Notes under the pieces: generated by a model
The model's database searches: none
Told to the model about the DNA's origin: nothing
Seen by the model: only the letters and a program-made list of their open reading frames with translations
Position numbers and translations under genes: made by a program
NCBI GenBank assembly: GCA_902563555.1
Contig: CACEXM010000001.1
Coordinates: 152,758-216,757, forward strand
Source of the DNA: an uncultured Pelagibacteraceae bacterium
GTDB taxonomy: Bacteria > Pseudomonadota > Alphaproteobacteria > Pelagibacterales > Pelagibacteraceae
Reading direction: 5' to 3'
Length of the DNA stretch: 64,000 nt
In this document: one piece after another, positions 1 through 64,000 of the stretch
How positions within the stretch are numbered: the first letter of the stretch is position 1
Layout: each line of letters opens with the position of its first letter

Positions 1-78
1 ATTGTTAATTACTTACATTTTTTTGGATTTTTTTATTGATATTTTTTTTGCCACGTTCTATAAATGTTCTATTGATTT

Positions 79-125
79 GTTGTTTATATAGTATATTAAC
101 ACCAAGCGCACACAACATATAGTTG
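79..125 (+). promoter_or_regulatory. Putative tandem NrdR boxes upstream of nrdA
   Basis: acacaacatatagttg (110-125) fits the NrdR box acaCwAtATaTwGtgt at about 14/16 positions; a weaker match gttgtttatatagtat (79-94) lies exactly 31 bp upstream, the usual spacing of paired NrdR boxes. Confidence 0.6.
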
Positions 126-159
126 TTTTCGTTAAAATAACAAATATAATACATTATTT

Positions 160-2100
160 ATGAACAAAATAGTATCGCTAGCAATCAAGAAAGCTGTCTC
201 TGAATATAACCCTAAGGTTGAAAAAGTCGAAAGTGATAACAGACCAGATCTATTCTCACTTAATAATGAAACTGAACTTTTTCAAAATGATAGAGGTATC
301 ATAATTAAAATCGACCGATCAAGAGATGCAAATCTAACTGATTTTGGAAAAGCAACTTTAAAAGATAGATATCTTGGTCACAACGAGTCTTTTCAAGATT
401 TATTTGCAAGAGTTGCTAGCACTTACGCTGATGATAATTTACATGCTCAAAGAATTTATAACTACATAAGTAAATTGTGGTTTATGCCAGCAACACCTGT
501 TTTATCAAATGGTGGTACAAAAAGAGGTTTACCTATTTCATGTTTTCTTAATGAGGCTTCCGATAGTTTAGGAGGTATACTTGACCTTTGGAGCGAAAAT
601 GTTTGGTTGGCTGCAAAAGGTGGTGGTATTGGTAGTTACTGGGGAAATTTAAGATCTATCGGAGAAAAAATTGGTAAAGTAGGAAAAACTTCTGGAATTA
701 TTCCTTTCATAAAAGTTATGGACTCTTTAACTATGGCAATAAGTCAAGGTTCATTAAGAAGAGGATCTGCAGCTTGTTATCTTCCAATTGATCATCCTGA
801 GATTGAAGAATTTATGGAAATGAGAAGACCAACTGGTGGTGATCCAAATAGAAAAGCTCTTAATTTACATCATGGTGTTTTAGTTACAGATGCATTTATG
901 AGAGCAGTTGAAAACGATGAAGAATGGGCGTTGAAAAGTCCAGCTGATGGATCCATTCAACAAACAATTTCTGCAAGAAATTTATGGATAAGATTATTAA
1001 CAGCTCGAATTGAAACTGGAGAGCCTTACATTATCTACATTGATACTGTTAACAGACAAATCCCTCAGCATCATAAACTTGCAAACTTAACAGTTAAAAC
1101 ATCTAATCTTTGTAGTGAAATAACTTTACCCACAGGAATAGATAAAGATGGAAGAGATAGAACTGCTGTTTGTTGCTTGTCATCCTTAAATTTAGAAAAA
1201 TACGATGAGTGGAAAGACGATCCAAACATGATTGCAGATGTAATGAGATTCTTAGATAATGTTTTATCTGATTTTATTAATAAAGCTCCAGATCAATTTA
1301 AAGATGCCAAGTATTCTGCAGAAAGAGAAAGAAGTGTGGGTCTAGGTGTGATGGGCTTTCATTCTTTCTTACAAAAAAAGAGAATTCCACTTGAGTCAGT
1401 AATGGCAAAATCTTGGAATAAAAAAATATTTTCACAAATTGATAAACAAGTTAATCAAGCTTCAAAAGATTTAGCTGAAGAAAGAGGCGCTTGTCCAGAT
1501 GCGGCTGAATATGGATACAAAGAAAGATTTTCAAACAAAACAGCTATAGCTCCAACTGCCTCAATTTCTATTATATGTGGAGGTGCTTCACCTGGTGTTG
1601 AACCGATTGCAGCTAATAGTTACACACACAAAACTTTGTCAGGTTCTTTTAATGTTAGAAATAGATACCTTGAAGAAATACTTGAAAGTCACGGTAAAAA
1701 TGATGATGAAACTTGGTCGACAATTACTACAAATCAAGGCTCAGTCTCTCACTTAGATTTTTTAACTGATCTTGAAAAAGACGTTTTCAAAACTGCATTT
1801 GAGTTAAATCAAAAATGGATTATTGAATTAAGTGGAGATCGAACTCCGTATATTTCTCAAGCACAGTCAGTTAATTTATTTTTGCCAGCAGATGTTCATA
1901 AAAAAGAATTACATAGAATTCATTTTGATGCATGGAAAAAAGGTCTTAAAAGCCTTTATTACTGTAGATCGAAATCAATTCAAAGAGCTGAAAATATCAA
2001 TAATGCTAATTCAACTGATATTACAGCTAATGTATATAAATCAAAAAAACAACAATCTAACGAACAACCAGAATACGAGGAGTGTTTATCATGTCAGTAG
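160..2100 (+). CDS. nrdA: Ribonucleoside-diphosphate reductase, alpha subunit
   Basis: 646 aa ORF with class I RNR large-subunit motifs (FMPATPVLSNGG, NLCSEI, C-terminal ECLSCQ); followed by nrdB. Confidence 0.95.
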   Translation: MNKIVSLAIKKAVSEYNPKVEKVESDNRPDLFSLNNETELFQNDRGIIIKIDRSRDANLTDFGKATLKDRYLGHNESFQDLFARVASTYADDNLHAQRIYNYISKLWFMPATPVLSNGGTKRGLPISCFLNEASDSLGGILDLWSENVWLAAKGGGIGSYWGNLRSIGEKIGKVGKTSGIIPFIKVMDSLTMAISQGSLRRGSAACYLPIDHPEIEEFMEMRRPTGGDPNRKALNLHHGVLVTDAFMRAVENDEEWALKSPADGSIQQTISARNLWIRLLTARIETGEPYIIYIDTVNRQIPQHHKLANLTVKTSNLCSEITLPTGIDKDGRDRTAVCCLSSLNLEKYDEWKDDPNMIADVMRFLDNVLSDFINKAPDQFKDAKYSAERERSVGLGVMGFHSFLQKKRIPLESVMAKSWNKKIFSQIDKQVNQASKDLAEERGACPDAAEYGYKERFSNKTAIAPTASISIICGGASPGVEPIAANSYTHKTLSGSFNVRNRYLEEILESHGKNDDETWSTITTNQGSVSHLDFLTDLEKDVFKTAFELNQKWIIELSGDRTPYISQAQSVNLFLPADVHKKELHRIHFDAWKKGLKSLYYCRSKSIQRAENINNANSTDITANVYKSKKQQSNEQPEYEECLSCQ

Positions 2101-3107
2101 CAGAGAAAACTAAGACGGACAAAAAAGAAATTATTCAACCAAAAAAGATGGGTTTATTAGTAGAAAATCCTGTATACAAACCATTTAGATATCCATGGTG
2201 TTATGATGCGTGGTTAACACAACAAAGAATTCACTGGTTACCAGAAGAGGTGCCACTTGGTGACGATGTAAGAGACTGGCAAAAAAATTTGTCACAACCT
2301 GAAAAAAATTTGGTCACTCAAATATTTAGATTTTTCACTCAAGCAGATGTTGAAGTTAATAACTGTTATTTAAGACACTACACAACAGTATTTAAACCAA
2401 CTGAAGTACTAATGATGATGACTGCTTTTGCAGCAATGGAAACAGTCCATGTGGCTGCATATTCACATTTATTAGATACAATTGGTATGCCTGAGTCAGA
2501 GTATTCAGCTTTTATGAAGTATAAGGAGATGAAAGACAAATATGATTATATGCAAGGTTTTAATGTAAACTCAAAAGAAGATATTGCAAAGACAGTTGCA
2601 GTTTTTAGTGCTTTCACAGAAGGTTTACAGTTATTTGCTAGTTTCGCAATTCTTTTAAACTTTCCAAGACACAACAAATTGAAAGGAATGGGACAGATAG
2701 TAACCTGGTCTGTTAGAGATGAAACTCTTCATTGCAATTCTATGATTAGAATCTTTAAAGAGTTTATAAAAGAAAACCCAGAAATTTGGACACCAAAATT
2801 AAAAAAAGAACTTTATGAAGCTTGCAGAACAATTGTTGAGCATGAAGATGCTTTCATAGATTTAGCTTTTGAAATGGGTCCAATGGAAGGTTTAACTGCA
2901 CAAGAGGTTAAAGATTATATTAGATTTATTGGAAATAGAAGATTGGTTCAATTAGGATTAGAGCCAATTTATGATGTAGAAAAAAATCCACTAGGATGGC
3001 TCGATACAATGCTTAATGCTGTTGAGCACATGAACTTCTTTGAAGGTCGGGCTACGGAGTACTCAAAAGCATCAACGCAAGGGACATGGGTCGAGGCTTT
3101 TAGTTAA
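2091..3107 (+). CDS. nrdB: Ribonucleoside-diphosphate reductase, beta subunit
   Basis: Ferritin-like RNR small subunit with iron-ligand motifs (FFTQADVEVNN, AAMETVHVAAYSHLL, RDETLHCN); start taken at ATGTCAGTA. Confidence 0.95.
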   Translation: MSVAEKTKTDKKEIIQPKKMGLLVENPVYKPFRYPWCYDAWLTQQRIHWLPEEVPLGDDVRDWQKNLSQPEKNLVTQIFRFFTQADVEVNNCYLRHYTTVFKPTEVLMMMTAFAAMETVHVAAYSHLLDTIGMPESEYSAFMKYKEMKDKYDYMQGFNVNSKEDIAKTVAVFSAFTEGLQLFASFAILLNFPRHNKLKGMGQIVTWSVRDETLHCNSMIRIFKEFIKENPEIWTPKLKKELYEACRTIVEHEDAFIDLAFEMGPMEGLTAQEVKDYIRFIGNRRLVQLGLEPIYDVEKNPLGWLDTMLNAVEHMNFFEGRATEYSKASTQGTWVEAFS

Positions 3108-3158
3108 TTTTTAAATTAATTACTAGATAGAAGTCCATAAATTATCTAATATAGTTAG

Positions 3159-3407
3159 ATGATTGTGTCACCTTGTATAAGTATTTGTAAAACAGACCCT
3201 GTAACAGGTTATTGTTATGGGTGTGGAAGGACTAATGTGGAAAAAAAGAATTGGAAACTTAGTGAAACAACTGATGAATGGAAGCAAAAAAATCTCATAG
3301 AAATCAAAAGTAGACTTAATGGCTGGCAATTAAGAAGCTTTGAGGAGTCGTATAAAAATAAAGTTGAAAACGGTATTTCTCTTTTTAAAAAAGAAATGCT
3401 TAAATAA
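3159..3407 (+). CDS. DUF1289-type small cysteine-rich protein
   Basis: SPCISICKTDPVTGYCYGCGRTNVE is the typical DUF1289 motif. Confidence 0.8.
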   Translation: MIVSPCISICKTDPVTGYCYGCGRTNVEKKNWKLSETTDEWKQKNLIEIKSRLNGWQLRSFEESYKNKVENGISLFKKEMLK

Positions 3408-3454
3408 ATTAACTTTGATCAAATTAAATAATTTAAAAACCAACAAATTTATTA

Positions 3455-4081
3455 ATGAAATATAAGAAATATTTTAGGAAAACAAGCCTCAAACAAAAAA
3501 ACCATGGGGATTTCCTTTTAGATGAAATTAGAAAAAAAAAACCTAAAATCTTTTTAGAGATAGGAGTTTTTCATGGGGTTACGGCGCGGAATATATGTGA
3601 ATTACTTTATCAAACTCATAAAAATGATTTTAAATATATAGGGCTAGATCTATTTGCGGAAAATGATGAAAATAAAAATGAGGTTATACCTAACAATACA
3701 TTTAACAACCCATTAAAAAGAATTTATTTTAAATATATTAAAAAACAAAATCCATATAGTCTTGAGGCTGTAAAAGATTTATTAAAAAAATTTGAAAATA
3801 ACGTTCATTTAATTCAAGGAAATTCAAACAACGTTTTGAAAAAAATAGACATGGGTAATATAGACTATGTTTTTTTAGATGGGGGGCACGAGTATAGTAC
3901 AGTTAAAAATGACTTGGATAACTGTATTGAAGTCATAAAAAAGGGTGGGACTGTTTTATGTGATGACTATAATTTAGGCTCAGCGCCAGGTGTTAAAACA
4001 GCTATTGATGATTTTGTAAAAAAAAATCAATTAAATGTTGAGATACTTTGTGAAAATCGATTTGCCAAAATTCAAAAATAA
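3455..4081 (+). CDS. Class I SAM-dependent methyltransferase
   Basis: KIFLEIGVFHGVTARNI, DYVFLDGGHEYSTVKNDLDNC and GGTVLCDDY resemble Methyltransf_24/CmcI-like enzymes. Confidence 0.7.
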   Translation: MKYKKYFRKTSLKQKNHGDFLLDEIRKKKPKIFLEIGVFHGVTARNICELLYQTHKNDFKYIGLDLFAENDENKNEVIPNNTFNNPLKRIYFKYIKKQNPYSLEAVKDLLKKFENNVHLIQGNSNNVLKKIDMGNIDYVFLDGGHEYSTVKNDLDNCIEVIKKGGTVLCDDYNLGSAPGVKTAIDDFVKKNQLNVEILCENRFAKIQK

Positions 4082-4085
4082 AAAA

Positions 4086-5210
4086 CTATCTTTGATTTAA
4101 TTGTAGAACTTTTCTGTGTTTATTACCTTTGTAGCTCGCTAAAGGTCTAATTAGTTTATTTGCAGCATGTTGTTCCATTATATGTGCTGACCACCCTGTA
4201 ATTCTCGAAATTACAAATATTGGTGTAAAAAAATCAGTGTCAAAACCCATTAAATGATAAGTCGGTCCAGTGGGATAATCTACGTTAGGGTGTATGTTTT
4301 TTTTATCAATCATAACTCTTTCAACAATATCGTAAATTTTTTCAAATTTTTTGTCTTTTTTGATCTTCGCTACTTTAGCAAAATATTTCCTCATCGTAGG
4401 GACTCTCGAGTCGCCAGATTTATAAACTCTATGACCAAAACCCATTACAACTTCTTTTTTGGCAAGTGCATTGTTTATCCACTTTAATGCATTTTTTGGA
4501 CTTTTTATTTTATTCATCATATGCATAACTTCTTCATTAGCTCCACCATGAAGAGGACCTTTTAAACTTGCTATTGCACCAGTTATAGCTCCGTGAATAT
4601 CAGACAAACTACTTGTTATAGTTCTTGCTGTGAATGTTGAAACATTGAAACTGTGTTCAGCATATAAAATTAAAGATACATCAAATGCTTTTACAATTTC
4701 TTTTTGAGGAACTTTTCCAAAGCACATATGAAAAAAATTTTCAGACATATTTAAATTTTTTTTTGGTTTGATTATATTTTTACCTTTTCTTATTCTATAA
4801 AACGCAGCTAAGGCAGTTGGTGTTTTCGCTAAAATTCTAACTGCTTTTCTCATGTTCGCCTCAGGTGAAGAGTCTGTTGTTTCTTTATCTTCTAAACCCA
4901 TAATGCTGACCGCAGTTCTAGCCACATCCATTGGATGCGATTTCTTTGGCATTTTTTTTATGAATGAGTAAAGATCTTTTGAGAGATTTCTATTATTTCT
5001 CTCTTCTTTTTCAAATTTTTTTAATTCTATTGAGTTTGGTAAATCTTTATTCAAAATTAAATAGGCGACCTCTTCAAATTTACAATATTCGCATAGATCT
5101 TGTGCTGCATAACCTCTATAGGTAAGAGAATTTATCTCTGGCATAACTTTTGAAACCTCTGTTTCATCAACCACAATTCCAAGTAAGCCTTTTTTTATGT
5201 CATCTGTCAT
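4086..5210 (-). CDS. prpC: 2-methylcitrate synthase / citrate synthase family
   Basis: Citrate synthase motifs (HGGANEEVMHMM, GFGHRVYKSGDSRVP); overlaps prpB and is clustered with prpD. Confidence 0.9.
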   Translation of the reverse strand: MTDDIKKGLLGIVVDETEVSKVMPEINSLTYRGYAAQDLCEYCKFEEVAYLILNKDLPNSIELKKFEKEERNNRNLSKDLYSFIKKMPKKSHPMDVARTAVSIMGLEDKETTDSSPEANMRKAVRILAKTPTALAAFYRIRKGKNIIKPKKNLNMSENFFHMCFGKVPQKEIVKAFDVSLILYAEHSFNVSTFTARTITSSLSDIHGAITGAIASLKGPLHGGANEEVMHMMNKIKSPKNALKWINNALAKKEVVMGFGHRVYKSGDSRVPTMRKYFAKVAKIKKDKKFEKIYDIVERVMIDKKNIHPNVDYPTGPTYHLMGFDTDFFTPIFVISRITGWSAHIMEQHAANKLIRPLASYKGNKHRKVLQLNQR

Positions 5211-6106
5211 TATTCATGTCCATCAGTATTAAAATTATAAATACTTTCGTCTAAACTATTATATTTTTCATAATCCACAAGCTCGTATAACCTTTTTCTA
5301 GTTTGCATCTTATCTATAATATTGTTTTGGTGTCCATTTGCATAAATGTCTCTTAATCCATCTTCAACATTTTTCATTGCTAATCTTTGAGTGGTGACTG
5401 GATAAATAACTATATTGTAACCAAATTGTTCTAATTCTTTAAAATTAAACAACTTGGTTTTTCCAAATTCTGTCATATTCGCTAATAAATAGCATGTAAG
5501 CTCTTTTCTTACTTTTTCAAAATCTTTTTCATCATGTAAAGCTTCTGGAAAAATAATTTCAGCGCCAGCATCGACATAAGCTTTACATCTATCAATCATC
5601 TTATCTATTCCCTCTACACTTTTTGCATCTGACCTAGCTATAATTTTAAAATTCTTATCTTTTCTAGCTGAAACACATTCTTTAATTTTTTTGACCATGG
5701 CATCAGTAGAAATCAGCTCTTTATTATCTAGATGACCACATCTTTTCCTTTCAATCTGATCTTCTATATGTACAGCTGAAATTCCAAATTCCTCAAAAGT
5801 TTCAATTGTTTCTTTACAAGATTTAAAACCTGTATCTATATCAACAATAGTTGGAAGATTTGTAACTCTAGATATTAAATATGATCTTGTACTTACATCC
5901 TGTAGTGTTGTTAATCCAATATCAGGAAAACCAAGATCATTAGCCATAACACCACCTGAAATATAAACTGCATCATATCCAATTTCCTCGATAAGTTTTG
6001 CTGTTAAAGGATTATAAGCACCAGGAACTCTTAAAATTTTGTTTGATTTTAATTTCTTATCGAAATCTTCTCTTTTTTGATTTGGTTCTTTTTCAACGAA
6101 ATGCAT
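5210..6106 (-). CDS. prpB: Methylisocitrate lyase
   Basis: PEP mutase/isocitrate lyase family (RVPGAYNPLTAKLIEEIGYDAVYISGG, HIEDQIERKRCGHLDNKEL). Confidence 0.9.
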   Translation of the reverse strand: MHFVEKEPNQKREDFDKKLKSNKILRVPGAYNPLTAKLIEEIGYDAVYISGGVMANDLGFPDIGLTTLQDVSTRSYLISRVTNLPTIVDIDTGFKSCKETIETFEEFGISAVHIEDQIERKRCGHLDNKELISTDAMVKKIKECVSARKDKNFKIIARSDAKSVEGIDKMIDRCKAYVDAGAEIIFPEALHDEKDFEKVRKELTCYLLANMTEFGKTKLFNFKELEQFGYNIVIYPVTTQRLAMKNVEDGLRDIYANGHQNNIIDKMQTRKRLYELVDYEKYNSLDESIYNFNTDGHE

Positions 6107-7608
6107 TAAAAAATTCCTTTTTTTAAGTTCCTCTTGAGCTTACTTTTTTTCACTTCTATGTTCAATTTATCTAATTGACCTGATTTTAATTTTTTTAAAT
6201 TCTGCGCTATTCTTAAGAACCTATCACTTTCTTCTTTAGTCAAAATATTTTCAGTTAAAGTTAAAAATTTGTTGATGTAGTCTTTTCTTTTAAAAGGACG
6301 TGATCCATAAGGATGTGCATCAGCTATATTTTGTTGTTCAGAAATTTTTTTTCCATTTTTGAGAGTTATAACTACTCTTGCACCAAATGCTTTCTTTTTA
6401 GGATTTGGATCATGATATTTTTTAGTCCATTTCTTATCCTCATGAGTTTTTATAGATTTCCAAATTTTTAATGTACTTTTTTTCTTTGCTCTTGCTTTAG
6501 TGTATGATCTTATGTGATGCCAACTACCGTCTTCTAAAGCTACAGCAAAAATGTACATTATTGAATGATCTAAGGTTTCCCTGCTTGCGTTAGGATCCAT
6601 TTTTTGAGGATCATTTGCACCAGTTCCAATTACATAATGAGTATGATGACTAGTATAGATATCGATTTTTTTAATTAGACTTAGGTTTTGTACTCTCTTT
6701 TTAAGCTTTTTTGCCAAGTCAATTAACGCTTGGGATTGATATTCAGCTGAATATTCTTTTGTATAAGTCTCAAGTATTGCTTTTTTTACCTCACCTTTTT
6801 TTGGAAGCGGAACTTTATATAATGCTTTTTTGCCATCTAGTATTCTGGCTATCACACTATCTTCACCCTCGTAGATTGGACTTGGAGCACCTTCTCCTCG
6901 CATAACTCTGTCCACAGCTTCTATTGCTAGTTTACCAGCATGAGCTGGTGCATACGCTTTCCAACTTGAAATCTCACCTTTCCTAGATTGTCTTGTTGAA
7001 ATAGTAGTATGTAAAGCTTGTTGAACAGCTTGATAAATTGTTTCAGTGTTTAATTTAAGCATCGATCCTATTCCTGCAGCAACGCTAGGTCCTAAATGAG
7101 CAATATGATCAACTTTGTGTTTATGTAAACATATTCCTTTAACCAAATTAACTTGTACCTCATAAGCTGTAATAATTCCTCTTAGAAGGTCCAATCCATT
7201 TTTTTTATTTTGTTGTGCAACACTTATTAATGGAGGAATATTATCTCCAGGATGACTGTAATCTGCTGCTAAAAAAGTATCATGAAAATCAAGCTCTCTA
7301 ACAGCTGTTCCATTTGACCATGCAGCCCATTCACAATCAAATTTTAATTTTCTGTTAACACCAAAAATTGTTGCACCACTTTTTCTAGTATGTTTTAAAG
7401 CCATTTCTCTAGATGAAACAACAGGTTTTCTATTTAGAGATGCGATTGCAACAGAGGCATTATCAATAATTCTGTTAATCACCATTTCTACTGCATCCTT
7501 ATTTAACTTTACGTTATCGCTGGCTATTTCAGCAATTTTCCAGGCAAGTTGTTTTTTTTTAGGTAAGTAAGTTTTAGATGGGTAAACTTTTACTTTATGT
7601 AATATCAA
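6106..7608 (-). CDS. prpD: 2-methylcitrate dehydratase (MmgE/PrpD family)
   Basis: PrpD-like sequence ([31 protein letters not shown]); in the prp cluster. Confidence 0.9.
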
Positions 7609-7662
7609 AATAACTCCTAATTATCGAGACTGTTTGTAATAGTTAAAAAAAAATAATCAATA

Positions 7663-8346
7663 TTAAAGATATTCTGATACTATTTTTTCAATACCCACAA
7701 AGTCTTTTATTAGGTGATTGTGGTAAATTTCAGTTGTATTTTTTTCGGTATATCCATCTTCAAGTAAGATAATAGGAATGTCTGCACCTTTGGCTGCATT
7801 TGCATCTGTTTCACTATCTCCAATCATCAATGATTTTTTTATATTACCATTGAGTATTTCAATTACTGAAGTTAAATGCCTTGGATCAGGTTTACAATAA
7901 TCAAAAGTATTATGACCAGCAACGTATTCAAAAAAATCATAAATCCCTATTTTTTTTAAAAGATCAACGGCTAAATGTTCTTGTTTATTTGTACAAACTG
8001 CCATGGAAATATCATTTTTTTTTGACCATATTAAAAAATCTTTAACACCACTTATTAATGTACTCTCGTTAACTATATTTTTTCCATAGAAATCAATAAA
8101 ATCTTTTACCATTTCTTTTTTAATTTTTTCATCTTGGACCTTTCCAAATTCCTTCTTAGCTTGCCCCCATATTGATCGCCCAAGCATTGCTCCAGCACCC
8201 TGTCCAACAAGATTTCTAATTTCCTCAGTAGATTTAGTGGGGAACCCAAATTTATTCATAACATGATTGTGTGCTCTCATTAAATCTGGCGCTGTATCAA
8301 CCAAAGTACCGTCTAAATCAAAGAGAATTGTAAATTTTTCTTTCAT
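7663..8346 (-). CDS. gph: HAD-family hydrolase, phosphoglycolate phosphatase-like
   Basis: FDLDGTLVDTAPDL, CTNKQEHLA and MIGDSETDANAAKGADIP motifs. Confidence 0.75.
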   Translation of the reverse strand: MKEKFTILFDLDGTLVDTAPDLMRAHNHVMNKFGFPTKSTEEIRNLVGQGAGAMLGRSIWGQAKKEFGKVQDEKIKKEMVKDFIDFYGKNIVNESTLISGVKDFLIWSKKNDISMAVCTNKQEHLAVDLLKKIGIYDFFEYVAGHNTFDYCKPDPRHLTSVIEILNGNIKKSLMIGDSETDANAAKGADIPIILLEDGYTEKNTTEIYHNHLIKDFVGIEKIVSEYL

Positions 8347-8417
8347 ATTTAAAAGTATTTTTAAGAAATATTTTGTGAGTTAAGAAATATATATACATAA
8401 TATAAAGAATTTGGAAG

Positions 8418-9041
8418 ATGAAACATATTGATTTAAAAAATTCTCAAATTAATTTAAGAAATAAATTTTTAAAATCAGGCGTAAAAATGATTGGTCCTGA
8501 AACAATTTTTTTTTCTAGTGATACTCAAATAGGCAAAAACGTAACAATTGAACCTTATGTTGTTATTGGGTCTAAAGTAAAAATTGGAAATGATGTGCTC
8601 ATTAAATCTTTTTCTCATCTTGAGTCATGCCAAGTTGAGAATAAAGTTGAGATTGGACCTTATGCAAGAATAAGACCAAATACAATTTTAAAAGAAGGTT
8701 CAAAAGTAGGAAATTTTGTAGAAGTTAAAAAAAGTGTAATTGGTAAAAAGTCAAAAGTAAATCATTTAACATACATCGGGGATAGTAAAATTGGTAAATC
8801 TGTGAATGTTGGCGCAGGAACAATTACTTGTAATTATGATGGAAAAAAAAAATATGTAACTAATATAAAAGATAAAGTATTTATAGGATCAAATTCATCG
8901 CTTGTAGCCCCAATAACTATTGGTGAAGAAAGTACAGTTGGAGCTGGTTCTGTTATAACAAGAAATGTAAAAAAAAAATCATTAGCTTTAACAAGAGGTG
9001 AACAAAAAGAAATTAAGAATTACAAAATTAGAAAAAAATAA
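8418..9041 (+). CDS. glmU: GlmU C-terminal-type left-handed beta-helix acetyltransferase (no uridyltransferase domain)
   Basis: Hexapeptide repeats and GlmU-specific GPYARIRPNTILKEGSKVGNFVEVKKS, NHLTYIGDSKIGKSVNVGAGTITCNYDG; only 207 aa; overlaps glmS start (TAATG). Confidence 0.85.
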   Translation: MKHIDLKNSQINLRNKFLKSGVKMIGPETIFFSSDTQIGKNVTIEPYVVIGSKVKIGNDVLIKSFSHLESCQVENKVEIGPYARIRPNTILKEGSKVGNFVEVKKSVIGKKSKVNHLTYIGDSKIGKSVNVGAGTITCNYDGKKKYVTNIKDKVFIGSNSSLVAPITIGEESTVGAGSVITRNVKKKSLALTRGEQKEIKNYKIRKK

Positions 9042-10861
9042 TGTGTGGAATTATTGGAATTAATAGTAACAAGCCAGTATCATCAGCGATAATTAATTCA
9101 TTAAAAAAATTAGAATACAGAGGTTACGATTCTGCGGGAATAGCTACTTTATCAAGTGGCTTGATCAATGAGATTAAATCTGAGGGTAGGGTAGATAATT
9201 TAGAAAAAAATTCACTTGTCCAAAAAATGGAGGGAACTATTGGCATCGGTCATGTCAGATGGGCAACACATGGAGTACCTAGTAGTTTGAATGCTCATCC
9301 GCATTCTTCACAGAATGTTTCAGTGGTACATAATGGAATAATTGAAAATTCAACTATACTTAAAAAATTTTTAATTGGTAAAGGGCATAAATTTAAATCT
9401 CAAACAGATACAGAAGTTATTGTTCATTTAATAACCGAACACTTAAAAAAAGAAAATATAATAAACTCTATAAAAAAAACCCTTAAGTTACTTCATGGAA
9501 GTTTTGCCTTAGGAATTATCTTTAAAGATCAACCAGATCTAATTATAGGCGCAAGACGGGGCTCACCTTTAGCTGTCGGTTATGGTCCAAATGAAAACTA
9601 TTTAGGTTCAGACTCTTATGCTTTGAAATCAATGACGAACAAAATTACTTATCTAAACGATGGTGAATTTTGCGTGATTAAAAAAGATTTAGTAGAGTTT
9701 TTTGATGAGAAAGGAAAAAAAATAAACAAAAAAGTTTTAGAGTTATCGAGTGAAAACCAAAAATATGACAAAGGTGATTACAAACATTTCATGGCAAAAG
9801 AGATAGATGAACAACCAATGTCAATAAAAAATGGAATAAAAGAATATTTGGATACAGCAAACAATGACATTAATATATTTAATTTTCCGTGGAAGGTCGA
9901 AGATATTTCATCTGTAACATTGATAGGATGTGGCACGGCATATCATTCGTGTTTAATGGCTAAATATTGGTTTGAGGAATTAACTTCTTTAGATGTGAGT
10001 GTAGATATAGCTTCAGAATTTAGGTACAGGAAAAATAGATTTAAAAAAGATAATTTATACATTTTTGTATCACAATCAGGTGAAACTGCTGATACTTATG
10101 CGGCTTTAGATTTATGTAATAAAAATGGTATGAAAACTTGTGGCGTTGTTAATGTTATTGAGAGCTCAATAGCAAGAGACTCCAAATTTGTTTTACCAAT
10201 TCATTGTGGTACTGAGATAGGTGTTGCTTCAACAAAAGCCTTTTTGGGTCAGATGTTGATATTATATATTCTTTCTTTAAAAATTGGATTAATTAGAGGA
10301 GATATTAACAAAAAAGAGTTTTCCAAAAAATTAAAGGAGTTAAAAAATTTACCAAAATTGTTAGAACAAACCTTATTGATAGATAATAAAATACATAATA
10401 TTTCCAGCACTTTTAATGAAGCAAAAGGTTCTATGTTTTTAGGCAGAGGTTTTTCTTATCCGATAGCATTAGAGGGTGCATTAAAATTAAAAGAGTTATC
10501 CTATGTTCATGCTGAAGGTTACCCAGCAGGAGAAATGAAACATGGACCTTTGGCTTTGATTGAGGAAGGAATGCCTGTTGTTGTGTTGGCGCCCAGAGAT
10601 AATTACTACAAAAAAACTATTTCTAATATGCAGGAAGTTATAGCGAGAGGAGCAAAGGTTTTGCTAATTACCAATAAAAGTAAAGATGAAATATTTTCTG
10701 AAAATATTTGGGAAACTATTGAAGTTGAGACAGCTAATGAAGACCTTTTGCCATTTCTTTTAACGATACCTTTACAAAAATTAGCTTATTATTCGGCATT
10801 AAAGAAAGGTTATGATATTGATAAGCCTAGAAATCTAGCCAAATCAGTTACTGTAGAGTAA
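9041..10861 (+). CDS. glmS: Glutamine--fructose-6-phosphate aminotransferase
   Basis: MCGIIGI N-terminus, SIS domains, C-terminus DKPRNLAKSVTVE. Confidence 0.98.
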   Translation: MCGIIGINSNKPVSSAIINSLKKLEYRGYDSAGIATLSSGLINEIKSEGRVDNLEKNSLVQKMEGTIGIGHVRWATHGVPSSLNAHPHSSQNVSVVHNGIIENSTILKKFLIGKGHKFKSQTDTEVIVHLITEHLKKENIINSIKKTLKLLHGSFALGIIFKDQPDLIIGARRGSPLAVGYGPNENYLGSDSYALKSMTNKITYLNDGEFCVIKKDLVEFFDEKGKKINKKVLELSSENQKYDKGDYKHFMAKEIDEQPMSIKNGIKEYLDTANNDINIFNFPWKVEDISSVTLIGCGTAYHSCLMAKYWFEELTSLDVSVDIASEFRYRKNRFKKDNLYIFVSQSGETADTYAALDLCNKNGMKTCGVVNVIESSIARDSKFVLPIHCGTEIGVASTKAFLGQMLILYILSLKIGLIRGDINKKEFSKKLKELKNLPKLLEQTLLIDNKIHNISSTFNEAKGSMFLGRGFSYPIALEGALKLKELSYVHAEGYPAGEMKHGPLALIEEGMPVVVLAPRDNYYKKTISNMQEVIARGAKVLLITNKSKDEIFSENIWETIEVETANEDLLPFLLTIPLQKLAYYSALKKGYDIDKPRNLAKSVTVE

Positions 10862-10904
10862 TAGTTGTATTTACTAAACAAGATGTTTTTAATAGGGTCT
10901 TTCT

Positions 10905-11186
10905 ATGAAAATAATTACAAAAATAATATCTATTCTTTTATTCTTGATAGTTACAGCTTCAGCAAATCCTTTTGGTCCTGGATATTTTCAAAATACAAAT
11001 CCTTTTGGACCAGGTTATGTGCAGCAAAGTAATCCTTTTGGACAAGGCTACACTCAAAATTCAAATCCTTTTGGTCAGGGATATGTTCAAGATAGCAATC
11101 CTTTTGGCCAAGGTTATATACAAGACTCAAATCCCTTTGGTCCTGGATATGTACAAGATAAATCTGTTTTTGGTTTTGGAAACTAA
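10905..11186 (+). CDS. Small secreted repeat protein, six tandem 11-aa NPFGxGYxQxx repeats
   Basis: Signal peptide MKIITKIISILLFLIVTASA followed by 6 x 11 aa repeats and a terminal SVFGFGN. Confidence 0.85.
   Translation: MKIITKIISILLFLIVTASANPFGPGYFQNTNPFGPGYVQQSNPFGQGYTQNSNPFGQGYVQDSNPFGQGYIQDSNPFGPGYVQDKSVFGFGN
10965..11162 (+). repeat. In-frame 33-bp tandem repeat, 6 units
   Basis: Units read aatccttttggNccNggNtatgtNcaaNaNNN in frame; degeneracy is mainly at codon third positions and in the last two residues. Confidence 0.95.
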
Positions 11187-11204
11187 TTAACTAATAAAAG
11201 TAAT

Positions 11205-11272
11205 CATTAAAAAAAGGATATGATATAGTTAAGCCTAGAAATTTAGCTAAGTCAGTTACAGTTGAATAATAG
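11205..11272 (+). pseudogene. Detached second copy of the 3' end of glmS (last ~22 codons)
   Basis: Encodes LKKGYDIVKPRNLAKSVTVE*, versus LKKGYDIDKPRNLAKSVTVE* in glmS at 10797-10864; 58/68 nt identical. Confidence 0.95.
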
Positions 11273-11275
11273 TCT

Positions 11276-12100
11276 GTGAAAATAAACTTTACCAAAAAAC
11301 CTAATTTTTGGCATATAGCCTCTGTCGCGCGCAATAAAAACGTAAATGATTATGAAATTTTAAACCAAGCTTTTGAACAAGATGTATTTGAAGAAGAAAA
11401 TAAAATATTTTTAAAGAAATTTATTGATTGTTTTAAAAATGTTAAGAATATTAATTCACAACTTTATCAAGATGTATTTGCATCATTTGTTATTGGAAAC
11501 CAGTTTGATAAAACATTTTTAGAATTTGGTGCGACAGATGGTTTAGAATTGTCTAATTCATTTATGCTTGAAAATACTTTAAATTGGAGTGGTGTTTTAT
11601 CTGAACCAAGTCCACAATGGCATGAAGTATTAAAAGAAAACAGAAAATATACGAAAATTATAAAAAAATGTATTTGGTCAGAGAGTGGAAAAATTTTAGA
11701 TTTTTTTATGTCAGATAGAGGTAATTTTTCTACTTTAAACGAATTTATTGATAGTGATAAGTATTCTATGCCATTGAATACTGAATCAAGAAAAAAAGCT
11801 GGTAAGTTGATAACTGTAGAAACAATATCGTTAAATGATGTAATTAAAGAATATTTTAATAATATATCACCATCATATATTTCAATTGATACTGAGGGGT
11901 CTGAATTTAAAATTTTAGAGTCTTTTAATTTTGAAAATTATAGACCAAAAGTTTTTACAGTTGAGCATAATTTCACTGAATTACAAAGTAAAATTGATGA
12001 ATTGATGGTTTCAAAGAACTATCAAAGAATATTTAGAAAGCTAACAAGTTTTGATGCATGGTATGTATCTAAAGAAGCATTAAATGAATTAGATTTTTAG
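11276..12100 (+). CDS. FkbM-family methyltransferase (GTG start)
   Basis: FLEFGATDGLELSNSFMLENTLNWSGVLSEPSP and YISIDTEGSEFKIL are FkbM motifs. Confidence 0.85.
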   Translation: MKINFTKKPNFWHIASVARNKNVNDYEILNQAFEQDVFEEENKIFLKKFIDCFKNVKNINSQLYQDVFASFVIGNQFDKTFLEFGATDGLELSNSFMLENTLNWSGVLSEPSPQWHEVLKENRKYTKIIKKCIWSESGKILDFFMSDRGNFSTLNEFIDSDKYSMPLNTESRKKAGKLITVETISLNDVIKEYFNNISPSYISIDTEGSEFKILESFNFENYRPKVFTVEHNFTELQSKIDELMVSKNYQRIFRKLTSFDAWYVSKEALNELDF

Positions 12101-12170
12101 CAATTTTTTAAATATTTTACTTCTAAGTTGATTACTAATAAAACTCTGATACAACAATCTTAGGTTGAAT

Positions 12171-13550
12171 ATGAAAAATTGGAAAATTAATAGTTGGAGA
12201 AAGTATCCGGTAAAACACATTCCGGATTATTCTAATAAGAAGGAATTGGAACAAGTGTTAGGTAAAATAAAAAATTTTCCACCACTTGTTTTTGCTGGTG
12301 AAACAAGACACTTAAAACAACAACTTGCTGAGGTAGTAGATGGTAAAGCTTTTTTACTTCAGGGAGGAGATTGTGCAGAGAGTTTTGCTGAATTTAATCC
12401 AGATAATATTAGAGATACATTCAAACTAATTTTGCAAATGTCGTTGGTTTTAACTTATTCAGCATCACTTCCAGTAATCAAACTTGGAAGAATAGCAGGA
12501 CAGTTTGCTAAACCAAGAAGTGCACCGACTGAAAAACAAGGAAATTTAGAACTTCCAAGCTACTTAGGTGATAATGTAAATGGTATTGAGTTTAATAAAA
12601 AAGCAAGAGAGCACGATCCAAAAAGACTTTTTAGAGCTTACTCACAATCTGCATCAACTTTGAACTTGTTAAGGGCATTTTCAAAAGGAGGTTTTGCAGA
12701 CTTAAATAAAGTTCATTTATGGAATTTAGATTATATCAAAAAAAGTCCGCAAGCTAAGAAATTTAAAGATTTAGAAGACAAGATTGCTGATGCATTGGCT
12801 TTTATGTCAGCGTGTGGAATTACTTCAGACTTTAATAACAGATTATATACAGTTAATTTTTGGACATCACATGAGGCTTTACATCTACCTTTTGAGGAAA
12901 GTATGACAAGAATTGATTCCACAACTGGAGAATACCACGATACATCTGCACACTTTGTGTGGATTGGTGATAGAACTCGACAGTTAGATGGGGGTCATGT
13001 TGAATTTTGTAGAGGTATAGAAAATCCAATAGGAATAAAATGTGGGCCTACAAGTAAACCAGAAGAAATAGTAAAAATTTGTAACTTAATAAATCCAAAA
13101 AATGAAAAAGGTAAAATTACTCTTATCTCAAGATTTGGACACGACTCAGTTGAAAAATTTTTACCAAAACTCGTAAGAACCATTAAGAAAGAAGGTTTGA
13201 ACGTAATTTGGTCGTGCGATCCAATGCATGGAAACACAATCAAATCTACAACTGGATTTAAAACTAGACCATTTAACAGGGTTTTAAAAGAAGTAAGAGA
13301 TGTATTTGCAGTTCATCAAAGTGAGGGTTCGTACGCAGGAGGCTTACATATTGAAATGACTGGTCAAAATGTGACTGAATGCACAGGTGGTGCAAGAAAA
13401 ATTTCTGATGCTGATTTATCAAGCAGATACCACACCCATTGTGATCCTAGGCTTAATGCAGATCAAGCCTTAGAATTAGCATTTTTAATATCAGATGAGA
13501 TTAAAAAGAATAGCAGCTATTCGAAAAATTCTATTCAAGTGGCATCTTGA
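12171..13550 (+). CDS. 3-deoxy-7-phosphoheptulonate synthase, class II
   Basis: Plant-type DAHP synthase motifs (FLLQGGDCAESFAEF, WSCDPMHGNTI, GGLHIEMTGQNVTECTGG); ATG at 12171 preferred over TTG at 12165. Confidence 0.93.
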   Translation: MKNWKINSWRKYPVKHIPDYSNKKELEQVLGKIKNFPPLVFAGETRHLKQQLAEVVDGKAFLLQGGDCAESFAEFNPDNIRDTFKLILQMSLVLTYSASLPVIKLGRIAGQFAKPRSAPTEKQGNLELPSYLGDNVNGIEFNKKAREHDPKRLFRAYSQSASTLNLLRAFSKGGFADLNKVHLWNLDYIKKSPQAKKFKDLEDKIADALAFMSACGITSDFNNRLYTVNFWTSHEALHLPFEESMTRIDSTTGEYHDTSAHFVWIGDRTRQLDGGHVEFCRGIENPIGIKCGPTSKPEEIVKICNLINPKNEKGKITLISRFGHDSVEKFLPKLVRTIKKEGLNVIWSCDPMHGNTIKSTTGFKTRPFNRVLKEVRDVFAVHQSEGSYAGGLHIEMTGQNVTECTGGARKISDADLSSRYHTHCDPRLNADQALELAFLISDEIKKNSSYSKNSIQVAS

Positions 13551-13589
13551 TCTATTGCTTTAAATCGTAAGATTGTTAGATATTAATTT

Positions 13590-14327
13590 ATGAATCCTAA
13601 AGAAAAAATAAAATTTATATCAAACTGGATCAAATCATACGTAGATCAAATGCCATCTAAAGCTCAAGCTTTAGTAATTGGTATATCAGGAGGAATCGAC
13701 TCATCTGTATCAAGTACATTAAGCGCAATGACAGGCTTAAAAACTATTGTTTTGACTATGCCTATAAAGCAAATCGAAAGCCAACATGATTTAAGTTTAA
13801 AACATCAAAAATGGTTAGTTAAAAATTTTAAGAATGTAGAGGCTCATACTATAAGTTTAGATAAATTATTTGAAACATTTTCATCAACATTAGATAAATT
13901 TGATAACGAACACGGATTTGCAAATTCAAGAGCAAGATTGAGAATGACAACCCTTTATCAAGTTGCAGCAGCTAATAAAGGAATAGTTGTTGGAACAGGT
14001 AATAAAGTAGAAGACTTTGGAGTTGGATTTTATACAAAATATGGAGATGGAGGTGTTGATATTTCACCAATAGCAGATTGTAATAAAACTGAAGTTTGGG
14101 AAATTGGAAAAGAACTTGGAATTTCACAAGAAATTATTGATGCTGCTCCAACGGATGGTCTTTGGGATGATGGAAGAACTGACGAGGGTCAGTTAGGTTT
14201 TGATTATCAAGCCTTAGAAGATGCAATGAAGAATCCTAATTCTCCACATAAAGCAGAATACGAAAAAATTAGAAAACAAAATATGCATAAAATGGAGCCT
14301 ATTCCAGTATGCAAAATTCCTAGTTAA
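13590..14327 (+). CDS. nadE: NH3-dependent NAD+ synthetase
   Basis: GISGGIDSSVSSTLSA, GTGNKVEDFGVGFYTKYGDGGVDISPIADCNKTEV. Confidence 0.93.
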   Translation: MNPKEKIKFISNWIKSYVDQMPSKAQALVIGISGGIDSSVSSTLSAMTGLKTIVLTMPIKQIESQHDLSLKHQKWLVKNFKNVEAHTISLDKLFETFSSTLDKFDNEHGFANSRARLRMTTLYQVAAANKGIVVGTGNKVEDFGVGFYTKYGDGGVDISPIADCNKTEVWEIGKELGISQEIIDAAPTDGLWDDGRTDEGQLGFDYQALEDAMKNPNSPHKAEYEKIRKQNMHKMEPIPVCKIPS

Positions 14328-14378
14328 TCAATTAGATTAACAAATCATCAAATAAGGTATATTTCTTAATCAAGTGAA

Positions 14379-15722
14379 ATGGATATTTTTTTAACAAACA
14401 ATTTAATTAATAAAAAAGAGCAATTTATCCCAATAAAAAAAGAGAGTGTTGGAATGTATGTTTGTGGACCAACAGTCTATGATGATCCACATATAGGGAA
14501 TGCAAGACCACTAGTTATTTTTGATATTCTTTTTAAAATTTTAAAAAATAATTTTTCAAAAGTCACATATGTAAGAAACATAACAGATATTGATGATAAA
14601 ATTATTTTATCTTCGCAAAAACTTAAAATATCGACAAAAGAGTTAACTGAAAAAATAACCAAAAGTTTTTTCGAAGACTGTAAATTTTTAAATTGTGAAG
14701 ATCCCACACACCAGCCAAAAGCAACAGAGCACATAGATATTATGATTCAAATGATTAATGAATTGATTAAAAAAGGTTATGCTTATGAGAACAATAAACA
14801 TGTGTATTTTGAAGTAAAAAAATTTTCTGAGTATGGAAAATTATCAAATAAAAAGTTAGAAGATTTAATTGCAGGATCACGAGTTGAAATTAGTGACAAC
14901 AAAAAAAATTCTGAGGATTTTGTTTTATGGAAACCATCAGTTAAGGATGAGCCTTCTTGGGATTCTCCTTGGGGACCTGGTAGGCCAGGATGGCATTTAG
15001 AGTGTTCTGCTATGTCAAAAAAACTTTTAGGTGATAAATTTGATATACATGGTGGTGGTATTGATTTAATTTTCCCTCACCACGAAAATGAAATTGCTCA
15101 ATCTAGATGTGCTAATGACACTGAAGTTTTCGCTAACTTTTGGATTCATAATGCTTTTATTACAATGTCGAATGAAAAAATGGCTAAGTCTCAAGGCAAT
15201 ATCTTAAAGATAAAAGACTTTAGAAAAAAAATGAGTGGTCAAATAATCAGGTTAGCACTGATGAGTGCACATTACAGACAACCTTTAGATTGGAACGATA
15301 AATTATTAATTGATTGTGAAAATATTTTAGATAAGTGGTATCGAATAAAATTAGACAATTTCAAACCTGTTAAAATCCCTGATGAAATATTGAAACCTTT
15401 ATACGAAGATTTAAATACCCCAGGTTATATTGCTAATCTCCATGGTTTGTATGAAAAAGCAATTAAGGATGATAAAAAAGATTTATTTATATCAGCATGT
15501 AGATTTATTGGTTTATTAAATGAAACGAGTGAGCAGTGGCATAATTTTAAAAGAGATAGAGTTTCGTTAAGTGAGCCTGAAATCGAAAAAATGATAAACT
15601 TAAGAGATAAAGCTAGAGAAAATAAGGATTATAAAGAGGCTGATCGAATTAGAGATGAACTTTCAGACAAAGGTGTTTTAATAGAGGACAAAGATGGTAA
15701 AACACTGTGGAAATTTAAATGA
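14379..15722 (+). CDS. cysS: Cysteinyl-tRNA synthetase
   Basis: MYVCGPTVYDDPHIGNARP, WHLECSAMS, KMAKSQGN. Confidence 0.95.
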   Translation: MDIFLTNNLINKKEQFIPIKKESVGMYVCGPTVYDDPHIGNARPLVIFDILFKILKNNFSKVTYVRNITDIDDKIILSSQKLKISTKELTEKITKSFFEDCKFLNCEDPTHQPKATEHIDIMIQMINELIKKGYAYENNKHVYFEVKKFSEYGKLSNKKLEDLIAGSRVEISDNKKNSEDFVLWKPSVKDEPSWDSPWGPGRPGWHLECSAMSKKLLGDKFDIHGGGIDLIFPHHENEIAQSRCANDTEVFANFWIHNAFITMSNEKMAKSQGNILKIKDFRKKMSGQIIRLALMSAHYRQPLDWNDKLLIDCENILDKWYRIKLDNFKPVKIPDEILKPLYEDLNTPGYIANLHGLYEKAIKDDKKDLFISACRFIGLLNETSEQWHNFKRDRVSLSEPEIEKMINLRDKARENKDYKEADRIRDELSDKGVLIEDKDGKTLWKFK

Positions 15723-17320
15723 GTAAAGAAAGATTATACATATTTGATACAACTCTTCGAGATGGAGCTCAAACCCAAGGTGTGCATTTTTCAATTGATG
15801 AAAAAACAAAAATTGCACATGCTTTAGACGACCTTGGTGTAGATTACATAGAAGGAGGTTGGCCAGGTGCCAATCCATCTGATACAGAATTTTTTCAGAA
15901 AGGTTTGGAACTAAAAAACTCTACCTTTACTGCTTTTGGAATGACGAAAAAAGCAGGACGAAGTGCTGAAAATGATCCAGGTTTGTCAGCAATTTTAAAT
16001 TCTAATACGAAATCTGTTTGTTTAGTTGGAAAGTCTTGGGATTTCCATGTTGATGTTGCTTTGGGAATATCTAAAGAGGAAAATTTAGACAACATTAAAG
16101 AAACCACAAAGCATTTTGTAAAAAATAATAAAGAGTTCATGTTTGATGCTGAGCATTTCTTTGATGGCTACAAGGCAAACTCGGAATATGCTTTAGCTTG
16201 TATCAAAGCTGCTTATGATAATGGAGCAAAATGGATAGTTCTATGTGATACTAATGGTGGTACACTTCCTCATGAAGTAACTAAGATAGTAAAAGAAGTT
16301 TCAGAACACATACCTGGTGAGAGTTTAGGTATTCATGCCCATAATGATACTGGTAATGCTGTTGCGAATTCAATAGCAGCTGTTTTATCAGGAGCGAGAC
16401 AAATTCAAGGCACAATAAATGGCTTAGGTGAAAGATGTGGTAATGCCAATTTAATGTCAATTATTCCAACTTTCCATCTTAAGAAAGAGTTATCAGATAA
16501 ATTTGAAATAAGTATTAAAGAAAAAAATATCAAACATATTACACAGTGTTCAAGGTTGCTTGATGAGATACTAAATAGAAAACCAAATAAACATTTACCA
16601 TACGTTGGTGCTGCAGCATTTTCACACAAGGGTGGTTTACATGTATCTGCTGTTCAAAAAGATCCTAAAACTTATGAGCATATAAATCCTGAAGATGTTG
16701 GTAATAATAGAAATATAGTTGTTTCCGATCAGTCAGGTAAATCAAATATCCTGTCTAGACTTAAAACAATTGGGATTGATATTAAGGAAAATGATCCTAA
16801 AGTTAAAAAACTATTAGAAGAAGTTAAAGATAGAGAGTTCATTGGTTACAGTTATGATGGAGCTGATGCATCTTTTGAGTTACTAGCTAGAAGAGTAATG
16901 GGAGAAATTCCAAGATATATTTCAATTAAAGAATACGATGTTTCAGTCTCAAAAAACAATCAAGATAAGATAGTTTCTAAAGCAAAAGCAAAACTGGAGG
17001 TTGATGGGGAACAAATAGTTTGTGAAGGTGAGGGTAATGGACCTGTTCATGCTTTAGATAACGCTATAAGAAAAAATGTTACTAAGTTAGAAAAATATTC
17101 TGAATATCTAAAAGATTTAAAACTAGTCGACTATAAGGTAAGAATTTTAAATACAGGGACTGAAGCTACCACTAGAGTATCTATTGAAAGCACAGATTCC
17201 AAAGGAAAAAATTGGTTTACAATTGGCGTGTCACCAAACATAATTGATGCATCATTTAAAGCTCTTATTGATAGTTTAGATTATAAGCTGTATAAAGATA
17301 ACGCACCAGCTAGTAAATAA
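15719..17320 (+). CDS. cimA: (R)-citramalate synthase
   Basis: HMGL-like N-terminus (DTTLRDGAQTQGVHFSIDEK) plus LeuA-type C-terminal regulatory domain; CimA-type length of 533 aa. Confidence 0.9.
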   Translation: MSKERLYIFDTTLRDGAQTQGVHFSIDEKTKIAHALDDLGVDYIEGGWPGANPSDTEFFQKGLELKNSTFTAFGMTKKAGRSAENDPGLSAILNSNTKSVCLVGKSWDFHVDVALGISKEENLDNIKETTKHFVKNNKEFMFDAEHFFDGYKANSEYALACIKAAYDNGAKWIVLCDTNGGTLPHEVTKIVKEVSEHIPGESLGIHAHNDTGNAVANSIAAVLSGARQIQGTINGLGERCGNANLMSIIPTFHLKKELSDKFEISIKEKNIKHITQCSRLLDEILNRKPNKHLPYVGAAAFSHKGGLHVSAVQKDPKTYEHINPEDVGNNRNIVVSDQSGKSNILSRLKTIGIDIKENDPKVKKLLEEVKDREFIGYSYDGADASFELLARRVMGEIPRYISIKEYDVSVSKNNQDKIVSKAKAKLEVDGEQIVCEGEGNGPVHALDNAIRKNVTKLEKYSEYLKDLKLVDYKVRILNTGTEATTRVSIESTDSKGKNWFTIGVSPNIIDASFKALIDSLDYKLYKDNAPASK

Positions 17321-17329
17321 AAGTAAAAT

Positions 17330-17836
17330 ATGTTTAGAAATTTTTTAATAATTTTTTCCTTTGCCCTTTTAACCAATTGTGCATCAATTACTGAGTCAAA
17401 AGATCAATCAATGTCAGTTAATACAGGGGATGTTGTTGGCGCAATGTGCACACTCTCAAATTCAAAAGGAAGCTATTATGTTAATTCAACACCAGGTTCT
17501 GTTATGGTTAGAAATGCATGTGATCAGCTTACAGTGACTTGCACAAAGAAAGGTTACGTGCCTGCCAATCCGGGCGCAGGATCTATTCAAGATAAATCAA
17601 AAGGAATGGCTTGGGGCAATGTTATTTTTGGTGGTATTATTGGAATTGCAGTTGATAGATCTACTGGTGCAGGCTGTACGTATCCACAACAAAATATCAC
17701 CTTTCCATTAAAAAAAGCTTCAGCTGAAAGCGGAGAAACCAATATAAAAAAATTAAAAGATTTAAAAGAATTACTTGATAGTGGCGTAATAACCCAAGAT
17801 GAATTTGATAAAGCTAAAAAAAAGTTGCTTAATTAG
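17330..17836 (+). CDS. Putative lipoprotein with C-terminal SHOCT-like helix hairpin
   Basis: Lipobox LLTNC at residues ~13-17; C-terminal LKDLKELLDSGVITQDEFDKAKKKLLN is SHOCT-like. Confidence 0.75.
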   Translation: MFRNFLIIFSFALLTNCASITESKDQSMSVNTGDVVGAMCTLSNSKGSYYVNSTPGSVMVRNACDQLTVTCTKKGYVPANPGAGSIQDKSKGMAWGNVIFGGIIGIAVDRSTGAGCTYPQQNITFPLKKASAESGETNIKKLKDLKELLDSGVITQDEFDKAKKKLLN

Positions 17837-17878
17837 ATCTTAAATAGATATTCTTTTTTTAAGTTATGATTATCCACA

Positions 17879-18742
17879 ATGAAAATTAATAAATTTTCAA
17901 AAAAACCTTTGAATACAGATGATAGAATAGGCGCTAATCCAATTGTTTGTTATCCAAATGAAAACATTTCTAATAACTTAAAAATATTACATAAAGCCAG
18001 AGAACATATTAAAAAGATAGATGAAGTCATGGTACCTCCTAGAGATGCAAAAACATTTAAAGTAAAATCAGGAAATTTCTTTAGGATTGAAAGTGTTGAG
18101 GGCCCACAAGTTGGTGATTTAAATATATTCCAAGCAGATAATCTTGATGAAAAATTTTACTCTGGGAAGACCAGAGCTTTATATGGAACGCACATTTCAG
18201 TTGGTGATAAAATGTTTAGTGGCTTTCCTTATTTAAGATCATTAGCTACAATTACTTGGGATACATTAGACTGGTATGGTTATGACAAAGATGGTGGCTC
18301 AGTACATGACGTAATTGGAACTCGATGTGATCCATACACATCAAAATTAATATCTGGAAATGATTATCATTATTGTTGTCATTCTAATTTGACTAGAGCT
18401 CTAGTTAAAGAACAGGGGCTTGAAAAAGATGATGCTGAAAAAATAGTTCATGATGTTTTAAATGTATTTATGCTTACTGGTTTTACCAATGATACTAAGC
18501 AATATTTTATGAAATCAAGCCCGGTTAGACCAGGCGATTATTTAGAATTTTTTGCTGAGACTGATCTGCTAGGAGCCTTATCTGCATGTCCCGGTGGTGA
18601 TTGCGGCTCTGAACATTCATCTGATGTAGCAAAATGTTATCCACTAAAAGTTTCTATTTGGGATGTAGACAAAAAATTTTTGGAAGGTATAAAAAATTCT
18701 AAGATTTCATCTTATAATAGAGACCATGGTCTGACTGATTAA
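17879..18742 (+). CDS. DUF1989 / urea carboxylase-associated family protein
   Basis: FRIESVEGPQVGDLNIF, GTHISVGDKMFSG, CPGGDCGSEHSSDV are DUF1989-like. Confidence 0.75.
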   Translation: MKINKFSKKPLNTDDRIGANPIVCYPNENISNNLKILHKAREHIKKIDEVMVPPRDAKTFKVKSGNFFRIESVEGPQVGDLNIFQADNLDEKFYSGKTRALYGTHISVGDKMFSGFPYLRSLATITWDTLDWYGYDKDGGSVHDVIGTRCDPYTSKLISGNDYHYCCHSNLTRALVKEQGLEKDDAEKIVHDVLNVFMLTGFTNDTKQYFMKSSPVRPGDYLEFFAETDLLGALSACPGGDCGSEHSSDVAKCYPLKVSIWDVDKKFLEGIKNSKISSYNRDHGLTD

Positions 18743-18743
18743 C

Positions 18744-19457
18744 ATGTCAAAAAATAATATTTCATTTATTTTACATAAGCCACAGTTGTCAGAAAATATC
18801 GGTGCATGTGCAAGAGCAATAAAAAATTTTAGCTTTAAAAAGTTAATTTTAATAAATCCTAAGCCTATTTTTCCAAATGATAAAATTTTTGCTACATCAG
18901 TAGGTGCAAAAAATATTATTAATCAAAGTAAAGTGTATGAGAATATTGAAAAGGCACTTAAAGATATTGATATTGTAATTGCGACTTCAGCGCGATTTAG
19001 AAATAAAAATATAAAACATATAAATCTAGACGATTTGAAGAAAATAGATTTTAAAAAAAAAGTCGGTTTTTTATTTGGATCTGAAGCCTCAGGTCTTTCA
19101 AATGAAGAGGTGAGTTATGCTAATTACACTTTACAAATTCCAACTAATCCAGAATTTAAGTCATTAAATCTTTCTCATAGTTTAATTATTATAGCTCAAG
19201 TAGCCTCTAGTATAATTAAAATGAGAACTAAACCATTTCAAAAATCAAAAAAAGTTAAACCAGCATCAAAAAAAGAAATACAATCAATGATAAACTTGTG
19301 TTTGAGTAATTTAGAAGACATCAATTTTTTTAAACCAAAGGAAAAGAAACCAGTAATGTTACAGAATTTAAGAAACATTTTTTATAAAATGGAATTATCC
19401 GATAAAGAAACACGTATTTTATCAAGCGTATTCGCAAGTTTGGGTAAAAAACGTTGA
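18744..19457 (+). CDS. RNA methyltransferase, TrmH/SpoU family (TrmJ-like)
   Basis: FILHKPQLSENIGACARAIKNF, LFGSEASGLSNEEV, IPTNPEFKSLNLSHS. Confidence 0.85.
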   Translation: MSKNNISFILHKPQLSENIGACARAIKNFSFKKLILINPKPIFPNDKIFATSVGAKNIINQSKVYENIEKALKDIDIVIATSARFRNKNIKHINLDDLKKIDFKKKVGFLFGSEASGLSNEEVSYANYTLQIPTNPEFKSLNLSHSLIIIAQVASSIIKMRTKPFQKSKKVKPASKKEIQSMINLCLSNLEDINFFKPKEKKPVMLQNLRNIFYKMELSDKETRILSSVFASLGKKR

Positions 19458-19485
19458 TTGACAAAATAATGTGTAAGTTTATAAG
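19458..19485 (+). promoter_or_regulatory. Sigma-70-like promoter of rpsD
   Basis: TTGACA (19458-19463), 16-bp spacer, TATAAG (19480-19485). Confidence 0.6.
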
Positions 19486-19497
19486 ACCCAATATTAA

Positions 19498-20115
19498 ATG
19501 ACAAAAAGATTAAACTCTAAACACAAAGTTGATAGACGATTAAAAGTAAACCTTTGGGGAAGACCTAAAAGTCCTTTTAATACTAGAGCTTATGGACCAG
19601 GGCAGCACGGTCAAAGCAAAACATCTAAACCCTCAGACTATGGTATTCAGCTTCAAGCAAAACAAAAATTAAAAGCTTATTATGGTAATATCAATGAAAG
19701 ACAATTTAGAAATATTTATAAAAAAGCTAGTATGTTAAAAGGGGACACAAGTGAAAACCTAATTGGTTTATTAGAAAGAAGATTAGATGCAGTTATTTAT
19801 AGAGCAAAATTTGCAACAACGATCTTTTCTGCACGACAACTAATTAATCATGGCCATGTTAAAGTTAATGGAAAAAAAGTAAATATTTCAAGTTATTCAG
19901 TTAAGGAAGAGGATACGATTGAGATTAGAGATAAGTCGAAACAAATGGCAATAGTTGATATAGCTTTAGCAAACAAAGAGAGAGAAACTCCAGAATACAT
20001 TCAAATGGATGAAAAGAATAAAAAATTTAAATTCATAAGAGTACCAAAGTTTGAGGAAGTTCCTTTTCCAATAGTTATGGAGCCAAATTTAGTAATTGAA
20101 TATTACTCTAGATAG
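19498..20115 (+). CDS. rpsD: 30S ribosomal protein S4
   Basis: S4 N-terminus and RNA-binding domain ([35 protein letters not shown]). Confidence 0.97.
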
Positions 20116-20117
20116 AA

Positions 20118-20450
20118 TTATTTTTTATAATTCACGCCTTTATCATCAAAGATCTTTTTTAGTTCACCATTTTCATACATTTCTTTAACAATATCACATC
20201 CACCAACAAATTCTTTTTTAACATATAATTGTGGTATTGTTGGCCAATCACTGAAAGTCTTTATACCTTCTCTTAAAGATTGATCTTCTAAAACATTAAC
20301 TCCTTTGTAATTTACTTCTAAGATTTTAAGTAAATTTGCAACTGCCATTGAAAACCCACATTGTGGAGCATCAGGCGTTCCCTTCATGAATAAACAAACG
20401 TCATTATTATCAATATGATTTTGAATTAAATTTTTAATTTGATCGTCCAT
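20118..20450 (-). CDS. grxD: Monothiol glutaredoxin, Grx4 family
   Basis: FMKGTPDAPQCGFSMAV, WPTIPQLYVKKEFVGGCDI. Confidence 0.93.
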   Translation of the reverse strand: MDDQIKNLIQNHIDNNDVCLFMKGTPDAPQCGFSMAVANLLKILEVNYKGVNVLEDQSLREGIKTFSDWPTIPQLYVKKEFVGGCDIVKEMYENGELKKIFDDKGVNYKK

Positions 20451-20680
20451 TATTGCTCCTTTGTTTTTATCGCTAGAGCGTGAAGTTCATTTCCCATTTT
20501 ACCTTTTAGAGAATTATAAACCATCTTATGCTGCTCAATTTTACTTTTACCACTAAATTTAGAAGAAGTAATGGTTGCAGAGTAATGGTTTCCGTCACCA
20601 GCTAAATCTTGAATCTCAACCAATGCATCAGGTAATGCATCTTTTATGTGTTTTTCAATTTCTTTTAAATCCATTGCCAT
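20450..20680 (-). CDS. BolA family protein
   Basis: BolA-like fold (SKFSGKSKIEQHKMVYNSL, ELHALAIKT); adjacent to grxD; start at MAMDLKEIE. Confidence 0.9.
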   Translation of the reverse strand: MAMDLKEIEKHIKDALPDALVEIQDLAGDGNHYSATITSSKFSGKSKIEQHKMVYNSLKGKMGNELHALAIKTKEQ

Positions 20681-20682
20681 AA

Positions 20683-22872
20683 TTAATTCATGTAGTTTGA
20701 TAACCAATTAGTATTATATGATTTTAATTCGTCAATTGTAACTTTTGTCTTTTGATTAATAATCATATTTTTATCGATAATTTTACCTAATTCATCAAAG
20801 TGGACAGAGTTTTTGTTTAATATACTTATAACCTTTTTTAAATTTTTTGGGTCTATCTCAATTACATATCGTCCTTGATCTTCACAAAACAGGTATTCGA
20901 TTTCACTTATGAAATATTTAGGTTTATTAAATTCAATACCTTTATTTCCTTTTATACACATTTTACTAACGGCCGTAATTATTCCTCCAATAGATACATC
21001 ATGAGCGCTTCTAACAAGATTGCTTTTGATAAGTTGGAGAATTGTTTCACCATTATTTTTTTCATTAAAGAGATTTATTTCAGGTGGTGGTCCATTCTTT
21101 TCATTTAATATATTTCTCGCAAAAAGACTTTGGTCTAAGTGACCTTCAGTTTTACCAATTATTAAAACAAGATTATTTATTTCTTTAAAGTCCATAGTAA
21201 TCATTTGCTTGTAATCTTTTATTAAACCCACACCACCAATCGATGGGGTTGGTTTTATTCCAATTTCTTTTGTTTGGTTATAAAATGATACATTTCCAGA
21301 GACGACTGGAAATTTCAAATATTCACAAGCTTCACCTATTCCCTGGACACATTCAACAAACTCCCCCATGTTTTCTTCTTTCTCTGGACTTCCAAAGTTT
21401 AAACAATTTGTTATAGCAATTGGAGTTGCCCCAACTGAAATAAGATTTCTCCAACTTTCACAAACAACTTGTTTTCCACCTGTCAGGGGGTGAGCCCAAC
21501 AATAAATAGCTGAAGAGTCAACAGTTGCAGCCACTGCCTTATTGGTTCCGTGAACCCTTACAACACCCGAGTCACCACCAGGTTTTTGTATTGTATCTCC
21601 CATTACTGTGTGATCATACTGTTGCCAAATCCATTCTTTACTACAAACATTAGGATTTGATAAAATTTTATTTAAAACTTCTTTGATTTTAAACTTTTTA
21701 AATTCTTCCTTTTTGATTAAATTTTTTTTTGGTAATTTTGTTTTTTTCCATTTTCGATCATACATTGGAGAATTTTCAACTAAAGTATTAATCGGAATAC
21801 TAGCTACTTGTTTTTTATCATAATATAATTCAATGTTTTTTGTATTAGTTGTTTTACCAATTACGGCAAAATCTAAATCCCATTTATCAAATATTTTTTT
21901 TGCCAAATCTTCTTTTCCATTTTCTAAAACAATCAACATTCTTTCTTGGCTTTCAGAAAGCATAATTTCATAAGGTGTCATTTTACTTTCTCTGCATGGA
22001 ACCTTATTTAGATTTAATTCAATGCCTAAATTACCTTTTGAGGCCATTTCGATACTTGATGATGTAAGGCCTGCTGCACCCATGTCTTGTATTGCAATAA
22101 TTGAGTCTCCAGCCATTAATTCTAGACAAGCTTCAAGTAAAAGTTTTTCTGTAAAAGGATCTCCAACTTGAACGGTTGGTTTTTTTTCCTCTATTTTTTC
22201 ATCAAAACTAGCTGATGCCATACTTGCTCCATGAATACCATCTCGTCCTGTCTTTGAACCAACATAAATCACAGGTTTGTTAAGACCAGCGGCTTTTGAA
22301 TAAAAAATTTTATTTTTCTTAACTAATCCAAGTGTCATTGCATTGACTAAAATGTTGCCATTGTAAGAATTATCAAAAGACGTTTGCCCTGCAATAGTTG
22401 GAACACCCATGCAATTTCCATAACCCCCAATTCCATGAACCACTCCTCTTAAAAGATTTTTTGTTTTTTTGTGCTGTGAAGATCCAAAATGAATCGAGTT
22501 TAAATTTGCAATTGGTCTTGCACCCATTGTAAAAACATCTCTCATAATACCACCAACACCAGTGGCTGCCCCTTGATAAGGTTCAATAAAAGATGGATGA
22601 TTGTGACTTTCAATTTTGAAAACGATTGCATCTCCATCCTCAATATCAATTACACCTGCATTTTCTCCTGGTCCTTGAATTACTTTTTTTCCAGAAGTTG
22701 GTAGTTTTTTTAAATGAAGTCTTGATGATTTATAGGAACAGTGTTCATTCCACATTGCAGAGAAAATTCCAAGTTCAGTGAGATTGGGAATTCTTTTTAG
22801 CAGATCACAAATTTTTTTATATTCCTCTTTTTTTAAACCGTGATCTATAGCTATCTGTTCGTTAACTTCCAT
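20683..22872 (-). CDS. purL: Phosphoribosylformylglycinamidine synthase II
   Basis: [39 protein letters not shown]. Confidence 0.97.
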
Positions 22873-23558
22873 TATTTAATATTATTTAAAAGATTTTTAA
22901 AAAAGATTGATCCATCTTCCCCAGACAAACTTTCATCTATCATTCTCTCAGGATGAGGCATCATACCTAAAACGTTTTTTTCTTTGTTAAAAATACCTGC
23001 AATATTATTTAATGAACCATTGGGATTAAATTTTTCTTCAGTTTTTCCATTATCATTGCAGTAATAAATAGCTACCTGATTATTATCTTGAATTTCTTTA
23101 AGTTGATCATTGGTACAAAAATAATTTCCCTCATTGTGAGCAATATGTAGCTCAAATACCTCTTTGTCTAAATTTTTAAAATATGGATTATCTTTACTAT
23201 CAATTTTTACAAAAACATTTTTACAAATAAATTCTAGATATTTATTTCTCAACAAAACTCCTGGAACTAATCCACTTTCAACCAGTATCTGAAAACCATT
23301 ACAAATTCCCATCACTAAACCACCTGATTTTGCAAAATTGATTACTGATTGCATTATCTTTGATTTAGAAGCCATGCTCCCACATCTCAAATAGTCACCA
23401 TATGAAAATCCCCCGGGAAGCACTACCAAATCAGATTTAGGTAATTCATTATCGTTATGCCAGACCATTTGATTTTTAAAACCAAACTTATTCAGTGCGA
23501 CGTGCATATCTCTATCACAATTTGAACCTGGAAAAGTAATTACTGCTGATTTCATCAA
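22872..23558 (-). CDS. purQ: Phosphoribosylformylglycinamidine synthase I
   Basis: [50 protein letters not shown]. Confidence 0.96.
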
Positions 23559-23801
23559 TTATTGTATCTCAATAATCTTATAATTCTCTATTACAAGATT
23601 CGCTAAGAGTTTATTACACATATCCTCAACAATCTTTTGAGCTTTTTTGGGATCATTTTCTTTTACGTCAATTTCAAAATATTTGCCTTGTCTAACTTCA
23701 TTAATGTCTTTAAATCCCATTCCATCTAAAGTTTGATGTATTACTTTTCCTTGCGGATCCAAAACATCTTTTTTTAAAGTGATAATTGCAGAAACCTTCA
23801 T
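23559..23801 (-). CDS. purS: Phosphoribosylformylglycinamidine synthase, PurS subunit
   Basis: [33 protein letters not shown]; located between purQ and purC. Confidence 0.95.
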
Positions 23802-24583
23802 TTACTTTTTTTTTTAACTGAAGATAATTTTGTAACATTGACCGCAGTAAGATTAGATTGTTCATGTAAAATTCCTAATCTTTTTGCAACTTCAGTATAT
23901 GCAGGAATCAAATCTCCCAAATCTTTCCTAAATCTATCTTTATCTAGTTTCTTTTCAGTAATAGAGTCCCACAATCGACAAGTATCTGGACTAATTTCAT
24001 CAGCTAAAATAACTTCACTCTTACCATTTATTTTTATTCTTCCAAATTCAAGTTTAAAGTCTATCAACTTGATACCAACGCCTCTAAACATACCAATCAT
24101 GAAATCGTTAATTCTTAGGATCATTTTCTTTACTTTTTCTATTTCTTTTTTTGAGGCCCACTCAAAAGCATAGATATGGTCCTCGGCTATTAAGGGGTCT
24201 CCAAGTTCATCATCTTTCAAACAGTATTCAACTAGGGGTTCTTTAAGAACCGTTCCATCTTCAATTCCAAGTCTTTTTGTTAAAGAGCCGGTAGCAACAT
24301 TTCTTACAACAAACTCAATTGGAATAATTTCTACTAATTTGATTAATTGCTCTCTCATATTTAATCTTTTTACTAAATGATTTTTAATTCCTATTTGAGA
24401 CAGATTAGAAAGTATGTGCTCTGAAATACGATTATTTAATACACCTTTTCCTTGTATAGTACTTTTTTTTTGATTATTAAAAGCAGTAGCATCGTCTTTA
24501 AAATATTGGATAACTAAATTTTTATCAGAAGAAGCATAAATGATTTTTGCTTTACCTTCGTATAATTTTTTTCCTTTTTTCAT
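23798..24583 (-). CDS. purC: SAICAR synthase
   Basis: [48 protein letters not shown]. Confidence 0.96.
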
Positions 24584-25875
24584 TACCTGAATACTCTTCT
24601 AAATATTAAGTTCACATTCTTAAAATGTTTAGCGTAACTAAAAATAGATTGTAATTTTTTGGGTGAAATTTTGCTCATTATATATTTGTCAGTCTGAATG
24701 ACGCTATATAAGTCTAAATTTTCTGCAAAACATTTTTTTGCATAATTTTGTATCATTCTATAAGATTTTTCTCTGCTCAATCCAGTTTTAGTTAATTCTA
24801 ACATCAATTCTTGAGAAAAAATTAATCCTTTTGTTAGATTTAAATTTTGTAACATTTTTTTTGGATAAACAATCATATTATCTAATATATTAGCCAGTCT
24901 TACTAAAGCGAAATCAAGAGTGATGTTTGCGTCTGGCCCTATATTTCTCTCTACACTTGAATGTGAAATATCTCTTTCGTGCCATAAAGCAATATTTTCT
25001 AAGGCTGGCACAACCGCACTTCTTACCATTCTTGATAAGCCTGTGAGATTTTCACTTAAGATAGGATTTTTTTTATGTGGCATTGCTGAGGATCCTTTTT
25101 GATTTTTGGAAAAATATTCTTGTAATTCATATACCTCTGTTCTTTGAAGATGTCTTATTTCTGTTGCAACTCTTTCAATTGATCCAGCAATAATACCTAA
25201 GACTGAAAAATAAAAAGCATGACGATCACGAGGAATTATTTGAGTTGAAATTGGTTCAACCTTTAACCCAAGTTTTTTAGCAACATGTTGTTCGACTTTT
25301 GGTGAAATATTTGCAAAAGTTCCAACAGCTCCTGATATTGCACATGTAGAAACCTCATCAATTGCATCAATTAATCTTTTTTTATTTCTTTTAAACTCCT
25401 CATAAAAAGATGCTAATTTAAGACCAAATGTAATTGGCTCAGCATGTATACCGTGACTTCTTCCCATACAAGGAATAAATTTATATTTACGCGCTTGTTT
25501 TTTTAGTACTTTTAAAATTTGATCTAAATCTTTGACAAGAATTTTTCCTGATTGAACTAATTGAATATTAAAACTTGTATCTACAACATCTGACGAAGTC
25601 ATACCCTGGTGGAGATATCTTGCTTTAAGTCCTGCTTTTTCAGTAACAGATGTTAAAAAAGCAATCACATCATGTTTAACCTGACTTTCTAATTGATGAA
25701 TTCTTTTTACATTAATTCTTGCTTTTTTTCTAACCGTTGAGGAAACTCCTTTTGGAATTTGGTTCAGTTTTTCCATTGCATGAGCCGCAGCGATTTCTAC
25801 ATCAAGCCAAATCTTATACTTATTTTCTTCAGACCATATGTCTGTTAATTCTTTACGAGAGTATCTTTTTATCAT
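24583..25875 (-). CDS. purB: Adenylosuccinate lyase
   Basis: Fumarase/ASL signature [30 protein letters not shown]. Confidence 0.95.
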
Positions 25876-26648
25876 TAATTGTATGGTGGCTTAGAATATC
25901 CTTTAGCAGATTCTGTAAAGATTTCATAACCATTTTCAGTTATTCCTATTGTATGCTCAAATTGTGCTGATAAAGATTTATCTTTTGTAACAGCAGTCCA
26001 ACCATCGTTTAAAACTTTAGTATCAAATTTCCCAGAATTTATCATTGGCTCTATTGTAAAAGTCATACCTGGTATTAATTCCATGCCAGTGTTTTTATTA
26101 CCATAGTGTAAAATATTAGGTGCTTCATGAAATACAGTTCCAATTCCATGACCACAAAAATCTTTTACAACTGAAAAACCCTTTTCTTCGACATAAGATT
26201 GAATTTCGTGCCCAATATCACCAAGCTTTATTCCCGGTTTAAGAATTTTAATTGCTTTCATCATTCCCTCATAAGTAGCATCAATTAAATTATTTAATTT
26301 TACTGATGTTTTGCCAACACAAAACATTCTACTAGTATCCCCATAATGATTATCAATGATTGCAGTAACATCTACATTTAAAGCATCACCATCTTGCAAA
26401 ATTCTATCTTCCGAAGGTATTCCGTGACAGACAACATGATTTAAAGATGTACAAAGTGATTTTTCAAACCCTCTATAAAAAAGTGGAGCAGAGTGACCAC
26501 CGTTATCTCTTATAAATTCGTAGCCAAGTTTATCTATATAATTTGTAGTAACACCTTCCTTAATATTTTCAGTGAGCATATCTAAAGTCTTTGCAGCAAG
26601 TTTTCCTGCAATTCTCATCTTTTCAAATTTTTCAGAGTAGTTATTCAT
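25875..26648 (-). CDS. map: Methionine aminopeptidase type I
   Basis: NHVVCHGIPSEDRILQDGDALNVDVT, GHGIGTVFHEAPNILHY, MTFTIEPMI. Confidence 0.96.
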   Translation of the reverse strand: MNNYSEKFEKMRIAGKLAAKTLDMLTENIKEGVTTNYIDKLGYEFIRDNGGHSAPLFYRGFEKSLCTSLNHVVCHGIPSEDRILQDGDALNVDVTAIIDNHYGDTSRMFCVGKTSVKLNNLIDATYEGMMKAIKILKPGIKLGDIGHEIQSYVEEKGFSVVKDFCGHGIGTVFHEAPNILHYGNKNTGMELIPGMTFTIEPMINSGKFDTKVLNDGWTAVTKDKSLSAQFEHTIGITENGYEIFTESAKGYSKPPYN

Positions 26649-27354
26649 TTATAATTTTTAATTTTTTTTCGATCAAAATTTTTTTTGAACTAATTTTACA
26701 TCTATACGCTAAAAAATTTACTCCTGCTTTTTTAGCAATTCGATAATTACTATAATATTCTGGGTCTATGTCTTTTGCTATTTTAAAGTTTTCCATATTT
26801 TGTATTTGTACTAGAAAAATTAAGTATGCTTTATAACCTTTTTTTATGGCATCAATAAGGGTGAGCAAATGTTTTGATCCTCTTGAGGTAATTGCATCAG
26901 GAAATTCAGCAGTTTTCTCATCACGAAAAAGCGTTACGTTTTTTACCTCTATAAAGATCTTTTTATTATTTTTTTCAGCCAAAAAATCGAATCTTGTCTC
27001 TTTATTGAAAAAAACTTCTGGTTTGATTATTTCATTATTTTTTAACTCACTTATAAGATTTTCTATAAGACCATTATGAACAATTTTGTTAGCTAAATGG
27101 GTATTTACCCCAACAAGATTTCCCTTAGCTTTTAAAATTTGAAGTGTGTACTTCAACTTCCTTTTTGGATCATCGTTTTTTAAAAGATAGGCCTCATTCC
27201 CCTCATCTAACAAACCTTTCATCGATCCTGTATTAGGACAATGTGCCGTAACCACTTGATTATCTAATTTAACATCAACAAAAAAACGTTTATATCTTTT
27301 GATTAATTTGCCTTTTATTAAAGACTTGGTAAATTCCATTTTCAAATTATACAT
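26641..27354 (-). CDS. sfsA: SfsA-family sugar fermentation stimulation protein
   Basis: VTAHCPNTGSMKGLL, FIEVKNVTL, FPDAITSRGSKHL. Confidence 0.92.
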   Translation of the reverse strand: MYNLKMEFTKSLIKGKLIKRYKRFFVDVKLDNQVVTAHCPNTGSMKGLLDEGNEAYLLKNDDPKRKLKYTLQILKAKGNLVGVNTHLANKIVHNGLIENLISELKNNEIIKPEVFFNKETRFDFLAEKNNKKIFIEVKNVTLFRDEKTAEFPDAITSRGSKHLLTLIDAIKKGYKAYLIFLVQIQNMENFKIAKDIDPEYYSNYRIAKKAGVNFLAYRCKISSKKILIEKKLKIINE

Positions 27355-27360
27355 ATAATA

Positions 27361-28110
27361 ATGAGTAAAAACAAAAAAGTTAATGCTGCAATTCTTATAA
27401 TTGGTAATGAAATTTTATCAGGAAGAACTCAGGACACAAATACTACCACATTAGCTCTTTGGCTTAATTCAATCGGTATAAAAGTAAACGAGGTAAGAGT
27501 TATTCCTGATGTAGAGAAAACAATAGTCGATACTCTTAATGTTTTAAGAAAATCTAATGATTATGTTTTTACAACTGGTGGAATCGGTCCTACGCATGAT
27601 GATATTACTGCACAATCCGTTTCAAAAGCTTTCAATCGAAAGTATGAAATACATAAAGAAGCTTTTAAAATTTTAGATACTTATTATAAAAAAGGGGAAT
27701 TCAATGAGGGCAGACAAAGAATGGCATGGATGCCTGAAAATGCAGAATTAATTTTAAATCCAACAAGTGGTGCTCCAGGTTTTAGTGTTGAAAATGTATT
27801 TTGTTTACCAGGTGTACCATCAATAATGAAGTCTATGTTGGGAGGATTGAAGAATAAATTAGCTGGTGGAGAACCAATTTTAAGTCATACAATTAATTTA
27901 AGAACTGTTGAAAGTGAAATTGCTAACTCTTTGATGAAAGTTCAAGATCAAAACCAAGATGTTGAAATTGGAAGTTATCCTTTTTTTCATGCTGGTAAGT
28001 TAGGAGTATCAATCGTTTTGAGATCTGAAAATCAATCTAAAATTGACTACTGCAACACTCAAATTCTAAAATTTATAAAAGAAAAAGATATAGAAATTGT
28101 AGAGAGATAA
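27361..28110 (+). CDS. Molybdopterin-binding / CinA N-terminal-like protein
   Basis: AAILIIGNEILSGRTQDTNTTTLALWLNSIGIKV, FTTGGIGPTHDDITAQSV, SGAPGFSVENVFCLPGVPSIM. Confidence 0.85.
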   Translation: MSKNKKVNAAILIIGNEILSGRTQDTNTTTLALWLNSIGIKVNEVRVIPDVEKTIVDTLNVLRKSNDYVFTTGGIGPTHDDITAQSVSKAFNRKYEIHKEAFKILDTYYKKGEFNEGRQRMAWMPENAELILNPTSGAPGFSVENVFCLPGVPSIMKSMLGGLKNKLAGGEPILSHTINLRTVESEIANSLMKVQDQNQDVEIGSYPFFHAGKLGVSIVLRSENQSKIDYCNTQILKFIKEKDIEIVER

Positions 28111-28512
28111 ATGCTTTACTTTGCCTACGGTAGTAATCTTCATCACATTCAAATGAAAAGAAGATGTAAGGATAGCATTTTTCTAAAAAAGATAGATTTA
28201 AAAGATTTCAGATTAACTTTTCGAAGTAAATATAGAGCAGCTGACATTGAACCCAAAAAAAATTCAATGGTTCCAGGCGGTTTATTTGAAATATCAAAGA
28301 GTGATGAAAAAAAACTAGATGTCTATGAAGATTTTCCTGTTTTATATAAAAAATATTACTTTTTGTATGAGGGAAAAAAAATAATGACTTATACCATGAC
28401 TAAAAAAACACCTTTTAGATTTCCAACAGAAAGATATTTAAATGTAGTCAAGCGTGGGTACAAAGATTGCAAACTTGATTTAAAATTTTTAGAAAAAGCT
28501 CTTATTAAATAA
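28111..28512 (+). CDS. Gamma-glutamylcyclotransferase family protein
   Basis: MLYFAYGSNLHHIQMKRRC and GGLFEISKSDEKKLDVYE are AIG2/GGCT fold motifs. Confidence 0.85.
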   Translation: MLYFAYGSNLHHIQMKRRCKDSIFLKKIDLKDFRLTFRSKYRAADIEPKKNSMVPGGLFEISKSDEKKLDVYEDFPVLYKKYYFLYEGKKIMTYTMTKKTPFRFPTERYLNVVKRGYKDCKLDLKFLEKALIK

Positions 28513-28519
28513 ATATTTT

Positions 28520-29962
28520 TCAACCAACAATTAAAGTGTCTTTGGATCCGCCACCTTGTGAACTATTTACAATAGTACTACCTTTTCTCAAAGCTACTCT
28601 TGTTAGTCCGCCTGAAGTTACATAATTTGATTTTCCTGTTAAAACGAATGGTCTTAAATCAACATGTCTTGGCTCGATATTATTATTAGTTATAGTTGGA
28701 CCAGTTGATAACACTTCTAGTGGTTGAGCAATAAATTCTCTTGGATTTTTTAAAATTTTCTGTCTTACCTCTTCAATCTCTTTTTTTGGTGCTTTGGGTC
28801 CTATCATTAAACCATAGCCACCTGAAGCATTTGCGGGTTTTACAACTAACTTGGATAGATTTTCCAAAACATATTTTTTTTGATCTTCTTCATGACACAA
28901 ATATGTTTCTACTTGGTTTAACAAAGGTTGTTCACCTAAATAATAAGTAATCATCTTATTTACATACGAATAGACGACTTTGTCATCTGCAACCCCCGTT
29001 CCTATCGCATTTAAGATACCAACATTTTTTTTTAACCAGCATTTAAATAAACCTGGAACTCCAATCAAAGAATCTTTGTTAAATACTTTGGGATCTAGAA
29101 AACTGTCATCAAGTCTTCTATAAATACAGTCAACTTTAAGAGGTCCTTTAACAGTTTTCATATATACATTATCATCTTCAACAAAAAGGTCCTTACCTTC
29201 AACTAAAGCAATTCCCATTTGCTCTGCTAAAAATGAATGTTCAAAGTAAGCTGAATTATAAATTCCTGGAGTTAAAACAACCATGTGAGGATTAGCTGTC
29301 TTTTTTGGAATACACTCAACCATACAATTGTATAATTTATTAGTGTACTGGTGAATTGATGAAACCTTATATCTAGAAAATAGTTCTGGAAAAACATCCA
29401 TCATAACCATTCTATTCTCAAGCATATAAGAGACACCTGATGGTACTCTTAAATTATCTTCAAGAACTAAATATTCCCCATTTTTATTTCTTATTAAATC
29501 GATCCCGGATATATTAGACCAAGCTTTAAACTTTGGCGAAAACCCTTCACACTGTTTTATATAATAGGGAGATTTTAAAATTAAGTCTGCAGGTATTATC
29601 TTGTCTTTAAAAATTTTTTTTTGATTGTAGATATCATCAATAAAAAGATTAAGAGCTTTGGCTCTTTGTTTTAAACCTTTGGAAATTTTATTCCAAACAG
29701 GTTTTGGTATTATTCTTGGAATAATATCTAACGGCCATTTTTTTTCTTCGGCTCTATTATTTGCAGCGTAAACTCTAAAGTTTATTCCCCTGGCGCTTAT
29801 TGTACTCTGACAATTTTTTTCAATTTCTTGTAGTTTCTTTTTGCCGTACTTTTCTAAAATACCAGATATTATTTTTGCGTGTTTTCTTAATTTGTTGTCC
29901 GCTGTAAAATAACCATCATATGCATTTTTGGCGTTGTAATCTTTCCATAATTTAGAGGCCAT
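28520..29962 (-). CDS. Circularly permuted ATP-grasp type 2 protein
   Basis: Full-length CP-ATPgrasp_2 pattern (SPYYIKQCEGFSPKFKAWSNISGIDLIRNKNGEYLVLEDNLRVPSGVSYMLENR, KPANASGGYGLMIGP). Confidence 0.85.
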   Translation of the reverse strand: MASKLWKDYNAKNAYDGYFTADNKLRKHAKIISGILEKYGKKKLQEIEKNCQSTISARGINFRVYAANNRAEEKKWPLDIIPRIIPKPVWNKISKGLKQRAKALNLFIDDIYNQKKIFKDKIIPADLILKSPYYIKQCEGFSPKFKAWSNISGIDLIRNKNGEYLVLEDNLRVPSGVSYMLENRMVMMDVFPELFSRYKVSSIHQYTNKLYNCMVECIPKKTANPHMVVLTPGIYNSAYFEHSFLAEQMGIALVEGKDLFVEDDNVYMKTVKGPLKVDCIYRRLDDSFLDPKVFNKDSLIGVPGLFKCWLKKNVGILNAIGTGVADDKVVYSYVNKMITYYLGEQPLLNQVETYLCHEEDQKKYVLENLSKLVVKPANASGGYGLMIGPKAPKKEIEEVRQKILKNPREFIAQPLEVLSTGPTITNNNIEPRHVDLRPFVLTGKSNYVTSGGLTRVALRKGSTIVNSSQGGGSKDTLIVG

Positions 29963-30071
29963 AAAATATCTTCAAATTTTAAATTAATTAATTCAATTGT
30001 ATAATTGTTATACCTGTTATGTAAGAAATAGATTATACATTATGCAAATTTAAAAATATTGCTTAAAAATA

Positions 30072-30797
30072 ATGACTTATTGTATTGGTATAAAAGCAAA
30101 TGATGGCCTAGTTTTTGCATCAGACTCTAGAACGAATGCTGGGTTAGATAATGTAAATATTTACTCAAAAATGTTTACTTATGATGTTGGTGACAGAACT
30201 ATTGTAATCGTTACCTCTGGAAATTTAGGTACCTCTCAAGCTGTATACAAATCTATTGAAAAAGATTTAGAGAACACATCTGGAGAACTCAATTTGAATA
30301 CTTGTAAAGATTTTGACCAAATAGCTTCTTACGTTGGATCGCTAAATATAAAACATTCAATGCCAAAAGGCATTAATACAGATACAGTTTTGCTTGGTTC
30401 AACTTTTATAGTTGGTGGACAAATTAAGGATCAACCGATGGAACTTTACCTAGTTTACCCGCAAGGTAATTATATCAAACCAGCAGACAGTAAACCTTAT
30501 TTAGTAATTGGTGAGGTTAAATATGGTAAACCAATTTTAGATAGAGTTATAAAACCTGATGTGTCTATTGGAGATGCTTCTAGATGTGCTTTGATTTCAA
30601 TCGACTCTACTTTAAAAAGTGACTTAACTGTTGGGCCACCAATTGATTTCGTGGTTTATAAAAAAGATGGATATAAAATTCTTTCACAAAAATGTTTGAA
30701 TATTGCTGATGATGAATATTCTAAAGTATGCAATCAATGGTCAGATGGTATATTCAAAATTTTCAACTCTTTTCCAAGATTTGATTGGGAAAAATAA
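30072..30797 (+). CDS. Proteasome-type protease (Anbu-like)
   Basis: MTYCIGIKANDGLVFASDSRTNAGLDNVNIYSKMF; N-terminal Thr nucleophile context and Anbu family pattern. Confidence 0.85.
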   Translation: MTYCIGIKANDGLVFASDSRTNAGLDNVNIYSKMFTYDVGDRTIVIVTSGNLGTSQAVYKSIEKDLENTSGELNLNTCKDFDQIASYVGSLNIKHSMPKGINTDTVLLGSTFIVGGQIKDQPMELYLVYPQGNYIKPADSKPYLVIGEVKYGKPILDRVIKPDVSIGDASRCALISIDSTLKSDLTVGPPIDFVVYKKDGYKILSQKCLNIADDEYSKVCNQWSDGIFKIFNSFPRFDWEK

Positions 30798-30798
30798 T

Positions 30799-32523
30799 TT
30801 ATCTATTAGATAACCAGATTGTTTGACAAGGATCTAGTTTAATTCTTTTATCAAGTGTAAAAAATATTTTACTCCCTAATAAGTCCCTATATTTTAAAAA
30901 CTTTTGATTTAACTTAAAATATTGCATTTCTGAAGAGAGATTTGTTATGCAAATTATGGTTTGTTTTTTATCAATACTTTCTCTTTTAAAAGAAAATATT
31001 TTTGGTCCAAGATTAATATTCTCTCTATTTGCGTTTGGATGAAACGCTTTTTGTTTCTTTTTGATATTCAGTAGATTTGAAATTTTTTTATAAAAATAAT
31101 TCTCTTTAGAGTCTTTGTTATTAAGTTTGTTTGAAATATTTTTTAAATTCCATTTATATCTATTAACATCTCGATTATTTCCAGTAATAACAAATTTTGC
31201 TTCATCATTAGATGTACCAAACATGGAGTTGAAATAAATCGCTGGCACTCCTTCGAATGCAATCATTATTGAATGAGCAGAGATATATCTTTCAAATGCA
31301 AACTTACCATTATCGTAATTTGTTTTTTTTAGGGCATCAAATATTGTTATATTTGCCTCATAAACCCTTTTTGATTTATTTTGAATTTTTCTATAAGAAA
31401 ACTTTGATCCATTTTTTTTTAACCTGTTAAGAAAATCTTTTAAAACTTTGTTACTTAATAATCCTTCAGTGGGTCTCATTCCAATTCCATCATGGGATGC
31501 AATGAAATTTAAATAACAATTTCCATTTTTACTTTTTGGAAGTTTTTTACTCCAATTATAAAGATACGAATTGTTTTCAAATAAAAAAGCATGGATTAAT
31601 AAAGGTGGTAAGGAAAAATTATATATCCAATTAGCTTCATCATTTTTTCCAAAGTAACTTAAATTTTCTTTTTCAGGCAAGTTTGTTTCCGTAACTATTA
31701 AGGTTTGAGTATTAAGTAAGCCAGAAATCATTCTAAGGAGTTTTATGATTTCATGTGTTTTACTTAAGTTAATACATTTTGTTCCGCTTTCTTTCCAAAG
31801 ATAAGCAATTGCATCTAACCTAAAAATAGTCACTCCATGATTTATTAGGTTAATCATGATCTTTATAAAGCGCAATAACACTGCTGGGTTTTTAAAATTT
31901 AAATCTAATTGATCTGGACTGAATGTTCGCCAAAGATAGTCAGTTTTGTTAAAAATATTTATTTTTTTTAAAAGTTTATGATCTCTTGGCCTTACAACTT
32001 TTGAGGTATTAAATTTCGAGTCTACAGTTAAAAAATAATCTTTACCGGGTCTTTTTGCTTTTAAAAAATTTTTAAACCATAAACCTCTTGCAGATGAATG
32101 ATTAATGACAATATCCGCCATGATATCACTTTTTTTTGAAAAACTTTTTATATCTGACCAATTGCCAAGCTTACCATCTATTTTGTAATGATCTTTTACT
32201 GCAAAGCCACTATCACTACTTGATGGATAAAATGGTAAAAAGTGAACAGTGTTAAAATTTTTACTTAATTTTTTTTGAAAGAAGTTTTTAAATACCTTTA
32301 TTGAATGTTTTTGATTTTGCGCAAAAATGCTATCACCATAGCATATAAGCATTGAAGTTTTTTCAGTTATATTCTTTATCTTTTTTTTATTTTTTTGATT
32401 GAATTGGTTTAAAAGTTGTACAACTTCACTAGTATAAAAATTGACATCTTCTTTGGTGCAGTGTGATTGATAAATATTATTTAGCTTAAAGTAGATCTTT
32501 TTTTGATTTGTTTTGGATAACAT
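30799..32523 (-). CDS. GH13 sugar phosphorylase (sucrose / glucosylglycerate phosphorylase-like)
   Basis: HFLPFYPSSSDSGFAVKDHYKIDGKLGNWSDI, MADIVINHSSARGLWF, IFRLDAIAYLWKESGT, NFIASHDGIGMRPTEGLL match the GH13_18 pattern. Confidence 0.85.
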   Translation of the reverse strand: MLSKTNQKKIYFKLNNIYQSHCTKEDVNFYTSEVVQLLNQFNQKNKKKIKNITEKTSMLICYGDSIFAQNQKHSIKVFKNFFQKKLSKNFNTVHFLPFYPSSSDSGFAVKDHYKIDGKLGNWSDIKSFSKKSDIMADIVINHSSARGLWFKNFLKAKRPGKDYFLTVDSKFNTSKVVRPRDHKLLKKINIFNKTDYLWRTFSPDQLDLNFKNPAVLLRFIKIMINLINHGVTIFRLDAIAYLWKESGTKCINLSKTHEIIKLLRMISGLLNTQTLIVTETNLPEKENLSYFGKNDEANWIYNFSLPPLLIHAFLFENNSYLYNWSKKLPKSKNGNCYLNFIASHDGIGMRPTEGLLSNKVLKDFLNRLKKNGSKFSYRKIQNKSKRVYEANITIFDALKKTNYDNGKFAFERYISAHSIMIAFEGVPAIYFNSMFGTSNDEAKFVITGNNRDVNRYKWNLKNISNKLNNKDSKENYFYKKISNLLNIKKKQKAFHPNANRENINLGPKIFSFKRESIDKKQTIICITNLSSEMQYFKLNQKFLKYRDLLGSKIFFTLDKRIKLDPCQTIWLSNR

Positions 32524-33743
32524 TAACTGTATTTTTTGTTATCCTCATTAACAACTTTTTCTAATCTTCCTAAAAAATCAGGTATTGCACTTTTAACCCT
32601 ACTCCATGTAGGTATAAAAGGTGTATCCATTGGGTTAAGAACAAATGCTTCTCCCGCTTTCATTATATTGACAGCAAATAATTCGACAGCTTTCTCCTCT
32701 GTATGGGAATCAAATTTTAATCCATTCATATATGCATCACTTCGATAAATATCTATAAGATCTAATGCAGATCTATAATAAGTTGCCTTTAAAGATCTGA
32801 ATTTTTCTCTACTAAATGTATTTCCCTGTGTGGCTAATTTCTTTATAAATGTTTTTATTATATCAATGGACATTCTTGATAGACCTTTTGTTTCATCGTC
32901 ACTAGATAAAACTTGATGTTTATGATCATAAGTGTCAGCTAAATCGACCTGACAAATATTTTGTGGTGAAAAACTTCTTTGCATTTCAGATAAAATACCA
33001 ACTTCAATCCCCCAATCAGAAGATATTCTTAATTCCGGTAAAACATTTCTTCTGAAAGAAAACTCACCAGCTAAAGGATATTTAAAAGACTTCATAAATT
33101 CCAAATAGCTACTTGGACCAATAGTTTTCTCAAGTGCAGTTAATAAAGGAAAAACAAGTAATCTTGCAACACGCCCATTCATTTTTCCATTGGCAATTCT
33201 TGGATAGTATCCTTTACAAAATTCAAAGTTAAAAAGAGGGTTCACAACTGGATAAAAAAGTTTAGCCAACATCCTTCTATCGTAAGTTTTGATGTCACAA
33301 TCATGGAGAGCAACTGAACGTGCAGTATCTCTTGCAATGGACATTCCAATACAATACCAAACGTTTCGTCCTTTACCGAGTTCACTCGGTGCAAGATCTT
33401 TTTTTTTTAATTCTTTATCAAGTTTTTTTAAAGCTAGTCCATCATTCCAAAGAAGAGAGAAGGGTGTTTTTAGCTTTTTAAAAAATTTCCAAGCTTTTTT
33501 TGCTTGTTTTTCATTGGCTTTATCAAGACCGACAATAATGTGGTCTAAATATTTTGTTTTACTAATTTCCTCTACAATATTAGGTAAAGCGTTACCTTCT
33601 AGCTCTGAATAAAGACAGGGTAAAATTAACTCCATCTTTCTCTCTTTAGAAAATTTTAATAAGTCTTTTTCAATTTCTGTCGTAGATCTTGTCCCAAAAT
33701 CATGCAAAGTTGAGATTATTCCATTTTGAGAAAATTCACTCAT
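32523..33743 (-). CDS. gpgS: Glucosyl-3-phosphoglycerate synthase-like glycosyltransferase
   Basis: GKGRNVWYCIGMSIARDTARSVALHDCDIKTYDRRMLAKLFYPVVNP resembles the GT81/GpgS family; next to phosphatase and phosphorylase genes. Confidence 0.75.
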   Translation of the reverse strand: MSEFSQNGIISTLHDFGTRSTTEIEKDLLKFSKERKMELILPCLYSELEGNALPNIVEEISKTKYLDHIIVGLDKANEKQAKKAWKFFKKLKTPFSLLWNDGLALKKLDKELKKKDLAPSELGKGRNVWYCIGMSIARDTARSVALHDCDIKTYDRRMLAKLFYPVVNPLFNFEFCKGYYPRIANGKMNGRVARLLVFPLLTALEKTIGPSSYLEFMKSFKYPLAGEFSFRRNVLPELRISSDWGIEVGILSEMQRSFSPQNICQVDLADTYDHKHQVLSSDDETKGLSRMSIDIIKTFIKKLATQGNTFSREKFRSLKATYYRSALDLIDIYRSDAYMNGLKFDSHTEEKAVELFAVNIMKAGEAFVLNPMDTPFIPTWSRVKSAIPDFLGRLEKVVNEDNKKYS

Positions 33744-33751
33744 ATCAAATT

Positions 33752-34558
33752 CTAGACATTATATTTTAATTTAGCTAGAGCCTTTTTAATCACATCAGCC
33801 CAGCCTTCAGGAGATGGCTTGTTAGAAAATATAAGATTATCTATATTAATTTGGTCAAGTTTAAATTGATCGTTAAAAACTAAGCAAGGTACATCACAAT
33901 TTTTTAACATATCTAGATCATTATAATTATCACCAACAGCAATTGTTTTTATTTTGTCTTTGGTTTTTTTTAAAATTCTAATAACTTTATTCATTGATTT
34001 CACTTTATTGACGTTATCACAAAGATTTGAAACACGTCCACCTTCTTGTAAAGTTAATGAGTTAGAACTTAAAATTTTTAATAATCTATTTTTCTCTTTT
34101 TTTTCTCCGCTAAATAAAAATGGTAAAGTATATTTTCTATTTAAAACATCCTTAAGTTTGTCATCCTTTTGTCCAAAAATTATTTCCTGTCTTTTTTTAT
34201 CTAGTTTAGAAATTAAAAGACATTTATCCCTTATCTTCTCTGGTATTTTTAAATTAAAAATTTTTAACAATTCCTCTTTTTCTCTGCTTAAAATAATTTT
34301 ATTTGGAAAATTAGAGTTGATTAAGTTTAATCCATGTATTGAAGAACCATTCTCTGAAATATAAGGAAGCTCAACACCTAGCTCCTCATTAAATTTTTCA
34401 ATTTCTTTTTCAGTTTTGCTAGAATTTGGAATGATAATTATTTCGTTGTTAATAAGTTCTTTAATATAATCTTTAATTGGATCAAATTTAAATGTTTCTC
34501 TGTGTAATAGAGTACCATCAAGATCAGTAAAAATTATTAATGAATTCTTCTTTTTCAA
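33752..34558 (-). CDS. HAD-IIB phosphatase, MPGP-like (probable glucosyl-3-phosphoglycerate phosphatase)
   Basis: FTDLDGTLLHRETF, IPNSSKTEKEIEKFNEELGVELPYISENGSSIHG, AVGDNYNDLDMLKNCDVP. Confidence 0.8.
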   Translation of the reverse strand: MKKKNSLIIFTDLDGTLLHRETFKFDPIKDYIKELINNEIIIIPNSSKTEKEIEKFNEELGVELPYISENGSSIHGLNLINSNFPNKIILSREKEELLKIFNLKIPEKIRDKCLLISKLDKKRQEIIFGQKDDKLKDVLNRKYTLPFLFSGEKKEKNRLLKILSSNSLTLQEGGRVSNLCDNVNKVKSMNKVIRILKKTKDKIKTIAVGDNYNDLDMLKNCDVPCLVFNDQFKLDQINIDNLIFSNKPSPEGWADVIKKALAKLKYNV

Positions 34559-34563
34559 TGAGA

Positions 34564-35616
34564 CTATCTTATCCTTTTTTTTGATTTATCAAAAAATAAT
34601 ACTTTATCTTTTGAAAAAGAAATTTTTAATGACTGTCCTGTCCCATTTTCTGAGGATTTTATTATGATTTCATTTCCAGAAATTTTTGTATAAATAATTT
34701 TTTCAAAACCTAAATTTTCAATTAAATCTACTTTTACATCTAACTTGATTTCATTATCATCCTTTATGCTTATATTTTCAGGTCTAACTCCTAAATAGAT
34801 TTCATCTTTAAACTCAAAATTTTCAAAAGTTATTTTATTTTTAAAGAGTTCTATTGTGTTTGAATTAATAATCTGTTCTTTATTAATTTTGATAATATTC
34901 ATTTTTGGTGAACCAATAAATTCGGCTACAAAAATATTATTTGGATCTGAATATATATCATTAGGTGTTCCAAACTGTTCGATTATTCCATTATTAAGAA
35001 CCACAATTCGGTCAGCTAATGTCATTGCCTCTATTTGATCATGAGTTACATAAATGATATTTGACTTTAATTTCTTATGTAATTTAGATATCTCAACTCT
35101 CATTTCAGACCTTAAAGCTGCATCCAAATTTGATAAGGGCTCATCAAACAAGAATACTTTTGGATTTCTTGTAATTGCTCTTCCAATTGCAACTCTTTGT
35201 CTTTGTCCACCTGAAAGTTGTTTAGGTTTTCTCTCTAACAAATCTTCTATTTGAAGTGTAGCAGCTGCTCTTTTGACCTTATCATGAATTTCATTTTTTA
35301 GAATTTTTTCCATTTTTAGTCCAAAAGACATGTTTTCAAAAACATTCATATGAGGATACAAAGCATATGATTGAAAGACCATTGCAATTTCACGTTTAGA
35401 AGGAATTAGATTATTAATTAATTTTGTATCTAAGTAAATTTCTCCTTGATCAATACTTTCTAATCCTGAAATCATTCTTAATAAAGTTGATTTTCCACAA
35501 CCTGAAGGACCTACTAAAACAATAAACTCTCCATCACTAATATTTATATTAAAATTTTTTATAACTTTGTTGTTGTTAAAAGATTTTTCGAGATTTTTAA
35601 TTGTAATTTTAGACAT
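34564..35616 (-). CDS. Sugar ABC transporter ATP-binding protein (MalK/UgpC type)
   Basis: Walker A GPSGCGKSTLLRMISGLE, LSGGQRQRVAIGRAI, Walker B VFLFDEPLSNLD, TOBE-like C-terminus. Confidence 0.95.
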   Translation of the reverse strand: MSKITIKNLEKSFNNNKVIKNFNINISDGEFIVLVGPSGCGKSTLLRMISGLESIDQGEIYLDTKLINNLIPSKREIAMVFQSYALYPHMNVFENMSFGLKMEKILKNEIHDKVKRAAATLQIEDLLERKPKQLSGGQRQRVAIGRAITRNPKVFLFDEPLSNLDAALRSEMRVEISKLHKKLKSNIIYVTHDQIEAMTLADRIVVLNNGIIEQFGTPNDIYSDPNNIFVAEFIGSPKMNIIKINKEQIINSNTIELFKNKITFENFEFKDEIYLGVRPENISIKDDNEIKLDVKVDLIENLGFEKIIYTKISGNEIIIKSSENGTGQSLKISFSKDKVLFFDKSKKRIR

Positions 35617-35738
35617 TTTTTAGATTTAAGAGGATTTTAACTAACCATTAAATGTTGTTAAAAATTTATTACACTGCTAGATTTATCGCAATGAAAAAAT
35701 CTCGAGTGTTTGGGAAAACAATATAAGAGGGGGAATGA

Positions 35739-37067
35739 ATGATCAGAAAAATCATAATTAATATATCTGTTCTAGTATTTCTAATTTCTAATACTAGTTT
35801 TGCAGATATCAAATTTTGGACCACTGAGGTTCAACCAGCAAGAATGGCAAAACAAGAGGAAATGGCTAAAGCATTTGAGTCAAAAACTGGAATTAAAGTT
35901 GAAGTCATACCTATTGAGGAGAAAGATCTTGGTACTAGAGCCACTGCAGCAGCAGCAGCTGGAGATCTTCCAGATGTGATTTATCACACATTGCAATATG
36001 TTTTACCATGGGCTGAAGCAGGCATATTAGATGTTGATGCAAATAATGCTGTCGTAAAATCTTTAGGCAAGAAAACATTTGCACCGGGTGCATTAAATAT
36101 GGCCAAGAAAGGTGGAAAAATTGCAGCTGTTCCAGTTGATGGCTGGACACAAATGGTTGTCTACAGAAAAGACCTATTTGAAAAAGCTGGTCTAGAAGCA
36201 CCAACTTCTTACGCTAACATAGTTAAAGCTGTTAACACATTATCAAGTAATGACATGTTTGGTTTTGTAGCTGCTACGAAAACAGACGAAAATTTTATGA
36301 GCCAGGTACTTGAACATGTGCTTTTAGCGAATGGAGTAAATTTCGTTAAGAAAGGTGGAACTAAAAAGCAAGGTAAAGCTTTAAAGAATTCTTTAGAATT
36401 TTACAAAGTAATTGCAAAAGCTAGTCCTCCAGGGGAATTGTTCTGGAAACAATCTAGAGCTTTATATTTTGCTGGTAAGACACCAATGATTATTTGGTCA
36501 CCATTTATTATGGATGAATTAGCAGGTTTAAGAGACTCTGCTCCGCCTACAATAAACAGTGATCCAACATCATCAGAGTTAGCTTCTAAAACAGGTTTCA
36601 TTACAAATTTTAGTGGACCTAACAATAGAAAAGGAGCTGCTTGGGCAGATGTAAGATACTTTGGAATAACTGCGGATGCAGATACTGATGAAGCTAAAAA
36701 ATTCATAGAGTACTCTATGAGTGAAGGTTATACGGCTACATTAGGAATCGCTCCGGAAGGAAAATTTCCAGTAAGAAGAGGAAATAAAAGTGATCCTAGT
36801 GCTTACACTAAAGCTTGGAGTAAATTACCAGTAGGTGTTGATAGAAAAGCTCCTTTAACGGATCTTTATTCTGCAGATGTTATTGATAACATCGTTGCAG
36901 GTCTAGATACTGCCAACAGATGGGGTGTTAAAGAAGGTGAACTATCTCGAGCATCAAAAATCATTAATTCTCAATTCTTAAACAGAATCACTAGAGAATA
37001 TATTGATGATCAAATCTCAGTTGATGAAGCGGTTAAGAAAATTAACGCTGAATTAGCTAAGTTTTAA
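35739..37067 (+). CDS. ABC transporter sugar-binding protein (extracellular family 1)
   Basis: Signal peptide; KFWTTEVQPARMAKQEEMAKAFESKTGIKVEVIPIEEKDL; next to permeases. Confidence 0.92.
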   Translation: MIRKIIINISVLVFLISNTSFADIKFWTTEVQPARMAKQEEMAKAFESKTGIKVEVIPIEEKDLGTRATAAAAAGDLPDVIYHTLQYVLPWAEAGILDVDANNAVVKSLGKKTFAPGALNMAKKGGKIAAVPVDGWTQMVVYRKDLFEKAGLEAPTSYANIVKAVNTLSSNDMFGFVAATKTDENFMSQVLEHVLLANGVNFVKKGGTKKQGKALKNSLEFYKVIAKASPPGELFWKQSRALYFAGKTPMIIWSPFIMDELAGLRDSAPPTINSDPTSSELASKTGFITNFSGPNNRKGAAWADVRYFGITADADTDEAKKFIEYSMSEGYTATLGIAPEGKFPVRRGNKSDPSAYTKAWSKLPVGVDRKAPLTDLYSADVIDNIVAGLDTANRWGVKEGELSRASKIINSQFLNRITREYIDDQISVDEAVKKINAELAKF

Positions 37068-37084
37068 ATAACAAATTTATAAAG

Positions 37085-37115
37085 AGCGGATAATATTTTA
37101 TTATCCGCTTTTTAT
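37085..37115 (+). terminator. Stem-loop plus T-run between the binding protein and permease genes
   Basis: agcggataa (37085-37093) / ttatccgct (37101-37109), then tttttatt. Confidence 0.85.
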
Positions 37116-37116
37116 T

Positions 37117-38376
37117 ATGAGTGATTCATTATCAAAATTAGAAAAAAGAACTGCTTACACTTTAGTTTTACCTGCAGTCTTATTAGTTTTTGCCATTGTA
37201 TTATTTCCTATATTTGCAAATGTTTGGATTAGTTTTAAAGACATTGAATTAAAAGATATTAGAATTCCAGAACCTAGAGCAAAGAAAATTGTTAAATCAA
37301 TTTCAGAAAATCAATCAGAATTAAAAATTATCTATAAATTAAGAAATAGTTCATTAATTCAAGAAATAAGAAATGTTCAGTTTCAAGATAAATTTCCAAC
37401 AAATGTTTCACCAATTAATCTTGATCCAAGATGTAATTTTCAATCTAAAAAGATAGTTTGTAACTTTGGAAATTGGCAGGCGAAATATAGGGAGAATTTT
37501 GAAATAACCGTAGTAAATAACAAAGGTGAAATAATTGACAAAAAAATAATTAAATCTCAAAAACCAATTTTAAGTGGGAAAGCAGATAATCCACTACTGA
37601 CTACAAATTTTACTTTAGAAAATTTTAAAAAAGTTTTTTATGAAAATAATTTTGTTGAATTACTTTTAACGACATTTTACTTCACTTTTTTTGGCACAGT
37701 AGGTGCGATTATCTTTGGAATTTTGGCAGCACAATTAGTTAATCAAAACATTCAAGGTCGAACCTATATGCGAGGTATTTTACTTTTTCCTTATGTAGGC
37801 CCTGTAGTTGCTTTAGCTTATACTTGGACTTTATTATTAGATCCAAATAGTGGAACTTTAAATGCTTTATTAGTTAATTTTAATGTTATTGAACAACCAA
37901 TAAATTTATTAGGCCAAAAATACATAACCATGAGTATTTTTGGTTTTGAATTTAAATTAAGGTTGGCTTTAACGACAGTTATCTTTTTTGAAATTTGGCG
38001 CTACTTTCCACTCGCTTTTCTTTTTATTTTAGCAAGATTGCAGGCAATACCACAAAGTTTGTATGAAGCAGCGGAGGTAGATGGAGCAAGTCCAATTCAA
38101 AAATTTATCCATATTACACTGCCTCAAATTACAGCGATCATCTCAATTTTATTTATGATTAGGTTTATTTGGAACTTTAATAAATTTGAAGATATCTTTT
38201 TATTAACGGGTGGGGCATCAGGTACAAGAACTTTACCTATCAATGTTTATCAACAAGGCTTTGCAGTGTCAGATATTGGGATGGGCTCTGCTGTTTCAAT
38301 AGTTATTGTCATGTTACTTCTAAGTTTTATGATTATTTATTTCAGATTAATTGGAAAGAGGGCCAATGAAGTTTAA
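37117..38376 (+). CDS. ABC sugar permease (MalF-like) with enlarged periplasmic loop
   Basis: EAAEVDGASPIQKFIHITLPQI permease signature; ~110-130 aa hydrophilic segment after TM1. Confidence 0.92.
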   Translation: MSDSLSKLEKRTAYTLVLPAVLLVFAIVLFPIFANVWISFKDIELKDIRIPEPRAKKIVKSISENQSELKIIYKLRNSSLIQEIRNVQFQDKFPTNVSPINLDPRCNFQSKKIVCNFGNWQAKYRENFEITVVNNKGEIIDKKIIKSQKPILSGKADNPLLTTNFTLENFKKVFYENNFVELLLTTFYFTFFGTVGAIIFGILAAQLVNQNIQGRTYMRGILLFPYVGPVVALAYTWTLLLDPNSGTLNALLVNFNVIEQPINLLGQKYITMSIFGFEFKLRLALTTVIFFEIWRYFPLAFLFILARLQAIPQSLYEAAEVDGASPIQKFIHITLPQITAIISILFMIRFIWNFNKFEDIFLLTGGASGTRTLPINVYQQGFAVSDIGMGSAVSIVIVMLLLSFMIIYFRLIGKRANEV

Positions 38377-39559
38377 GTCTCTTGCAATTTTTTTGATCAT
38401 TTCATCATTTTTTCTGACATGTATTTTGTCAATTTGGAAAATCATGGCTACACTGCAAGGTTTAAGTTTTACCAATCTAAACGTCATTCCTATTTTTTTG
38501 ATTGGTATTCTATTATCTTTAGCATTTGTCTTAATTGGCAATAAGATTAATCACTTAATAAAGATTTTTTCATTATCATTTATATTTTCATTTTTGTATT
38601 TTTACTTAAATGAAGCATCTCCATACTGGTATATTCTTGGAGTTTTCTTAATCACTTTATTTTTTACGAACAAACTCAAGAAATACAGTATCCAATCTCT
38701 AAAGGAAGATTTCATATCTGAAAAAATTATTTTTGATTTTATCACTTTATTTGGCATCATTTTCTTTGCATTTGTAATCTTATTTCCGTTTTACATTATG
38801 TTGGTTACAAGTTTTAAAACTCAAATAGCTTTATTAGTTAATCCTTTAGATTTTAGTCTAGATTTTACCAAAAGCTTAGCTGAGTTATTTAAATCTTATT
38901 TTGTAATCTTTGAAACTTATAATTTTGGTAGATATATCTTAATAAGCTCAGCAGTTTCTATCGGAACTGTTATTGTCACATTATTATTTGCAATACCAGC
39001 AGCTTATGCAGTAGCTAGATTAAATTTCTTTGGCAAAAACTTTTTATCAACTTCGATTTTAATTATTTACATGTTTCCAGCTATTGTTTTAGTGATCCCT
39101 TTATATACTGTGTTTAGTCAACTGGGATTAAGAAACTCAATCTTTGGTCTATTGATTGTTTATACGGCCACAACCTTGCCGGTTGCTATCTATATGTTGC
39201 AAGGATATTTCAAAAGTATTCCAAAGGAAATTGAGGATGCGGGAATTATGGATGGTCAAAATTGGTTTGGTATAATTTTAAAGATTATTATTCCTTTAAG
39301 TTTGCCAGCTATTGCATCCGTTGCACTCTATGTATTTATGATTGCTTGGAATGAATTCCTTTTTTCTTTGATGTTTTTGGATAGTCCTAAATCATTTACC
39401 TTATCAAGAGCCATTCAATATCTAAGCGGTGATGCAGAAACACCGCGTCAATACTTAATGGCAGGTTCAGTAATTGTAACTTTACCTGTACTTTTTATTT
39501 TCATATATTTTGAGAAATATTTAGTCAGTGGTCTAACAGCTGGCAGTGTAAAAGAGTAA
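38366..39559 (+). CDS. ABC sugar permease (MalG-like) with N-terminal membrane extension
   Basis: EIEDAGIMDGQNWFGIILKIIIPLSLPAI signature; start at MKFKSLAIFL overlaps the upstream gene. Confidence 0.9.
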   Translation: MKFKSLAIFLIISSFFLTCILSIWKIMATLQGLSFTNLNVIPIFLIGILLSLAFVLIGNKINHLIKIFSLSFIFSFLYFYLNEASPYWYILGVFLITLFFTNKLKKYSIQSLKEDFISEKIIFDFITLFGIIFFAFVILFPFYIMLVTSFKTQIALLVNPLDFSLDFTKSLAELFKSYFVIFETYNFGRYILISSAVSIGTVIVTLLFAIPAAYAVARLNFFGKNFLSTSILIIYMFPAIVLVIPLYTVFSQLGLRNSIFGLLIVYTATTLPVAIYMLQGYFKSIPKEIEDAGIMDGQNWFGIILKIIIPLSLPAIASVALYVFMIAWNEFLFSLMFLDSPKSFTLSRAIQYLSGDAETPRQYLMAGSVIVTLPVLFIFIYFEKYLVSGLTAGSVKE

Positions 39560-39623
39560 TTTTTAGTGCTATGAAATTAAAGAGTTGTTTAAAATCTTTT
39601 AAAATTTTTTTTTGAATAAAATT

Positions 39624-40364
39624 TCATTTCACCCATGACCAATAAACTTCATCAACCAAAATTTTATCTGGAGTGACTTTTCTTCCAGAAAATGTGGGAC
39701 ACTTGACTATACCACACTCATTTTTATACTTATTATTAAAAGCATTTAATGCTCCTAAGGCTCCAGAGTGAGGATTTCCTGCATGTGAATGAATATCGTC
39801 GAAAAAAAAAAGAGTGAAATTTTTTAAATGTGGTTTTAAAAACTCTAAAACACATAGTACTGAGTCATAAGATTTAGAACCAAGATCTATATATACAATA
39901 CCAATATCTTCATTATTTGGTATAAGAAAATTTTTGGTAGTTTCTTGAACTTCGCCTGGTATTAAAGTAACAAAATTTAAATCAACTTTTGATTTCATTA
40001 AATCTTTTTTGAATTTATCTACTCCACCATAATTCCATAAATTGCCATATTCAGTATTACTTTTTATATTGCCACTAAATTTTTGATTAGTGTCAAAATT
40101 CATCGGTGGGCCAACGAATGTATCAAAAATATACATGTTATAATTTAAATTTTTATTAAATTGTTTTACACCATCGTAAAAAGCTTTTACTGATGGAATT
40201 CCAGCCCCAAAATGCAAATAACAACCTCTTGTAGGTCTTAATTTTTTTGTAACTATTTTTTCATTGGTAATTACCATTTGTGAAATTAATGACTCTTTAC
40301 CGTATATAAATTTAGTTATTCTCCATGATATTTTTTCAATTATCAATTTTAGTCTATTGATCAT
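39624..40364 (-). CDS. Putative SAM-dependent methyltransferase (TylF/class I-like)
   Basis: GCYLHFGAGIPSVKAFYDG, MYIFDTFVGPP, DIGIVYIDLGSKSYDSVLCVLEFLKPHL, LFFFDDI. Confidence 0.6.
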   Translation of the reverse strand: MINRLKLIIEKISWRITKFIYGKESLISQMVITNEKIVTKKLRPTRGCYLHFGAGIPSVKAFYDGVKQFNKNLNYNMYIFDTFVGPPMNFDTNQKFSGNIKSNTEYGNLWNYGGVDKFKKDLMKSKVDLNFVTLIPGEVQETTKNFLIPNNEDIGIVYIDLGSKSYDSVLCVLEFLKPHLKNFTLFFFDDIHSHAGNPHSGALGALNAFNNKYKNECGIVKCPTFSGRKVTPDKILVDEVYWSWVK

Positions 40365-40389
40365 TAAAATATTTATTTAAGTTTATTTT

Positions 40390-40413
40390 AAAAATTTATT
40401 TAACATAATTTTT
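40390..40413. repeat. 24-bp direct repeat, copy 1 (aaaaatttatttaacataattttt)
   Basis: Identical to 40538-40561. Confidence 0.85.
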
Positions 40414-40537
40414 CAAAAATACCAATTTAATGCTTAAGTTCGGTAGCAGAAGTGGTTAGTTCCAGATTATTATGATTACTTCTATAAATTTTATTATTGA
40501 TGCATTTCATAAAAATATTAAATTGAGCTTATATTAA

Positions 40538-40561
40538 AAAAATTTATTTAACATAATTTTT
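40538..40561. repeat. 24-bp direct repeat, copy 2
   Basis: Identical to 40390-40413, 148 bp offset. Confidence 0.85.
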
Positions 40562-40592
40562 TTATAATTCAATTTGTTGATAATTAATTGTT

Positions 40593-42692
40593 GTGAAAAA
40601 TATTCATAAAATTCATTACATTCTATTTTTTCTAACTTTATTTTTTTCTAAAGCTATAGCGGAGCCAACCTTTGTGCAAAGCAAATCAATCGACACAGCC
40701 ACTTATTATGGACTTACATTTAATAATGATGGAACAAAAATGTATACTTTAAGAAGTGGAGGAACAACGGATGCAGTTATTGAACATATATTAACTACCG
40801 CATATGACATTTCAACGGCAACCGTAAATAATACTAAAGTAGTACATGTAAGTGGAGGTAATAACTCTCATGTACCAACACAAGTAGTGTTCAATAACGA
40901 TGGAACAAAAATGTTTATTGTTAACCATGCTGGTAGAAAGACAGTAGATTACTGGTCACTAAGTACTGCATTTGATGTTTCAACTGCTACATTTGATGGC
41001 GCATATAGTCTCGTTGGTAAAGAACAAAGAGCTAATTCAATTGCATTTAATAATGATGGTACCAGAATGTTTATTGCTGGTGTAGGAAATGACTCACAAG
41101 TACGTATTCATGAATTTTCACTAGATACAGCATTTGATCTTAGCTCAGGAGTTACTCAACTTAATACTGAAGACCTAATTTCTTTTCACAATCACATAGA
41201 TGGAGTTACTTTTAATTACGATGGTACTAAAATGTATACCATTAATGGTACAGAAGATTTGATGTCTCAGTTTAAATTAACCACACCTTATGATGTTTCT
41301 ACTTTATCTCTTGAAGGCACCTATGATGTAAGTTCTCTTACTAATAATTCAAGAGAAGTTGTGTTTAGTAATGATGGAAGTAAAATGTTTATCCTTGATG
41401 ATCTCGATAATAAAATTCATGAATTCAACCTAAGTTGTAATTGGAGCATAATCGATGGTGCATGTGATGATCCAATAACTACTTCTGATGAGGGCAAAGA
41501 TACTTTAAGCTCAATCGAGTCTCAAACTGCAACTGCTAAACAAATTGCTATTCAAGCAAGTACTCCAGTTCTTAACCGTATGTATTGGTTAAGAAGACAT
41601 AGAACAAGCGATCAATTAAGTAATCAAAACATTAAATTTAACTTTCCAAATAAAACAATAGCGTCTTTAGCAAAAGTTATTCCAATATCGGAAAAATCAA
41701 ATAATACTTTAAACAAGTTGTCTGACAGCTGGTCATTTTGGAGCGAAGGTAGTGTGAGTTTTGGTAAGACAGGCGATACATCTTCTTCATCATCTAAAAA
41801 AATTAATACCAAGGGCATTACACTTGGAATGGATAAAAAGATAAGCAAAAATAGATTATATGGTTATGCACTTAGATTTGGTAATGATGATGTTGATGTA
41901 GGCACATCTGGAACTAATTTAGATACAAAGTCTTTTAGTTTATCTGTTTATGGAACTTTTCCTCATGATGATGAAAAATTTACTGAAGGCATTCTTGGAG
42001 TAAGCACATTGAATACTGATCATCTTAGAAAAGGCGGAGGAAGCACTAGAACAGGAGAGAGAGATGGTGCACAAATATTTGGTTCACTTAACTACTTAAC
42101 AACATATAAAAAAGAGGATTTTAATATTACTCCTAATTTAAGAATTGATTTAAGCTATACAGAATTATCCAAATATAGAGAAAAAGGTCCTGCAGCCTTA
42201 GTTTACAAAGCTCAAACAATTGAAACTGGAATGATATCTGCTGGTTTTACCACAAGTGATATTTTAAATTTTGATACTTTCACTTTTAAACCAAATGGTG
42301 GATTAGAGCTTGGAGTAGATTTTAGTCCATCTTCAGATGCAACATATCGTTACTTATCGGAAACTACAGAATATACAAAATCAATTGATCAAGATTCTAA
42401 AAATTTAAGAGCAAATATTGGATTTGATTTAGTAAACGATAATGGTTTTTCTATAATGACTATTTATGAGAGAAATCAAAGTGACAATGCTCATAGCGAT
42501 ACTTTATATTTAGGATTTGGTTATATAAGAACAGATGACACCGAATATGCTATGACTTTAGATAATGACAAAGCATCTTTGAGTTATAAGAGAGATTTAA
42601 ATGGTTTTGATATAAGAATGAGTTCGAATTATAGCTTGATGAGTCAAATACCTGAGTATGGTGCAACCCTAGAAATTGTAAATACATTTTAG
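40593..42692 (+). CDS. Secreted propeller-repeat protein with C-terminal autotransporter-like beta-barrel (GTG start)
   Basis: Signal peptide ending KAIAE; five F(N/S)(N/Y)DG(T/S)(K/R)M(F/Y) repeats; C-terminal ~300 aa alternating barrel pattern ending in TLEIVNTF. Confidence 0.75.
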   Translation: MKNIHKIHYILFFLTLFFSKAIAEPTFVQSKSIDTATYYGLTFNNDGTKMYTLRSGGTTDAVIEHILTTAYDISTATVNNTKVVHVSGGNNSHVPTQVVFNNDGTKMFIVNHAGRKTVDYWSLSTAFDVSTATFDGAYSLVGKEQRANSIAFNNDGTRMFIAGVGNDSQVRIHEFSLDTAFDLSSGVTQLNTEDLISFHNHIDGVTFNYDGTKMYTINGTEDLMSQFKLTTPYDVSTLSLEGTYDVSSLTNNSREVVFSNDGSKMFILDDLDNKIHEFNLSCNWSIIDGACDDPITTSDEGKDTLSSIESQTATAKQIAIQASTPVLNRMYWLRRHRTSDQLSNQNIKFNFPNKTIASLAKVIPISEKSNNTLNKLSDSWSFWSEGSVSFGKTGDTSSSSSKKINTKGITLGMDKKISKNRLYGYALRFGNDDVDVGTSGTNLDTKSFSLSVYGTFPHDDEKFTEGILGVSTLNTDHLRKGGGSTRTGERDGAQIFGSLNYLTTYKKEDFNITPNLRIDLSYTELSKYREKGPAALVYKAQTIETGMISAGFTTSDILNFDTFTFKPNGGLELGVDFSPSSDATYRYLSETTEYTKSIDQDSKNLRANIGFDLVNDNGFSIMTIYERNQSDNAHSDTLYLGFGYIRTDDTEYAMTLDNDKASLSYKRDLNGFDIRMSSNYSLMSQIPEYGATLEIVNTF

Positions 42693-42828
42693 TAAATTCA
42701 TTAAGACTTTATAGGATAATATGGGATAACTAGAACTAGACTAGAACCTAGGGAGATAAAATAAAAAAAATTTACTTATTCATCTTGTTCAATTATAAAT
42801 ATTGGCATAAACACTCATGAAATTCATT

Positions 42829-42871
42829 AATGCCCTCGTGGTGAAATTGGTAGACACAAAGGACTTAAAAT
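42829..42871 (+). pseudogene. Truncated 5' half of tRNA-Leu(UAA)
   Basis: 43 nt identical to 44526-44568: aatgccctcgtggtgaaattggtagacacaaaggacttaaaat; ends at the 3' side of the anticodon loop. Confidence 0.97.
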
Positions 42872-42882
42872 TATCCAGTTAG

Positions 42883-44436
42883 ATGCGTAAAAACGCTATT
42901 TCAATTTTTAGTAAAGCTCCTCAATTAAAGCATCAATGGGATTTCAAAAAAAATAAGATTGATCCCTACAACACGGCATATTCCTCAAGGGAAAAAGTTT
43001 ATTGGATATGTAATATAAATTCTGAACACAGATGGAAAGCATCTATTAAAAATAGAGTTATAACTTTTATAAGAAAACCTAACGCAAAATATAACGTTGG
43101 TTGTCCATGGTGTTCAAAAGTAAATGCATATCCAACAAACTTTTATAATTTAAAAGTACATCTTGAAAATATTGGTAAAAAACATCTAATAAAATATTGG
43201 TCAAAAAAAAATACTGTTAAAATTACGGAAGTAACTCACGCAGAGAAAAAACCAAGAATTTGGAAATGTATAAATTGCTTAACTGAAATTACTGTTCAGT
43301 CGAAAGAATTTATTAGAGATGGAAGAAGAGCAAGAGTCTATTGTTCTAAATGTGGACCAGCAATAAGAGGGGAAAGCTATACGAAAGGCCAAATAGATAG
43401 ATTTGGATCAATTAAGGATATTAATCCAGATATTGTTAAATTTTGGAATTACGAATTAAATAAAAAAAAACCAGAAGATTATCCAAGATATTCTCATGAC
43501 AAAGTATGGTTTAAATGTAATTTTGGACATGTTTTTAAATCTATTATTTACAATCAAGTTAAAAGCTTTGGTTGCCCAAAATGTTATTCAATGGGATCAC
43601 AACCAGAAGCAAGAGTCTATTCAGAACTAAAACCAATTTACAAAAAAGGTTTAGAGTGGCACAAAAGAATTAATAATAAAGAGATGGATATATATATAGA
43701 CCAGCATAAAATTGGAATTGAATTAGATGGTTACCCTTGGCATTTAAAGAAATTAAAAAAAGATTTGAAAAAGTCTGCAGTGTTTAATGATATGGGGATA
43801 AAGATAATAAGAGTAAGAGATCCAAAATTACCAAAAATTGCTAATAATACAATAGTTTCTAATTTAAGCGATTATAGGTTCAGTGATTTTAGAAAATTAG
43901 TATCTTTAATTTTTAAAATTACAAAAGATGAAAAACTTAAAAAAATTCTTAAAGCTAAAAAATTTTCACGAGAAAAAAGTTATAAGAAGATCATATCAGA
44001 ACTCCCTAAGCCACCATTTGAAAAAAGATTAAGTTACCTTGATAAAATAATTTCATCTGAATTTGATTTACAAAAAAACTTTCCTTTAACACCTGATCAT
44101 TTTTCAATTGGAAGCTCAAAATTTGTTTGGTGGAAATGTAAAAAAAATCACAGTTATAAAGCAAGAATTTATGAGAGAACTCGTGGGGGAATACAAAAGG
44201 GAACAGGATGTCCTTATTGCTCAGGAAGATATGCAGATGATAAAAATAATTTATATATAGTCCATCCTGATTTAAGAAAATATTTTGATATTAAGTTGAA
44301 TAAAATTTCCTCTAAATCTCTTACTCCCTATAGTGAAAAGATTGTAAATTGGTCATGCTCAAAGGGTCATAAGTGGAAAATGTCAGTAAAAAAAATGGCG
44401 TACAGAAAGATAAAATGTTTACCTTGTGGTGTATAA
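42883..44436 (+). CDS. Multi-zinc-ribbon protein with Vsr/PD-(D/E)XK-like endonuclease domain
   Basis: Five W-x-C..H / C-x2-C zinc-ribbon repeats (DUF4379-like); central ARVYSELKPIY...EMDIYIDQHKIGIELDGYPWHLKKLKKDLKKSAVFNDMGIKIIRVRD matches a Vsr-like nuclease core. Confidence 0.8.
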   Translation: MRKNAISIFSKAPQLKHQWDFKKNKIDPYNTAYSSREKVYWICNINSEHRWKASIKNRVITFIRKPNAKYNVGCPWCSKVNAYPTNFYNLKVHLENIGKKHLIKYWSKKNTVKITEVTHAEKKPRIWKCINCLTEITVQSKEFIRDGRRARVYCSKCGPAIRGESYTKGQIDRFGSIKDINPDIVKFWNYELNKKKPEDYPRYSHDKVWFKCNFGHVFKSIIYNQVKSFGCPKCYSMGSQPEARVYSELKPIYKKGLEWHKRINNKEMDIYIDQHKIGIELDGYPWHLKKLKKDLKKSAVFNDMGIKIIRVRDPKLPKIANNTIVSNLSDYRFSDFRKLVSLIFKITKDEKLKKILKAKKFSREKSYKKIISELPKPPFEKRLSYLDKIISSEFDLQKNFPLTPDHFSIGSSKFVWWKCKKNHSYKARIYERTRGGIQKGTGCPYCSGRYADDKNNLYIVHPDLRKYFDIKLNKISSKSLTPYSEKIVNWSCSKGHKWKMSVKKMAYRKIKCLPCGV

Positions 44437-44528
44437 GGTTAGACACCAGTTATACACCGATAATTCTTGAACAAGATAAATGCATTGTGTTAAAACAAAA
44501 CAAAGATATAACAATGACTTTCAACAAT

Positions 44529-44614
44529 GCCCTCGTGGTGAAATTGGTAGACACAAAGGACTTAAAATCCTTGCCGCTTGCGGAGTGCCAGTTCGAGTCT
44601 GGCCGAGGGCACCA
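44529..44614 (+). tRNA. tRNA-Leu (UAA)
   Basis: Acceptor gccctcg/cgagggc, anticodon arm aagga-cttaaaa-tcctt, T arm ggttcgaatc-like (gttcgagtc), encoded CCA. Confidence 0.95.
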
Positions 44615-44619
44615 TTAGG

Positions 44620-45390
44620 ATGAATAAAATACAAATAATTTCAGATAAAAACGTTAAATCTTCAAAAATAAAAAAATCTTTACTTAAAATATTAAAAAAA
44701 AAAGAAATAAAAAAAACAAATTTAGTTGTTGTTATTGGTGGGGACGGTTTCATGCTTCAAACATTAAAAAAAAATAGAAAATCCAAAAAAAATTTTTATG
44801 GAATAAATTCTGGAAATTATGGTTTTCTAATGAATAAGTTTTCAACAAAAAATTTAATCAGAAATTTATTAAATGCAAAAATGCTTTCAATATCTCCATT
44901 AGAAATGACAGTCATTAATAGTACTAATAATTTTAAAAAATATATCGCAATCAATGAAGTCTCTATACTAAGGCAAAGCAGACAAGCGGCATCACTTTCC
45001 ATTAAATCTGGCTCAAAACAATTAATTAAAAAATTGGTCTCAGATGGAGTGCTTGTTTCAACACCAGCTGGTAGCACAGCTTATAATCTTTCAGTTCATG
45101 GACCTATACTTAATTTAAATTCAAGAAAATTATCAATTTCACCAATAAGCCCTTTTAGACCAAGAAGGTGGAAAGGCAAAATTGTTAGTGATAATTCCAA
45201 AATAATAATTAAAAATTTAAATCCAAAAAAAAGACCAATTAGTTCTGTAGCTGACAATATTGAAGTTAGAAATGCAAAAAAAATTATAATAAAAACAAAT
45301 AAAAAGATTAAATTTAATCTTCTTTATGATCATAATAGAAGCCTACAAAATAAAATTAAAATTGAACAATTAAGAAAAGAAACTACTTAA
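44620..45390 (+). CDS. nadK: NAD kinase
   Basis: VVVIGGDGFMLQTL, YGINSGNYGFLMN, DGVLVSTPAGSTAYNLSVHGPIL; start at MNKIQIIS after the tRNA. Confidence 0.93.
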   Translation: MNKIQIISDKNVKSSKIKKSLLKILKKKEIKKTNLVVVIGGDGFMLQTLKKNRKSKKNFYGINSGNYGFLMNKFSTKNLIRNLLNAKMLSISPLEMTVINSTNNFKKYIAINEVSILRQSRQAASLSIKSGSKQLIKKLVSDGVLVSTPAGSTAYNLSVHGPILNLNSRKLSISPISPFRPRRWKGKIVSDNSKIIIKNLNPKKRPISSVADNIEVRNAKKIIIKTNKKIKFNLLYDHNRSLQNKIKIEQLRKETT

Positions 45391-45395
45391 ATTAA

Positions 45396-46601
45396 TTGTT
45401 TAATATGAATAAAGAAATTATCTTATTTTATTATCCTAACAGAAAATTTTTTATAAGCAAAGTAGTAGAGAATAAATTAAATGAAAAATATTCTAAAATT
45501 ATTCTTTTTAAAAATTTGTATAAAAGTAACTTTTTAAATTTTAAGTATAATAAAAAAAAATTGAACATGATTAGAGATAATTATAAAAAAAAGGGAATTA
45601 ATTTAGATATAAAAAGAATTTATGAAATAAATTATTTCTTACAAAAAATTAGACTAAAAAGTAAAAAAAATAAAATTTTTGTATCACCCTATTTTATTAG
45701 TGCTGTTGTTTTAGAGGATGAATTCATTTTTTATGAAATTTCAAAGATTTATAAAATGCAATTTATAAGACCAGAGATATCTTTTATTAAAAATAGATAT
45801 ATATTAGCAAAAAATTTATTAAAGCAACCCTTTCCATTAAAAAAGAAAACAAATTTTTCAATTAAAAATTATAAAAAATTTAAGATTAATTACATCAATT
45901 CAATTGAAACTTTTTCAGCTGGTAAAATCAAAAATAAGTTAAATGCTTATTTTTTTAAAGTCTTGGTAAAAATGTTAAGTTTTTTCTTTGGTTTTAAATT
46001 CAACACTAAACCTAATAAATATGCCTTGGTTATTCTAAATAATGATGAGAAATTAAATTTATTAGCAGATACTACCAAATTAAAGTATTTTATAAATAAT
46101 TATCTATCTAATTCTAATTCTGAATTAGTTTTTTTAATTCATCCTCGTACTAATCCATTAATGTTTTTTTTAAGAAAATTTAAAAATGAAAAATATCTTT
46201 TTAATAATAATAAAATTCAATTTATTCATCAACCAAAAAATTTAGTAAGTATTATTCAAGACAGTCAATTTACTATTCACCTCTCATCAAGCCTTAGTGC
46301 ACAAACAATACTTTTTAACAAAAAAGTTTTATGTGTAGGTAAAAATATTATTTATATACATAAGGTAAATAATATAGTCTCAGATCTAGGAAAAAAATAT
46401 TATAATTTTTTAAAAAAAAAAATTAACGAAAATGATATTATTAAAATCGATAAATTTTTAATTAATTATTTATCCAATAGTATTGATATTAACACAAAAT
46501 TAAAACTTTACACTAAAACAAAAGATTACATGCCGAGTAATTTAAAAAGTGTTAGAAGAAATGATTTAAAGATTATTCATAGTTTATTAAATGCAATTTA
46601 A
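45396..46601 (+). CDS. Hypothetical protein, possible surface-polysaccharide glycosyltransferase-like
   Basis: 401 aa, K/N/I/F-rich; ELVFLIHPRTNP and IIQDSQFTIHLSSSLSAQTILFNKKVLCVG are reminiscent of GT-B/capsule proteins; weak. Confidence 0.5.
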   Translation: MFNMNKEIILFYYPNRKFFISKVVENKLNEKYSKIILFKNLYKSNFLNFKYNKKKLNMIRDNYKKKGINLDIKRIYEINYFLQKIRLKSKKNKIFVSPYFISAVVLEDEFIFYEISKIYKMQFIRPEISFIKNRYILAKNLLKQPFPLKKKTNFSIKNYKKFKINYINSIETFSAGKIKNKLNAYFFKVLVKMLSFFFGFKFNTKPNKYALVILNNDEKLNLLADTTKLKYFINNYLSNSNSELVFLIHPRTNPLMFFLRKFKNEKYLFNNNKIQFIHQPKNLVSIIQDSQFTIHLSSSLSAQTILFNKKVLCVGKNIIYIHKVNNIVSDLGKKYYNFLKKKINENDIIKIDKFLINYLSNSIDINTKLKLYTKTKDYMPSNLKSVRRNDLKIIHSLLNAI

Positions 46602-46677
46602 AATTAAAAAAAAATAAGATAAATAAGTATTATCGATGTTAATAAGTCAAAAAATTAACGTTGATTTTATTGAGTGA

Positions 46678-46753
46678 TGGTGCCCCCGCACGGATTCGAA
46701 CCGCGGACCTATTGATTACAAATCAATTGCTCTACCAGCTGAGCTACAAGGGC
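46678..46753 (-). tRNA. tRNA-Thr (UGU)
   Basis: Reverse complement gcccttgtagctcagctggtagagcaattgatttgtaatcaataggtccgcggttcgaatccgtgcgggggcacca; anticodon TGT. Confidence 0.95.
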
Positions 46754-46786
46754 ATGCGCAATAATTATTAATAATTCTTTAATTAA

Positions 46787-47530
46787 TCAACTCTTTTTTT
46801 TTAAATAACTTAAGTGATGAAACACAATGGCAGCACTATTTGAGATATTTAAGCTTTCAACCTTACTATCAATGTTTATCTTTACTAAGAAATCTGCATA
46901 TTTTGATGTGTGTTGGTGCATACCAAATCCCTCGGAACCAAATAAAAGAATATTGTTTCCTTTCCAATCTATTTTTGTGAAATCTTTATCACCATTACCA
47001 TCAAAACCATAAACCCAAAAGTTTTTATCTTTAAGATTTTTTAAAGTAGAATTAATGTTAGATACCTCAAAAATATTTATATATTCAATTGCTCCACTTG
47101 AAGCTTTATACATAAGTTTACTTTCATTTGGATAATGTCTTTCCTTAATAATAATTCCATCTATATTAAAGGATGCTGCACTTCTAATTAAAGCACCAAT
47201 ATTTCTTGGATCTGTTACCCCATCTAAACAAACTAAAGTGATATTGTTTTTTTTTTTTATAAATTCCTTTAGAATTGGTTTTTCTAAGTGTTCTATTTCA
47301 GCAACATATCCTTGATGTAATAAATTCTCTTTGGTGCTATATTTGTCTAATTCTTTTTTAGTTTTAAAATAAACCTTTACTTCATTTAAAAGGTTTTTGT
47401 TTGGGCTTTTTCTATGTATATTTTTTTTACTTTCCTCTGTTAAAAAAACCTTCAGTACCTTTCTTTTTGGATTTTTGAGAGCCTCGATAACAGCGTGTTG
47501 CCCAACAATGAAAAATGATGATTTATTCAT
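46787..47530 (-). CDS. 23S rRNA 2'-O-methyltransferase, TrmH/RlmB family
   Basis: VGQHAVIEALKNPKRKV, LDGVTDPRNIGALIRSAASFNIDGII, LFGSEGFGMH, LNISNSAAIVFH. Confidence 0.92.
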   Translation of the reverse strand: MNKSSFFIVGQHAVIEALKNPKRKVLKVFLTEESKKNIHRKSPNKNLLNEVKVYFKTKKELDKYSTKENLLHQGYVAEIEHLEKPILKEFIKKKNNITLVCLDGVTDPRNIGALIRSAASFNIDGIIIKERHYPNESKLMYKASSGAIEYINIFEVSNINSTLKNLKDKNFWVYGFDGNGDKDFTKIDWKGNNILLFGSEGFGMHQHTSKYADFLVKINIDSKVESLNISNSAAIVFHHLSYLKKKS

Positions 47531-47660
47531 AAATAATCCTATGTTTTACACGTTTTTTTGAATATTTTCCTATTAAATCACGTGTTGCATTTGGACAAAT
47601 AAAATATATAAAACGCATGTTGTTTAAAGCTTTATTGAACAAGGGGACACTTCCCCTAAG

Positions 47661-47746
47661 GGAGGGGTTCCAGAGCGGTCAAATGGGGCGGGCTGTAAAC
47701 CCGTTGACTTCGGTCTTCGAAAGTTCGAATCTTTCCCCCTCCACCA
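47661..47746 (+). tRNA. tRNA-Tyr (GUA)
   Basis: ggagggg/cccctcc acceptor, anticodon GTA in ctgtaaa, long variable arm, CCA end. Confidence 0.95.
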
Positions 47747-47791
47747 TTCAATATATTTTAAACAATACTGGAGTGTTACTCTTGGGGTTGT

Positions 47792-47865
47792 GCGGGTGTA
47801 GTTCAATGGTAGAACGCTAGCCTTCCAAGCTGGATGTAAGGGTTCGATTCCCTTTACCCGCTCCA
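47792..47865 (+). tRNA. tRNA-Gly (UCC)
   Basis: gcgggtgtagttcaatggtagaacgctagccttccaagctggatgtaagggttcgattccctttacccgctcca. Confidence 0.95.
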
Positions 47866-47910
47866 AGATAAATATAGTTTATTAAAAAATAAAAGTGAGG
47901 AAAAAAAGTA

Positions 47911-49101
47911 ATGTCAAAAGAAAAATTTGTAAGAAATAAACCGCATTGTAACATTGGAACAATCGGACACGTCGATCATGGTAAAACAACTTTAACAGCT
48001 GCAATCACCAAAGTTTTATCTGAAACTGGTGGAGCCCAGGCTGTTGCTTATGATCAAATTGATAAAGCTCCAGAAGAAAAAGAAAGAGGAATTACAATTT
48101 CAACTGCACACGTTGAATACGAGACTGAAAAAAGACACTACGCACACGTAGACTGTCCAGGTCACGCTGACTATGTAAAAAACATGATCACGGGTGCAGC
48201 TCAAATGGATGGAGCAATTTTAGTTGTTAATGCTGCTGACGGTCCTATGCCACAAACTAGGGAGCATATTCTTTTAGCAAGACAGGTTGGAGTTCCTGCA
48301 ATAGTTGTTTATTTGAATAAAGTTGATCAAGTGGATGACAAAGAAATGATTGACCTTGTCGAAGAAGAAATTAGAGAATTATTAACTTCATACAAATTTC
48401 CAGGAGATAAAACACCCATAGCTAAAGGTTCTGCTCTTGCAGCTGTTGAGGGAAGAGATGAAGAAATAGGGAAAAAATCAATTATGGAATTAATGAAGAA
48501 TGTCGATGAGTTTATTCCACAACCTGATAGACCAAAAGACAAAGATTTTTTGATGCCTGTAGAAGATGTTTTTTCAATTTCAGGAAGAGGTACAGTTGCA
48601 ACTGGAAGAGTTGAATCAGGTGTACTTAAAACTGGTGATGAGCTTGAGATAGTCGGTATTAGAGAAACAAAAAAATCAGTCTGCACTGGTGTTGAAATGT
48701 TTAGAAAACTTTTAGATTCTGGTGAGGCAGGAGATAACGTTGGAGTGCTTTTAAGAGGTGTGGAAAGAACTGATATTGAAAGAGGACAAGTCCTTTGTAA
48801 ACCAGGTTCTGTCACTCCACATACTAAATTTGAAGCACAAGCTTATGTTCTAAAAAAAGAAGAGGGAGGTAGACATACTCCTTTTTTCACGAAATATAGA
48901 CCTCAGTTTTATTTTAGAACAACCGATGTAACAGGAGAAGTTGAATTACCTGCCGGTACAGAAATGGTGATGCCAGGTGATGACGCTAAGTTTACAGTAA
49001 AATTAATTACTCCAATCGCAATGTCAGAGAAATTAAACTTTGCTATTCGAGAAGGAGGAAGAACTGTAGGAGCTGGAGTAGTAACTAAAATTATAGAGTA
49101 A
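47911..49101 (+). CDS. tuf: Elongation factor Tu
   Basis: [29 protein letters not shown]; full length 396 aa. Confidence 0.99.
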
Positions 49102-49110
49102 ACACTAAAT

Positions 49111-49186
49111 AGGAGTGTAGCTCAATTGGTAGAGCGCCGGTCTCCAAAACCGGAGGCTGAGGGTTCGAGTCCCTCCGCTCCTGCCA
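49111..49186 (+). tRNA. tRNA-Trp (CCA)
   Basis: aggagtgtagctcaattggtagagcgccggtctccaaaaccggaggctgagggttcgagtccctccgctcctgcca. Confidence 0.95.
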
Positions 49187-49199
49187 ATACTTAAAAAAA

Positions 49200-49391
49200 A
49201 TGAGAAACCCGATTAAATTTATACAAGAAGTTAAACAAGAGGCGTTTAAAGTATCTTGGCCGACTGGAAAAGAGACTTTACAAGGTGCTTTGATGGTTAC
49301 TCTCATGGCGATAGCAATGTCTTTATTTTTTCTCTTATTAGATCAAGTTCTCAAATTTTTTTTAGATTTATTACTTAAGGTGAGTATTTAA
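49200..49391 (+). CDS. secE: Preprotein translocase SecE
   Basis: FIQEVKQEAFKVSWPTGKETL plus single TM; tuf-trpT-secE-nusG order. Confidence 0.93.
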   Translation: MRNPIKFIQEVKQEAFKVSWPTGKETLQGALMVTLMAIAMSLFFLLLDQVLKFFLDLLLKVSI

Positions 49392-49921
49392 TGAAAAACT
49401 GGTACATAGTACAATCTCATTCAAGCTTCGAAAATAAGGTAGCTGGCTTAATAAAAGAGGAGGCCGACAAAGCAAAAATTTCTGAAAAAATTGAGGAAAT
49501 TATAGTCCCAACTCATGATGTAACTGAAGTTAAAAGAGGTAAAAGAATACAAAGAAAAAAAAAATATTTTCCTGGATATGTATTAATAAAAAGTGAAATG
49601 GACAATAATATTTATCACATGATTAAAAACATTAAGAGAGTTAGTGGTTTTTTGGGGACCAAAGGTATGCCAGTTCCTGTATCAGATAAAGAAATAGAAA
49701 AAATACTTGGACAAATAAAGGATGGGGTGGCCCAACCAAAATCTGGTATAGAATACAACGTAGGTGAAAAGGTTCAAGTTGTTGATGGACCTTTTGCTTC
49801 TTTTAATGGAATGGTTGAAGAAATTGATGAAGAGAAATCAAGACTAAAAGTCTCAGTCTCAATATTTGGAAGACCAACACCTGTAGATTTAGAATATAAC
49901 CAGGTAGAAAAAGTAAGTTAA
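49391..49921 (+). CDS. nusG: Transcription antitermination protein NusG
   Basis: NGN domain ([14 protein letters not shown]) and KOW ([17 protein letters not shown]). Confidence 0.96.
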
Positions 49922-50352
49922 TGGCAGCAAAAAAAGAAATAAGTGGTTTCATAAAATTACAAATCAAGGGTGGTCAAGCTAACCCAGCTCCACCTGTGGG
50001 ACCAGCTTTAGGTCAGAGGGGTGTAAACATCATGGAATTTTGTAAAGCTTTTAATGACAAAACAAAGTCTTTAGCAGGTAAACCAGTTCCAGTTGAGATA
50101 ACAGTTTATAAAGATAAGAAGTTTGATTTTAAAATAAAATCGCCACCAGCATCTTTTTTTATTAGAGAAGCTGCTAAACTAAAAAGTGGTTCACAAGAAC
50201 CTGGAAGAACTATTGTTGCAACAATAACAAAAAAACAAGCTGAGGAAATTGCCAAACAAAAAATGAATGATTTAAATGCACTAAATTTAGAGGAAGCGGT
50301 TAAAATTATTGCAGGGTCTGCAAGATCAATGGGAATTGAGGTTAAAGATTAA
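49921..50352 (+). CDS. rplK: 50S ribosomal protein L11
   Basis: [31 protein letters not shown]. Confidence 0.98.
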
Positions 50353-51042
50353 ATGACCTCAAAAAGATTTAAAAAACTGCCATTTAAAACAATAGATTTG
50401 CCAGCTGAGTCTATAGATAAACTGCTTTCTGTTGTTAAAAAAAATTGTACAACTAAGTTTGATGAGTCTGTTGATTTGAGTTTCCAAATAAATAATAAAC
50501 AAAAAAAAAATGAAATTAACATTAGAACTGTAGTAAATTTACCAGGAGGTACTGGAAAAAAGGTTAAAGTTGCAGTTGTTTGTGAAGATACAAAATCATC
50601 AGAAGCAAAATCAGCAGGAGCAGATATTGTTGGAGGTGATGATTTTATTGAAAAGATTAAAACTGGTGAAATGAATTTTGAAAAATTAATTTGTACACCT
50701 GGGATGATGATTAAACTTTCAAAACTAGGAAAAATTTTAGGTCCAAGAGGTTTGATGCCTAATCCAAAATTAGGTTCTGTTACAGATGATTTAAAAACAG
50801 CCATCAAAGATGCAAAATCTGGGCAAGCAGAAATTAGAAATGATAAAGATGGAAATATTGGTGTTAGTATTGGAAAAAAATCTTTCACTGATGAAAAATT
50901 AATAAAAAATTTTAATGTAATTTTAGAAACTCTTGAAAAAGAAAAATCAAATAACACTATAAAAGGTGATTTAATTCGCTCAGCTTTTATCACCTCAACA
51001 ATGGGTGTTTCATACAAAATCAAACTTGGAAAAAGTATTTAA
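50353..51042 (+). CDS. rplA: 50S ribosomal protein L1
   Basis: GKILGPRGLMPNPKLGSVT. Confidence 0.97.
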   Translation: MTSKRFKKLPFKTIDLPAESIDKLLSVVKKNCTTKFDESVDLSFQINNKQKKNEINIRTVVNLPGGTGKKVKVAVVCEDTKSSEAKSAGADIVGGDDFIEKIKTGEMNFEKLICTPGMMIKLSKLGKILGPRGLMPNPKLGSVTDDLKTAIKDAKSGQAEIRNDKDGNIGVSIGKKSFTDEKLIKNFNVILETLEKEKSNNTIKGDLIRSAFITSTMGVSYKIKLGKSI

Positions 51043-51044
51043 TT

Positions 51045-51566
51045 ATGATGAATAAAGAGCAAAAAAAAGATTACATAACTGAGATGACCGCACAGTTTGA
51101 AAATAGCAAATCTATTTTAATTACACATTATCAAGGTTTAACAATGGCTCAACTTGATAATTTAAGATCACAAATGAGAGAACATGGTATCATTTTTAAA
51201 ATTACAAAAAATAGAATTACAAAGTTGGCTTTGGAAAAAACAAAATGTAAGGATTTATCAAACTTATTTACAGGACCCACGGCTGTAGCGTTTGGAGAAG
51301 ACGCTATTATGTCAGCCAGAATTTTATCCAAATTTGCTAAAGACAATGAAAATCTAAAGCTTATTGGAGGAATGATGGATAATGAGGTTTTGGATCAAGC
51401 CGGTGTTTTAAATGTAGCAAATCTACCAACTTTGGATGAAGCAAGAGCAAGTATTGTGGGTATTTTGAGTGCCTCTGCTTCAAAATTGGTGAGTATTTTG
51501 CTTGCACGATCGGAAAAAATGAGTAATTTACCCGAAGAAAATTCTGAAACTAAACCCAAAGAGTAG
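51045..51566 (+). CDS. rplJ: 50S ribosomal protein L10
   Basis: L10 pattern ([22 protein letters not shown]) and operon position. Confidence 0.95.
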
Positions 51567-51571
51567 ATTAT

Positions 51572-51937
51572 ATGCCAGACCTAAATAAAATTATTGAAGA
51601 TTTATCAAGCTTGACAGTCGCTGAAGCTGCTGAGCTTTCAAAACAATTAGAGGAAAAATGGGGTGTTGCCCCAATGACTGCAGCAGCACCAGCAGCAGCT
51701 GGCGGTGCAGCGGCCACAGAGGAAAAAGATGATTTTTCAATCATGCTTGTTTCTGCTGGAGATAAAAAGATAAATGTCATTAAAGAAGTAAGAGCAGCAA
51801 CATCACTTGGCTTAAAAGAGGCTAAAGACCTCGTTGAAGGTGCACCGAAAGAAGTTAAAGCGGGTGTACCAAAAAAGGAAGCTGAAGAAATAAAAGCTAA
51901 GTTAGAAGCTGCAGGCGCAAAAGTAGAACTTAAGTAA
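51572..51937 (+). CDS. rplL: 50S ribosomal protein L7/L12
   Basis: Ala-rich hinge and [27 protein letters not shown]. Confidence 0.98.
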
Positions 51938-51957
51938 TTTAAAAGGATTTTTTTAAT

Positions 51958-51979
51958 ACTGATTAATCTATTAGTCAGT
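51958..51979 (+). promoter_or_regulatory. rplL-rpoB intergenic hairpin
   Basis: actgattaa-tcta-ttagtcagt, 9-bp stem including one G-U, 12 nt before rpoB. Confidence 0.6.
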
Positions 51980-51990
51980 GTTGATTATAA

Positions 51991-54900
51991 ATGCAAATAT
52001 CTTTTACAGAAAAAAAAAATATTAGAAAAAGTTTTGGTAAGTTAAAGGAGAGTTTATCCATACCTAACTTGATTGAAGTTCAAAAAAACTCATATGATGA
52101 ACTGACCTATTTCAATTCAGAGGCTGGAGATTTAGCAAAAGGATTTGATAGGGTTTTCAAAAGTATTTTTCCAATTGAGGATCTTAATGATAAAGCTACT
52201 TTAGAATATGTTTCTTATAGACTAGAAAAACCTAAATTTGATGTTGAAGAGTGTATAGCAAGAGGATTAACTTATTCCTCTGCTTTAAAATGTACCTTAA
52301 GACTAGTTGTGTATGAGATAAATCAGGAAAATAATACAAAAGATATTCTTTCAGCTAAAGAGCAAGAAGTTTACATGGGTGAAGTACCAATGATGACTAA
52401 TAGTGGAACTTTCATAACCAATGGTGTCCAAAGAGTAGTTGTAAATCAAATGCACAGAAGTCCTGGTGTATTTTTTGATCATGATAAAGGAAAAACGCAC
52501 GCAAGTGGTAAATTGTTATTTAATTGCAGGGTGATACCTAACAGAGGTTCATGGTTAGATTTTGAATATGATGTTAAAGATTTTTTATACTTTAAAATTG
52601 ATAGAAAAAAAAAAATATTTGCATCTACTTTGTTGCTTGCTCTTGGTTTTACAAAATCTGAAATTGTAAATGAGTTTTATGATAAAGAAAAATTTTCTTA
52701 TGATTCCAAAAGTGAAAAATGGAAAACCAAATTTGATCCAGAAAATTATAAGTCAAAAAATTTTTCAGAGGAGGTAGTAGATGCAAAAACTGGCAAAGTA
52801 GTAATTAAATTAGGAGAAAAAATAAATTTTCTAAATGCAAAAAAATTATTTAATGATGGCCTTAAGGATATATTTGTTTCAAAAGAATCCTTATATGGAA
52901 AATTTCTTCATACTGATGTTAATATTAATGGAGAAGAAGCTGAAAATTTTAAAATAGGTACTGAGCTAAATGAGACGATTATTGATAAGATTCTTGAGGC
53001 AAAAATATACTCATTAGACATTTCAAAAACAAATTCTATTAACAAAGGACCATATATACTCACAACAATTCTTAATGATAAGAATAACACAAAGGATGAG
53101 GCTATTACTGAAATTTATAAAATGTTAAGACCAGGAGAGCCTCCAACAATTGAAATAGCAACTCAAATCTTTAATAACTTATTTTTTAGCTCAGACAGAT
53201 ATGACCTTTCTGATGTTGGAAGAGTTAAAATGAATTCTAGATTGAATTTAGAATGTTCAGATAAAATCACTATATTGAGGAACGATGATATCATTGCAAT
53301 CATACATAAAATGTTAGAATTGAGAGATGGCAAAGATGAAGTGGATGATATAGATCATTTAGGCAATAGAAGAGTAAGATCAGTTGGAGAATTAGTTGAG
53401 AATCAAGCAAGAATTGGTGTTTATAGAATGGAGAGAGCAATTAAGGAAAAGATGACCACATTAGATGTAGAGTCAGCGATGCCCCAGGACTTGATAAATG
53501 CAAAACCTTTAACAGTTTCACTAAAAGATTTTTTTGCAAGTTCACAACTTTCTCAGTTTATGGATCAAACCAACCCTCTTTCTGAGATAACTCACAAAAG
53601 AAGGGTTTCAGCTTTAGGTCCAGGCGGTTTAACTAGAGAGCGTGCAGGTTTTGAGGTGCGAGATGTCCATCCAACTCATTACGGAAGGATCTGTCCAATA
53701 GAAACTCCAGAGGGCCCTAATATAGGTTTAATAAATAGTCTATCAACATATGCGAAAATTAATAAATACGGATTTATAGAGAGCCCTTACAAAAGGGTGA
53801 TTAATGGGATTGTTCAAGGTAACGTAGAGTATTTATCTGCAATGGAAGAAACTAAATTTACTATCGCTCAAGCTAATACAAAGATTGATAAAAATGGAAA
53901 AATTGTTGAAGAACTAGTTTCATGTAGACAAAATTTAAATTTTCTTTTAGCAAAACCTGAGACAATAGACTACATAGATGTCTCACCAAAACAATTGGTA
54001 TCAGTTGCAGCTTCTCTCATACCCTTTTTAGAAAATGATGACGCAAATAGAGCTTTGATGGGTTCCAATATGATGCGTCAGGCAGTTCCACTGTTAAAAC
54101 CTGAGGCTCCTTTAGTTGGAACTGGAATAGAAAGTGATGTTGCTCTTGATTCAGGGGTTACAATTGTTGCTAAAAGAGATGGAGTTGTTGATAAGATAGA
54201 CGGTAAAAGAATTGTAATTAAAGTTACTGAAGAAACTGATTTTTCAAAATCTGGTGTTGATATTTATAGTCTACAGAAATTTAAGAGATCAAACCAGAAT
54301 ACCTGCATTAATCAAAGACCATTAGTAAGAGTAGGGGATAAAGTAAAATCTGGTGATATTATCGCAGACGGACCTTCAACAAAACTTGGTGAACTAGCAT
54401 TAGGTAAAAATGTGACAGTAGCCTTTATGCCATGGCAAGGTTACAATTTTGAAGATTCTATATTGATTTCAGAGAGATGTGTAACGGATGACGTATTTAC
54501 GTCAGTCCATATAGTAGAATATGAAATTATGGCTAGAGATACAAAACTTGGTGAAGAAGAAATAACCAGAGATATTCCAAATGTTAATGAGGAAGCTTTA
54601 AAAAATTTAGATGAGTCAGGAATAGTCTATATTGGCGCAGAAGTAAATGCTGGGGATATATTAGTTGGCAAAGTAACACCAAAAGGTGACTCTGCTTCAG
54701 GTCCTGAGGAAAAGTTGTTAAGATCTATTTTTGGCGAAAAAGCTATTGATGTAACCGATACTTCACTAAGAATGTCAAGAGGAAGTAGTGGTACAGTAGT
54801 AGATGTTCGGGTATTTAACAGACATGGAATTGAAAAAGATGAGAGATCTATAACTATTGAGCGAGCAGAAATTGATCAAGTACAGCAAGATAAGATAGTT

Positions 54901-56079
54901 GAGGAAGAAATTTTAGAGAGAAGCATTAAACAAAGAGCTTCACAAATTTTATCAGGATCATCTTTAGTAAAAAAAATTAAAGATGTTGAGGCTGGTACAA
55001 AATTAGATTTTGACACAATTAATAAGCTGTCAATTAATGATGTATTTAAAATTTCCCAAAGTAATTCAAAAGAGGAGGCGGCACTCATTCAGTTAAAAGA
55101 TCAGTACACTAAGGCAAGACAAGACATTATTGAACGATTTGAGGACAAAGTTTTAAAAATTAGAAGTGGTGATGATTTACTACCTAGCGTGATGAAGATG
55201 GTTAAAGTTTTTGTAGCTATTAAAAGAAGGCTTAGACCAGGTGATAAAATGTCAGGAAGACATGGAAACAAAGGTGTAGTTAGCAAAATAGTGCCTGTGG
55301 AGGATATGCCTTATAGAGAAGATGGAAGACCAGTTGATATCGTTTTAAATCCATTGGGTGTGCCGAGTAGAATGAACGTAGGTCAAATTTTAGAAACTCA
55401 TCTAGGTTGGGCATGTAAAGAATTTGGAGAGGAAGTTAAAAGACTAATAAATGAAAATAACAAAAAGATCGAAAAGACAGAAAAAATTTCAAGTTTCTTA
55501 AAATCTGTATATGGAGAAGAGATATTTCAAAATAAAGTTGATAAATTGAGTAAAAATGAATTTAAAGATTTGTGCGAAAATTTACAAAATGGTGTTGCAA
55601 TATCTACTCCTGTTTTTGATGGAGCAAAAGAAAAAAATGTAACCGAAATGCTTGAATTAGCCAAATTACCGGGCTCAGGACAGACATTTCTATGGGATGG
55701 AAGAACTGGAGAAAAGTTTGATAGACCAGTGACTGTTGGAATTATTTATATGTTAAAACTTCATCATTTGGTAGAGGACAAAATTCATGCAAGATCTACA
55801 GGACCATATAGCTTAGTTACACAACAACCACTGGGAGGTAAAGCTCAATTAGGTGGTCAAAGATTTGGTGAGATGGAAGTGTGGGCTTTAGAGGCATATG
55901 GGGCTTCTTACACTCTACAAGAAATTTTGACTGTAAAATCAGATGATGTAGCAGGGCGTGTTAAAGTTTACGAAACAATAGTCAAAGGAGAGGAAAATTT
56001 CGAGTCTGGTATACCCGAGTCGTTTAATGTTCTAGTGAAGGAAATTAAATCTCTGGCTCTTAATGTGGAGTTAAATTAA
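51991..56079 (+). CDS. rpoB: RNA polymerase beta subunit
   Basis: 1362 aa with canonical RpoB motifs ([64 protein letters not shown]). Confidence 0.99.
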
Positions 56080-56084
56080 ATATT

Positions 56085-59000
56085 ATGAGTAAAGAATTAA
56101 CAGATTTATTTAAAGGATCAGAAATTTCTGAGGCCCAAAATTTTAATAGTATTAAAATTTCGTTAGCAAGTCCTGAAAAAATTAAATCATGGACCTATGG
56201 TGAAATTAAAAAACCAGAAACAATAAATTATAGAACATTCAGACCAGAAAAAGATGGTTTATTTTGCGCAAGAATATTTGGTCCAATAAAAGATTATGAA
56301 TGTTTATGTGGCAAGTACAAAAGAATGAAGTTCAGAGGCATTATTTGTGAAAAATGTGGGGTAGAAGTTACGAAGTCTAATGTTCGAAGAGAAAGAATGG
56401 GTCATATTAATCTTGCAACACCTGTAGCTCATATATGGTTTCTTAAATCTCTTCCAAGTAGAATTGCTCTTGCAGTTGATATGAAGCTTAAAGAAATCGA
56501 GAGAGTTTTATATTTTGAAAATTTCATAGTTATAGAACCTGGTTTAACTGGTTTACAAAAAAATCAACTTTTAAATGAGGATGAATTAGCAAAGTATCAA
56601 GATGAATATGGTGAAGAGGCTTTTACAGCAGGCATTGGTGCTGAAGCTGTTCTGGAAATGCTTAAAAATTTAGACTTAGAGGCTGAAAAAAAATATCTAA
56701 CGTCATACATCAAAGAAACTAAGTCAAAAGTAAATGAGGAAAGAGCTATAAAAAGATTAAAATTAATCGAGTCATTTATTGAAACAGGACAGAAGCCTGA
56801 ATGGATGATTATGACAGTAGTTCCAGTGATACCACCTGAATTAAGACCTCTTGTTCCTTTAGATGGAGGTAGATTTGCTACATCAGATTTGAATGATTTG
56901 TATAGAAGAGTAATAAACAGAAATAATCGTTTGAAAAGATTAATGGACCTTAAAGCTCCAGATATTATTGTCAGAAATGAGAAACGTATGCTTCAAGAGT
57001 CTGTTGATGCATTATTTGATAATGGAAGAAGAGGAAGAGTTATTACTGGCACAGGAAAGAGACCTTTAAAATCACTTGCAGAAATGCTTAAAGGCAAACA
57101 AGGAAGATTTAGACAAAATTTATTAGGCAAGAGAGTTGATTATTCTGGGCGTTCAGTAATTGTTGTTGGTCCAGATTTAAAACTACATGAGTGTGGTTTA
57201 CCTAAAAAAATGGCTTTAGAGCTCTTTAAACCTTTTCTTTATGCAAGATTAAATAAACTAGGATTAGCTTCTACAATTAAACAAGCTAAAAAATTAGTAG
57301 AGAAAGAAACAAATGCAGTTTGGGATGCTTTGGAACTTATTGTTAGAGAGCATCCAGTATTGTTAAATAGAGCTCCAACACTTCATAGGCTTGGCGTTCA
57401 GGCATTTGAACCTAAACTGATTGAAGGTGATGCTATAGAATTACATCCATTAACTTGTGCTGCTTTTAATGCTGATTTTGACGGTGATCAAATGGCAGTA
57501 CATGTTCCTCTAAGTTTAGAGGCTCAACTAGAAGCAAGAATTTTAATGTTATCAACTAATAATATTCTTTCACCATCTAATGGTAAGCCAATTATAGTTC
57601 CTAGTCAGGATATGATTTTAGGAATTTATTATTTATCTCAAGAACCACTAAATGACAAACCATCGGGTTATTTTTTAGATGCAGATCAGATTGAATTTGC
57701 TTTGTCGTCTGGTCAAATAAAAGTTCATAGTACTATAATCTCTAGATTTGAGACAGTAGATGAAAAAGGTCATAAAAAATTTGAAAAATATACATCAACA
57801 GCAGGAAGATTTTTATTAGCTAATTTGTTGCCAAAAAATAAAGATATTAAATTCTCTTTGGTAGATAGATTGTTACCAAAAAAGGTTGTTTCAGAAGTGA
57901 TTGATATTGTTTTTAGATTTTGTGGTCAAAAAACAACTGTTATATTTTGTGACAAATTGAAAGATTTAGGATTTAAACATGCTTTCAAAGCTGGAATTTC
58001 TTTTGGTAAAGATGATCTTGTTATACCTGAAAATAAAACTCAATTAATAGAAGATACAAAAAAACTCATTTCAGATTATGAGACTCAATATGCTGAAGGT
58101 CTGATAACTAGAGGAGAAAAGTATAATAAAGTTGTGGACGCTTGGTCAAAATGTACCGATAAGGTAGCTGGAGAAATGATGAAGGGTATTTCTGCTACAG
58201 AAAAAACCCCAGAGGGATTAAAAATAAACTCTGTGTTTATGATGGCAGACAGTGGAGCAAGAGGCTCTGCAGCACAGATGAAGCAGTTAGCTGGTATGAG
58301 GGGTTTAATTGCTAAACCATCAGGAGAAATTATTGAAAGTCCAATAACTTCAAATTTTAAAGAGGGGTTAACTGCTCTTGAATACTTTAATTCTACTCAT
58401 GGAGCTAGAAAAGGATTGGCAGATACTGCGCTTAAAACAGCAAGTTCTGGTTATTTAACTAGAAGATTGTGTGATGTTGCTCAAGACTTAACAATTACTA
58501 AGAAAAATTGCGATAAACCAGGATTTATAGAGCTGTCAGAAATATTAGAAGGTGGAAACGTTGTGGTCAGCATATCTGAAAGAGCTTTAGGTAGAGTAGC
58601 AGCTTCTGACGTTAAACATCCCTTAACAGGAGAAATTATAATAAAGAAATCAAATATGATTGACGAGTCAGGTTGTGATAAGATTGATGCCGCAGGTATA
58701 AAATCATTAAAAGTTTATTCTGTAATGACATGTAGTTCAAAAGAGGGCGTTTGTGCAACTTGTTATGGGAGGGATTTGTCTAGAGGTAAAATGGTACATG
58801 TAGGAGAGGCGATTGGAATGATATCAGCCCAATCAATTGGAGAACCAGGTACACAATTAACGATGAGAACATTCCATGTTGGTGGTACTGCTTCTGTAAA
58901 ACAAGACTCTCAAATAGTTACTAAAACAGATGGTATTTTGAAAATTATTAATTCAAATATTTTAGAGGACTCTAAAAAGAATTTAATTGTTATGGGAAGG

Positions 59001-60248
59001 AATACCCAATTATCCATTGAAGATGACAATGGTGTTCAAACAGCAATTTATAAAGTTGCATATGGTTCAAAATTATTTTTTAAGAATGGAGATAAAATTA
59101 AAGCAAATACAAAAATTTGTGAGTGGGACCCATACACTACTCCTGTAATTGCTGAAAAATCAGGAATAGCAAGTTATGTGGATTTAATTGATGGTGTATC
59201 GATTCAAGAAACAACGGATGACGCTACTGGAATCTCATCAAAATCAGTTGTTGATTGGAGATCTCAATCTAAAAGCACTGACTTAAAGCCAAGAATTACT
59301 TTAAGAGACGAAAAAGGGAATGTTATTAAGAAAGCTGATGATAATGAAGCAAGATATTATCTTGTTCCAGATTCAATTTTATCTGTAAAAGATGGACAAA
59401 ATGTTTCAGCAGGAGACGTAATTGCTAGATTACCAAAAGAGACAACTAAGACCAAAGATATTACTGGAGGACTACCAAGAGTAGCAGAACTATTCGAAGC
59501 TAGAAAAGCAAAAGACAGTGCGATTATAGCTGAGAATGATGGTCAGGTAATTTTTGGCAAAGAAGTGAGAGGTAAACAAAGAATTTCTATAGTTCCTCAG
59601 GATGGAACTGAGCCATCAAATTACTTAATTCCAAAAGGTAAACACATAAATTTTAATCAAGGTGAAAAAATAAAAAAAGGCGAGTATTTGTTAGATGGCC
59701 AACCTCTACCACATGACATATTAAGAATAATGGGCATAAAAGACTTAACTGAATATTTTGTAAATCAAGTTCAGGAGGTGTACAGATTGCAAGGTGTAAT
59801 AATTAACGATAAACACATAGAGACAATTTTGAGACAAATGTTAAAAAAAGTTGAAATAAAATCTTCTGGAGACTCTTCATATCTTCCAGGTGAAATAGTT
59901 GATAGAATTAAATTTGAAAATATGAATGAAAAATTAAAATCAGAAGGTAAAACTCCTGCAATAGGTGAGAGAGTTTTAATGGGTATTACTAAAGCTTCTT
60001 TACAAACAGAGTCATTTATATCAGCTGCTTCATTTCAAGAGACTACTAGAGTTCTTACAGATGCAGCAATAAAAGGTAAGATTGATCCTTTAAATGGGTT
60101 AAAGGAAAATGTAATAGTCGGTAGATTAGTGCCCGCAGGTACTGGGAACATTAAGAATAAATGGAACAAAAAAGCTCTTGAAGATGATAATAAGTTTTTG
60201 TCAGATCAAGAAAAAATTGAAGCCTCTGAAAGTCAAGTAAATCAATAG
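56085..60248 (+). CDS. rpoC: RNA polymerase beta' subunit
   Basis: 1387 aa; [16 protein letters not shown] catalytic motif. Confidence 0.99.
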
Positions 60249-60277
60249 AAAAATCACTGATCTTTAACAGTTTTAGT

Positions 60278-60305
60278 TTGACAAAGGTAAATTAATTAGT
60301 ATTTT
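60278..60305 (+). promoter_or_regulatory. Sigma-70-like promoter upstream of rpsL (str operon)
   Basis: TTGACA (60278-60283), 16-bp spacer, TATTTT (60300-60305). Confidence 0.55.
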
Positions 60306-60406
60306 GGCGATAATTTTTTTGGTTGGAATGTAGTGCTTATAGCACTAAACGCTGCCACAATTAAAAGCCAGTTATTTCTTCAAAAAAATTTAAATATTAA
60401 AAAATT

Positions 60407-60778
60407 ATGCCAACTATAAACCAGTTGTTAAGAAAAAAAAGAATTAAACCATTAGCTAGGAACAAAGTTCCTGCTTTGCAAAAACAACCTCTTAAACGAG
60501 GAGTTTGTGTAAAAGTTTATACCACAACTCCAAAGAAACCAAACTCAGCATTAAGAAAAGTTGCAAGAGTAAGACTTTCAAATGGATTTGAAGTTACAGC
60601 ATACATACCTGGTGAAGGTCATAATTTACAGGAGCACTCGGTTGTTTTAATTAGAGGTGGAAGAGTCAAAGATTTACCGGGAGTAAGATATCATATATTG
60701 AGAGGAAACTTAGATACTCAAGGTGTAGCCAACAGAAAACAAAGACGATCTTTATATGGGACAAAGAAAGGTAAATAA
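60407..60778 (+). CDS. rpsL: 30S ribosomal protein S12
   Basis: [69 protein letters not shown]. Confidence 0.99.
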
Positions 60779-60780
60779 AG

Positions 60781-61251
60781 ATGTCTAGAAAAAAAACTCA
60801 ACCAAAAAAGAATGTAACACCTGATCCTAAATTTAATTCTACTATAATTCCAAAGTTAATTAATAATATAATGTATGATGGCAAAAGAGGTGTTGCTGCA
60901 AAAATTGTTTATGATGCAATCGAAAAAATTAAAACTAAATCAAAAGATGAACCAATAAATATATTTAATGAGGCTATCAACAATATAAAACCAACTGTAG
61001 AAGTAAGATCTAGAAGAGTCGGTGGTGCAACTTATCAAGTCCCAGTAGAGGTAAAAAGTAAGAGAGCTCAAGCTCTAGCCATAAGATGGTTAGTAGACTC
61101 AGCTAGAAAAAGAAAAGATAAGCATATGTCAGACAAAATTTTTAATGAACTTTACGATGCTTATGAAAAAAAAGGTGCAGCAGTAAAAAAAAGAGAGGAT
61201 GTTCATAAAATGGCAGAGTCTAATAAAGCCTTTGCACATTTTAGGTGGTAA
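60781..61251 (+). CDS. rpsG: 30S ribosomal protein S7
   Basis: [40 protein letters not shown]. Confidence 0.99.
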
Positions 61252-61255
61252 AAAT

Positions 61256-63334
61256 ATGTCAAGAACACACACATTAGATAAATACAGAAACATTGGTATA
61301 ATGGCTCACATAGATGCCGGTAAAACTACAACCACTGAAAGAATTTTATATTATACAGGAAAAAGCCATAAAATTGGAGAAGTTCATGATGGAGCAGCTA
61401 CAATGGATTGGATGGAGCAAGAACAGGAAAGAGGAATAACCATCACCTCTGCTGCAACGACTTGTTTCTGGCAAGACCACAGAATAAACATTATTGACAC
61501 TCCAGGACACGTAGATTTTACAATCGAAGTTGAAAGATCTTTAAAAGTTTTAGATGGAGCAGTTGCGGTTTTTGATGGGGTTGCTGGCGTAGAGCCACAA
61601 TCAGAAACAGTATGGAGACAAGCTGATAAATATAAAGTTCCAAGAATTTGTTTTGTTAACAAATTAGACAGAACAGGAGCTGATTTTTTTAGATGTGTAA
61701 ATATGATTAAAGATAGACTGGGCGCAAAACCACTAGTTTTGCAGATTCCAGTTGGAATTGAGGCTTCTTTAACTGGAGTTATAGATCTTGTTAAAATGAA
61801 AGCACAATTATGGAAAAACGAAGCATTAGGTGCAGAATGGGAATATAAAGATATCCCCGATGATTTAAAAGAAATTTCTAATAAATACAGAACAGAACTT
61901 GTAGAACTTGCTGTTGAGCAAGATGAAAAATTAATGGAAAGTTATCTGAATGGAGATGAAATAAAAGAGGAAGATTTGATTAAGTGTATAAGAAAAGGAA
62001 CTTTAAGCTTTGATTTTGTGCCTGTTTTAACAGGTTCGGCCTTTAAAAATAAAGGTGTCCAACCTTTACTAGATGCCGTAGTAAATTACCTTCCAAGCCC
62101 TCTAGATATTGGCTCAATCAAAGGTACTAAAGCTGGAACAGAAGATGAAGTTGAGATGAAATTTGAGGATAAGTCACCATTTTCTGCGTTAGCTTTTAAG
62201 GTAGCAAATGACCCATTTGTTGGTTCTTTGACGTTTATAAGAGTTTATTCTGGAACAATTAAGTCTGGTACCTCAATTTATAATTCTTCAACAGATAAAG
62301 AAGAGAGAGTGGGAAGAATGTTATTAATGCATGCAAACTCCAGGGAGGATATAAAAGAAGCCAACTCCGGTGATATTGTCTCTTTAGCAGGTCTTAAAAA
62401 TACAATGACAGGGCATACTTTGTGTAATAAGGATAATGCTGTCCTGCTAGAACCGATGGAATTTCCAGATCCTGTAATAGAAATAGCTGTTGAGCCCAAG
62501 ACTAAGGGCGACCAAGAAAAAATGGGAGAGGCTTTGGCAAGGTTAGCCAAAGAAGATCCATCCTTTAGAGTTTCCTCTGATGAGGAGTCTGGACAGACTA
62601 TAATCAAAGGAATGGGTGAATTGCATTTAGATATCATAGTTGACCGAATGAAAAGAGAGTTCAAGGTTGAGGCAAATGTTGGTGCTCCTCAAGTCGCCTA
62701 CAGAGAAACAATAGAAAAATCTGCTGAATTTGAGTACATACACAAAAAACAAAGTGGTGGAGCAGGACAATTTGCAAAAGTTAAACTTTTTATTGAACCA
62801 CAGGAGCCAGGAAAAGGAAGATTAGTTGAAAGTGCAATTAAAGGTGGAGCCATACCAAAAGAGTTTATTCCTGGAGTTGAAAAAGGAATTGAAACAGTTT
62901 CTGATAGCGGAATTTTAGCAGGTTTTCCTATGATTGATTATAAAGTTACAATAGTGGATGGCTTACATCATGATGTAGACTCTAGTGTCTTGGCTTTCGA
63001 ACTTGCTAGTAGAGCATGTTTTAAAGAAGCTTGTACTCAAGGAGGTTTAAAATTATTAGAACCAATAATGAGAGTTGAGGTAGTAACGCCAGAAGATTAC
63101 ATGGGTGATGTTATTGGAGATTTAAATAGTCGAAGAGGACAAATAAGTACCCAAGAACAAAGAGGAAATGCAACTGTAATAACAGCTATGGTTCCACTTG
63201 CTAACATGTTTGGTTACATCAACAGTTTGAGATCGATGTCTCAAGGCAGAGCTCAATATTCAATGTTTTTTGACCATTACTCTAAAGTTCCTCAAAATGT
63301 TCAAGACGAAGTAACAAAAAAGGTTGCAGGCTAA
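61256..63334 (+). CDS. fusA: Elongation factor G
   Basis: [32 protein letters not shown]; start taken at [12 protein letters not shown]. Confidence 0.98.
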
Positions 63335-63335
63335 T

Positions 63336-63644
63336 ATGGAAAAGCAAAATATTAGAATAAAATTGAGAGCTTATGATAATAAGATCCTTGATGCTTCTAC
63401 TGAGGAAATAGTAAATACTGTGAAAAGAACAGGTGCTACAATTAAAGGCCCGATACCTCTTCCAACAAGAATAGAGAGATACACTGTATTAAGATCCCCT
63501 CATATAGATAAAAAAAGTAGAGAACAATTTGAGTCTAGAACCCACAAAAGATTAATTGATATTATAGAACCAACACCACAAACGGTTGAAGCTTTAATGA
63601 AACTTGATTTAGCATCAGGTGTTGATGTGGAGATAAAAATTTAG
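63336..63644 (+). CDS. rpsJ: 30S ribosomal protein S10
   Basis: [55 protein letters not shown]. Confidence 0.98.
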
Positions 63645-63646
63645 TC

Positions 63647-64000
63647 ATGAGTGAAATTGCTTTAATTGGAAAAAAGATAGGAATGACAAGAGAGTTTTAT
63701 AAAACTGGTCAGTTAGTTCCAGTAACGGTTTTAAAAATGGAGAAAGCGAGAGTTATTCAAATAATTGATCAAGAAAAAAGAGGCTACAATGCGGTTCAAC
63801 TTGGTTATGGAAAAATAAAAAATTCAAAGCTTTCTAAAGCAATGAAAGGTTATTTTACAAAAAAAAATACGGAAGCAAAAAAAAAACTTAAAGAATTTAG
63901 GGTATTGGATATTAGCAAATATAAAGAGGGCAATGAATTTGGCCTAGAAATTTTTAAAGATGTAAAATTTGTAGACACTAGATCTAAAACTATTGGTAAA
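63647..64000 (+). CDS. rplC: 50S ribosomal protein L3 (truncated by window end)
   Basis: Translation MSEIALIGKKIGMTREFYKTGQLVPVTVLKMEKARVIQIIDQEKRGYNAVQLGYGK...; follows rpsJ. Confidence 0.93.
   Translation, partial: MSEIALIGKKIGMTREFYKTGQLVPVTVLKMEKARVIQIIDQEKRGYNAVQLGYGKIKNSKLSKAMKGYFTKKNTEAKKKLKEFRVLDISKYKEGNEFGLEIFKDVKFVDTRSKTIGK

Follow-up and report, generated by a model that had tools for sequence, protein, structure and literature searches.

A mobile family of exported-type 11-residue repeat proteins in streamlined marine bacteria and a phage lineage, with a possible role in phage exclusion

The 64,000-nucleotide stretch of Pelagibacteraceae DNA analyzed here (the window) encodes a small protein with six 11-residue repeats that belongs to a real, unnamed family, which we define by the pattern xPxxxGYxQxx. 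The gene is mobile and is found in phage genomes and in integrative islands of unrelated marine bacteria. We tentatively read its product as an exported, probably disordered, multivalent protein of the cell envelope that serves most likely in phage exclusion, a reading that we favor while holding it at somewhat under even confidence. SAR11, OM43-type methylotrophs, and picocyanobacteria rank with the most numerous cells of the ocean and have shed most non-essential genes, and some of these streamlined cells share with a phage a tiny exported-type repeat protein that is unnamed in protein-family databases. Should this protein decide phage entry, it would offer a compact and testable way into phage resistance in cells that are largely without known defences. 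If its role is not exclusion, it still represents a mobile family with an unusual evolution, marked by a fixed copy number, a uniform variable tripeptide, and exchange of arrays.

The repeat protein and its relatives

The open reading frame occupies positions 10905 to 11186 of the plus strand, begins with ATG, and encodes 93 aa in an intact frame with homologues elsewhere. A signal peptide, MKIITKIISILLFLIVTASA (10905–10964), was assigned by eye with a predicted cut after ASA, leaving a mature part of 73 aa. Six 33-bp units, each encoding 11 aa of the form NPFG(P/Q)GYxQxx, follow from 10965 to 11162 and read, in order, NPFGPGYFQNT, NPFGPGYVQQS, NPFGQGYTQNS, NPFGQGYVQDS, NPFGQGYIQDS, and NPFGPGYVQDK. 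The C-terminal tail SVFGFGN is encoded at 11163–11183. Frame, repeats, and tail correspond in both sequence and coordinates to the original prediction. TRF recovered the 33-bp unit in 6.0 copies (70% matches) together with a stronger 66-bp period (22 aa, 80% matches). The period-11 column consensus is 55 of 66, whereas none of 5000 shuffles exceeded 30, which rules out chance or a compositional artefact as the source of the array. Between units, 51 of 124 codon pairs that encode the same residue differ synonymously, indicating that the peptide pattern is kept and not the DNA; with the retention of G-Y-x-Q and the C-terminus by homologues, this supports the earlier suggestion of selection on the peptide.

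In every homologue a hydrophobic leader precedes the first repeat, with AXA-type sites judged by eye among the homologues, and in the window protein, as in the family at large, xPxxxGYxQxx units follow the leader within a few residues. These leaders, along with the conserved G-Y-x-Q and C-terminus, agree with the prediction of a secreted protein. Two AlphaFold models, built with five or seven homologues, gave block pLDDT values of 31–45 for the mature chain; the only part with higher pLDDT was a helix at residues 2–18 in the leader, and no fold was found. A disordered mature chain is compatible with these models, although shallow alignments also lower AlphaFold confidence.

Homologues were recovered, so the concern raised at the outset that the protein might have none anywhere can be set aside. 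Two are SAR11 single-cell genomes, AG-914-A09 (L002; G1445 has the same coordinates and was counted as the same genome) and AG-899-G21 (L003), both with the gene at the same glmS site as the window. Four are Methylophilaceae (LSUCC0665, which is L004, and L046, L047, and L048), two are picocyanobacteria (AG-439-B13, which is L005, and L049), and three are viral contigs (L062, L063, and L064). L063 and L064 are 99.6–99.9% identical across most of the length that they share, and L062 is closely related to them, so the viral contigs represent one phage lineage. The gene is rare, with matches in 1 of 397 genomes sampled in the family of the window, 4 of 150 Methylophilaceae, and 2 of 251 in the picocyanobacterial family, and it is single copy in the source assembly (77.9% complete). 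Broader samples at class and phylum level gave no true match outside these three groups, and none of 50,697 phage records searched carries the gene. Pfam, NCBIfam, and PHROG yielded no convincing family match, described exclusion and defence families included, and the peptide strings occur in none of the papers searched; a PADLOC search covered the neighbouring genes of the loci.

Several apparent relatives were rejected. Matches to VWA proteins of Proteus/Providencia plasmids (37–38% identity, E 2e-6 and weaker) were taken as low-complexity resemblance, and a PDB sequence hit to photosystem CP47 at E 0.4 is noise. An alphaproteobacterial match (G904) spans a DNA repeat in which the open frames specify repeats of an unrelated kind, the frame of a fifth listed Methylophilaceae match (G465, locus L014) has a stop and holds a Lys/Pro/Ala repeat, and viral L070 and L071 encode proline-rich GYAQPPAPAP proteins. 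A eukaryotic-type NPF ligand of EH domains was also considered; NPF is not conserved (NPL, SPY, and NPY occur in homologues) and the Pfam NPF motif is below cut-off.

Insertion sites, islands, and phage carriage

In the window, the gene lies behind glmS (9041–10861), the 3′ end of which is the insertion site. A second, diverged glmS 3′ end at 11205–11273, which matches 10797–10865 at 59 of 69 aligned bases (∼86%), bounds the repeat-gene cassette on its other side. An FkbM-family methyltransferase (11276–12100) follows as a second cargo, and then a class II DAHP synthase (12171–13550) as the conserved right flank, all on the plus strand. The order of cargos and the duplicated glmS ends thus indicate that the original description of the repeat gene as the sole cargo of a glmS insertion is true of one cassette only, which runs from the glmS stop to the second glmS 3′ end, and not of the insertion as a whole.

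Among 29 other SAR11 loci examined, the site is empty in 26, where the DAHP synthase starts 31–67 bp after glmS, and occupied in three, namely L030 and L034 (each with the FkbM methyltransferase alone) and L029. On the minus strand of L029, an exported-looking protein of ∼110 aa, MRFKILLSIFFTFFVINANAGYIKGLGANSCGSV..., lies between the two flanking genes and is followed by further sequence. Insertions at this site are thus occasional and involve at least three distinct cargos. Gene order is glmS, repeat gene, glmS 3′ copy, FkbM in the window; glmS, FkbM (5032–5850), glmS 3′ copy (5854–5957), repeat gene in L003; and glmS, repeat gene in L002. Because cassette order differs between genomes, each cargo seems to move together with the glmS end upstream of it and to be added in either order, and the cargos appear to have been placed by recombination in the glmS 3′ end, through either a recombinase or homology-facilitated recombination. 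Two glmS-end matches occur only in the genome of the window and in G153 among the 397 family genomes. No recombinase was seen near the SAR11 insertion. Tn7-type insertion behind glmS was considered and rejected, as no transposase was seen and the glmS end is itself duplicated. Between the window and L003, the FkbM genes share 72% nucleotide identity, below that of the flanking core genes.

Unrelated bacteria carry the gene in recognizable integrative elements. In the cyanobacterial locus L051, identical 76-bp copies of tRNA-Thr(ggt) located 6.06 kb apart enclose it, and a tyrosine recombinase adjoins one copy. The methylotroph L046 (G415) carries it in an island of ∼15.6 kb, delimited by a PF00589 integrase and by a 68-bp repeat that corresponds to the 3′ part of tRNA-Met(cat). 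Also encoded in this island are an MmeI-type restriction enzyme, a PD-(D/E)XK nuclease, and a T5orf172 protein. Both loci thus show the tRNA direct repeats and tyrosine recombinase that define the tRNA-integrated islands, or tycheposons, of picocyanobacteria and Methylophilaceae, and resemble them as gene vehicles; a Methylophilaceae tycheposon has been described that runs from tRNA-Met(cat) to glmS (PMC10872708). The window differs in that its repeat is the glmS 3′ end, with no recombinase visible nearby. Restriction genes also neighbour the gene in L047 (BpuJI and C5 methylases) and adjoin it in L048 (GmrSD). A 20-bp tRNA-Arg repeat in L050 was treated as weak, as it corresponds to part of the D-arm rather than to the 3′ end of the tRNA.

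The phage copies sit among DNA-metabolism genes (DNA polymerase, C5 methylase, and an ATPase), and no lysis cassette is visible around them. L064 also carries a terminase, for which pelagiphage HTVC027P (42%) is among the nearest records. Phage carriage of the family, as judged from these three contigs of one lineage, is the mobile context expected of superinfection exclusion genes at the family level; in the window itself, mobility is evident only through the glmS duplication.

Variation among members and possible functions

The window protein and every proteobacterial and phage member contain exactly six units, and the cyanobacterial members four (L005) and two (L049). In six-unit cellular members, GYxQ never varies at G, Y, or Q, and position 2 is almost always P; the phage has one A there. 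Conservation is highest in the last unit and tail, GYVQDK(S/G)(V/I)F: GYVQDKSVFGF is common to the window and its SAR11 and methylotroph homologues, GYVQDKSVFGL is found in a cyanobacterium, and the phage has GYVQNKEIF. Positions 3–5, in contrast, are mostly uniform inside each protein (FG[P/Q], LMP, FLD, LAD, FGD, YSP, or YGD) and vary between proteins, with within-protein identities of 0.95, 0.78, and 0.79 at positions 3, 4, and 5 versus between-protein identities of 0.40, 0.15, and 0.26. Positions 8, 10, and 11 track the repeat index, with identities of 0.53, 0.51, and 0.33 for the same index versus 0.26, 0.32, and 0.12 for different indices. Since residues specific to individual units are retained even where the tripeptide has changed in every unit, the array has not simply been re-amplified.

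Comparison of SAR11 members suggested how such changes may arise. The window protein and L003 differ at 15 of 18 residues in positions 3–5 and at 7 of 48 elsewhere (Fisher P = 3e-7, a test that presumes independent repeats, which gene conversion would violate). The L003 gene is a mosaic: its upstream region and leader match the window (leader 95%), whereas its array is 95% identical to that of L002 and 71% to that of the window. In their core genes, L002 and L003 share just 76–80% identity; the array alone has therefore been swapped between SAR11 lineages, with leader and tail left in place.

Carriage of the family by a phage and by mobile islands suggested to us that the protein probably acts outside the cell, perhaps in phage exclusion. 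This reading also draws on the occurrence of the family in two proteobacterial classes, cyanobacteria, and phage while most relatives lack it, on the restriction neighbours, on a second exported repeat protein beside it in two methylotroph loci, on the uniform tripeptide, and on the mosaic L003 gene. The exported chain would most likely serve as a multivalent ligand, either in the periplasm or on the outside of the cell. Every unit would present the same variable tripeptide at positions 3–5, held between a near-invariant N/S-P and G-Y-x-Q, so that one protein might amount to six copies of one contact, and array exchange could change that contact as a block. The most probable gain, for the phage or the host cell, would be to keep out competing phages, with the chain masking or jamming a receptor in the envelope or a component of DNA entry. 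The analysis shows the family, its exported-type architecture, fixed copy number, mobility, phage carriage, and array exchange, and from these disorder, location, multivalent binding, and exclusion are inferred; the restriction neighbours and phage carriage amount to guilt by association, and many island and phage genes serve other ends. The four and two units of the cyanobacterial copies, and carriage by only three phage contigs of one lineage, also weigh against this reading. Cor of phi80 and HK022, Llp of T5, Sp of T4, and Ltp of TP-J34 are phage-encoded envelope proteins of superinfection exclusion. The six-repeat protein is like them as a small, phage-borne accessory protein that is predicted by eye to be exported, that would act at the envelope, and that persists in host genomes, as some of them do. 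It is unlike them in that they are lipoproteins, membrane proteins, or folded proteins and not six 11-residue repeats, and no sequence relation to them was found. The resemblance to an exclusion protein is thus at most one of inferred role, and by sequence the protein falls in no described exclusion family. Whether it might constitute a new class of exclusion factor common to abundant streamlined ocean bacteria, namely an exported, disordered, six-contact chain whose specificity at positions 3–5 is swapped wholesale while leader and tail are kept, is a more doubtful proposal.

Other readings account for part of these data. The original prediction listed a surface coat, a phage-receptor decoy, and a matrix peptide, and of these the phage element fits the context best. 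A matrix, adhesive, or amyloid-like peptide, in which G/Y/F/Q/N-rich repeats let secreted chains assemble extracellularly, would suit the composition of the mature chain (G14, Q10, N9, P9, F9, and Y6 of 73), the single chain with no predicted fold, and the higher-order period of 22 aa. Curli CsgA is likewise a secreted protein with tandem repeats containing Gln, Asn, Gly, and Tyr, and its units of ∼22 aa equal two units here. However, the six-repeat protein has proline at position 2 of nearly every unit, a copy number fixed at six, and a rare, mobile gene borne by phage and tRNA islands. No assembly partner gene is common to the loci, Pfam and NCBIfam gave no match to curli models, and the open reading frames listed at the loci include no csg-type neighbour or export gene; we consider assembly of this kind unlikely, and that part of the prediction finds no specific support. 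A multi-copy precursor, cut after export into six similar toxin or signal peptides with positions 3–5 as core and GYxQxx as linker, would explain why the tripeptide is uniform within and variable between proteins, why GYxQ is conserved, and why the gene is mobile. It is nonetheless improbable to a similar degree, since positions 8, 10, and 11 show conserved differences between repeat indices that are unexpected of equal cores, the number is fixed at six, and the loci have no immunity, protease, modifying-enzyme, or transporter gene in common.

Phage and mobile-element carriage and the patchy distribution would also be expected of a phage-derived envelope or lysis accessory kept in islands by chance, one that is selfish along with its element and does not benefit the bacterial host. 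Bacterial copies, however, keep an open frame, a conserved tail, and synonymous variation between units, arrays have been exchanged in SAR11, and the phage copy has DNA-metabolism genes and no visible lysis cassette around it; this origin seems about as improbable as the previous two. Least probable, and in our view very unlikely, is a protein that binds a metal or another small ligand in the periplasm. Units of the acidic form NPxxDGYxQD, with D/E at position 5 in L004, L046–L048, and the phage proteins, could bind cations; however, SAR11 and L005 units have P or Q at this position and no His or Cys, and no transporter neighbour is common to the loci. Phage exclusion is therefore the reading that we retain, tentatively.

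Other small proteins in the same islands

A second, unnamed exported repeat protein, NNWENS...GYVR, with the tail YDLDGNR(E/D)GY, is encoded directly downstream of the six-repeat gene or one small gene away in LSUCC0665 and G415 (L004:6258–6548 and L046:9633–9923) and also in viral contigs L057–L060 (4001–4288). The latter are sister phages, with a polymerase that shares 75% identity with its counterpart in the six-repeat phage lineage, and they also encode a C5 methylase; the records examined, all fragments, are without the six-repeat gene. Like the six-repeat protein, it is exported, has short tandem repeats, and is carried by methylotrophs and phages, but its unit and C-terminus differ by eye. 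No copy of it was found in the SAR11 and cyanobacterial genomes with the six-repeat gene. In L047 and L048, the same 216-aa gene lies directly upstream of the six-repeat gene (L047:8906–9556, in which it has no Pfam or PADLOC match, and L048:12506–13156), and these islands also share a small, exported-looking D/S/F-rich protein, ESFLDSPSLFDDSGSFNFADSNTNSG... (L047:5229–5573 and L048:16639–16983).
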